In this document: piece after piece, positions 1 to 34,008 of the stretch
Numbering within the stretch: the stretch's first letter is position 1
How the letters are laid out: every line of letters starts with the position of its first letter
Assembly: GCA_022564115.1 (NCBI GenBank)
Contig: JADFMB010000005.1
Span: 1-34,008 of the forward strand
DNA: 34,008 bases
Source of the DNA: Pseudomonadota bacterium
GTDB taxonomy: Bacteria > Pseudomonadota > Alphaproteobacteria > Rhodospirillales > Casp-alpha2
Direction: 5' to 3'
Position numbers and translations under genes: made by a program
Notes under the pieces: generated by a model
What the model saw: only the letters and a program-made list of their open reading frames with translations
Databases searched by the model: none
What the model was told of the DNA's origin: nothing

Positions 1-678
1 GATGTGGTCCGAAAGATTGCGGTAGCGAGTCGCCTGGCGGACCTGCTTCTTCAGGTTCGCCAGTTGCGCGTCCAGGGTCACCAGGATGTCGTCCAGGCGT
101 TCAAGATTGGTTTCCGCGCCCCTGAGCCTCAATTCAGCCTCGTGGCGGCGCGAGTGCAGGCCGGTGATGCCGGCGGCTTCCTCCAACAACAACCGCCGCT
201 CGACCGGCTTGGCGGCGATCACGGCGCCGATCCGGCCCTGGCTGACGATGGCCGTGGACCGAGCCCCGGTGGCGGAATCGGCGAACAAGAGCTGAACCTC
301 CCGGGCCCTGACCTCGCGGCCGTTGACCCGGTAGGTGGACCCCTTTTCCCTTTCGATGCGGCGGCTGACCTCCAGTTCGTCGAATTCGTTGAACTGCGCC
401 GGGGCGACGCGGGCGGAGTTGTCGAGGCTGAGGACCACTTCGGCGATATTGCGGGCCGGGCGGTCCCGGGTGCCACCGAAGATGACGTCATCCATTTCGC
501 CGCCGCGCATCTGCTTGGCCGAGCTTTCCCCCATCACCCAGCGCAACCCTTCGACCAGGTTTGATTTGCCGCACCCGTTGGGACCGACAATCCCCGTCAG
601 GCCCAGTTCGATCCGCAGCTCGGTGCCTTCGACGAAGGATTTGAAGCCCGAAAGCCGGAGCTTGTTAAATCGCAGCAA
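1..678 (-). CDS. smc: Chromosome segregation protein SMC, N-terminal part (runs off the window)
   Basis: The visible 226 residues are the N-terminal ABC-type ATPase head and first coiled-coil stretch of SMC, which as a dimer organises and segregates the chromosome. A Walker A motif (GPNGCGKS, residues 32-39) follows an [15 protein letters not shown] start typical of the family, and the head continues with [11 protein letters not shown] and DDVIFGGT. The sequence then enters a charged stretch (about residue 165 onward) consistent with the coiled coil. I chose the TTG at 678 because an AGGGG-type ribosome site lies just upstream and homologues begin at this point. The gene lies 62 bp downstream of the DsbA-like gene on the same strand, a pairing common in alphaproteobacteria. 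The hinge and C-terminal head are outside the window. Confidence 0.95.
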
Positions 679-740
679 GGTTCTTTTGTCCCCTCTTTTT
701 AAGCCGTCCCCGGGCCGAGGCTTAGGGACGCCATGGGCGG

Positions 741-1415
741 TTATTTGCTAAGCGCCTTGTCGAAAATCTTCTTGAAGGTCTCATACGGCATGGCGCCCGA
801 GATCGTTTCCTTGCCGATGATGAACGTCGGCGTCGAATTGACTTTATGCGTTTCCTGGGCCGCCGCCGCGGTTCGGCGGATGCCGTTCAGCAATTCCTGG
901 AGTTTGAGGCATTCCTCGACGTCGGTCTCGGACATGCCGCCGAACCGTGCTATCCGGGTCAGCTCGGCCAGGGGCTGGCGGCTCCGGGACCATTGGTCCT
1001 GGCTACGGTAGATGATCTCGATGAAGCCGAAAAATTTATCGCGCCCGGCGCAGCGCGCGATCATCGACGCCGCCAACGCCGGCGTGCCCAAGGGGAAGTC
1101 CCGATAGACCAGCCGCACCTTGCCGGTGTCGATGTATTCCTTCTTGATCTTGGGCAGGGTGTCGCGGTGGAAGGCGGCGCAGTGGGGGCAGCCCAGCGAC
1201 GAATATTCGATCATGGTCACCGGCGCGTTGTCCGACCCCATCGACATTTCCGACAACGCCTCTTCGACCGGCACAATCGCCGCCTTGGCCGGCACGGAGG
1301 CCAGCGGGACGGCGGCCAGGGCCATCAACAGAATGGGCAGGGCCGCAAGATTTGGTATAAATCGGGACAAACGCGCCTCTGAACACACAAGATGTTGATG
1401 AATATAGAATCGCAT
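741..1415 (-). CDS. DsbA-like periplasmic thiol-disulfide oxidoreductase
   Basis: Predicted periplasmic thioredoxin-fold protein of the DsbA/DSBA-like family, about 224 residues. A hydrophobic signal segment (about residues 19-46, ending AKA) precedes the redox motif CPHC (C76-C79). A cis-proline region (STPTFIIG) lies in the C-terminal third, as the fold requires. The likely role is oxidation or isomerisation of disulfides in exported proteins; the exact partner is not visible. The start is uncertain: the ATG at 1415 has an AAAGGA site about 16 bases away, while a TTG at 1370 has AGAGG at ideal spacing and begins directly before the signal peptide. Upstream, a 19-bp sequence is repeated in tandem with 33-bp period. 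The gene precedes smc and follows dciA on the same strand. Confidence 0.88.
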
Positions 1416-1450
1416 CCGATGCCGAGTCGAATCCTTTCGTATGCCATTTA

Positions 1451-1502
1451 ACCGCCAATCAGGAGCGGCTTGTAAGTCTTGGGACCGCCAATCAGGAGCG
1501 GC
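1451..1502. repeat. Two tandem copies of a 19-bp sequence upstream of the DsbA-like gene
   Basis: ACCGCCAATCAGGAGCGGC occurs at 1451-1469 and 1484-1502, a 33-bp period. Each copy contains a short hairpin (CCGC...GCGG). It sits between dciA and the DsbA-like gene, in the probable leader of the latter. A regulatory or purely slippage origin cannot be told apart here. Confidence 0.75.
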
Positions 1503-1546
1503 GGTAAAGGTTTTGCTCACGGTCCGGCCCTGATCGGTGCCTTGTC

Positions 1547-2050
1547 TCAGCCGGGCCGTCGGCCGATCACCGCCCGGCCCAGCGCCTCAAGGGCCTGTTT
1601 AAGTTCAGGATCGTCCACCTCGATCAGGCTTTCGGCCAATTCGGATTCTTCCGCCTCTTGCAACGGCCGGACCGGCGGCGCCGGTTTATGGTCTTCCTTG
1701 GGCAACGGCCCCTGGGTGATTTTCAACCTGTCGACGGCCTTGAAGCCGAAATAGCCATTGATCCGCTCGATCAGTAGCGGTTCAAGGTGTTGCAGTTCGG
1801 TCGCCATGCCGCCGCTGTCGATGGTCAGGTAAAGCACCCCCCCCGCGGCCTTGTCCCGAGGGGTGGATATCTTTTCCGGCAGGCTGTGGCGGGCCAAATG
1901 TTCCCCGGCAATGGTCGCCCAGTCCTTGACGATGGCGCCGTCGGCGAAACCGCGTTTGCCGAAAACGGTCTTGGTGACGGCGGCAAGAGAAGACGCCAAG
2001 GCCCGGGGGCCGCCGCCGCGTTTTTGTTTTTTTATCGCCATGGCGGTCAT
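1547..2050 (-). CDS. dciA: DciA-like protein (DUF721)
   Basis: A 167-residue protein of the DUF721 family. The family includes DciA, the replicative helicase loader/operator of bacteria that lack DnaC. The family-like part is the N-terminal half: a basic start, KTVFGKRGFADGAIVKDWATIAGEHLARHS, then a beta-rich stretch (GGVLYLTIDSGGMATELQHL, ERINGYFGF) that resembles a KH-like fold. The C-terminal half is acidic and low in complexity. The ATG at 2050 has an AGGGAC site about 9 bases upstream; a second ATG three codons on is possible. It is divergent from mutY, from which it is separated by 73 bp, and lies upstream of the DsbA-like gene. Assignment to DciA function is from family knowledge. Confidence 0.85.
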   Translation of the reverse strand: MTAMAIKKQKRGGGPRALASSLAAVTKTVFGKRGFADGAIVKDWATIAGEHLARHSLPEKISTPRDKAAGGVLYLTIDSGGMATELQHLEPLLIERINGYFGFKAVDRLKITQGPLPKEDHKPAPPVRPLQEAEESELAESLIEVDDPELKQALEALGRAVIGRRPG

Positions 2051-2123
2051 TGTCCCGTCCCTGTCGTTTGCGACGCCATGGGGTGATGCTAGGATCGCCG
2101 TTGCTTGAGCGCAACCGGACAAA

Positions 2124-3257
2124 ATGCCCAGCATGGATTCCCGAACGACCGCGATGGCCACCCCTAGTAACTTGTATCACCTTAATCCGACTTCCGTCCG
2201 CCGCAGGCTGTTTCGCTGGTACGGAAAAACCGGCCGAGACCTGCCATGGCGGGCGGCGCCAGGGGAAAAGCCGGACCCTTACCGCGTGTGGCTGAGCGAA
2301 ATCATGCTGCAACAGACAACGGTGGCGACGGTAAAAACCTATTTCGAGGACTTCGTTGCCCGCTGGCCGACGGTTGCCGATCTGGCCGGGGCCGATCTGG
2401 ATGCGGTCCTTCATGCCTGGCAGGGGCTGGGGTATTACGCCCGCGCCCGCAACCTCCATAAATGCGCGCGTCTGGTCGCCGGCGGTCCGGGCCGGGGGTT
2501 TCCGCGAACCGAAGAGGAACTGAAGAAGCTTCCCGGTATCGGCGATTACACCGCCGCCGCCATTGCCGCCATCGCCTTCGGGAAAAAGGCGACGCCCGTC
2601 GACGCCAACATCGAAAGGGTGACGGCGCGGCTGTTCGCGGTTGCCGAGCCCTTGCCCGGCGGAAGGCGGCGGATATCGGAATTGGCCCGCCGCCTGACCC
2701 CGGCCTCGAAACCCCGGGGGCGGCCCGGAGACTTCGCCCAGGCGATGATGGACCTGGGGGCCATGGTCTGCACGCCGAGGACTCCGGATTGCCAGGCCTG
2801 CCCCCTGGTTACGGATTGCCGCGCCGCCGGCCTGGGGCAAGCCGGGCGATACCCGGTGAAGGCGCCGAAAAAGGCCCGGCCCGTGCGCCACGGCATGGTC
2901 TTTTGGGCGGTGCGCCCCGATGGCCGGGTGCTGCTGCGCCAGCGGCCGGAAAAGGGCCTGTTGGGGGGGATGATGGAAATTCCCTCGACCGACTGGCGGG
3001 AAAAGGCCTGGACCCCCGGCGAAGCCGCGGCCGAAGCGCCGTTTGCCGCCGATTGGAAACCGCTGGATGGCATCGTCCGCCACACCTTTACCCACTTTCA
3101 CCTGGAACTGATGGTGCTGGCGGGCCGGGTCGGTGCCGGGGCCGGAGGAGGGGCCGGGAAAGGGGAATGGTGCCTTCCGTCCCGGTTTTCCGAACACGCG
3201 TTGCCGACGTTAATGAAGAAGGTGGCCCGCCACGCGGCGGACGCCCTGGGGGAATAG
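2124..3257 (+). CDS. mutY: A/G-specific adenine DNA glycosylase
   Basis: Removes adenine mispaired with 8-oxoguanine or guanine in base excision repair. The protein (377 residues from this start) has the full MutY layout: the catalytic glutamate in LSEIMLQQT (E59), a helix-hairpin-helix (LPGIGDYTAAA, about 136-146), the catalytic aspartate in VDANIERV (D160), the [4Fe-4S] cluster cysteines C216-x6-C223-x2-C226-x5-C232, and a C-terminal NUDIX-like domain that recognises 8-oxoguanine (about 250-370). The start is unclear: ATGs at 2124, 2133 and 2154 are all in frame and none has a strong ribosome site. A glycine-rich insert (GAGAGGGAGKG) lies near the C-terminus. It is divergent from dciA and convergent with apt. 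Confidence 0.97.
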   Translation: MPSMDSRTTAMATPSNLYHLNPTSVRRRLFRWYGKTGRDLPWRAAPGEKPDPYRVWLSEIMLQQTTVATVKTYFEDFVARWPTVADLAGADLDAVLHAWQGLGYYARARNLHKCARLVAGGPGRGFPRTEEELKKLPGIGDYTAAAIAAIAFGKKATPVDANIERVTARLFAVAEPLPGGRRRISELARRLTPASKPRGRPGDFAQAMMDLGAMVCTPRTPDCQACPLVTDCRAAGLGQAGRYPVKAPKKARPVRHGMVFWAVRPDGRVLLRQRPEKGLLGGMMEIPSTDWREKAWTPGEAAAEAPFAADWKPLDGIVRHTFTHFHLELMVLAGRVGAGAGGGAGKGEWCLPSRFSEHALPTLMKKVARHAADALGE

Positions 3258-3278
3258 TCGGGGGAAAGGCCGGAGGGA

Positions 3279-3797
3279 TTATTCGTCGTAAGCCATCAGG
3301 GCGTAGAAGGGGACATCGTTGAGTTTCGAGCGGCCATCGAGGAAAGTCAGTTCGATAATGCAGGCGGCGCCGACAACCTCGGCCCCGACCTTGTTTAGCA
3401 GTTCGATGGAAGCCGCCATGGTGCCGCCGGTCGCTAGAAGATCATCCAGGATCACCACCCGCTGGCCTTTTTCGACCGCATCGGATTGGATTTCGATGGT
3501 GTCGGTGCCGTACTCCAATTCGTATTCGTGGCCGATGATATCCCCCGGGAGCTTGCCTTTCTTGCGGATCATGGTGAAGCCGAGGCCGAGCCGGGAAGCC
3601 AGCGGCGCCGCCACCAGGAACCCCCGGGATTCGATGCCGGCCAAAACGTCGGGCTGATACTGGCCGACCATTTTCGCTAATCGACCCAGGGCCACTTGCC
3701 AGGCGTCGGCATCGGCCAACAAGGTGGAAATGTCGTAAAAAAGGATGCCCGGTTTGGGGAAATCGGGAATCGAACGGATGTGGTCCTTGAGGTCCAT
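3279..3797 (-). CDS. apt: Adenine phosphoribosyltransferase
   Basis: Purine salvage enzyme that makes AMP from adenine and PRPP in the cytoplasm. At 172 residues it matches the usual family length. It shows the APT N-terminus ([15 protein letters not shown]), ESRGF (56-60), the flexible-loop region (RKKGKLPG) and the PRPP-binding motif [13 protein letters not shown] (114-126). The ATG at 3797 has AGGA 8 bases upstream. It converges with mutY, with only 21 bp between the stops, and its 5' side faces the aminotransferase/UspA chimera across about 97 bp. Confidence 0.97.
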
Positions 3798-3894
3798 GGT
3801 TTATCCTAGAATGCTGAGAAGGCTTTCGTAAACCTTCAGCCGTTTGTAACCTGACCATAATAATCTTGAGCGGGCCCCGGAAAGGCAAGCCTCG

Positions 3895-4269
3895 ATGACA
3901 CACGTGTTTCAGCGTCGGATCCATGCCGATCCGCCGCGCGCCAAAAAAGGCGATGGCGTCTATATCATCGATGCCGACGGAAAGCGTTATCTCGACGCTT
4001 CGGGGGGCGCCGCCGTCAGCTGCCTCGGCCATTCGGATGCCGACGTGATCCAGGCGATCAAGGACCAGACCGAGAGGCTGCCTTTCGCCCATCCCGTGGT
4101 CCGGGTCGGCAATGTGTACGAGGAAATCCTCAAACTCGCCGGTGAAATTTCCTGCGACCTTATCGTCATGGCTTCCCACCAGCCGAAACTGGAGGACTAC
4201 CTTCTCGGTCCCAACGCGGCGCGGGTGGTGCGCCACGCCACCTGTTCGGTTCTGGTGGTCCGGGAATAA
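3895..4269 (+). CDS. In-frame chimera: class III aminotransferase N-terminus fused to UspA C-terminus
   Basis: A 124-residue reading frame made of pieces of two unrelated families. Residues 1-66 (starting MTHVFQRRIHADPP, through DADGKRYLDASGGAAVSCLGH to RLPFAH) match the N-terminus of class III PLP-dependent aminotransferases; the rest of that enzyme, including the lysine-bearing core, is missing. Residues 67-124 (VRVGNVYEEILKLA, DLIVMASH, the glycine-rich LLGPNAARVVRHA, SVLVVRE) match the C-terminal half of a universal stress protein, including its nucleotide-binding G-x9-G-like segment. The start is normal (AAAGG upstream). The likely origin is a deletion that joined two genes in frame at about 4092. 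It cannot be an active aminotransferase. Whether the UspA half folds or is used is unknown. An assembly join is the main alternative. Confidence 0.8.
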   Translation: MTHVFQRRIHADPPRAKKGDGVYIIDADGKRYLDASGGAAVSCLGHSDADVIQAIKDQTERLPFAHPVVRVGNVYEEILKLAGEISCDLIVMASHQPKLEDYLLGPNAARVVRHATCSVLVVRE

Positions 4270-4421
4270 GAGGAGCCGACCGGGGCTTTCCTTCCGTCCC
4301 GAATATTCCGCCGCGATCCTGCCTTCTGGACCTTTCCAAGCCTTCTCCTGTATCCCCAGGGGGTACCCAACGGCTTCTTTTCGTAGTTAGATGCCGAATA
4401 ATTTGAGGCAGGTAACTGGCC

Positions 4422-5444
4422 TTGCGTAATTCAATCATCAGCGGAATTGTCGGATTGGTGGCCGGCGCCCTTATCGGCGCCACGGTTTTGGGACCGCCAT
4501 TCCAGTCACCCGATCCGGGCGGAACAGCCGGAAAGCCGTCGGCCGCGGCAAGGGATTTCGTAACCATCGGCACCGGCGGTGTTACCGGAGTCTATTTTCC
4601 GGCCGGCGGCGTCATCTGCCTTCTTGTTAACAAGGGCCGCAAGGACCATGGAATTCGATGTTCGGTCGAAAGCACGGGCGGCTCTATTTTCAACCTCAAT
4701 ACCATTCGCGCCGGAGACCTGGACCTGGGGATCGTGCAATCCGATTGGCAATTTCACGCCTTTAACGGCACTTCGCGTTTCCAGGATCAGGGGCCATTCA
4801 AGGATCTGCGTTCCGTTTTTTCCTTGCATCCCGAGTCTTTTACCGTCGTTGCCAGGGCCGACGCCGGTATCGGGACATTTCAAGACTTGGAGGGCAAGCG
4901 GGTGAATATCGGCAATCCAGGATCTGGCCAACGCGGTACCATGGAAGTGGTGATGAAGGCGCTCGGCTGGACCGAGGCGAGTTTCTCCCGGGCATTGGAA
5001 TTGAAATCCAGAGACCAATCGGCGGCTCTTTGCGCCGGCACGATCGACGCCATGGTTTTCACCGTCGGCCATCCGTCGGCGTCCATCAAGGAAGCCACAA
5101 CGTCCTGTGACGGCGTTATCGTTGCTGTCGGCGGCCCAGCCATCGACGGTTTGGTCAAGGAAAACGACTATTACCGGTATGCCACTATCCCCGGCGGCAT
5201 GTACCGCGGAAACCCGAACGACATCCCGACCTTTGGCGTTGGCGCCACCGTCGTCACCTCGACCAGGACGCCGGAGGAAGCGGTCCATGCCGTCGTCAAA
5301 TCGGTATTCGAGAACTTTGACGCCTTCAAGACCCTGCATCCGGCTTTTAAGGACCTCAAGAAAGAGGAAATGATCAAAAAAGGACTGTCGGCGCCGCTGC
5401 ATCCCGGCGCCCTGAGGTATTACCGGGAAGCGGGACTGTTATAA
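4422..5444 (+). CDS. TAXI-family TRAP transporter substrate-binding protein, N-terminally anchored
   Basis: A 340-residue protein of the TAXI class of TRAP binding proteins, which deliver solutes to DctQM-type membrane subunits. Family features are the early VTIGTGGVTGVYFPAGG stretch, CSVESTGGSIFNLNTIRAGDLDLGIVQSD, a central GKRVNIGNPGSGQRGTMEVV, and a C-terminal YYREAGLL. The N-terminus has one hydrophobic segment (about residues 5-24) without a clear cleavage site, so it probably stays as a membrane anchor; this segment resembles that of the DctP-type gene ending at 8992. The start is TTG, preceded by GAGGCAGG. No TRAP permease gene is in the window, so substrate and partner are unknown. 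A hairpin terminator follows. Confidence 0.9.
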   Translation: MRNSIISGIVGLVAGALIGATVLGPPFQSPDPGGTAGKPSAAARDFVTIGTGGVTGVYFPAGGVICLLVNKGRKDHGIRCSVESTGGSIFNLNTIRAGDLDLGIVQSDWQFHAFNGTSRFQDQGPFKDLRSVFSLHPESFTVVARADAGIGTFQDLEGKRVNIGNPGSGQRGTMEVVMKALGWTEASFSRALELKSRDQSAALCAGTIDAMVFTVGHPSASIKEATTSCDGVIVAVGGPAIDGLVKENDYYRYATIPGGMYRGNPNDIPTFGVGATVVTSTRTPEEAVHAVVKSVFENFDAFKTLHPAFKDLKKEEMIKKGLSAPLHPGALRYYREAGLL

Positions 5445-5461
5445 GAAGTTCCCGGTAATAA

Positions 5462-5491
5462 AAAACGCCACCGGGGCACCGGCGGCGTTTT
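5462..5491. terminator. Bidirectional rho-independent terminator
   Basis: AAAACGCC (5462-5469) pairs with GGCGTTTT (5484-5491), with an inner CCGG/CCGG stem. T-runs occur on both strands. It lies between the convergent TAXI and cytochrome c genes and can serve both. Confidence 0.85.
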
Positions 5492-5536
5492 AATCGTTTT
5501 CGCCGGCTCACAAGTGAGGATCCGGCTAAAAGAGAC

Positions 5537-5926
5537 CTATTTGAGTGACTTCAGATAAGCAATGATGTCGTCCCGTTGGCCTTTCTTTTTCAGCTTTAAC
5601 GCCATCGAAGAGGCCTTGCCGGTGCGGCTCTTGGTGAATTTCTTCGGGTTGGTCAGGTACTCGTCCAAAAGCTTTTCGTCCCATGTCCAATCGGCGCCTT
5701 TCATTCCTCTATATCTCTTGTAGCTGGTAGAACCGGCTTTGCGGCCCACAACGCCGAAAAGGTTCGGGCCGACCTTGTGCTTTCCGCCCTTATTGGCGGT
5801 ATGGCAAGCCTTGCATTTTTTGAAAACCTTCGCGCCCTTGGCGGCATCGCCGGCGGCCATTGCCGTTCCGCTTGCCAGGGCCATCGCGGCGGCCAAAGCC
5901 ACGGCGATGAATTTTTCTTTTCTCAT
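5537..5926 (-). CDS. Class I c-type cytochrome, strongly basic
   Basis: A 129-residue periplasmic monohaem cytochrome c. A signal peptide (about 1-24, ending TAMA) precedes the haem motif CKACH (C38-H42). The [16 protein letters not shown] segment is typical of the cytochrome c2/c550 type. The probable axial ligand is M108 (ASSMAL), and the C-terminal helix is [11 protein letters not shown]. It should carry electrons between respiratory complexes. It is unusually rich in lysine, which suggests an acidic partner. The 5' side is a 290-bp divergent intergenic region with a perfect CRP-like palindrome. A GAAAGG ribosome site precedes the ATG. Confidence 0.95.
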
Positions 5927-6067
5927 GGAGGGGCCTTTCTTGAAAGACAGTGAATCTGCGAAAAAGCTGCGCCTTTATATATGAGGACGGCAAAGCCCTT
6001 GCAACCATAAGAGTGGCTGATAAGGGATTTAGTGAAAATATGATCGAAAAACCAACCGCAGACCCCA

Positions 6068-6093
6068 TATGCTGTGACGGACGACACAGCATA
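6068..6093. promoter_or_regulatory. Perfect inverted repeat, CRP/FNR-family-like operator
   Basis: TATGCTGTG (6068-6076) and CACAGCATA (6085-6093) form a perfect 9-bp inverted repeat with 8 bases between. The core is TGTG-N8-CACA, the spacing of CRP-type sites. It lies in the divergent region between the cytochrome c gene and the DUF2336 gene, about 125-150 bp from each start. Binding by a CRP/FNR-type regulator is an inference. Confidence 0.5.
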
Positions 6094-6216
6094 AGTCCCT
6101 GATATGATCGTATATTATGGAAACCAAGCCGGTTTGGCGCTAACCTTAATAATACTGTCACGGGACAAATCCCTTTTCGTTACCGAGGCTGTGGGAATTT
6201 CTGAAAGACCGTGCGA

Positions 6217-7359
6217 ATGGCCAAGAAGAATCTGACCAAAGATGACGTCTCCAGGCTGATGTCGGACCCATCGGGCGACAACCGCGCCGAAACGGCCGCC
6301 AAGGTAGCGGGGGATTTCGGTTCAGGCTTGTTGAGCGATAACGAACGCCAATTGGCGGAAGAAATTTTCAGGTTCATGGTCAAGGACGCAGAGGTCCGCG
6401 TGCGCGAGGCCCTGGCTCGGAACCTGAAGGAAAGCCCCGATCTGCCTCACGATGTTGCTCTTAGCCTGGCCCAGGATGTGGATCAAGTGGCGTTGCCGAT
6501 CCTGCAATTTTCCGATGTGCTGACAGACGATGATCTTATCGAGATCATTCAAAGCCAGTCCGGGGACAAACAGACCGCCATTGCCGGCCGGTCGAGCGTA
6601 TCGGATAGCGTCTCCGAGGCCTTGGTGGACTCCGGGAACGAAAAAGCCGTAACCAGCCTGCTTGCCAACGAAGGAGCTGAAATTTCGGAGAATTCGCTGA
6701 AGAAAGTCGTCGATGATTACGGCGAAAGGGAACAGATTCAGGATGCCATGGTGCATCGGCCAAAGTTGCCCGTGTCCGTTGCCGAAAAGCTGGTCACCAT
6801 GGTTTCGGAAAAATTGGCCGGCGAACTTATCGGACGCCACGACCTACCCGAAAACGCGGCAACCGATCTGATCCTTCGGACCCGCGAGCGGGCGATCATT
6901 TCCCTTTCCACGGATTCCGACGCCGGCGACGTTGATATCCTTGTCCGGCAACTCCATAAAAACGGCCGTCTGACGCCGTCGATTGTCCTGCGCGGTTTGT
7001 GTATGGGGGATATGACCTTTTTCGAAGCGGCCATGGCCGAATTGGCCGGCGTGTCTTTGGCAAATGCCCGTCAGTTGATTTATGATTCCGGTCGATTGGG
7101 CCTAAGGACCCTTTGCCGGGAAGCCAAAATACCGCTCCCCCAACTGATTGCCGTTCGGGCCGCCATCGACGTTTCGCAGGAGATGGAATATGACGGCCGC
7201 GAACACGACCGCGAACGGTATTCGCGCCGCATGATCGAACGGATCATGACCCAATACGATGATCTGGGCGTCGAATTCGAATCCAGCGATTTGAATTATC
7301 TGTTGACCAAGATGAGCCAACTTCCGAGCGACATTGCCGACAACGCCGACGCCGCCTGA
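6217..7359 (+). CDS. DUF2336 domain-containing protein
   Basis: A 380-residue, probably cytoplasmic, acidic helical protein of the DUF2336 family, common in Rhodospirillales and of unknown function. It opens with a helix-rich repeat-like region (EIFRFMVKDAEVRVREALARNLKESPDLPHDVALSLAQDVDQVALPIL) that looks HEAT-like, and has the family-typical later segment around GRLTPSIVLRGLCMGDMTFFEAAMAELAGVSLANARQLIYD. No enzyme motif or membrane segment is visible. The ATG at 6217 was preferred over the GTG two codons earlier; neither has a strong ribosome site. It stands alone, divergent from the cytochrome c gene and convergent with the DctP-type gene. Members elsewhere have been discussed in relation to signalling; nothing here decides that. 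Confidence 0.85.
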   Translation: MAKKNLTKDDVSRLMSDPSGDNRAETAAKVAGDFGSGLLSDNERQLAEEIFRFMVKDAEVRVREALARNLKESPDLPHDVALSLAQDVDQVALPILQFSDVLTDDDLIEIIQSQSGDKQTAIAGRSSVSDSVSEALVDSGNEKAVTSLLANEGAEISENSLKKVVDDYGEREQIQDAMVHRPKLPVSVAEKLVTMVSEKLAGELIGRHDLPENAATDLILRTRERAIISLSTDSDAGDVDILVRQLHKNGRLTPSIVLRGLCMGDMTFFEAAMAELAGVSLANARQLIYDSGRLGLRTLCREAKIPLPQLIAVRAAIDVSQEMEYDGREHDRERYSRRMIERIMTQYDDLGVEFESSDLNYLLTKMSQLPSDIADNADAA

Positions 7360-7460
7360 GGCCATTAACCCCTAAAAACAAGAGCTGTTAACCGTTTAGA
7401 GAAAATCCCGAGCAGATTGAATCAATCCGCGACGACGAATTTGCGTAATATCAATAAGAT

Positions 7461-7500
7461 AGAGCATGAAACATAAGCCATCCTAAATGCATCATGCTCT
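7461..7500. terminator. Inverted repeat between convergent genes
   Basis: AGAGCATGA (7461-7469) and TCATGCTCT (7492-7500) pair perfectly over a 22-base loop. The right arm overlaps the stop codon of the DctP-type gene. There is no long T-run, so the terminator role is tentative; it could also be a dispersed repeat. Confidence 0.45.
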
Positions 7501-8992
7501 AATAGGGAAGACTGAGTTCTTTCCAGATAGAGTATTCCTTGCGAAAGGCGCTCAGGGATTCCCAGACACGCTTGAAATCACGGTCGGCCTTCGCTTCATC
7601 CCGAGCGACCTCGACCCAGGCCGCGTTTAGGGCTTCGAGGATTTCGCCGGGCCAGCGACGGACTTCAACGCCTTGGGCTTGCAGCTTTTTCAAGGCCTGG
7701 AACTGACTCGCTTCCCCTTCCGCTAATCCGTAACGGATGTTATCGCCGCAAACGGCCTCGATCTGGGCCTTGGCGGACACCGACAGGGAGCGCCATATCT
7801 TGAGGTTGATCATTAGTTCAAACAGCGTCGCCGGCTGGTGCCAGCCGGGAAAATAATAATTCTTGGCCATGCGGTGGAGACCCAGTTTCAAATCAATGGA
7901 CGGCATCGAAACCTCCGCCGCATCGATGGCGCCGGATTCAAAGGCGACGAAGATGTCACCCGAGGAAAGCTGCGTCGTGACGACGCCCAGCCTTTGCATG
8001 ACCTTGGCGCCAAGGCCGAAGAACCTCATTTTCAAACCTTTGAGGTCCTCGACGGTGCGAATGCGGTTGCGGAACCACCCCGATGCCTCGGGCGCAATCA
8101 GTCCGCAAAAGACGCTGTGAATGCCGTTGGCATGATAAATTTCCTCGAATTGTTCCTTGCCGCCGCCGAAATAAATCCATGCCAGGAATTCCTTTGCCGC
8201 CGGCCCGAAGGGAACCGCGGCGAACAATTGCAGGGCCGGAACCTTGTTGCCCCAGAACCCGGGCGTCGAAAAGGCGGCGTCGATGGCCCCGGCGCGGACG
8301 GCATCGAACATTTCCAAGGGCGGTACCAAGGTGCCGGGTTCGTAAAACTTGATTTCCAGCCTGCCGTCCGAAACCCGCCAAATATCCCGATCAAGCCTTT
8401 TCGCAAGTGTCCCCAGTTGCGGCAGGGTGCTGGCGTAGGCGCTGGCCATTTTCAGGTGCACGGTTTTCGGCCTGGCCGGTGGCGGGGCGTAGACCGGGGC
8501 GGGGGGTGCCCGAGGCGTTTCGGAATCGGCAACAGACTGAGGGGGATCGGTCTTGGCTTTTTCGGGCTTTGGGGAAAGCGCTTCACCGGATGCCAGTTGA
8601 CCTGATTTAGCGGGCTTTTTGGTGGCGATTTTCCCGGTGCCGATAATTTTTTCGGCACTCCTGCCGGTACCGGAAACCTTAACCCCCGGTGGGGTTTCAG
8701 AGGCCGCACCCGAAGGTGCCCCCGATGCCGTAGGCACATCGACTTGTTCAGGGAAAGGGGGGTGCCTGTTGTCCTTTTCCAGTTTTTCGACCGGCTTTGC
8801 GGACAATTTTTCAGCCTGCCGCGACGCCGGGGGAAGTGTCTTTTCAGCCGCCGGCAGGATCGCCTTGGCTTTCGGCGAAATGCCGGGAGAAACCTCGCTG
8901 CCGACCGGGTTTAGTCTTGGCGCGACGACCGTTGCGCCGACGACCACGCCGACAACGACGCCGATGACGATGCCGATGATCGCGTTGCGCAC
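7499..8992 (-). CDS. DctP-family TRAP transporter substrate-binding protein with membrane anchor and long linker
   Basis: A 497-residue protein with three parts. Residues 1-24 form a non-cleaved hydrophobic anchor with glycines spaced every four residues. Residues 25 to about 170 are a low-complexity linker rich in Pro, Lys, Ala and Ser. From about 175 to the end is a DctP-type solute-binding domain (HLKMASAYASTLPQL, YEPGTLVPPLEMFDAVRAGAIDAAF, LKGLKMRFFGLGAKVMQRLG, DAAEVSMPSIDLKLG, YYFPGWHQPATLFELMIN), close to the alpha-keto acid binding type. The GTG at 8992 has AGGGAG 8 bases upstream and gives the same MRN start as the TAXI protein; a longer version from 9037 is less likely. No permease subunits are nearby. 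A linker this long is unusual for a TRAP binding protein. Confidence 0.88.
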   Translation of the reverse strand: MRNAIIGIVIGVVVGVVVGATVVAPRLNPVGSEVSPGISPKAKAILPAAEKTLPPASRQAEKLSAKPVEKLEKDNRHPPFPEQVDVPTASGAPSGAASETPPGVKVSGTGRSAEKIIGTGKIATKKPAKSGQLASGEALSPKPEKAKTDPPQSVADSETPRAPPAPVYAPPPARPKTVHLKMASAYASTLPQLGTLAKRLDRDIWRVSDGRLEIKFYEPGTLVPPLEMFDAVRAGAIDAAFSTPGFWGNKVPALQLFAAVPFGPAAKEFLAWIYFGGGKEQFEEIYHANGIHSVFCGLIAPEASGWFRNRIRTVEDLKGLKMRFFGLGAKVMQRLGVVTTQLSSGDIFVAFESGAIDAAEVSMPSIDLKLGLHRMAKNYYFPGWHQPATLFELMINLKIWRSLSVSAKAQIEAVCGDNIRYGLAEGEASQFQALKKLQAQGVEVRRWPGEILEALNAAWVEVARDEAKADRDFKRVWESLSAFRKEYSIWKELSLPY

Positions 8993-9125
8993 CTCTTGCT
9001 CCCTGGTTTCCCCGTGCCCGCCGGGGAGTCCGGTCATGGACTTGGCGTTCCCCGTCTAGGGTGGTTACCCCGTTGCAGTCAGTCAAGCGGCTTGTTGGGA
9101 GGTTTGTTTGAAGGGAACGGTTAAG

Positions 9126-9156
9126 AAACCCCAGCGGGAAGGACCCACCGGGGTTT
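9126..9156 (-). terminator. Terminator hairpin downstream of tRNA-Pro
   Basis: A 13-bp stem (9126-9138 with 9144-9156, two G-U wobbles on the transcribed strand) with a 5-base loop lies 5 bases after the tRNA 3' end and runs into TTTCTTAA on the minus strand. Confidence 0.8.
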
Positions 9157-9161
9157 GGAAA

Positions 9162-9238
<77 letters not shown>

Positions 9239-9381
9239 ACAAATCCTTAAAAACGCTATTGGCTTCTTGGTATTATCGCCGCTGGCGGTTATAGCGCCCA
9301 GGTGCGGCGCGGGCAAGGAAAGGCGGGCAAGGCCTTTCCCGGGGCCGCGCCAGCCCTCCTGAGAAGCGGATTTTGGCGGCC

Positions 9382-10398
9382 TCAATAGGCGCGTTCGATG
9401 CAGAAATCGATAAGTTCGCTGAAAGCGCTTTTTTCCGCCCCGTCGGAGAAAATGCCAAGCGCGTCACGGGCGATGGCGCCATAGTGCCGGGCCCGTTCGA
9501 CGGAATCTTGAAGGGCGTTGTGTTTTTCCATCAGGTGCAGGGCGTGTTCGAAATCGCCTTCGTTTTGATCAAGATCCTCCACCGTGCGGCGCCAAAACGC
9601 CCGGTCTTCGTCATCGCCGCGCCTGAACGACAAGATCACCGGAAGGCTCATCTTGCCTTCCTTGAAATCGTCGCCGATGGACTTTCCGAATGTCGCCTGC
9701 TTGGCCGAATAATCGAGCACGTCATCGATCATCTGAAAGGCGATGCCGAGGTTCATGCCGAAGGAATCGAGCGCTTCCTCTTCGACCCGCGGCCGTGCGG
9801 CGACGACGGCGCCGATCCGGCAGGCGGCGGCGAACAATTGCGCCGTCTTCGACCGTATGACGTCCAAATAGGCCGTTTCGCTGGTTTCCGTGTCGTTGGC
9901 GGTGATCAACTGCATCACCTCGCCCTCGGCGATCACCGCCGAGGCGTTGGACAGAATCCCCAGCACCTCCAGCGATCCATCCTCGACCATCAGTTCGAAC
10001 GAGCGGCTGAACAGGAAATCGCCGACCAGGACGCTGGCTTTGTTGCCCCAAAGGGTATTGGCCGAAGCCAACCCTCGCCTGAGGTCGCTTTCGTCGACCA
10101 CGTCGTCATGTAAGAGGGTGGCGGTATGAATGAACTCGACACCAGCCGCCAACGCCACGTGACGAGTCCCGGAATAGCCACACATGCGGGCCGACGCCAG
10201 CGTCAGCATCGGGCGAAGCCGTTTGCCGCCGGCGGCGATGATATGCCCGGCCAATTGCGGGATCAATTTGACCGGGCTGTCCATGCGCTGGACGATCAGC
10301 TCATTGACCGCCTTGAGGTCTTCGGCGACCAACTCACTGAGGGGGTCGAGCGAAGGCTTGCGGCCCCGGTCACCGTCCAGACTGACGACAATGCCCAA
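9382..10398 (-). CDS. ispB: Polyprenyl diphosphate synthase (octa/decaprenyl type)
   Basis: Trans-prenyltransferase that builds the long isoprenoid tail of ubiquinone. Both aspartate-rich Mg-binding motifs are present: LLHDDVVDESDLRRG (D98, D99, D102) and FQMIDDVLDY (D225, D226, D229). GGKRLRPML (58-66) and the GDFLFSRSFELM segment are also typical. Length 338 fits. The TTG at 10398 was chosen because GGAGGA lies 8 bases upstream and the homologous N-terminus begins there; the frame stays open up to 10488. A perfect 21-bp palindrome sits just upstream of its ribosome site. It is divergent from the DUF2007/methyltransferase pair, a common alphaproteobacterial arrangement. Chain length cannot be read from the sequence with certainty. 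Confidence 0.95.
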   Translation of the reverse strand: MGIVVSLDGDRGRKPSLDPLSELVAEDLKAVNELIVQRMDSPVKLIPQLAGHIIAAGGKRLRPMLTLASARMCGYSGTRHVALAAGVEFIHTATLLHDDVVDESDLRRGLASANTLWGNKASVLVGDFLFSRSFELMVEDGSLEVLGILSNASAVIAEGEVMQLITANDTETSETAYLDVIRSKTAQLFAAACRIGAVVAARPRVEEEALDSFGMNLGIAFQMIDDVLDYSAKQATFGKSIGDDFKEGKMSLPVILSFRRGDDEDRAFWRRTVEDLDQNEGDFEHALHLMEKHNALQDSVERARHYGAIARDALGIFSDGAEKSAFSELIDFCIERAY

Positions 10399-10417
10399 GT
10401 TAAATCCTCCGAGGTTG

Positions 10418-10438
10418 CTTGACGCTTTAAGCGTCAAG
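10418..10438. promoter_or_regulatory. Perfect 21-bp palindrome upstream of the polyprenyl synthase gene
   Basis: CTTGACGCTT and AAGCGTCAAG flank one central base. It is 20 bp upstream of the TTG start of ispB and 97 bp from the DUF2007 start. It could be an operator in the divergent promoter or a hairpin in the ispB leader that affects access to the adjacent GGAGGA site. Confidence 0.55.
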
Positions 10439-10534
10439 GCCGAGCATGGGCGAATTGAATTAGTTGAATCATGAAACGGCGCCGCCAAGGGGTCAAGCTC
10501 GTTGGCCTATCGGCAAGAAAGGAGACCCTCGGCA

Positions 10535-10765
10535 ATGGAGGAATTGGTGCGCACCAACGACCCGGTGTTGCTGTCTTGGCTGACCACCCAACTGGCGGAG
10601 GAAAACATCGAGGCCGTGGTGTTTGACGCCCACACAAGCGTCATGGAAGGCAGCATTTCGGCCATCCAGCGCCGGGTCATGGTCGACTCCGAAGATCTGG
10701 CCAGGGCCCGGCAAGTTCTGGCCGAGGCCGAAATCATCCAGACCGGCGGCCGCCCCGTTGCCTGA
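10535..10765 (+). CDS. DUF2007 small protein
   Basis: A 76-residue cytoplasmic protein of the DUF2007 family (annotated in databases as putative signal transducing protein; real function unknown). It has the family features MEELVRTNDPVLLSWLTTQLAEENIEAVVFDAHTS and a C-terminal RRVMVDSEDLARARQVLAEA, an alpha/beta fold of PII-like size. The ATG at 10535 follows AAGGAG by 11 bases. Its stop overlaps the likely start of the next gene, so the two are probably co-translated. Confidence 0.85.
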   Translation: MEELVRTNDPVLLSWLTTQLAEENIEAVVFDAHTSVMEGSISAIQRRVMVDSEDLARARQVLAEAEIIQTGGRPVA

Positions 10766-11555
10766 GCCGGATTGTGAAATAAGCCGCGACAACCTACTCG
10801 GCGGGCGGGTGACGATCCTGCAGCCGGCCGGCGGCTACCGTACCGCCATCGATCCGATATTGCTGGCCGCGGCGGTCCCCGCCCAGCCAGGAGAAACGAT
10901 CTTGGATGCGGGCTCCGGCACCGGCGCGGCGGCGTTGGCGTTGGCGGCGCGCCTCGAAGGTGTCCACGTCGTCGGCCTTGACTGCGAACCGGGCTTCATC
11001 GGACTGGCCCGAAACAGCGCCGAGGAAAGCGGCTTGTCCCAATCCATCCGCTTCGTCGAAGGCGATTTGCTGTCGCCGCCGTCGGACCTGGTGGCCGGAA
11101 GTTTCGATCATGTGATGGCCAATCCGCCTTATCTGGCGGCGGCAAGCGGCAACCCGCCAGCCGATGCGGCGAAGCGGGCGGCAACCGTCGAAAGCGGGGC
11201 CCGGCTCGACGATTGGCTCGGGTTTTTGCTGACCATGGCGCGTCCGGGCGGCACCGTCACCGTTATCCACCGTTACGACCGCAAGGACGAGGTCATCGCC
11301 GGGCTTGGCGTGGAGGGGGGCGGTCTGGTGGTTTTTCCGTTGTGGGCGAAAGCACAAGAGGCGAGGAGCGGCATTAGCCGCGACAGGGACAAAAATAAAC
11401 AGGGCGAAGGCGCTAAAAGGGTGATCGTCCAGGGCCGCAAGGATGGGGTGGGTAAGACGCGGACGGCGGCGGGCCTGGTTCTGCATCGGCAAGACGGGGC
11501 CTTTACGCCCGAGGCCGAAGCGGTCCTCCGCGACGCTCATGCACTTGCGCTCTAG
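10758..11555 (+). CDS. TrmN6-like class I SAM-dependent N6-adenine methyltransferase
   Basis: A 265-residue methyltransferase of the tRNA1(Val) (adenine-37-N6) type. It has the SAM motif ILDAGSGTG (48-56) and the NPPY motif (122-125) of N6-adenine methyltransferases, with GGYRTAIDPILLAA near the N-terminus and RVIVQGRKDG near the C-terminus, both typical. Between PLWAKA and AKRVIVQG, homologues have a short loop; here about 19 residues (200-218) are inserted, and the DNA of this insert (11355-11390) matches the GAGGCGGGGACGG repeat found in asnB and glyQ. The TTG at 10758 overlaps the DUF2007 stop by 8 bases; no better start is visible. The tRNA target is inferred from family only. Confidence 0.88.
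   Translation: MPEPDCEISRDNLLGGRVTILQPAGGYRTAIDPILLAAAVPAQPGETILDAGSGTGAAALALAARLEGVHVVGLDCEPGFIGLARNSAEESGLSQSIRFVEGDLLSPPSDLVAGSFDHVMANPPYLAAASGNPPADAAKRAATVESGARLDDWLGFLLTMARPGGTVTVIHRYDRKDEVIAGLGVEGGGLVVFPLWAKAQEARSGISRDRDKNKQGEGAKRVIVQGRKDGVGKTRTAAGLVLHRQDGAFTPEAEAVLRDAHALAL
11355..11390 (+). repeat. Diverged copy of the GAGGCGGGGACGG/CGGACAGGGAC repeat inside the methyltransferase gene
   Basis: The left half reads CAAGAGGCGAGGAGCGG and the right half CCGCGACAGGGAC, separated by ATTAG-type loop sequence. It is in the same orientation and left-half reading frame (QEA..G) as the copies in glyQ and asnB, and is the most diverged of the set. Confidence 0.65.
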
Positions 11556-11850
11556 GCCACATACTCATTAATTCGGAAACCAGTTATACATCAATAGGTT
11601 AAGGTCAAGGAGGGCGGTATTTGTTTGATGAAGACTTGTTAAGTTTCAATGCCTTAACCGTTTATGAGTCGGTGACCTAGACTTAATTTCCGTCCAAAAG
11701 TTCTTCGAAGCCTTATTTCTGCGATATTTCAAATTAAAAGAAGAAATCCTGTAACTTTTACAACTTTAATGATACATTTCAATCGTTTCCAGAAAACCCT
11801 CTAAAACCAAATAAAAAAAATCTGACGTATTATTCGGGGTGGGCTGACGG
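11556..11850. other. AT-rich intergenic region
   Basis: About 295 bp without a gene, much richer in A and T than the flanking core genes. It contains a TATTAT hexamer (11829-11834) about 17 bp before the coiled-coil start that could act as a -10 box, but no convincing -35 partner. The composition change starts within it and continues through the next gene. Confidence 0.6.
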
Positions 11851-13314
11851 ATGGCTGCTAGTAAATCTCAGAAAGAATTGGCTGAAATCAAACGCCTAGT
11901 GAAAAAAGGACTGGCAGCAGCTACTTCTGTAGATTTTTCTAAGGCTATTAACCGCCTGAAATTACGTGCTAAGGCGGCACGAAGAACCAGCAAAATAAAC
12001 AGAAATTTAATGATGTTAACCGCGGCGTCGGTGGCTGGAGGTTTGTTCTATGCGGCCGTATGGGATGTTGGCATTGTGGCTCGAACGAAAGTGGATCAAG
12101 AACAAGTCAGAATTGCAAATAGAGAAGCTAAAAATGTAAACGCGGCAGTTAGCCTCGCTTCGAAAACCGTCGAGAATAAAGAAAAAGAACTCCGCGAGAC
12201 GCAACGACAAGAAAAAATTGATCAAGCAAGTCTAACTAAGGCGAAAAAAGCTGCTGAAAAAGCAGCAGAAGAAGCCGAAAAAGCTATTGAAAAATTTATT
12301 GAAGCTTCGAGAGAAGTGGTGAAAGTGGAAGCTGCGAAAAAGATAGCGGCTGATCTTCTTGAGAGTGAGAAGCTGGCCTACGATGAAATAATAAATAATC
12401 TCGCCTCATTTCGGACTGAAAGAAACACTGTCAAAGTTCGTTTTGAAGAAGCGGAATCCGACTCCTTATCCAGTAAGGAAATTGCCAAAATTAAGGCCTA
12501 TGAGGCGAAACAAGCCCGTGAAAAGGCCGAGAGAGAAACTGACCAAACGCTTGTCGAAAATCTTAAAAAGGAAGCCAATGAAAAAACCAATATCAAAAAT
12601 AGGACTGATGAAATTGCAAAAAAAGCTAAAGAAAAATTGCGAATTGAACGCGAAGCATATGTGTTGATTCGAGAAAAAGTTCAATCAAGTGAGAACAAAG
12701 CTGCTGATGCTGAAAAGAAACTTGCGGAAAAGGTAGCTGCCGACGAAGCCGCCAAGGAAAGATTTGATCGAGCCGTCCAAACTCAAGAGGCGGCCAAAAA
12801 TAAAGCAAATTCAGCTCTTGCCCTAGCAAGCACTATTGATAAAAGAATCACTGCTTTGGAAACCAAACTGTCCCAAGCTGCCGAAAAAAGTGCCAAAGCA
12901 ATTTCCAAGGCAGAAACAGAGTTGAATGACGCAAAAACAGCGCTTGAAAATGCCAAACGAAGATCAGAAGAAGCCAAGGAATTTGTAGGTATCGTATCCT
13001 TGGGAGAAACCGATATTCCAACGACGGCCGTAAGAAGCGCTCTACTCGCGGCTGGCGTTGGCATAGTCATTCTTCTGATTCAGAATTTTGCTAATTCGAT
13101 GCGATTTTACGCCCTTCTTGGAGAATTTTACGACTCGCAAGCCGACGCATTTCTTGCCGCGAACAGTAATTCGGATCTTTCAGTAACGTATCTGAAGGAG
13201 TTTCCACCAAAAGGGATTGATTTCGGTAAGACCCCAACCAGTCTCTACGAAAAGGCATTGGACTTGGTTGGCAAATTTGGAAAATCCAATCCGAAAGCCG
13301 CGCATCCGGACTGA
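11851..13314 (+). CDS. Membrane-anchored long coiled-coil protein, unknown function
   Basis: I do not recognise this 487-residue protein. Residues 1-52 are basic and probably cytoplasmic. A first membrane segment lies at about 53-72 (LTAASVAGGLFYAAVWDVGIV). Residues 80-385 are a near-continuous Ala/Lys/Glu-rich coiled coil reminiscent of TolA but without its repeats. A second membrane segment lies at about 394-413 (SALLAAGVGIVILLIQNFANS). A soluble C-terminus of about 75 residues follows. The likely topology is both ends in the cytoplasm with a coiled-coil loop of about 320 residues in the periplasm. Codon use is AT-rich and lysine codons are mostly AAA, unlike neighbours, which suggests recent transfer. 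It stands alone between the methyltransferase and S49 peptidase genes, which are often adjacent in relatives. Confidence 0.85.
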   Translation: MAASKSQKELAEIKRLVKKGLAAATSVDFSKAINRLKLRAKAARRTSKINRNLMMLTAASVAGGLFYAAVWDVGIVARTKVDQEQVRIANREAKNVNAAVSLASKTVENKEKELRETQRQEKIDQASLTKAKKAAEKAAEEAEKAIEKFIEASREVVKVEAAKKIAADLLESEKLAYDEIINNLASFRTERNTVKVRFEEAESDSLSSKEIAKIKAYEAKQAREKAERETDQTLVENLKKEANEKTNIKNRTDEIAKKAKEKLRIEREAYVLIREKVQSSENKAADAEKKLAEKVAADEAAKERFDRAVQTQEAAKNKANSALALASTIDKRITALETKLSQAAEKSAKAISKAETELNDAKTALENAKRRSEEAKEFVGIVSLGETDIPTTAVRSALLAAGVGIVILLIQNFANSMRFYALLGEFYDSQADAFLAANSNSDLSVTYLKEFPPKGIDFGKTPTSLYEKALDLVGKFGKSNPKAAHPD

Positions 13315-13449
13315 GTTCTACCTATCCGGATTTATGACAGTTAATGCTTTAGGTTGGCATTCCGCGACGCTCGGCCGTTGGTTCTATAGGCACTTTGAAA
13401 GGCGGCGTTGATTGCCCGGGTTGAGCCAATTGGCTATGATTCCCCGGTT

Positions 13450-14337
13450 ATGCCCGCATTATCGTTCATCGACCGATTCCGCCAACCCCGGCCGGTCGTC
13501 GCCGTGCTCCGTTTCGACGGCGTCATCGGCAGCCTGGGTCGCCTTCGCCGCGGCCTGACGCTCGCCGGCACGGGGGACGCCATCGAACGGGCCTTCAAGC
13601 TCCGGCGTTTGAAGGCGGTCGCCCTGGCCGTCAATTCGCCGGGCGGCTCGCCGGTGCAGTCGGCCTTGATGGCCAAGCGCATCCGTGACCTGGCGGAGGA
13701 AAAAGAGGTGCCCGTCTATGCCTTCGCCGAGGACGTGGCGGCGTCGGGAGGGTATTGGCTGGCCTTGGCGGCGGACGAGATTTACGCCGCGGAAAGTTCG
13801 ATCATCGGTTCGATCGGCGTCGTCTCGGGCGGTTTCGGGTTCACCGGGTTGATCAAGCGCCTTGGCATAGAGCGCAGGTTGCATGCGGCCGGTGAAAAGA
13901 AGGCGATGCTGGACCCTTTCCAGCCTGAAAAGCCGTCGGATATCAAGCATCTTAAAGGCCTTCAAAAGGACATCCACGAAAGCTTCGTGGCCATGGTCCG
14001 CGAACGCCGGGGCAAGCGTCTCAAGGGCAAGCGGAAGGAGCTTTTCTCGGGCGCCTTCTGGACCGGAACGCGGGCCCTGGAAATGGGCCTCATAGACGGC
14101 ATCGGCGATCTGAACGGGGTCATGCGCGACAAGTTCGGCGACAAGGTGAAGCTCAAACGCATCGGTGGCAGAACCCCCTTCTGGCGCCGCCGGTTCGGTT
14201 TTTCCGGGGCCTTCGGCGGTTCGCCGGGGTTTGCGGCGGGGATCGCCCCGGGGATCGCCACGGCGCCCGAGGATTGGGCCGCTTCGGCCATCGCCGCCAT
14301 CGAGGAACGCCTGATCTGGAACCGCTTCGGGCTTTAG
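13450..14337 (+). CDS. S49 family serine peptidase (SppA/SohB-like)
   Basis: A 295-residue signal-peptide-peptidase-type protease. The family core is clear: VVAVLRFDGVIG, ALAVNSPGGSPVQSALM, then AEDVAASGGYWLALAADEIYA with the nucleophile serine (S99) and SSIIGSIGVVSG. The general-base lysine is probably in AAGEKKAMLDPF (about K151). The C-terminal GTRALEMGLIDGIGDL is also typical. No obvious signal peptide or membrane segment is present from this start, so it resembles short single-domain members rather than full SppA. A TTG at 13408 with GAAAGGCGG upstream would add 14 residues and is a real alternative start. The gene ends 70 bp before an 11-bp tandem array. Confidence 0.9.
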   Translation: MPALSFIDRFRQPRPVVAVLRFDGVIGSLGRLRRGLTLAGTGDAIERAFKLRRLKAVALAVNSPGGSPVQSALMAKRIRDLAEEKEVPVYAFAEDVAASGGYWLALAADEIYAAESSIIGSIGVVSGGFGFTGLIKRLGIERRLHAAGEKKAMLDPFQPEKPSDIKHLKGLQKDIHESFVAMVRERRGKRLKGKRKELFSGAFWTGTRALEMGLIDGIGDLNGVMRDKFGDKVKLKRIGGRTPFWRRRFGFSGAFGGSPGFAAGIAPGIATAPEDWAASAIAAIEERLIWNRFGL

Positions 14338-14405
14338 CCGCCACCGGCCAAAAACCTACAAGTCATTGATAGCAAAGGAAACTCCTTTCGCCCAGTTTTT
14401 CCACG

Positions 14406-14502
14406 GTGGGCAATGGTGGACATCGGTCGGCATTCGGTGTGCAAACGGTGGGCATGGGGTGGACAGGGGGTGGACATTCGGTGGACATTCGGTGGTTATC
14501 GG
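14406..14502. repeat. Nine-unit tandem array of a degenerate 11-bp motif
   Basis: Units begin with GTGG or a close variant at 14406, 14416, 14426, 14437, 14448, 14459, 14470, 14481 and 14492, and resemble GTGGACATTCG. Units at 14470 and 14481 are identical. The first two units are 10 bp and the rest 11 bp, so the motif recurs on one face of the helix. On the minus strand it reads as repeated TGTCCACC. It lies in non-coding sequence downstream of the S49 peptidase. Confidence 0.8.
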
Positions 14503-15002
14503 GTGGTTTTTTAAAACGTTTCGACGGCGGGGAAAGGCGTTCAAACATGGTGGTTCCGGGGAGGCGCCGGGGGGTGCGCCGGGGGGCATCGTGGGGCTCC
14601 ACGCGGGGCCCCCAGGACGCCAGGGCAAAAAAAGAACGCGAGCGTCCCTATGCGCCCCCCGGGATGTGGGTTGACGTGGGTTGACGGGGGTAAAAACTAT
14701 TCACGATGTCAAAGAGCGATATTGATAGTAAGAACGAAAACAGAACAATAAAAATATAAACCTGTCCGCCGGGTTTTTCAAGGGGCTGGAACGAGAAACC
14801 CAAGGCAATCGCTTTTGGCCGCCTCGGGCTTCGAGATCGCCGCCCCCGACGACCCGCGCCGCCGCCGCCGATTGCGCCGCCATCTCCGCCCTAAGATCCT
14901 CTGCTTGAGCTACCGGGGGACGAGGCCGTTCTCCGCGACGCCGGGGCGTTAGCCTTATAGGCGTCCTTGACCCCTCAACCGCCGGGCCCTAGAAAGGCGG
15001 CC
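14503..15002. other. Gene-free stretch of mixed composition
   Basis: About 500 bp with no gene I can support. It holds GC-rich direct repeats (GCGCCGGGGGG twice near 14563-14588), a hairpin CGTGG/CCACG (about 14590-14603), tandem GTGGGTTGAC (14665-14684), an AT-rich patch (14696-14762) and then GC-rich sequence up to the zinc-ribbon gene. Small reading frames on both strands here are low-complexity and lack ribosome sites. Confidence 0.6.
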
Positions 15003-15302
15003 ATGTTTGGTTTCAGCATTCAGAAACTCCTGTTTACCGTCGCCGTCATCGCCGCCGTCTGGTACGGCTTCAAGTGGGTCGGCCGGATGAAGAAAGTCCG
15101 CGAACGCGAGGCCAGGGAAAGGCTCCGCCGCCAGGCCGGCAACGGCGGTGGCGGCGGAACCGGCGAATCCGGCGAATCCGGCGCCGGGGGAAGCGTTTCC
15201 GGGGTTGCCGAGGAGATGGTCGAATGCCCGGCTTGCGGCGCCTTCGTCGCCGCCACGGGGGCAAAGTCCTGCGGCAAGGAGGAGTGCCCCTTTCTGGGCT
15301 GA
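15003..15302 (+). CDS. Small membrane-anchored protein with C-terminal four-cysteine cluster
   Basis: A 99-residue protein with an N-terminal membrane segment (about 7-25), a basic charged helix (28-44), a Gly/Ser/Glu linker (45-66) and a C-terminal zinc-ribbon-like module with C75-x2-C78 and C90-x4-C95. The ATG at 15003 is preceded by AAAGG. Similar short proteins upstream of glyQ occur in alphaproteobacteria, but I know of no assigned function. Zinc binding is inferred from the cysteine spacing. Confidence 0.8.
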   Translation: MFGFSIQKLLFTVAVIAAVWYGFKWVGRMKKVREREARERLRRQAGNGGGGGTGESGESGAGGSVSGVAEEMVECPACGAFVAATGAKSCGKEECPFLG

Positions 15303-15389
15303 GTTCGCCCAAGGGACTTCACTTGACCCTCCCCCGGGTGCTCGGTAATTTCGCTACCGCACAATAATTCCAAAAAAGGCCCCGGCGCG

Positions 15390-16310
15390 ATGGCCGCTGC
15401 CACCGACAATCCGCCCAGTTTTCAACAACTGATTTTCAGCCTTCAGGCCTTTTGGGCCGGGCAGGGCTGCGTCGTCCTGCAGCCCTACGACATGGAGATC
15501 GGCGCCGGCACCTTCCATCCGGCGACGGCGTTGCGCTGCTTGGGACCGGAACCCTGGAAAGCCGCCTACGTACAGCCGTCGCGGCGGCCCACCGACGGCC
15601 GTTACGGCGACAACCCCAACCGGCTGCAGCACTATTACCAGTTCCAGGTGATCCTCAAACCGTCGCCCGGCGACGTGCAGGCGGTCTACCTGGACAGCCT
15701 GGCCGCGCTCGGCATCGACGCCGGCCTGCATGACATCCGTTTCGTCGAGGACGACTGGGAAAGCCCGACCCTGGGCGCCTCGGGCCTGGGCTGGGAAGTC
15801 TGGTGCGACGGCATGGAGATCACCCAGTTCACGTATTTCCAGCAGGTCGGGGGGATCGAGTGCGATCCGGTTTCCGTCGAGTTGACCTACGGGCTGGAAC
15901 GCCTGGCCATGTATATCCAGGGCGTCGACAATGTGTTCGACCTGGATTGGAACGGAGACGGTGTTCTGTACCGCGACGTGTTCCTGCGGGCGGAGAAGGA
16001 ATTTTCCAAATACAACTTCGAGGTCGCCGACGTTGAGATGTTGAAAGGCCACTTCAAGGATGCCGAGGACGAATGCGCCCGCGCCTTGGCCGCCGGCCTG
16101 GCGCTGCCGGCCTATGACCAATGCCTGAAGGCCAGCCATCTATTCAATCTGTTGGATGCCCGGGGCGCCATTTCGGCCACCGAGCGCGCCGCCTACATCG
16201 CCCGCGTGCGGGCGTTGGCCAAGGGTTCGTGCGAAATGTGGCTGAAAAACGGGGGGAGCCAAGAGGCGGGGACGGGCGCCAGCCCGGACAGGGAAAAAGA
16301 GGACTCCTAG
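15390..16310 (+). CDS. glyQ: Glycyl-tRNA synthetase alpha subunit
   Basis: Catalytic subunit of the bacterial alpha2-beta2 glycyl-tRNA synthetase, which charges tRNA-Gly with glycine. The sequence is unmistakable: [98 protein letters not shown]. Length 306 is normal, but the last 16 residues ([16 protein letters not shown]) are coded by a copy of the dispersed GAGGCGGGGACGG repeat rather than by a conserved tail. glyS begins 3 bp after the stop, so translation is coupled. A small inverted repeat (CGGTA/TACCG, 15343-15359) lies in the leader. Confidence 0.98.
16260..16295 (+). repeat. Copy of the GAGGCGGGGACGG/CGGACAGGGA repeat at the 3' end of glyQ
   Basis: CAAGAGGCGGGGACGGG, a 6-base loop, then CCCGGACAGGGA. 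The left half is identical to both copies in asnB and is read in the same frame (QEAGTG). It supplies the last codons of glyQ before its stop at 16308-16310. Confidence 0.85.
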
Positions 16311-16313
16311 GCC

Positions 16314-18500
16314 ATGCCCGAGCTTCTGCTGGAACTGTTGTCCGAGGAAATCCCGGCCCGCATGCAGGCCAAGGCGGCGGACGATTTGAAGCGGCTGGTC
16401 TGTGACGGGTTGAAAAAGGCCGGGCTTGAGTTCGAGAGCGCCGAGGCCTTCGTCACGCCGCGCCGCCTGGCGCTGGTGGTCGACGGATTGCCTGAGAAAA
16501 CGCCGGACATATCCGAGGAACGTCGTGGCCCGCGCACCGATGCGCCCGATAAGGCGGTCAAGGGTTTCAAGGGCTCGCTGCCGAAGGGCGCCAAGGTCGA
16601 AAAGCGCAAAACAGAAAAGGGCGAATTCTACTTCGCCCTGGTCAAGCAGAAGGGGGGGCAGACGAAAGAAGTCCTGCCGGATGTCCTGACCGGAGCCCTT
16701 GGCGCGCTGATATGGCCGAAATCAATGCGCTGGGGTGAAAACAAGGTCCGCTGGGTGCGGCCCGTCCATGGGGTTCTTTCGATTTTTGGTGGAAAGACGG
16801 TCGCGGTTGAATTCGGCCCGGTCAAATCGGCGGACACCACCCAGGGCCATCCGTTCATGGCGCCGAAGCCGTTCAAGGTCCGGAATTTCAGGGACTACAA
16901 GGCCAAGCTCCTGAAGGCCAAGGTCATGCTCGACCCCGCCGAGCGCCGGGCCGTCATCGAGGCCGAGGCACAAAAGCTGGCCAAGAAGGCGGGGCTTGCC
17001 CTCAAGGACGATCCGCGCCTGTTGGCCGAGGTGGCGGGGCTTGTCGAATGGCCGGTGGTCAAAATGGGGTCCATCGACAAGGCGTTCATGGACCTGCCGC
17101 CGGAAGTCCTGACCACGGTCATGCGCCACCATCAGAAATATTTCGCCCTCCTCGACACGAAAGGCAAGCTGGCGCCCAGGTTCATCGTCGTCGCCAACAC
17201 CGAAACCCGGGACCGCGGCAAGACGGTGGTTGCCGGCAACGAGCGCGTGCTGCGCGCGCGCCTCGCCGACGCCAAGTTCTTCTGGGACCAGGACCGGAAA
17301 GCCACTCTAGAAGGCCGCCTCGGCAAGCTGACCGAGAGGGTTTTCCACGCCAAGCTGGGCTCGGTCCATGACAAGGTGCTCCGTATCGAGGAACTGGCCG
17401 CTGAACTGGCCGAGCGTTGTAGCGCCAATCCCGGCGACGCCCGTTGGGCGGCGAGGCTGGCCAAGGCCGACCTTTCCACCGAAATGGTCGGCGAGTTCCC
17501 GGAGTTGCAGGGCACCATGGGCCGCTATTACGCCTTGGCCGATGGGGAGAAGCCGGACGTCGCCGACGCCATCGCCGATCATTATTCGCCGCTTGGCCCG
17601 AACGACGCCTGCCCCTCGAAGCCGGTCAGCATCGCCGTCGCGCTCGCCGACAAGATTGACACGCTCGTTGGCTTCTTCGCTATCGACGAGAAGCCAACCG
17701 GTTCCAAGGACCCCTTCGCCCTTCGCCGTGCTGCATTGGGAGTGATCCGGCTGATCATCGAGAACGGGCTTAGACTATCGCTTTTGGATTCGTTTGAAAT
17801 TGCGAGAGACCAGATCCACCCTGGGGAGTACGAGTTTTCCCAGAAAATTGCGCGCGCAAAAGCAGAATTAAACGGTGGCGGATCAATCATTACCGCTAGA
17901 GCCCACGCACAGCTGAAAAAAAATGTACCTGGAAGAGAGGGGACTTTTGATTCGAACAATATTGACCTCCTCGCCTTCTTCGCCGACCGGCTCAAGGTGC
18001 ATCTGCGCGAAAAAGGCGTCAAACACGACCACATCAACGCCGTCTTCGCGCTCGATGGCGAGGACGACTTGGTGCGGCTGCTGGCTAGGGTGGATGCGCT
18101 GGGCGCGTTCCTGAAAACGGATGACGGCGGCAACCTGCTAACGGCCTACAAGCGCGCCGCCAATATTGTCCGCATCGAGGAGAAAAGGGATGATAAAGAG
18201 TACAAAGAAGTAAAAACAGACCTCTTTGATACGAAAACCGAAATCGAAAATGATCTTTGGCAAAACCTTCACGCGGTTCAGGACAGTCTCAATGTGTCGT
18301 TAAAGGGAGAAATTTTCTTCGAGTCCATGGCGGCGCTTGCTCAGTTGAGACCGCCGATTGATGCTTTCTTTGACCACGTCACTGTCAATGTAAAGAACAA
18401 TGAGAAGGTGCGAGCAAACCGCCTCGCCTTATTGAGGTCCATCGTTGTTGTGATGGACCAAGTCGCCGACTTCTCGAAAATCGAAGGCGGCGAGCGGTGA
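16314..18500 (+). CDS. glyS: Glycyl-tRNA synthetase beta subunit
   Basis: The 728-residue beta subunit, needed for tRNA binding by the alpha2-beta2 enzyme. The N-terminus ([21 protein letters not shown]), [17 protein letters not shown], the HD-domain region ([54 protein letters not shown]) and the C-terminal anticodon-binding-like domain ([10 protein letters not shown]-type ending, here [27 protein letters not shown]) are present, so the gene looks intact. Two stretches (about 17755-17960 and 18180-18480) are visibly lower in GC, with codons such as AGA, TTA and AAA, than the rest. This suggests replacement of gene segments by recombination. The stop overlaps the ppdK start by 4 bases. Confidence 0.97.
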
Positions 18501-21166
18501 GCAAGTGGATTTACGAATTCGGCGACGGGGCGGCGGAAGGGGCCGCCGACATGCGCGAGCTTTTGGGCGGCAAGGGGGCGAACCTGGCCGAAATGAGCCG
18601 TTTGGGCCTGCCGGTGCCGCCCGGTTTCACCATCACCACCGAGGTCTGCACCCATTACACCGAAAACGCCAACGCCTATCCGAAGGGGCTGGAGAAAGGC
18701 GTCGAAGGGGCGTTGAAGAAGATCGAAAAAGCGCTCGGGCGCCGGTTCGGCGGCGCCGAAAAACCGTTATTGGTTTCCGTGCGCTCCGGGTCGCGCGCCT
18801 CGATGCCGGGGATGATGGATACCGTCCTCAACCTCGGCCTCAATGACGATAGCGTCGAAGGACTGTCCACGGACAGCGGCGACGAACGGTTCGCCTACGA
18901 CAGCTACCGCCGTTTCATCCAGATGTACGGCGACGTGGTGATGGGCGTTGATCACCACCACTTCGAGGACCTGCTGGAAGACCTGAAGGCCGACCGCGGG
19001 GCCGACCTGGACAACGATCTCGGTGCCGGTGACCTCAAGGCCCTGGTCGAGGACTATCTGGCCAAGGCCGAGGACGTGGCCGGCAAGCCCTTCCCCCAGG
19101 ACCCCCGGGATCAGCTTTGGGGGGCCATCGGCGCCGTTTTCGGCTCGTGGATGAACCAACGCGCCGTCACCTACAGGCGGCTGCACGGCATTCCGTCGGA
19201 TTGGGGCACGGCGGTCAACGTTCAGGCCATGGTCTTCGGCAACATGGGGGACGACTGCGCCACCGGCGTCTGCTTCACCCGCAACCCTTCCAACGGCGAC
19301 AACACCTTCTACGGCGAATTCCTGCTCAACGCCCAAGGGGAAGACGTGGTTGCCGGAATCCGCACCCCGCAGCCGCTGACCGAGGCCGAAAAATCGGTCA
19401 CCGGATCGAACCTTGCTTCCATGGAAAGCGCGCTGCCGGATATCTACGCCGACTTGTTAGACGTGCGCGGCAAGCTTGAGCGCCATTACACCGACATGCA
19501 GGACATGGAGTTCACCGTCGAACGCGGCAAGCTGTGGATGCTGCAGACGCGGGCCGGCAAGAGAACCACCAAGGCGGCGTTGAAGATCGCCGTCGACATG
19601 GTCGCCGAGGGCCTGATCGACACCAATCAGGCCATCGAGCGCATCGACCCGGCGCAGTTGGACCAGCTTCTGCATCCCACCCTCGACCCCAAGGCCGAGC
19701 GCGATCTGCTGGGCCGGGGCCTTCCCGCCAGCCCCGGGGCGGCGACCGGGGCCATGGTTTTCTCCTCCGCCGACGCCGAGGCCTGGGCCGGGCGCGGCGA
19801 AAAGGTGATTCTGGTGCGGATGGAAACGTCGCCGGAGGACATCGGCGGCATGCACGTCAGCGAGGGAATTTTGACCACCCGTGGCGGCATGACGTCGCAC
19901 GCCGCCGTCGTCGCCCGCGGCATGGGGATTCCCTGCGTTTCCGGCGCCGGCGATCTGCGCGTCGATAGCCAGGCCAAGAAGCTGATCGCCCTCGACGTCG
20001 AACTTTCGGAAGGCGACGTCATCACCGTCGACGGCTCCACCGGCGAGATCATGCGGGGCGCGGTGGCGATGATCCGGCCGGAGCTGACCGGCGATTTCGG
20101 GATCCTGATGGAATGGGCCGACGAAGTGCGCACCATGGGCGTTCGCGCCAACGCCGAAACCCCCACCGACGCGGAAACGGCGCTCAAGTTCGGGGCCGAG
20201 GGGATCGGGCTGAGCCGCACCGAACACATGTTCTTCGAGCCCGGGCGGATCGTCCACATGCGCGAGATGATCCTGGCCAGGGAGAAAGACCACCGCCGCC
20301 GCGCCCTCGATCGACTGTTGCCCTTTCAGCGCCAGGACTTCATCGAGCTGTTCAACATCATGAACGGGCTGCCGATCACCATCCGGCTGCTCGATCCGCC
20401 ATTGAACGAATTCCTGCCCCATACGGTGGAAGACATGACCGAGGTCGCCGAAGCCGCCAGCATGACCATGGAGGAAGTCAGGATCCGCAAGGTCGAACTG
20501 GACGAATCCAACCCCATGCTCGGGCACCGGGGATGCCGTTTGGGGATCACGTATCCCGAAATCTATGAAATGCAGGCGCGCGCCATTTTCGAGGCCGCCG
20601 CCGAAGTCACCAAGGCCGGCGTCCCGGTGGCGCCTGAAATCATGATCCCCCTGGTTTCGGTGCCCGCCGAGTTCGACATCCTGAAGGAACTGATCGACCG
20701 GGTTGCCGGGGAAGTCATGGAAGCCACCGGCCAGGAACTGTCCTACATGACCGGCACCATGATCGAACTGCCGCGCGCCGCCCTGTTGGCCGGCGAGATC
20801 GCCGAGGCGGCCGAATTCTTCAGTTTCGGCACCAACGATTTGACCCAGACGACCTATGGGTTCTCGCGCGACGACGCCGGCACCTTCATGGAGCCCTACC
20901 ACAAGATCGGAATCCTGCCCGAAGACCCGTTCATCACCATCGACCGCCAAGGGGTGGGTGAATTGGTGCGGATCGGCGCCGAGCGCGGCCGGGCCGCGCG
21001 CCCGGACCTGAAGATGGGCATCTGCGGCGAACACGGCGGGGATCCGGCGTCGGTCTTGTTCTTTCAGGAAGTGGGGCTGGATTATGTGTCGTGCTCGCCC
21101 TACCGGGTGCCGATCGCCCGGCTGGCGGCGGCCCAGGCGGCGCTTCGCGACAGGGACAAAAAGTAG
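18497..21166 (+). CDS. ppdK: Pyruvate, phosphate dikinase
   Basis: Interconverts pyruvate, ATP and Pi with PEP, AMP and PPi. The 889-residue protein has the three domains in order: nucleotide-binding ([42 protein letters not shown]), swivelling phosphohistidine domain with H468 in [15 protein letters not shown], including the regulatory threonine T466, and the C-terminal PEP/pyruvate TIM barrel ([31 protein letters not shown], catalytic C843 in [11 protein letters not shown]). The GTG start overlaps the glyS stop (GTGA), so it is translationally coupled to glyQS. Its last residues (RDRDKK) are coded by what looks like a right half of the dispersed CGACAGGGAC repeat. A strong terminator follows. 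Confidence 0.98.
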
Positions 21167-21175
21167 ACGTAAAAA

Positions 21176-21204
21176 CGGCGGCAGGATTGAAAAATCCGCC
21201 GCCG
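21176..21204 (+). terminator. Rho-independent terminator of glyQ-glyS-ppdK
   Basis: A 12-bp stem with one bulged A (21176-21188 pairing with 21193-21204) around a GAAA loop is followed by eight T residues. It lies 10 bp after the ppdK stop. Confidence 0.92.
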
Positions 21205-21229
21205 GTTTTTTTTATTAAGGCTTTGGCCG

Positions 21230-21337
21230 TTAGCTCGTCACAATCCCAACAGTGATCAGGATCACGAAGGCGCCGACCAACAAAACCCAGGCCGGAATCT
21301 TGAAGCCTTTGCTTTGTTCGCTCGTTTGCTCGGTCAT
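21230..21337 (-). CDS. 35-residue single-pass membrane protein
   Basis: A small reading frame that ordinary gene finding tends to skip: MTEQTSEQSKGFKIPAW, then VLLVGAFVILITVGIV as one membrane segment, ending in TS. The ATG at 21337 is preceded by GGAG at 9 bases. The soluble, Gln/Glu/Ser-rich N-terminus and single helix suggest a small subunit or regulator of a membrane complex, but no partner is visible. It is convergent with ppdK and shares its terminator region. Real gene status is supported by ribosome site, hydrophobic pattern and clean start, not by homology I can name. Confidence 0.65.
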   Translation of the reverse strand: MTEQTSEQSKGFKIPAWVLLVGAFVILITVGIVTS

Positions 21338-21583
21338 TTTATTGTACTCCGGCTCTCATTAATTAAGCCGGCGGAACCGATCGTGGCGGCCTCGCCAGCC
21401 AAAAGGATTTCAAAAGGTCGGTCAAAAAACCCGATTGGAAGGTGTATGTCAATCGTCGAATATGAATTAAAGCGACAAAAATCTATATAGGGCTTGACAA
21501 GCCCTTGACAGATTCGGGGGCCACGGGCCAGCTTGGCGGGGCTTATACCAAGGATCAATGGAAGGGCAAGGGAGACGCCGGTC

Positions 21584-22078
21584 ATGGCCGACGAGGCACA
21601 CCTGGACGAAGACTGCATTTTCTGCAAGATCCTCCGCGGCGAAATCCCCTGTTTCAAGGTCTTCGAAGACGATGACCTCCTGGCTTTCATGGACGTCAAC
21701 CCGATTGCCGAAGGCCACGCCCTGGTGATCCCGAAGTTTCATTCAAAGGACTTGATCGAGACCCCTTCGCAATGGGTGGGCAAGACCTTCGCCGGCGCCG
21801 GGCGGATCGCCGAAGCGGTGCACAAGACGTTAAAGCCCGACGGCATCAACATCGTCCAGGCCAACGGCCCGGGCGCCAAGCAGTCGGTGTTTCACCTGCA
21901 CGTCCATATCATTCCGCGGACCATGGACGACGGCCTGACCATGAACTGGGAACTGGTTCCCGGCGACATGGACGAGATCGGCAAGCTGGCGGAAAAAATC
22001 GCCGCCAACGTGGAAAAGGGTCAAGAAGAAAGCGTTTTTCACCACAGAGCACACAGAGAACACGGAGAAAGGAAATAA
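21584..22078 (+). CDS. HIT family nucleotide-binding protein
   Basis: A 164-residue histidine-triad hydrolase-type protein. It has the HIT triad HLHVH (104-108) followed by IIPR, a C-x2-C pair (CIFC, 11-14) as in zinc-binding members, and FMDVNPIAEGHALVIPKFH. Substrates are probably purine nucleoside phosphoramidates or dinucleotides. The ATG at 21584 gives a normal family start. The last 12 residues (HHRAHREHGERK) are coded by a widespread type of palindromic repeat, so the natural C-terminus has been replaced or extended. It is convergent with the SAM methyltransferase gene. Confidence 0.93.
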   Translation: MADEAHLDEDCIFCKILRGEIPCFKVFEDDDLLAFMDVNPIAEGHALVIPKFHSKDLIETPSQWVGKTFAGAGRIAEAVHKTLKPDGINIVQANGPGAKQSVFHLHVHIIPRTMDDGLTMNWELVPGDMDEIGKLAEKIAANVEKGQEESVFHHRAHREHGERK

Positions 22079-22138
22079 ATAAGAAATGCGCCGAGGGCGC
22101 GAAGAGACTATTTCTTTCTTCTCTGTGCCCTCTGTGGT
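22041..22138. repeat. Palindromic CACAGAG-type repeat at the 3' end of the HIT gene
   Basis: The left arm starts ACCACAGAGCACACAGAG (22041) and the right arm ends CTCTGTGCCCTCTGTGGT (22138), an imperfect inverted repeat around about 45 bases. From memory this belongs to a repeat type seen in many bacterial genomes, recognisable by its HREHGE and VLCVLCGE translations. It provides the HIT stop codon and abuts the stop of the methyltransferase gene. Confidence 0.85.
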
Positions 22139-22843
22139 TCATCCCCCCTTCTGATCCCGGCGCACGAAGATAGTCCAATCAGGCAACGGCCTATCGTCGG
22201 TGAAGGTAACGTCGGGGCTCAGGGATAGTTTGCAGAAATCCACGAATTCCCGGCCGTCGGCGTAATAAAGCCCGGGGTATTTCTCGGGCGCGTCCGAACG
22301 CAGCATATTGAACCCCAGCGCCTTCCTGGTTTTGCTCCATAGCTGGGACAGGCTGGCCTTGACGTAGGCCACCCATTCGTCCCTGTCGGCGCCCATGTTC
22401 ATGTTGTAAGTACCGCAGGCAAAAGTGTAATCGGCGTCTTCGGTGGCGATCAGGTGGCGCCGGAAGGAGACGCGCGGGTCCCGGATGCGGGCTTTGGCCT
22501 CGGCGATCATGGCCGCCGATATGTCGATGCCGATATAGCGGCTTGCGTCCATCACCGGGCGGTCTTGCAGGTAATCAAAAAAAGCCCCGTAGCCGCAGCC
22601 GTAATCGGTGATGGTGACGCCGCCCCGGCGGTCGGCGTCATCGAACAGCCGGCTCAGGATGTCATAACGCCGGGTCTGCCATTCCTTGTTTTTCCAGAAC
22701 GCGCTTTTGGGGTCGGCGCCGAACTGCTTAAGGCGCCGCTCGAAACTGGCCAGGACGGGTTCCAGCATCGCCTGGGAACGCTTGAGGGTGTCGATGGCTT
22801 GCGCGAGGTCTTGGTCGGGAAATTGGTCGGGAATAGGGGCCAT
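22139..22843 (-). CDS. Class I SAM-dependent methyltransferase, substrate unknown
   Basis: A 234-residue cytoplasmic protein with a Rossmann-type SAM motif I (ITDYGCGYGAFFDYL), then YIGIDISAAMIAEAKAR as motif II region. No NPPY or other substrate-specific motif is visible; the C-terminus has WSKTRKALGFNML and PDWTIFVRRD. The substrate may be a small molecule, but this cannot be told. It lies 28 bp downstream of ygfZ on the same strand, and the two are probably co-transcribed. Its stop abuts the palindromic repeat at the end of the HIT gene. Confidence 0.88.
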   Translation of the reverse strand: MAPIPDQFPDQDLAQAIDTLKRSQAMLEPVLASFERRLKQFGADPKSAFWKNKEWQTRRYDILSRLFDDADRRGGVTITDYGCGYGAFFDYLQDRPVMDASRYIGIDISAAMIAEAKARIRDPRVSFRRHLIATEDADYTFACGTYNMNMGADRDEWVAYVKASLSQLWSKTRKALGFNMLRSDAPEKYPGLYYADGREFVDFCKLSLSPDVTFTDDRPLPDWTIFVRRDQKGG

Positions 22844-22871
22844 GGGGCCATTATGGCGCGGGACGGTCCCC

Positions 22872-23786
22872 TTAAATAGCCATCCACGAGGGTTTGGCGG
22901 GAGTTACGGTGACGGCGCCGGCTTTCAGCGCCGTTTCCGTCTCGTCGGCCTCGGCCATGGAGTCGAGCCTCAGCAGGGCAAGACCGATGCCGCCATCATC
23001 CCCCGGCAGCGAAGACCGGAGTTCCCCGGCTTGCTTTTCGCCCAGCATCACCGGGGTTTCCGGGGCCGGCGGCGGGCCGTCGAAAATCACCGGCACCAGG
23101 CGTTTTTTCACCAGCCCCCGGTACTTGGTGCGCGCCGTCAGTTCCTGGCCCATGTAGCAGCCCTTGTCCCAATCGACGCCGTTGAGTTCATCAAAGCCGC
23201 TCTCCAACAGGGTCGATTTTTCGACCATCAGGTCGCGGCTGCCGTCGGGCAGGCCCAGTCGCAGGCGCAAGCGGTCGTATTCAGGGGCATCCGCGGCGGT
23301 GAAACCAGCGTCTTCCAGGGTTTTTCCGGCCCCTTCGACGGGAAGAACGGCGCGCGCGCCGGCATCTTCCAGGCGCGGGTCGATAAAGACCATGCCGCCG
23401 CCGAAGGCCCCCGCAGAGCCGGCATCGCCGGAAAGCCCGAGCGCATCGCCGGCGCCATCGCCCCAGAGGACGGCGACGGCGAAATCGCCGGACCGGTCGT
23501 CCAGGGTCACGTCGGCGCGGAGCTTGAACATCGAAAGCCGCCTTTTCAGGTCGTCCAGCCGCGCCCGCTCGCAATCCAGGAGCAGCGCATTGTTCAGGCC
23601 GACGACGAAAAAATCATGCAGGTATTTTCCCTGCGGCGTCAAAAGCGCGGCGTAAACGGCGCGGTCATTTCCCACCTTCTCAATGTCGTTGGAAACCAGG
23701 CCTTGAAGAAAGGGTGCGCGGTCGACACCTCCGACCGACAACAGGCCGCGGTCTTCGAGCAGGCTATAGCGTGGGGGTTGGTTCAT
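22872..23786 (-). CDS. ygfZ: YgfZ/GcvT-like folate-binding protein
   Basis: A 304-residue protein of the COG0354 family, related to the T-protein of glycine cleavage. The family takes part in folate-dependent maintenance or repair of iron-sulfur enzymes. The signature K-G-C-Y-x-G-Q-E is present as KGCYMGQE (208-215), as are the N-terminal FLQGLVSNDI and ALLTPQGKYLHDF segments. A Gly/Ala-rich stretch (about 110-131) is longer than I would expect. It is divergent from the glycosyltransferase operon across 185 bp. Confidence 0.93.
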   Translation of the reverse strand: MNQPPRYSLLEDRGLLSVGGVDRAPFLQGLVSNDIEKVGNDRAVYAALLTPQGKYLHDFFVVGLNNALLLDCERARLDDLKRRLSMFKLRADVTLDDRSGDFAVAVLWGDGAGDALGLSGDAGSAGAFGGGMVFIDPRLEDAGARAVLPVEGAGKTLEDAGFTAADAPEYDRLRLRLGLPDGSRDLMVEKSTLLESGFDELNGVDWDKGCYMGQELTARTKYRGLVKKRLVPVIFDGPPPAPETPVMLGEKQAGELRSSLPGDDGGIGLALLRLDSMAEADETETALKAGAVTVTPAKPSWMAI

Positions 23787-23863
23787 GGATCGCCTTTCCT
23801 TGGTATTAGTATGGCAGAATAAAACGCCTTCGTCGGTCTAAGAAGTGGGGCTTCGATCCCTCC

Positions 23864-23945
23864 GGCGCAAGGCTGCGCCCCTTTGCAACCAAGGGGCACG
23901 GTCGTATAAGGACCGAGGGCAAGGAATGTCGGCCACGAAAAGGCC
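23864..23945 (+). promoter_or_regulatory. Run of four short hairpins upstream of the glycosyltransferase operon
   Basis: Perfect arms in order: GGCGCA/TGCGCC (23864-23879), CCCCTT/AAGGGG (23878-23896), CGGTC/GACCG (23899-23915) and GGCC/GGCC (23931-23945). They lie just before the ribosome site of the first gene, so a structured leader is likely. No known riboswitch was recognised and no T-run follows. Confidence 0.45.
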
Positions 23946-23971
23946 ATTTTGGGGGATAATGCCAAGGATCA

Positions 23972-24934
23972 ATGAGAATTCTTTTTATCACCTCGACCCG
24001 GGTCGGCGACGCCATCCTTTCCACCGGCCTCCTAAGCAAGCTTATTGCCGACAACCCGGAGGCCAAAATCACCATCGCCTGCGGCCCGGCGGCGGCACCT
24101 TTGTTCGAGGCGGTGCCGAACCTGGAACGGATCATCGTCCTCGACAAGATGATTTTTTCGCTCCACTGGATAGCCATGTGGTGGGCCGCGGTCGGCAAGT
24201 TCTGGGACGTTCTCGTCGACCTCAGGAATACGCCCATGTCCGTTCCCCTGGCGGCGGCCAAAAGGTTCCGTTTCGTCCGCAAGCGCGAACCCCAACACCG
24301 GGTGCTTCAATTGGCGGCGGTCATGGGACTATCCGAGGAACCGCCGGCGCCCTCGATTTGGTTCTCCGCGCAAGCCCGGGCCACGGCCAAGGCCCTGATT
24401 CCCGACGGCGGGCCGGTGCTGGCCGTCGGCCCGACCGCCAATTGGCAGGCGAAAATATGGCGGGCCGAATATTTCGTCGATTTGATCGAACGCCTGTCCG
24501 GGCCCGGCGGCATCCTGCCCGGGGCCCGGGTGGCGGTTTTCGGGCGCGATGACGAACGGCCGATGGCCCTTAGGGTCATCGACGCCGTTCCCGAAGACCG
24601 GCGTATCGACTTGGTCGGCCGCATCGGTCTGTTGGAGGCCGGCGCCTGCCTGGAACGGGCCCAATTTTACGTCGGCAACGATTCCGGGCTTATGCATCTG
24701 GCGGCGGCGGCGGGCGTGCCGACACTGGGTCTCTTCGGGCCCAGCCTCGATGAACTCTATGCACCGTGGGGGCCGCTTTGCGCCGTCGCCCGCGCCGAAA
24801 AATCCTTCGACGAAATCTTCCCGCCCCATTTCGATCACCGGGCGACGGGCACCCTGATGGACAGCCTGACCGTGGACACGGTCGAAAAAGCGGCGCGCGG
24901 CCTTTGGCGGCGTGCGTCCGAGGCGGCGGCGTGA
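23972..24934 (+). CDS. Glycosyltransferase family 9 (heptosyltransferase-like)
   Basis: A 320-residue GT-B enzyme of the LPS heptosyltransferase family (GT9), which adds ADP-heptose or similar sugars in lipopolysaccharide core assembly on the cytoplasmic face. It has the family start ILFITSTRVGDAILSTGLL, a mid VGPTANWQAKIW loop and the C-terminal donor-site motif FYVGNDSGLMHLAAAAGVPTLGLFGPS. AAGGA precedes the ATG. The first gene of a tightly packed run; it overlaps the next start by 4 bases (GTGA). Confidence 0.93.
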   Translation: MRILFITSTRVGDAILSTGLLSKLIADNPEAKITIACGPAAAPLFEAVPNLERIIVLDKMIFSLHWIAMWWAAVGKFWDVLVDLRNTPMSVPLAAAKRFRFVRKREPQHRVLQLAAVMGLSEEPPAPSIWFSAQARATAKALIPDGGPVLAVGPTANWQAKIWRAEYFVDLIERLSGPGGILPGARVAVFGRDDERPMALRVIDAVPEDRRIDLVGRIGLLEAGACLERAQFYVGNDSGLMHLAAAAGVPTLGLFGPSLDELYAPWGPLCAVARAEKSFDEIFPPHFDHRATGTLMDSLTVDTVEKAARGLWRRASEAAA

Positions 24935-25698
24935 ACACGGATGAGATCAAGCTTTCGGCGGTTATCCCCGTGCATAACGAGGAGGCGCAGCTTGCCGAAT
25001 GCCTGGAGTGTCTAGAGTTCGCCGATGAGATCGTCGTGCTTTTGGACAAGTGCACCGACGGCTCAGACGGTATCGCCCGGAAATTCACCGGCCGCGTCAT
25101 CGAAGGCGACTGGGAAATCGAGGGCGAGCGCCGGAACGCCGCTATCGAAGCCTGCCGGGGGGAGTGGATTTTCGAAATCGATGCCGATGAACGGGTTCCC
25201 GAGGCCCTGGGCAGGGAAATCCGTGACGTCATCGGCAAGACGGATTGCGACATTTTCAACATTCCCGTCGACAATTACGTCGGAAGGAGCCTGATCCGTT
25301 ATGGCTGGGGCGGGCTGTTCGGCAAAAACGGCTATCCGGGCCTGTTCCGGAAAGGCGTCAAGGTTTGGGGCCGGGAGAGGGCGCATCCGCATTTGCATGT
25401 AACCGGGCGCCAGGGGCCGGACTTGAAAACACCCATCGCCCATTACGTTGACGAAGGCATCTCGGACATGCTGATGCGCCTCGACCGTTATACGGATTAC
25501 CGCGCCCGGGATCTTGTCGAGAAGGGCGAGACAGGCTCGTTCCCCAACATGGTGCGTAAGATCTTTTCACGGTTCTGGAAGTGCTACGTGCTTAGACGGG
25601 GCTACCGGGAAAACGGCTATGGCTTCGTCATTGCGCTCTGCGCGGCGCTTTATCCAGTGCTGTCGCACCTAAAAGCGGTTTTGGAATTGAAGGAGTAA
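24931..25698 (+). CDS. Glycosyltransferase family 2, WaaE/KdtX-like (copy 1)
   Basis: A 255-residue inverting GT2 enzyme. LSAVIPVHNEEAQLAECLE opens the GT-A fold, DEIVVLLDKCTDGS follows, and the metal-binding DxD is in FEIDADERV. The C-terminal RKIFSRFWKCYVLRRGYRENGYGF and LYPVLSHLKA segments are typical of the WaaE-like LPS core glucosyltransferase group. The GTG start overlaps the GT9 stop by 4 bases. The next gene is a close paralogue, so this is a tandem duplication. Sugar and acceptor are unknown. Confidence 0.9.
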   Translation: MNTDEIKLSAVIPVHNEEAQLAECLECLEFADEIVVLLDKCTDGSDGIARKFTGRVIEGDWEIEGERRNAAIEACRGEWIFEIDADERVPEALGREIRDVIGKTDCDIFNIPVDNYVGRSLIRYGWGGLFGKNGYPGLFRKGVKVWGRERAHPHLHVTGRQGPDLKTPIAHYVDEGISDMLMRLDRYTDYRARDLVEKGETGSFPNMVRKIFSRFWKCYVLRRGYRENGYGFVIALCAALYPVLSHLKAVLELKE

Positions 25699-25707
25699 TG
25701 GCTGGCC

Positions 25708-26472
25708 ATGGACGACATTCGGCTTTCGGCGGTCATCTCCGTCCATAACGAGGAAGCGCAACTGGCCGATTGCCTGGAAGGGCTTATCTTCGCCGACGAA
25801 ATCGTCGTGCTGTTGGACAAGTGCACCGATCGCTCGGGCGAAATCGCCGCCACCTTCACCGACCGCGTCATCGAAGGCGCTTGGGAATTCGAAGGGGAGC
25901 GCCGCAACGCCGGCATCGAGGCCTGCCGGGGGCAATGGATTTTCGAAATCGACGCCGACGAAAGGGTGTCCGAAGACCTGGGCCGGGAAATCAGGGAAAC
26001 CGTCCAATCGACGGCCCGCGACTGGCATGAAATCCTGGTCGATAACTATATCGGCGGCAAATTGGTGCGTTGGGGCTGGGGCGCGTCCTATGGCAAGGCC
26101 GCCTATCCGGGTTTGTTCAAAAAGGGCGTCAAGACGTGGGGGAATGCCCGCGTCCACCCGCCGTTGACGTGGGCCCAAGGCGCCGGCAAGGGTCCGCGGT
26201 TAACGAACCGCATCCGCCATCTGGTGGACCGGAATATTTCCGACATGATCCGCCGGCTCGACAGCTATTCGACGGCCCGGGCCAAGGATTTGCGGGAATC
26301 CGGGAATATCGGCTCCATGGCCTCGAACGTGCGCCGCATTTTTTCGCGTTTCTTCAAGTGCTATGTCCTCAGAAAGGGCTACCGCGAAGGCGGCTACGGC
26401 TTTCTGATCGCGCTGTTCGCCGGGCTTTATCCGGTGTTGTCGCACCTGAAGGCGAAGCTGGAGGAAGATTAG
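25708..26472 (+). CDS. Glycosyltransferase family 2, WaaE/KdtX-like (copy 2)
   Basis: A 254-residue paralogue of the preceding gene; the two align over their full length with few gaps. The opening (LSAVISVHNEEAQLADCLEGL), the DxD region (FEIDADERV) and the C-terminal (RRIFSRFFKCYVLRKGYREGGYGF) are shared, while the acceptor-side middle (WHEILVDNYIGGKLVRWGWGASYGKAAYPGLFKKG, then PPLTWAQGAGKG) differs. This pattern suggests that the copies add to different acceptors. It is 9 bp after copy 1 and 3 bp before the GT4 gene. Confidence 0.9.
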   Translation: MDDIRLSAVISVHNEEAQLADCLEGLIFADEIVVLLDKCTDRSGEIAATFTDRVIEGAWEFEGERRNAGIEACRGQWIFEIDADERVSEDLGREIRETVQSTARDWHEILVDNYIGGKLVRWGWGASYGKAAYPGLFKKGVKTWGNARVHPPLTWAQGAGKGPRLTNRIRHLVDRNISDMIRRLDSYSTARAKDLRESGNIGSMASNVRRIFSRFFKCYVLRKGYREGGYGFLIALFAGLYPVLSHLKAKLEED

Positions 26473-26475
26473 GGA

Positions 26476-27513
26476 ATGGCCCGCATCGTCCTCGCCGACG
26501 ACGGCATCGAATTCGACGGCCGCACCCCCGAGGAACGCCCATTGGGCGGCGCCGAGTCCTCGGTGGCGGCGTTGGTGGGAGAACTGGCGGCCCGCGGCCA
26601 TGACGTCCGGGTGATGAACAAATGCAAGGCGCCCCTGGACCATCGGGGCGTCGCCTGGAGGCCCATCGACGGCGGCGACTGGCCTGAAAGCGCCGATCTC
26701 TATATCGCCAACCGGGGCGACAGGCTGTTGACCGGAATGCCCCGGGCGCGGCGCACGGTGTTCTGGATTCACAATCCCGCCCGGTACCTGCTCAAGTGGC
26801 GCTATCTTTCGAAGCTCTGGCGGCTCCGCCCGGCCATCGTCTTCATCGGCGATTATCATGCCACCACGTACCCGAAGTGGGCGCCCGACGGCGGCCGGGT
26901 GGTCATCCCCTATGGCATTCCCGAGGATTTCCGCCAAGCCGGCCCCTTGACCCAACCGCCGCCGCCCAGGGCCATTTTCACCTCCAATCCGTTGCGATCC
27001 CTGGACTGGCTGCTGGAACTATGGGCCGAAAGCATCCAGCCCCGTGTCGCCGGCGCCGAATTGCACGTGTTCGCCGGCGCCGCCACCTACGGCAGCGTCG
27101 GGGCGGACAAGGAAGCGGCCATGGAGAAGGTATTGGACCGGGCCCGGGCGCTGGAAGGCCAGGGGGTAAAACTTCGCGGCCCGGTTCCCAAGGCACGGTT
27201 GATACAGGAATTGCGCCAATCCCGGGCCATGCTTTACCGTGGCGACCTCAATGAAACCTTTTGCCTGGCCGTCGGCGAGGCCCAGGCGATGGGAGTCCCG
27301 GCCGTGGTAGAGAAACTTGGCTCCGTCGGCGAGCGCGTGATTGATGGCGAAACAGGCTTCGTTGCCGCCGGCGCCGCCGCCTTTGCCGAGCACGCAAGGC
27401 GGCTTCTGACCGATGACGACCTGTGGCGGGCGCAGCATTTGGCGGCGATCGAAAAACAACGCCAATGGCGCTGGGCCGACGCGGCGGCGGCGTTCGAGAA
27501 GCTGATACCCTAG
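26476..27513 (+). CDS. Glycosyltransferase family 4
   Basis: A 345-residue GT-B enzyme. The N-terminus has GGAESSVAALVGELAARGHDVRV, the classic GT4 acceptor-domain start, and the C-terminal domain has ETFCLAVGEAQAMGVPAVVEKLGSVGERVIDGETGFV, which carries the E-x7-E donor-binding pattern. Substrates are unknown; context implies assembly of LPS or another surface glycan. The spacing of 3 bp from the GT2 gene indicates one transcript. Confidence 0.9.
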   Translation: MARIVLADDGIEFDGRTPEERPLGGAESSVAALVGELAARGHDVRVMNKCKAPLDHRGVAWRPIDGGDWPESADLYIANRGDRLLTGMPRARRTVFWIHNPARYLLKWRYLSKLWRLRPAIVFIGDYHATTYPKWAPDGGRVVIPYGIPEDFRQAGPLTQPPPPRAIFTSNPLRSLDWLLELWAESIQPRVAGAELHVFAGAATYGSVGADKEAAMEKVLDRARALEGQGVKLRGPVPKARLIQELRQSRAMLYRGDLNETFCLAVGEAQAMGVPAVVEKLGSVGERVIDGETGFVAAGAAAFAEHARRLLTDDDLWRAQHLAAIEKQRQWRWADAAAAFEKLIP

Positions 27514-27555
27514 GGGATCGAATGGGGTCCATATGCTAGATTTTATCCACTGACC

Positions 27556-28584
27556 ATGCGTGTTCTTCAGGTAATGGCGGGGGCGGAATTCGGGGGCGCC
27601 GAGGCGTTTTTCACCCGTTTGGTGTTGGCGCTCAAGCGCGCCGGACTGGATCAACGCGTCGTCATCCGCGGCCATCCGGCGCGGGCCAAGACCCTCAGGG
27701 CCGGCGGCATCGAGCCGGTGGAATTGCCCTTCGGCGGTCTTTTGGACTGGCGCACCCCCCGGGCCCTGAAACGCGAGATCAAGGACTATCGCCCCGACGT
27801 GGTGCTGACCTGGATGAACCGGGCCACCCGAATGTGCCCGCAGGGAGATTTCGTTCACGTCGGCAGGCTGGGCGGGTATTACGACCTCAAGTATTACCAC
27901 AACTGCGACCACTTGATCGCCAACACTAAGGACATTCGGAATTATCTGGTGGAACAGGGGTGGGAGGCGGAAAAGGCCCATTATCTTCCCAATTTCGTGT
28001 TCCAGGAAAAGGCCGAACCGGTCCCGCGCCGCCAGTTCTTTACGCCCGATGGCGCCTCGTTGGTTCTGGGACTGGGGCGGTTGCACCGAAACAAGGCCTT
28101 CGATGTGCTTCTGGAAGCGGTATCCCGGGTGCCCAGCGTTTATTTGTGGATCGCCGGCGATGGGCCGCTGAAAGAAGAGCTCGAAAAACAGGCCGAAAAC
28201 CTGGCCGTAAAACCCCGCACACGTTTCCTGGGCTGGCGGCAGGATACGGCGGCGTTATTGGCCGCCGCCGATCTTTTCGTCTGTCCGTCACGGCACGAAC
28301 CTCTGGGAAACGTGGTCATCGAGGCCTGGGCCCAAGGCGTACCGGTCATCGCCGCCGACAGTTTCGGCCCCGGCACCCTGATCGAGCACCGCGAAACCGG
28401 TATCCTGGTGCCCGTGGACGACGCGGCGACCATGGGCCGCGCCATCCGCAACCTGCTCGGGGACGACACCCTGCGCGAGCACATCGCCGAAAAAGGCCAT
28501 CAGGCCTACAAGGAAGCCTTCACCGAAAAGATCGTCATCAAGCAGTACATGGATTTCCTGCAAAGCATCCAGGAGACAGCCTGA
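27556..28584 (+). CDS. Glycosyltransferase family 4
   Basis: A 342-residue GT-B enzyme of the GT4 family. It starts MRVLQVMAGAEFGGAEAFFTRLVLAL, has VLGLGRLHRNKAFDVLLEAV in the linker to the second domain, and the donor-site segment CPSRHEPLGNVVIEAWAQGVPVIAADSFGPGTLIEHRETGIL with E-x7-E. Its stop abuts the ATG of the amidotransferase gene (TGAATG), so the two are almost certainly co-translated. It is the last glycosyltransferase of the operon. Confidence 0.92.
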   Translation: MRVLQVMAGAEFGGAEAFFTRLVLALKRAGLDQRVVIRGHPARAKTLRAGGIEPVELPFGGLLDWRTPRALKREIKDYRPDVVLTWMNRATRMCPQGDFVHVGRLGGYYDLKYYHNCDHLIANTKDIRNYLVEQGWEAEKAHYLPNFVFQEKAEPVPRRQFFTPDGASLVLGLGRLHRNKAFDVLLEAVSRVPSVYLWIAGDGPLKEELEKQAENLAVKPRTRFLGWRQDTAALLAAADLFVCPSRHEPLGNVVIEAWAQGVPVIAADSFGPGTLIEHRETGILVPVDDAATMGRAIRNLLGDDTLREHIAEKGHQAYKEAFTEKIVIKQYMDFLQSIQETA

Positions 28585-30480
28585 ATGTGCGGGATCGCCG
28601 GCATCATGAACCGCTCGGGCGCTGCCCCCGACGACGCGGTATTACAGGCCCTTTCCGCCGCCCTGGCCCACAGGGGTCCGGACGGGCGGGGCCGAACAAT
28701 TTCCGGGGGCACCGGCCTGGCACACACCCGCCTTGCCATCATCGACCTGGAAACCGGCGACCAGCCGCTTTTCGCCTCCCAAAATACTGGAAAAGAAGAG
28801 GCGGGGACGGGTGGAACCCGGACAGGGACTAAACAAGAGGCGGGGACGGGCCTCGGGGGAGCGGGGGTGTCCCCCGGGACCCCCAGGGCCCGGACAGGGA
28901 CTGAAAAAGCCGCCCTGATCGCCAACGGTGAAATCTATAACTACGTCGAATTGAAACTCGACATGGGCCGGGTCGATTTCCGGACGGGGTCCGATTGCGA
29001 ACCGCCGTTGCATCTTTACCTTCGCCACGGACTCGATTTTGCCCGCCATTTGCGCGGCATGTACGCCATCGCCATTTACGACCCGGCCGAGGATTCATTG
29101 ATATTGGCTCGCGATCCGTTCGGCATCAAGCCGCTTTATTACGCCGAAACGGCCGCAGGGCTGGCTTTCGCTTCGGAGCCCCAGGCCCTTTTCCGGGCCG
29201 GGCTTGTGAAACCGGTCCTCAGGCCCGAGGCCCGGAACGAGCTTTTGCAGCTTCAGTTCACCACCGGCTCGGGAACGGTTTTCGAAGGCGTGCACAGGCT
29301 TTTGCCCGGCGAGACCGCGCAGGTCCGCGGCGGGCGCATTACCGACCGGCTCAGCCGCAAGGCCCTGCCCGATGGCGGCCCCATCGAGGTTTCACAATCG
29401 GCGGCGTTGCGGCGGCTTGACGAGGTGCTGTCGGACAGCGTCAACATCCACCAACGTTCGGACGTCCCTTACGGCATGTTTCTTTCGGGCGGCATCGATT
29501 CCTCGGCCCTGTTGGCGATGATGTCGCGCCTGAACGAACAGCCGGTGCGGGCTTTCACCGCCGGTTTTTCAGGCACGGACGTTGCCGATGAACGCAGGCA
29601 CGCCCGCGCCGTCGCCGAGGCCGCCGGGGCCGAACATACGGAAGTGGAATTTTCCGAAGCCGACTTCTGGGCGCTGTTGCCCCAAATCGCCACCGTCATG
29701 GACGACCCCGCCGCCGACTACGCGGCGCTGCCGACCTACAAGCTGGCGGCCGCGGCCAAGGAGGCCGGACTGAAGGTGGTTTTGACCGGCGAGGGCGGCG
29801 ACGAGATGTTCGGCGGCTACGGACGTTACCGCCGCGTGCGCCGTGCACGGCTGCTTGGCGGGCGTCCGATGCGCGAAAGGGGCGTTTTTGACGGGCTCGG
29901 CGTCCTTCGCGACGAGGCCGCCGGTTGGCGCGACGGCTTTGCAAAATCGGAGGAAGAAGCGGCCCGGGGCGGGCGGACGAAGCTGCAAGCGGCGCAGGCC
30001 GCCGATTGCGCCGACTGGCTGCCCCATGACCTGTTGGCCAAGCTCGACCGTTGCTTGATGGCCCATGGGGTCGAGGGCCGGGTGCCGTTCCTCGACCTCA
30101 AGGTCGCCGATTTCGCCCTTCGCCTGCCGGACAGGCTGAAAGTACGCCGGGGCCAGGGCAAATGGCTGCTCAGGAAGTGGTTGCAAACGGCCCTGCCCGC
30201 CGCCCGGCCCTTTGCCCGGAAACGCGGCTTCACGGTGCCGGTGGGTGAATGGATCGGCGGCCGGGGCCGGGAACTGGGCCCCTTGGTGGCATCGCAGCCG
30301 GGGATCAAGGAAATCTGCCTCCCCCATGCCGTCGAGGATCTGTTCGGCGCCGCCGGTCCGGGGGCGGCCCGGCGGGCCGGGCAGGCGGCCTGGGTGCTGT
30401 TATTCTACGCCCTTTGGCATCGCCGCCACATCGAAGGCGTGGAGGAGCAAGGCGGCGTCTTCGATGTGCTGGGGGGGTAA
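28585..30480 (+). CDS. asnB: Asparagine synthetase-type glutamine amidotransferase with repeat insertion and exchanged 3' end
   Basis: A 631-residue class II amidotransferase/ATP-dependent synthetase. The N-terminal glutaminase has the nucleophile Cys2 (MCGIAGI), HRGPDGRG (29-36) and NGEIYNY (114-120). The synthetase domain has the ATP-binding SGGIDSS (301-307) and LTGEGGDEMFGGYGRYRR. Because it ends a glycosyltransferase operon, it may amidate a surface sugar or precursor rather than make free asparagine. Two oddities: about 42 residues (67-108) between PLFASQ and AALIANGEIYN are coded by two copies of a dispersed repeat; and the last 37 codons occur again downstream of an inserted nuclease gene, so the present C-terminus (AWVLLFYALW...DVLGG) may be a replacement of the original. 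Confidence 0.93.
   Translation: MCGIAGIMNRSGAAPDDAVLQALSAALAHRGPDGRGRTISGGTGLAHTRLAIIDLETGDQPLFASQNTGKEEAGTGGTRTGTKQEAGTGLGGAGVSPGTPRARTGTEKAALIANGEIYNYVELKLDMGRVDFRTGSDCEPPLHLYLRHGLDFARHLRGMYAIAIYDPAEDSLILARDPFGIKPLYYAETAAGLAFASEPQALFRAGLVKPVLRPEARNELLQLQFTTGSGTVFEGVHRLLPGETAQVRGGRITDRLSRKALPDGGPIEVSQSAALRRLDEVLSDSVNIHQRSDVPYGMFLSGGIDSSALLAMMSRLNEQPVRAFTAGFSGTDVADERRHARAVAEAAGAEHTEVEFSEADFWALLPQIATVMDDPAADYAALPTYKLAAAAKEAGLKVVLTGEGGDEMFGGYGRYRRVRRARLLGGRPMRERGVFDGLGVLRDEAAGWRDGFAKSEEEAARGGRTKLQAAQAADCADWLPHDLLAKLDRCLMAHGVEGRVPFLDLKVADFALRLPDRLKVRRGQGKWLLRKWLQTALPAARPFARKRGFTVPVGEWIGGRGRELGPLVASQPGIKEICLPHAVEDLFGAAGPGAARRAGQAAWVLLFYALWHRRHIEGVEEQGGVFDVLGG
28795..28902 (+). repeat. Two tandem copies of the GAGGCGGGGACGG/CGGACAGGGAC repeat in asnB
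   Basis: Copy A (28795-28830) and copy B (28834-28902) share GAGGCGGGGACGGG at the left and CCCGGACAGGGACT at the right. Copy B has a longer loop with a CGGGGG/CCCCCG hairpin. Both lengths keep the asnB frame open. The same unit occurs in glyQ, in the methyltransferase gene, and as a right half in ppdK. Confidence 0.9.
30367..30473 (+). repeat. Upstream copy of the 107-bp asnB 3'-end duplication
   Basis: Identical to 31194-31300 except for six substitutions at 30390, 30395, 30397, 30402, 30406 and 30408. This copy is in frame with asnB and codes for its C-terminus. Confidence 0.97.
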
Positions 30481-30490
30481 TATTTCTAAA

Positions 30491-30539
30491 ATATGTTCAC
30501 GTTTTGGGAATTCTTGAACATATTCCGACGATATGTTCA
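30491..30539. repeat. Three 9-bp half-sites ATATGTTCA
   Basis: ATATGTTCA at 30491-30499, its reverse complement at 30515-30523, and ATATGTTCA again at 30531-30539. The last two form a perfect inverted repeat with a 7-base spacer. They lie just after asnB, in the AT-rich inserted sequence, and could be an operator for the nuclease gene or a terminator for asnB. Confidence 0.6.
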
Positions 30540-30560
30540 TAGGGTGCGCATATGGAATAA

Positions 30561-30677
30561 AGGGAATAAAGAGGACACCATACTAATTAACTTTCCCTCG
30601 TCCCCTTAAACCGGTCCGGCGCGGATCGAAGCCGAGGACGCGGCAAAAGGTTGATTAGTATGGTGACCCTTTTTTAG
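30561..30677. mobile_element. Small palindromic element with CACCATACTAAT ends (MITE/REP-like)
   Basis: CACCATACTAATTAA (30576-30590) and TTGATTAGTATGGTG (30651-30665) are inverted repeats with one mismatch. They are flanked by AAAGAGGA on the left and a CCCTTTTTT run on the right, enclosing 60 bases. From memory, similar GGGGACACCATACT ends occur in dispersed repeats linked to IS200-like (RAYT) transposases. It codes for nothing. Confidence 0.6.
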
Positions 30678-30710
30678 TAATCACCGGAGTACGAACTAGG
30701 AAAGATCGGT

Positions 30711-31106
30711 ATGGAAAATTTTCGAAGTCAATTTACCGAGGCGCGAAACCGCGCACGCCTCGATGACCTGATGTTAGGCAAAGGGTTTGTTCCCTATCAC
30801 CCTTCGTTGGATACGGGAGTTGATGTCATTTACTACCGTGAGGACGGTGACAAGATACTTAAAGTGCAACTGAAGAGCCGGGTGACTATAGATAAAAAGT
30901 ACATCGGTCGAGGCATCGTAGTCGCCTTCCCGACTGACACCGATTGGTGCATTTATGACCACGATGCGTTAGTAAATCATGCGGTCGGCGACCACATTAA
31001 GCCATCAACCTTAAGCTGGTCTATAAAAGGTAGCTGGACATGGAGTACTACGCCAGCTTGGATGCACCAATATTTTGAGGCCAACAACCTGGCTTCAACG
31101 CTGTAG
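30711..31106 (+). CDS. PD-(D/E)XK-type nuclease-like protein, candidate homing endonuclease
   Basis: A 131-residue, AT-rich gene inside the asnB 3' duplication. The N-terminal helix carries E10 (FTEARNRARLDDLML), then a beta-hairpin with D38 (TGVDVIYY) and Q53-x-K55 (KVQLKSR). The arrangement E...D...QxK matches, as I recall it, the catalytic set of I-Ssp6803I, a homing endonuclease of about 150 residues with the PD-(D/E)XK restriction fold. The rest (RGIVVAFPTDTDWCIYDHDAL) fits the later strands of this fold. A ribosome site AGGAAAG precedes the ATG. Location between duplicated gene ends supports a homing role. The alternative is a small restriction or toxin-like nuclease unrelated to mobility. 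Codon use differs from the core genes. Confidence 0.7.
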   Translation: MENFRSQFTEARNRARLDDLMLGKGFVPYHPSLDTGVDVIYYREDGDKILKVQLKSRVTIDKKYIGRGIVVAFPTDTDWCIYDHDALVNHAVGDHIKPSTLSWSIKGSWTWSTTPAWMHQYFEANNLASTL

Positions 31107-31193
31107 TGCAAATAGACTTTTTTCGCCTGTTCTAATTCTCACCTCTTTTTAGATCCGCACATAACTGACTGCATATTTTGGGCTGAAAACCAA

Positions 31194-31312
31194 GCCCGGC
31201 GGGCCGGGCAGGCGGCTTGGGGGTTGTTGTTCCATGCCCTTTGGCATCGCCGCCACATCGAAGGCGTGGAGGAGCAAGGCGGCGTCTTCGATGTGCTGGG
31301 AGAAAAAGGATA
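31194..31312 (+). pseudogene. asnB: Displaced 3' end of asnB (orphan tail)
   Basis: This stretch codes in one frame for ARRAGQAAWGLLFHALW, continues identically to the asnB tail to DVLG, then ends EKG and a TAG stop at 31310-31312. It has no start or upstream domain. It differs from the asnB C-terminus at V/G, Y/H and the last residues. It is best read as the original end of asnB pushed downstream by the insertion; the opposite order is possible. Confidence 0.8.
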
Positions 31313-31388
31313 GGGGATCGCGGTGTTCCCGATGGCGTTCCGCCCCCCCCCTCTTAAACCGGAGCCGATAAAACGTGTCCTAAAACTG

Positions 31389-31404
31389 GCCTTTAAAGAG
31401 GCCG
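31389..31404 (-). terminator. Short hairpin after the first secreted-protein gene
   Basis: GGCCTTT and AGAGGCC-type arms form a compact hairpin next to the stop codon at 31406. On the minus strand it is followed by AGTTTTAGG. Modest terminator. Confidence 0.5.
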
Positions 31405-31405
31405 C

Positions 31406-31723
31406 TCAGGTCTTGGTGCCGGAAATCATCTCCGGCTTCGGCAACTCTTCCCAGTCCTGGCCGGCGGCGATCAGGCAGCTCGTGCCGTTCGGCTGGGTGA
31501 TGACCAAGGTCCAGGTTCCCTTGGCCGAGGCATAGACCTCGATGACCCCGCCGCCCGCGGTAACGCCCATTGAAACGGGGGTCTCGGCGTAGGATTTCTT
31601 CAAGTTGTCGGAAACCGCGCGGTGGGTGCCGCAAACCGGCTGCGCGGATGCCGCCGGAGCAAGGAAGCTTAAACCGATAATCAAAACCAGAGCGTTCAAT
31701 ATGGCCGTCTTATAGCGTCTCAT
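31406..31723 (-). CDS. Small secreted protein with conserved Cys pair (paralogue A)
   Basis: A 105-residue exported protein of unknown function. A signal peptide (about 1-27, ending ASA) is followed by a mature domain of about 78 residues. C31 and C83 are in the same places as in the neighbouring paralogue and probably form a disulfide. The shared pattern is PVSMG..., VIEVYAS...TWTLVITQPNGTSCLIAAG..W. It lies downstream of paralogue B on the same strand, with 224 bp between. Confidence 0.85.
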   Translation of the reverse strand: MRRYKTAILNALVLIIGLSFLAPAASAQPVCGTHRAVSDNLKKSYAETPVSMGVTAGGGVIEVYASAKGTWTLVITQPNGTSCLIAAGQDWEELPKPEMISGTKT

Positions 31724-31947
31724 GACGTGGCCCTCTCACTGTGAAAAACAGCCCTCAATGGGACACTTTCAAATTTCGCTACGGTTATTGGCTCCGTATT
31801 TGACAGTCGCTAAAATCTCACTTTTCATTTGAAATCAAAGCATTAATGCCATTTCGGCATTGGTGAATCGTAGTTTAATTTCATTAACGATAAATGAAGG
31901 GAGAGCGAGCTTTTCATTTACCCGTCGGTTCCGGTCCGCAACCGGGA
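31724..31947. other. AT-rich spacer between the two secreted-protein genes
   Basis: 224 bp, markedly AT-rich, without a supported reading frame. It has a perfect AATGCC/GGCATT hairpin (31845-31861) and probably holds the promoter of the 31406-31723 gene, but no clear -35/-10 pair was found. Confidence 0.5.
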
Positions 31948-32274
31948 TTACAGTTTTAGATCCTGGGCCTTGACGACGACGTTCCGCCAGTAATTGCCGG
32001 CAATAAGCAGGCACGAGACTCCGTTGGGCGCGGTCAGGATGATGGTCCAGGTATCGTCGGGAGACTTCAACACCTCGACGACGCGGCCATCGTGTGAAAG
32101 ACCGAGGGAAACGGGCTTTTCCGAGAAATTTCCATCCAGGGCCGACAACATATCGCTACGGTTGTCGCACAGTTGCGGTATTGTCTGGGCGTGGGCGGCG
32201 GGCGCGGTCAGGGCAGCCAGGAATAGGCCAAACAGGACGCTGCAATTGAGAGCGATTTTGTTAAACGGGCGCAT
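31948..32274 (-). CDS. Small secreted protein with conserved Cys pair (paralogue B)
   Basis: A 108-residue paralogue of the adjacent secreted protein. The signal peptide is about 1-29 (ending AHA). C36 and C88 match C31 and C83 of paralogue A. The core PVSLGLSHDGRVVEVLKSPDDTWTIILTAPNGVSCLLIAG is conserved; the C-terminus (YWRNVVVKAQDLKL) differs. I know of similar unnamed proteins in alphaproteobacteria only as hypotheticals. Role in the periplasm or cell surface is unknown. Confidence 0.85.
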   Translation of the reverse strand: MRPFNKIALNCSVLFGLFLAALTAPAAHAQTIPQLCDNRSDMLSALDGNFSEKPVSLGLSHDGRVVEVLKSPDDTWTIILTAPNGVSCLLIAGNYWRNVVVKAQDLKL

Positions 32275-32580
32275 GCCTTAATTCCTTTCACTTTCAAACT
32301 TCTGTCCTTGGCAAATGGACAACCCCCGTACTCCGCTTCATTCAGGAAACCGATTTTTCCGATTTCCGGCAATTGTGACTGTATCAAGACTGTGTGTCGG
32401 GGTTTTTACCGTTGGGTTTCATTGTGTTTCGGCATGTTTCACCTTTGTTAACTTTGTCGGCTCGGCTTTTATGGCTTCGAAGCAGGAGAAACTTCGGGTT
32501 TCCAGGAAAAACGTTGACATTTCCTGATTGGCGGGGCGTTTTCGGGGCGTTCTTGGGGCGATGAAATCCATAGGAACGAA
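32275..32580. other. Divergent intergenic region upstream of pyrC
   Basis: About 305 bp without a gene, between the secreted-protein gene and pyrC. It contains a TTGACA hexamer at 32513-32518 with no good -10 partner, and the direct repeat GGGGCGTT (32535-32565, three near-copies) shortly before the pyrC ribosome site AGGAACG. Confidence 0.5.
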
Positions 32581-33651
32581 ATGACCGAAATCACCCTCCG
32601 GCGGCCCGACGATTGGCACCTGCACCTGCGCGACGGCGATATGCTGAAAGCCGTGCTGCCGTTCACCGTCCGCCAATTTTCCCGGGCCATCGTCATGCCC
32701 AACCTGGTGCCGCCGGTGAGGACCGCCGCCGAGGCCGAGGCCTACCGCGGGCGCATCGGGGCGGCGGTGCCGGAAGGGGCGGATTTCACCCCCCTGATGA
32801 CCTGCTATCTGGCCGACGACACCGACTCCGATGACCTCATCCGTGGCCACCAATCGGGGGCGTTCACGGCGGCCAAGCTCTATCCCGCCGGTGCCACCAC
32901 CCATTCCGCCGACGGGGTCACCGACATCGCCCGTATCGACGGGGTGCTGGGTCGGATGGAAGAAGCCGGCATGCCGCTGCTGGTCCACGGCGAAACCACG
33001 GATCCGGACGTCGACGTCTTCGACCGCGAGGCGGTGTTCATCGACAACACCCTGAAATCCATGATCGAGCGCTTTCCCGGCCTGAAGGTGGTGTTGGAGC
33101 ATGTGACCACCATCGAAGGCGTGGATTTCGTCCGGGCCGGGGGAGAAAACCTCGCCGCCACCATTACCGTCCATCACCTGATGATCAACCGGGGCGCCAT
33201 GTTCGAGGGCGGCATCCGGCCGCACCTGTACTGCCTGCCGGTGGCCAAGCGCGAACGCCACCGCCTGGCGCTCAGGAAGGCGGCGACCTCGGGCGAGGCG
33301 AAGTTCTTTCTCGGCACCGATTCCGCCCCGCACCCCGTCAGCGCCAAGGAAGCGGCCCGCGGCTGCGCCGGTATCTTTTCGGCGCCGGCGGCGCTCGAAC
33401 TCTACGCCCAGGTGTTCGACGACGAAGACGCCCTCGACAAGCTGGAAGCCTTCGCCTCCCTCAACGGCCCGGCCTTTTACGGGCTTGCCGTCAACGAAGG
33501 GACGTTGACCCTGAAAAAGCAGGAAGGGCGGGTGCCGGGCGACGTCCCGGTGGAAGGCGGCGAGGCGGTCAAGCCGTTCCATGCCGGCCAGACCCTTGCC
33601 TGGACCTTAGGTCATGAACTCATAAATGGAGACGACTGTGACGCGTGTTAA
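32581..33651 (+). CDS. pyrC: Dihydroorotase (class II), 3' end altered by a MITE
   Basis: Third step of pyrimidine synthesis: cyclises carbamoyl aspartate to dihydroorotate. The metal-binding HLHLRDG (H13, H15) and the carbamylated lysine in [13 protein letters not shown] (K99) are present, as are [25 protein letters not shown] and LGTDSAPHP. This is the short, E. coli-type class. Ribosome site AGGAACGAA precedes the ATG. The final 15 residues ([13 protein letters not shown]) come from an inserted mobile element; the family normally ends soon after the conserved W (LAW). Activity is probably kept, since the core is whole. Confidence 0.96.
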
Positions 33652-33878
33652 TTTGTTCACTGGCAAGGAGCTAGGAGGGAGTGATGCCGAAGCATCATGA
33701 CCGACGAGGGGACGATGCCCAGTGGACAAAAGAACCGCGCCCCAAAAGGGGTCGGCATAGGGCCCGTTTCGGTGCGTCATGCGCCCTCACCGGGGCTTTA
33801 GCCCCGCTTTCGCGCCCCTTCCTACCGAAACGGGCCCTCTGCCGATCACAGTTCGCCGCCATTTATGAGTTCATGACC
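33610..33878. mobile_element. 269-bp MITE with 20-bp terminal inverted repeats and TTA target duplication
   Basis: GGTCATGAACTCATAAATGG at 33610-33629 and its exact reverse complement at 33859-33878; similarity continues inward in imperfect form for about 15 bases more. The element is bounded by TTA (33607-33609 and 33879-33881), consistent with a 3-bp target duplication as made by some IS5-family elements. Inside, AGGGCCCGTTTCGGT and ACCGAAACGGGCCCT (about 33760-33774, 33825-33839) and CGGGGC/GCCCCG form nested hairpins. There is no transposase gene. It inserted into the 3' end of pyrC. Confidence 0.85.
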
Positions 33879-33920
33879 TTAAGTGCCCGGACTTGTCTTG
33901 GGTCGTTTCTTGGGGCGGCC

Positions 33921-34008
33921 TCAGCGTTTCGCGATCAACTTGAATAAGTCGGACATGCCTTCCTTGTCCTTGTCGATTTTGACCAGAAACTGAAGACCGA
34001 TATAGCCT
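33921..34008 (-). CDS. C-terminal end of an unidentified gene (runs off the window)
   Basis: The last 28 codons of a minus-strand gene: GYIGLQFLVKIDKDKEGMSDLFKLIAKR then a stop at 33921-33923. The balance of hydrophobic and charged residues looks like real protein. The IGLQF phrase recalls the end of PilZ-type domains, but this is weak. It converges with pyrC. Confidence 0.55.
   Translation of the reverse strand, partial: GYIGLQFLVKIDKDKEGMSDLFKLIAKR

Follow-up and report, generated by a model that had tools for sequence, protein, structure and literature searches.

Why should a housekeeping gene possess two 3' ends, and why should these ends differ at six positions that all fall within 19 nucleotides? 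The question is raised by the window, which is the whole 34,008-nt stretch of alphaproteobacterial DNA analysed here, and which contains an asnB-like gene whose end is found a second time behind an insert (Table 1). The asnB product matches TIGR01536 with 411 bits vs a cut-off of 267, and the two direct copies of the gene end, each of 107 nt, are 94% identical. The stop codon of the reading through copy 2 lies at 31313, and comparison with relatives places the native asnB end 827 nt downstream of where it would otherwise be. A sequence-only reading of the window had proposed that the resident copy was recoded at the target of an endonuclease so that the host gene is immune, or that recent gene conversion had homogenised the flanks. 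Our own preference, which is tentative and falls a little short of an even chance, is that the nuclease-bearing insert came with an imported asnB end that was later mostly converted to the native sequence.

Table 1. Features of the duplicated asnB end and its surroundings (positions in the window)
Feature	Position	Strand	Remarks and basis
asnB-like asparagine synthase (glutamine-hydrolysing) gene	28585-30480	+	631 aa, C-terminus FDVLGG-stop; PF00733, E 9e-85
Copy 1 of the asnB gene end, in use	30367-30473	+	
Core with all six copy 1/copy 2 differences	30390-30408	+	19 nt
Copy 1 terminus, final bases of the GG-stop end	30474-30480	+	End alignment with relatives
Insert	30474-31193	none	720 nt; overlaps the last asnB codons
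Palindromic repeat in the insert	30565-30673		About 105 nt; arms 30568-30594 and 30647-30673
PD-(D/E)xK-fold protein gene	30711-31106	+	131 aa; sole gene of the insert
Copy 2 of the asnB gene end, displaced native end	31194-31300	+	
Native C-terminus and stop (GEKG-stop) after copy 2	31301-31313	+	End alignment with relatives
Native downstream DNA	31314-31723		Contains minus-strand gene 31406-31723

The insert is a foreign piece of low G+C content, with 45.6% G+C vs 66.7% in asnB, and a comparison with nine congeners returned short matches only, the best of which (49 nt) lies within the palindromic repeat. This repeat has a second copy, 88% identical, elsewhere in the host genome (G000:C21:9648-9752) and looks like a REP or a small non-autonomous element. 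Operator-like words were seen by eye 5' of the nuclease gene (30490-30539), namely AATATGTTCA at 30490-30499, TGAACATATT at 30515-30524, and ATATGTTCA at 30531-30539; the latter occurs three times upstream of the gene, twice directly and once inverted, and the three copies resemble the operator array of a regulator. The host genome (G000) is a draft of 236 contigs and 85% completeness, and the duplication is known from this assembly alone. A draft of this kind might have joined the asnB ends of two strains in one contig, but the insert is coherent, low in G+C, and has an intact gene, and the downstream copy runs on into the correct native DNA. An assembly artefact is thus barely credible.

The gene asnB is present in 56 of 61 genomes, the host included, and the gene ends could be aligned for 29 of the 55 relatives. 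The nearest of these, G001, G002, and G008, share about 94% asnB DNA identity and 92% amino acid identity with the host. Their products end in GEKR-stop, GEKG-stop, and GDKG-stop, respectively, and the reading through copy 2 ends in GEKG-stop; in addition, the DNA 3' of copy 2 (31314-31723) is common to all three at 88-89% identity. Because the near genomes share its end type and its downstream DNA, copy 2 is, by this comparison, the displaced native end, and copy 1, which is in use, is the altered one. At 30395, 30397, and 30402 all three near genomes carry the base of copy 2, and at 30390, 30406, and 30408 they vary among themselves, so that copy 1 is novel at three of the differing sites, and the other three were variable already. 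The sequence-only reading had named an alignment of related asnB tails as the way to decide which copy is ancestral, and the alignment answers that the downstream copy is native and the copy in use changed. No duplicated asnB end was seen in the 29 aligned tails and up to 1.5 kb downstream of them, save a weak 32-nt match (L026), nor was a third copy found in the 85%-complete host genome, where there are three further short matches, the best of them within unrelated-looking coding sequence. Matches of asnB in most relatives start at residue 103-110, and those in G001, G002, and G008 start at residue 1; the N-terminal part of the gene also holds a repetitive stretch (28790-28920, EEAGTGGTRTGTKQEAGTG...). 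Elsewhere in the window, two adjacent genes at 24936-26472, which by eye look like glycosyltransferases, appear as diverged tandem duplicates (79% over 300 nt and 76% over 126 nt), and a 32-nt inverted repeat, 88% complementary and with its arms 217 nt apart, is located at 33604-33884, at the end of gene 32581-33651.

The differences between the copies (copy 1/copy 2) are 30390 C/T, 30395 T/G, 30397 C/T, 30402 A/G, 30406 T/C, and 30408 C/T. As had been described, identical stretches of 23 nt on the left and 65 nt on the right enclose these sites, and the six changes affect five codons, of which three are silent (GCC/GCT, CTG/TTG, and TTA/TTG) and two are replacements (GTG/GGG, V/G; and TAC/CAT, Y/H, with two changes). 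Six random changes among 107 positions would fall within 19 or fewer with an exact probability of 4.3e-4, which becomes 1.3e-4, 8.5e-4, or 4.2e-4 when sites are weighted by their variability in 3, 9, or 29 relatives, for a statistic applied to a pattern that was chosen for its clustered look. Random drift, against which the sequence-only reading had argued, is disfavoured with and without weighting (P 1e-4 to 9e-4). Independent point mutation after an exact duplication has in its favour that 6 differences in 107 are modest and that three of the sites are polymorphic among near species; however, it is contradicted by this clustering. Selection acts on the copy that holds the changes, and the displaced copy has the near-relative base wherever polarity can be assigned (three sites); the probability of independent mutation is negligible. 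A segment of asnB that is simply variable was also considered as a source of the pattern and was rejected: mean pairwise differences among the nine nearest relatives are 0.29 in the left 23 nt, 0.25 in the 19-nt core, and 0.24 in the right 65 nt, and among the three nearest they are 0.15, 0.11, and 0.05, so that the core is no more variable than the flanks taken together.

If the core of copy 1 is not native, where did it come from? Counted as mismatches to copy 1/copy 2 over the 19 nt, G004 (2/6), G007 (3/6), G006 (6/8), and G020 (5/6) are nearer copy 1, G003 (4/4), G005 (5/5), and G008 (3/3) are tied, and G001 (4/2) and G002 (5/1) are nearer copy 2. G004 is thus closest to the copy 1 core, with 2 mismatches in 19, followed by G007 and G008 with 3 each. 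By these counts, the core leans to two more distant congeners, G004 and G007, and the foreign signal rests mainly on these two because G003, G005, and G008 tie and G006 and G020 lean slightly. The terminus of copy 1 points the same way: GG-stop after VL is the end type of all five genomes from G003 to G007 (VLGG or VFGG) and of none of G001, G002, and G008, a likeness that amounts to two codons and was noticed post hoc. A donor for the core was not found among 316 other genomes of the order, none of which has an exact match to a 24-nt sequence around it; the only ones within two mismatches are G309 (one) and G060 (two), and G309 belongs to another family and differs from copy 1 in the rest of its gene end.

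The flanks give a different answer. The right 65 nt, in both copies, has 3-4 differences from the three near genomes and 14-21 from the six more distant ones. Moreover, at 30368, 30439, and 30446 the two copies share bases that are absent from G001, G002, and G008; none of the nine relatives has the host's base at 30368 or 30446, and at 30439 two distant relatives agree with the host. These shared bases mean that both flanks of both copies are the species' own, and because the copies share them, the flanks must have been converted or natively duplicated. The homogenised flanks that the sequence-only reading had envisaged are thus upheld, in either of these two forms. Taken together, these comparisons make a moderate case, suggesting that the core and the stop are remains of an imported end whose middle was overwritten from copy 2.

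The history that this suggests would run as follows. A low-G+C insert with a free-standing PD-(D/E)xK nuclease gene has entered the 3' end of asnB, and the break through which it came was probably cut by the nuclease that it encodes, in the manner of intronless homing. In the simplest history, it would have arrived carrying the asnB end of a more distant congener. The displaced native copy would then have overwritten most of the imported end by gene conversion, with the core and the stop remaining. Copy 1 would accordingly be a mosaic, native on the left, then with a non-native core of about 19 nt, native again for 65 nt, and finally with a non-native stop. As for why the core was kept, we lean towards conversion that stopped at the mismatch-dense stretch, rather than towards nuclease resistance.

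Native flanks are also what a long target duplication would produce, in which 107 nt of asnB were duplicated exactly and a patch was then acquired from another allele, or in which two conspecific alleles are preserved. Both flanks being native and identical speaks for this origin, as does the variability of three of the six sites among near relatives. For a direct repeat derived from the recipient's own target, native sequence is present on both sides of the core in each copy, but copy 1 has a non-native core. This origin requires an independent 19-nt import or a double-allele history, and it leaves the GG-stop end as a coincidence. These points make a long target duplication unlikely, though it is a serious contender, and the gene neighbourhoods of nuclease relatives, discussed below, bear on it as well.

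What kind of nuclease does the insert encode? The structure of the 131-aa protein was predicted with a mean pLDDT of 93.9 from an alignment with 52 of its 68 non-redundant relatives, some with shortened starts (four more, L065, L083, L121, and L146, had been left out for length). The archaeal Holliday-junction resolvase Hjc (2wcw_D) is the closest structure, with Z 9.7 over 101 residues, just ahead of I-Ssp6803I, a homing endonuclease (2ost_A; Z 9.6 over 108 of the 131 residues). SPARDA chains follow, with Z up to 8.8, and then restriction enzymes (Z at most 7.3, in a range below 8 that may reflect merely a common arrangement). Foldseek likewise retrieved an Hjc (E 9e-4) and I-Ssp6803I (E 0.03). 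Residues E10, D34, G36, D38, Q53, K55, R57, K63, Y64, F73, and H84 are invariant in the 53 aligned sequences, and E10, D38, Q53, and K55 are putative catalytic residues; the signature reads QxK instead of D/ExK (Q53 and K55), and a conserved acidic-x-K arrangement is found. The nuclease that had been supposed from the sequence is therefore well supported, on predicted structure, as one of PD-(D/E)xK fold.

Sequence searches place the protein in no described family. Pfam and NCBIfam gave no match at E up to 1, PADLOC gave none, and a sequence search of the PDB gave none that convinces (best E 0.036) and none with the family profile. The sole PHROGs match is at chance level (E 0.23) and was rejected as an identity. 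Membership in PDDEXK_5 (PF11645), which we take to be the family of I-Ssp6803I, was likewise rejected, as the 131-aa protein has no match at E up to 1 and the curated cut-off of 26.1 bits was not reached; one of the 53 aligned sequences matches at E 5e-4. Stray matches were also seen to DUF4365 and to NiFeSe_Hases (both at E 0.003, from one sequence of the 53 each) and to PDC-M02A of PADLOC (two sequences, best E 0.004). An intron-encoded nuclease was discarded too, with no Rfam intron at 30200-31500 up to E 1 and one chance match to another family.

To our knowledge, replacement of a gene end by a resistant one without an intron, intein, or transposase is known only from the WHO elements of yeasts. 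A bacterial counterpart would consist of a free-standing homing endonuclease of PD-(D/E)xK fold, with the native asnB end as its target, and of a carried gene end altered at the recognition site. Several observations agree with such recoding for immunity: the fold is close to that of a homing endonuclease, the altered copy is the copy in use, and selection against cutting would account for the core alone having escaped conversion; the layout is also that of the WHO elements, as far as these are described in excerpts of PMC7282813. The displaced copy speaks against it. Copy 2 retains the complete native core together with 23 nt on its left and 65 nt on its right, which would leave a recognition site within the core open to cutting. 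A nuclease that recognises only the core would be expected to cut copy 2, and the 107-nt repeats would then favour loss of the insert. Both ends would be immune only if the site starts at or before 30366, a position absent from copy 2, and reaches at least 30390, which is altered in copy 1, so that its length would be 25 bp or more. The recognition site of I-Ssp6803I is 23 bp, and a site of the required length is possible, being near the edge and not absurd. As a whole, recoding for immunity appears quite unlikely. The more specific proposal, in which a site of at least 25 bp covers 30366-30390, the native end was pushed downstream, and the swapped and the displaced end both escape cutting, is just as doubtful, all its parts being taken jointly.

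The earlier interpretation is thus retained in part: the nuclease-bearing insert, the altered copy being the one in use, and the homogenised flanks stand, and the recoding is weakened by three of the six differences lying at sites that vary in near relatives anyway. Titles and opening abstract lines of the literature on unorthodox homing, long target duplication, and free-standing homing endonucleases contained no bacterial element that we recognised as having this layout. If the immunity proposal were true, it would reveal a gene-drive-like route for a stand-alone nuclease gene in bacteria, independent of introns, inteins, and transposases. Should the passive reading be right, the locus would still be a clear case of insertion and gene conversion leaving a very short stretch of non-native sequence within a housekeeping gene.

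To see what the nuclease family does elsewhere, it is useful to consider its distribution. Relatives of the nuclease were found in none of the nine congeners or the 51 other relatives compared, in 6 other genomes among 317 of the order, and in 4 others among 385 of a class sample. Nine plasmids carry one at E up to 4e-7 (a tenth record has E 5). Scans of genome contigs and viral contigs with the single sequence returned none, and scans with a profile returned 89 in genome contigs, of which 80 were kept, and 8 in viral contigs. The gene context was compared in 110 stretches, comprising loci L038-L146 and the asnB locus, several of which overlap on the same contigs; both 2.5-kb flanks are available in 81, and one flank is shorter than 500 nt in 7. 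Direct repeats between the flanks occur in 12 of the 110 at E up to 1e-3 and reach at least 50 nt in four, which are L080, L083, L115, and the asnB locus; a translated repeat scan returned the same four and a weak L111. L115 (3788-6657) has a 382-nt direct repeat on both sides of the nuclease gene and an adjacent integron integrase (TIGR02249, 487 bits vs a cut-off of 265), L083 has an array of 80-90-nt repeats, and L080 has one of about 60-nt repeats. We read the repeats at these three loci as cassette arrays; no integrase like that of L115 was found in L083 or L080. A repeat recognisable as a gene end was seen in none of the 109 other stretches, and one such case in 110 speaks against recoding for immunity and, judging from these contexts, against the view that the family generally replaces gene tails.

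Restriction-type neighbours are more frequent. Three genes accompany the nuclease gene at L042. One encodes an MmeI-type methyltransferase, in which all five MmeI Pfam domains are present, another a DEAD-type helicase, and the third a T5orf172/MUG113 protein, whose annotation is GIY-YIG. Relatives of these three proteins, recognised by similarity to the L042 proteins only, occur together around the nuclease gene in 29 of the 110 stretches; one further stretch has relatives of two of them and three have one. This conserved set of methyltransferase, small nuclease, helicase, and T5orf172/MUG113 protein (L042:1138-7498 and 28 other stretches) looks like a restriction or defence operon of which the small nuclease is a regular member. 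Such neighbours favour a long target duplication. In work cited in PMC3031569, the insertion of restriction-modification systems is reported to create long target duplications of variable length. However, the insert at the asnB locus has one gene only and no methyltransferase.

In three stretches (L060:6001-7397, L066, and L038) the nuclease gene overlaps or abuts a gene for an XerC/D-like tyrosine recombinase, forming a two-gene unit. Seven of the 110 stretches have a gene or gene fragment of this one recombinase family, whose XerC/D-like assignment refers to L060, at most about 500 nt 3' of the nuclease gene. A restored gene end with the old end displaced is classical for integration by tyrosine recombinases, and this background and the seven stretches would favour an integration into the 3' end of asnB, with the repeats as attL and attR and a crossover in the left 23 nt. 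However, the recombinase family searched for was not found in 26001-34008 of the window or, at E up to 1e-10, in the 85%-complete host genome, the identity of 65 nt to the right of the core would be unexpected, and the seven recombinase-bearing loci show no convincing flanking repeats. Integration by such a recombinase is highly improbable. Judging from these neighbourhoods, the nuclease gene moves in a number of settings, and genes of restriction type are often near it.

Import of an asnB end followed by conversion is thus supported by the polarity of copy 2, the mismatch pattern of the core, the native flanks, the GG-stop end, the G+C content of the insert, and the nuclease fold. The same reading is weakened by the failure to find a donor core, by the tied relatives, by the GG-stop likeness being two codons long, and by the other loci of the nuclease family, which show no recognisable duplication of a gene end.

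How does the asnB locus compare with known systems? Hjc is of similar size to the 131-aa protein and resembles it in fold, but the two share 12% sequence identity and the asnB context contains no pointer to a resolvase role. I-Ssp6803I is also of similar size, with 14% identity; PMC1995217 places its gene within a tRNA-fMet group I intron, whereas no intron was found at the asnB locus (30200-31500). The free-standing homing endonucleases of T4-like phages share with this locus an intergenic nuclease gene that is expected to act on neighbouring DNA. They are, however, GIY-YIG or HNH enzymes whose cleavage sites lie at a distance of hundreds or thousands of bp, and a duplicated gene end is not among the features described in the excerpted text (PMC2988022). 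Insertions of restriction-modification systems, as cited in the excerpted PMC3031569, resemble the locus in direct repeats of about 100 nt that flank a nuclease-bearing insert, and differ in that the asnB repeats diverge in one dense patch and a methyltransferase is absent. The WHO elements of Torulaspora and Lachancea yeasts, as presented in excerpts of PMC7282813, place a nuclease behind a housekeeping gene with a substitute 3' end, and the substitute FBA1 end resists cleavage by experiment. They differ from the asnB locus in several ways (same excerpts of PMC7282813): their proteins are HO-related, by a LAGLIDADG comparison, and the asnB-locus protein is of PD-(D/E)xK fold; their displaced fragments begin shortly past the cleavage site, whereas the displaced asnB fragment holds the whole divergent core region; they form clusters, whereas the asnB locus has one element; and their cleavage and resistance are experimental, whereas the asnB locus is known from its sequence alone. 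Nevertheless, the order of parts is the same in both, as far as the excerpts describe it: a host gene with a substitute 3' end, a nuclease gene, and the displaced native 3' end.
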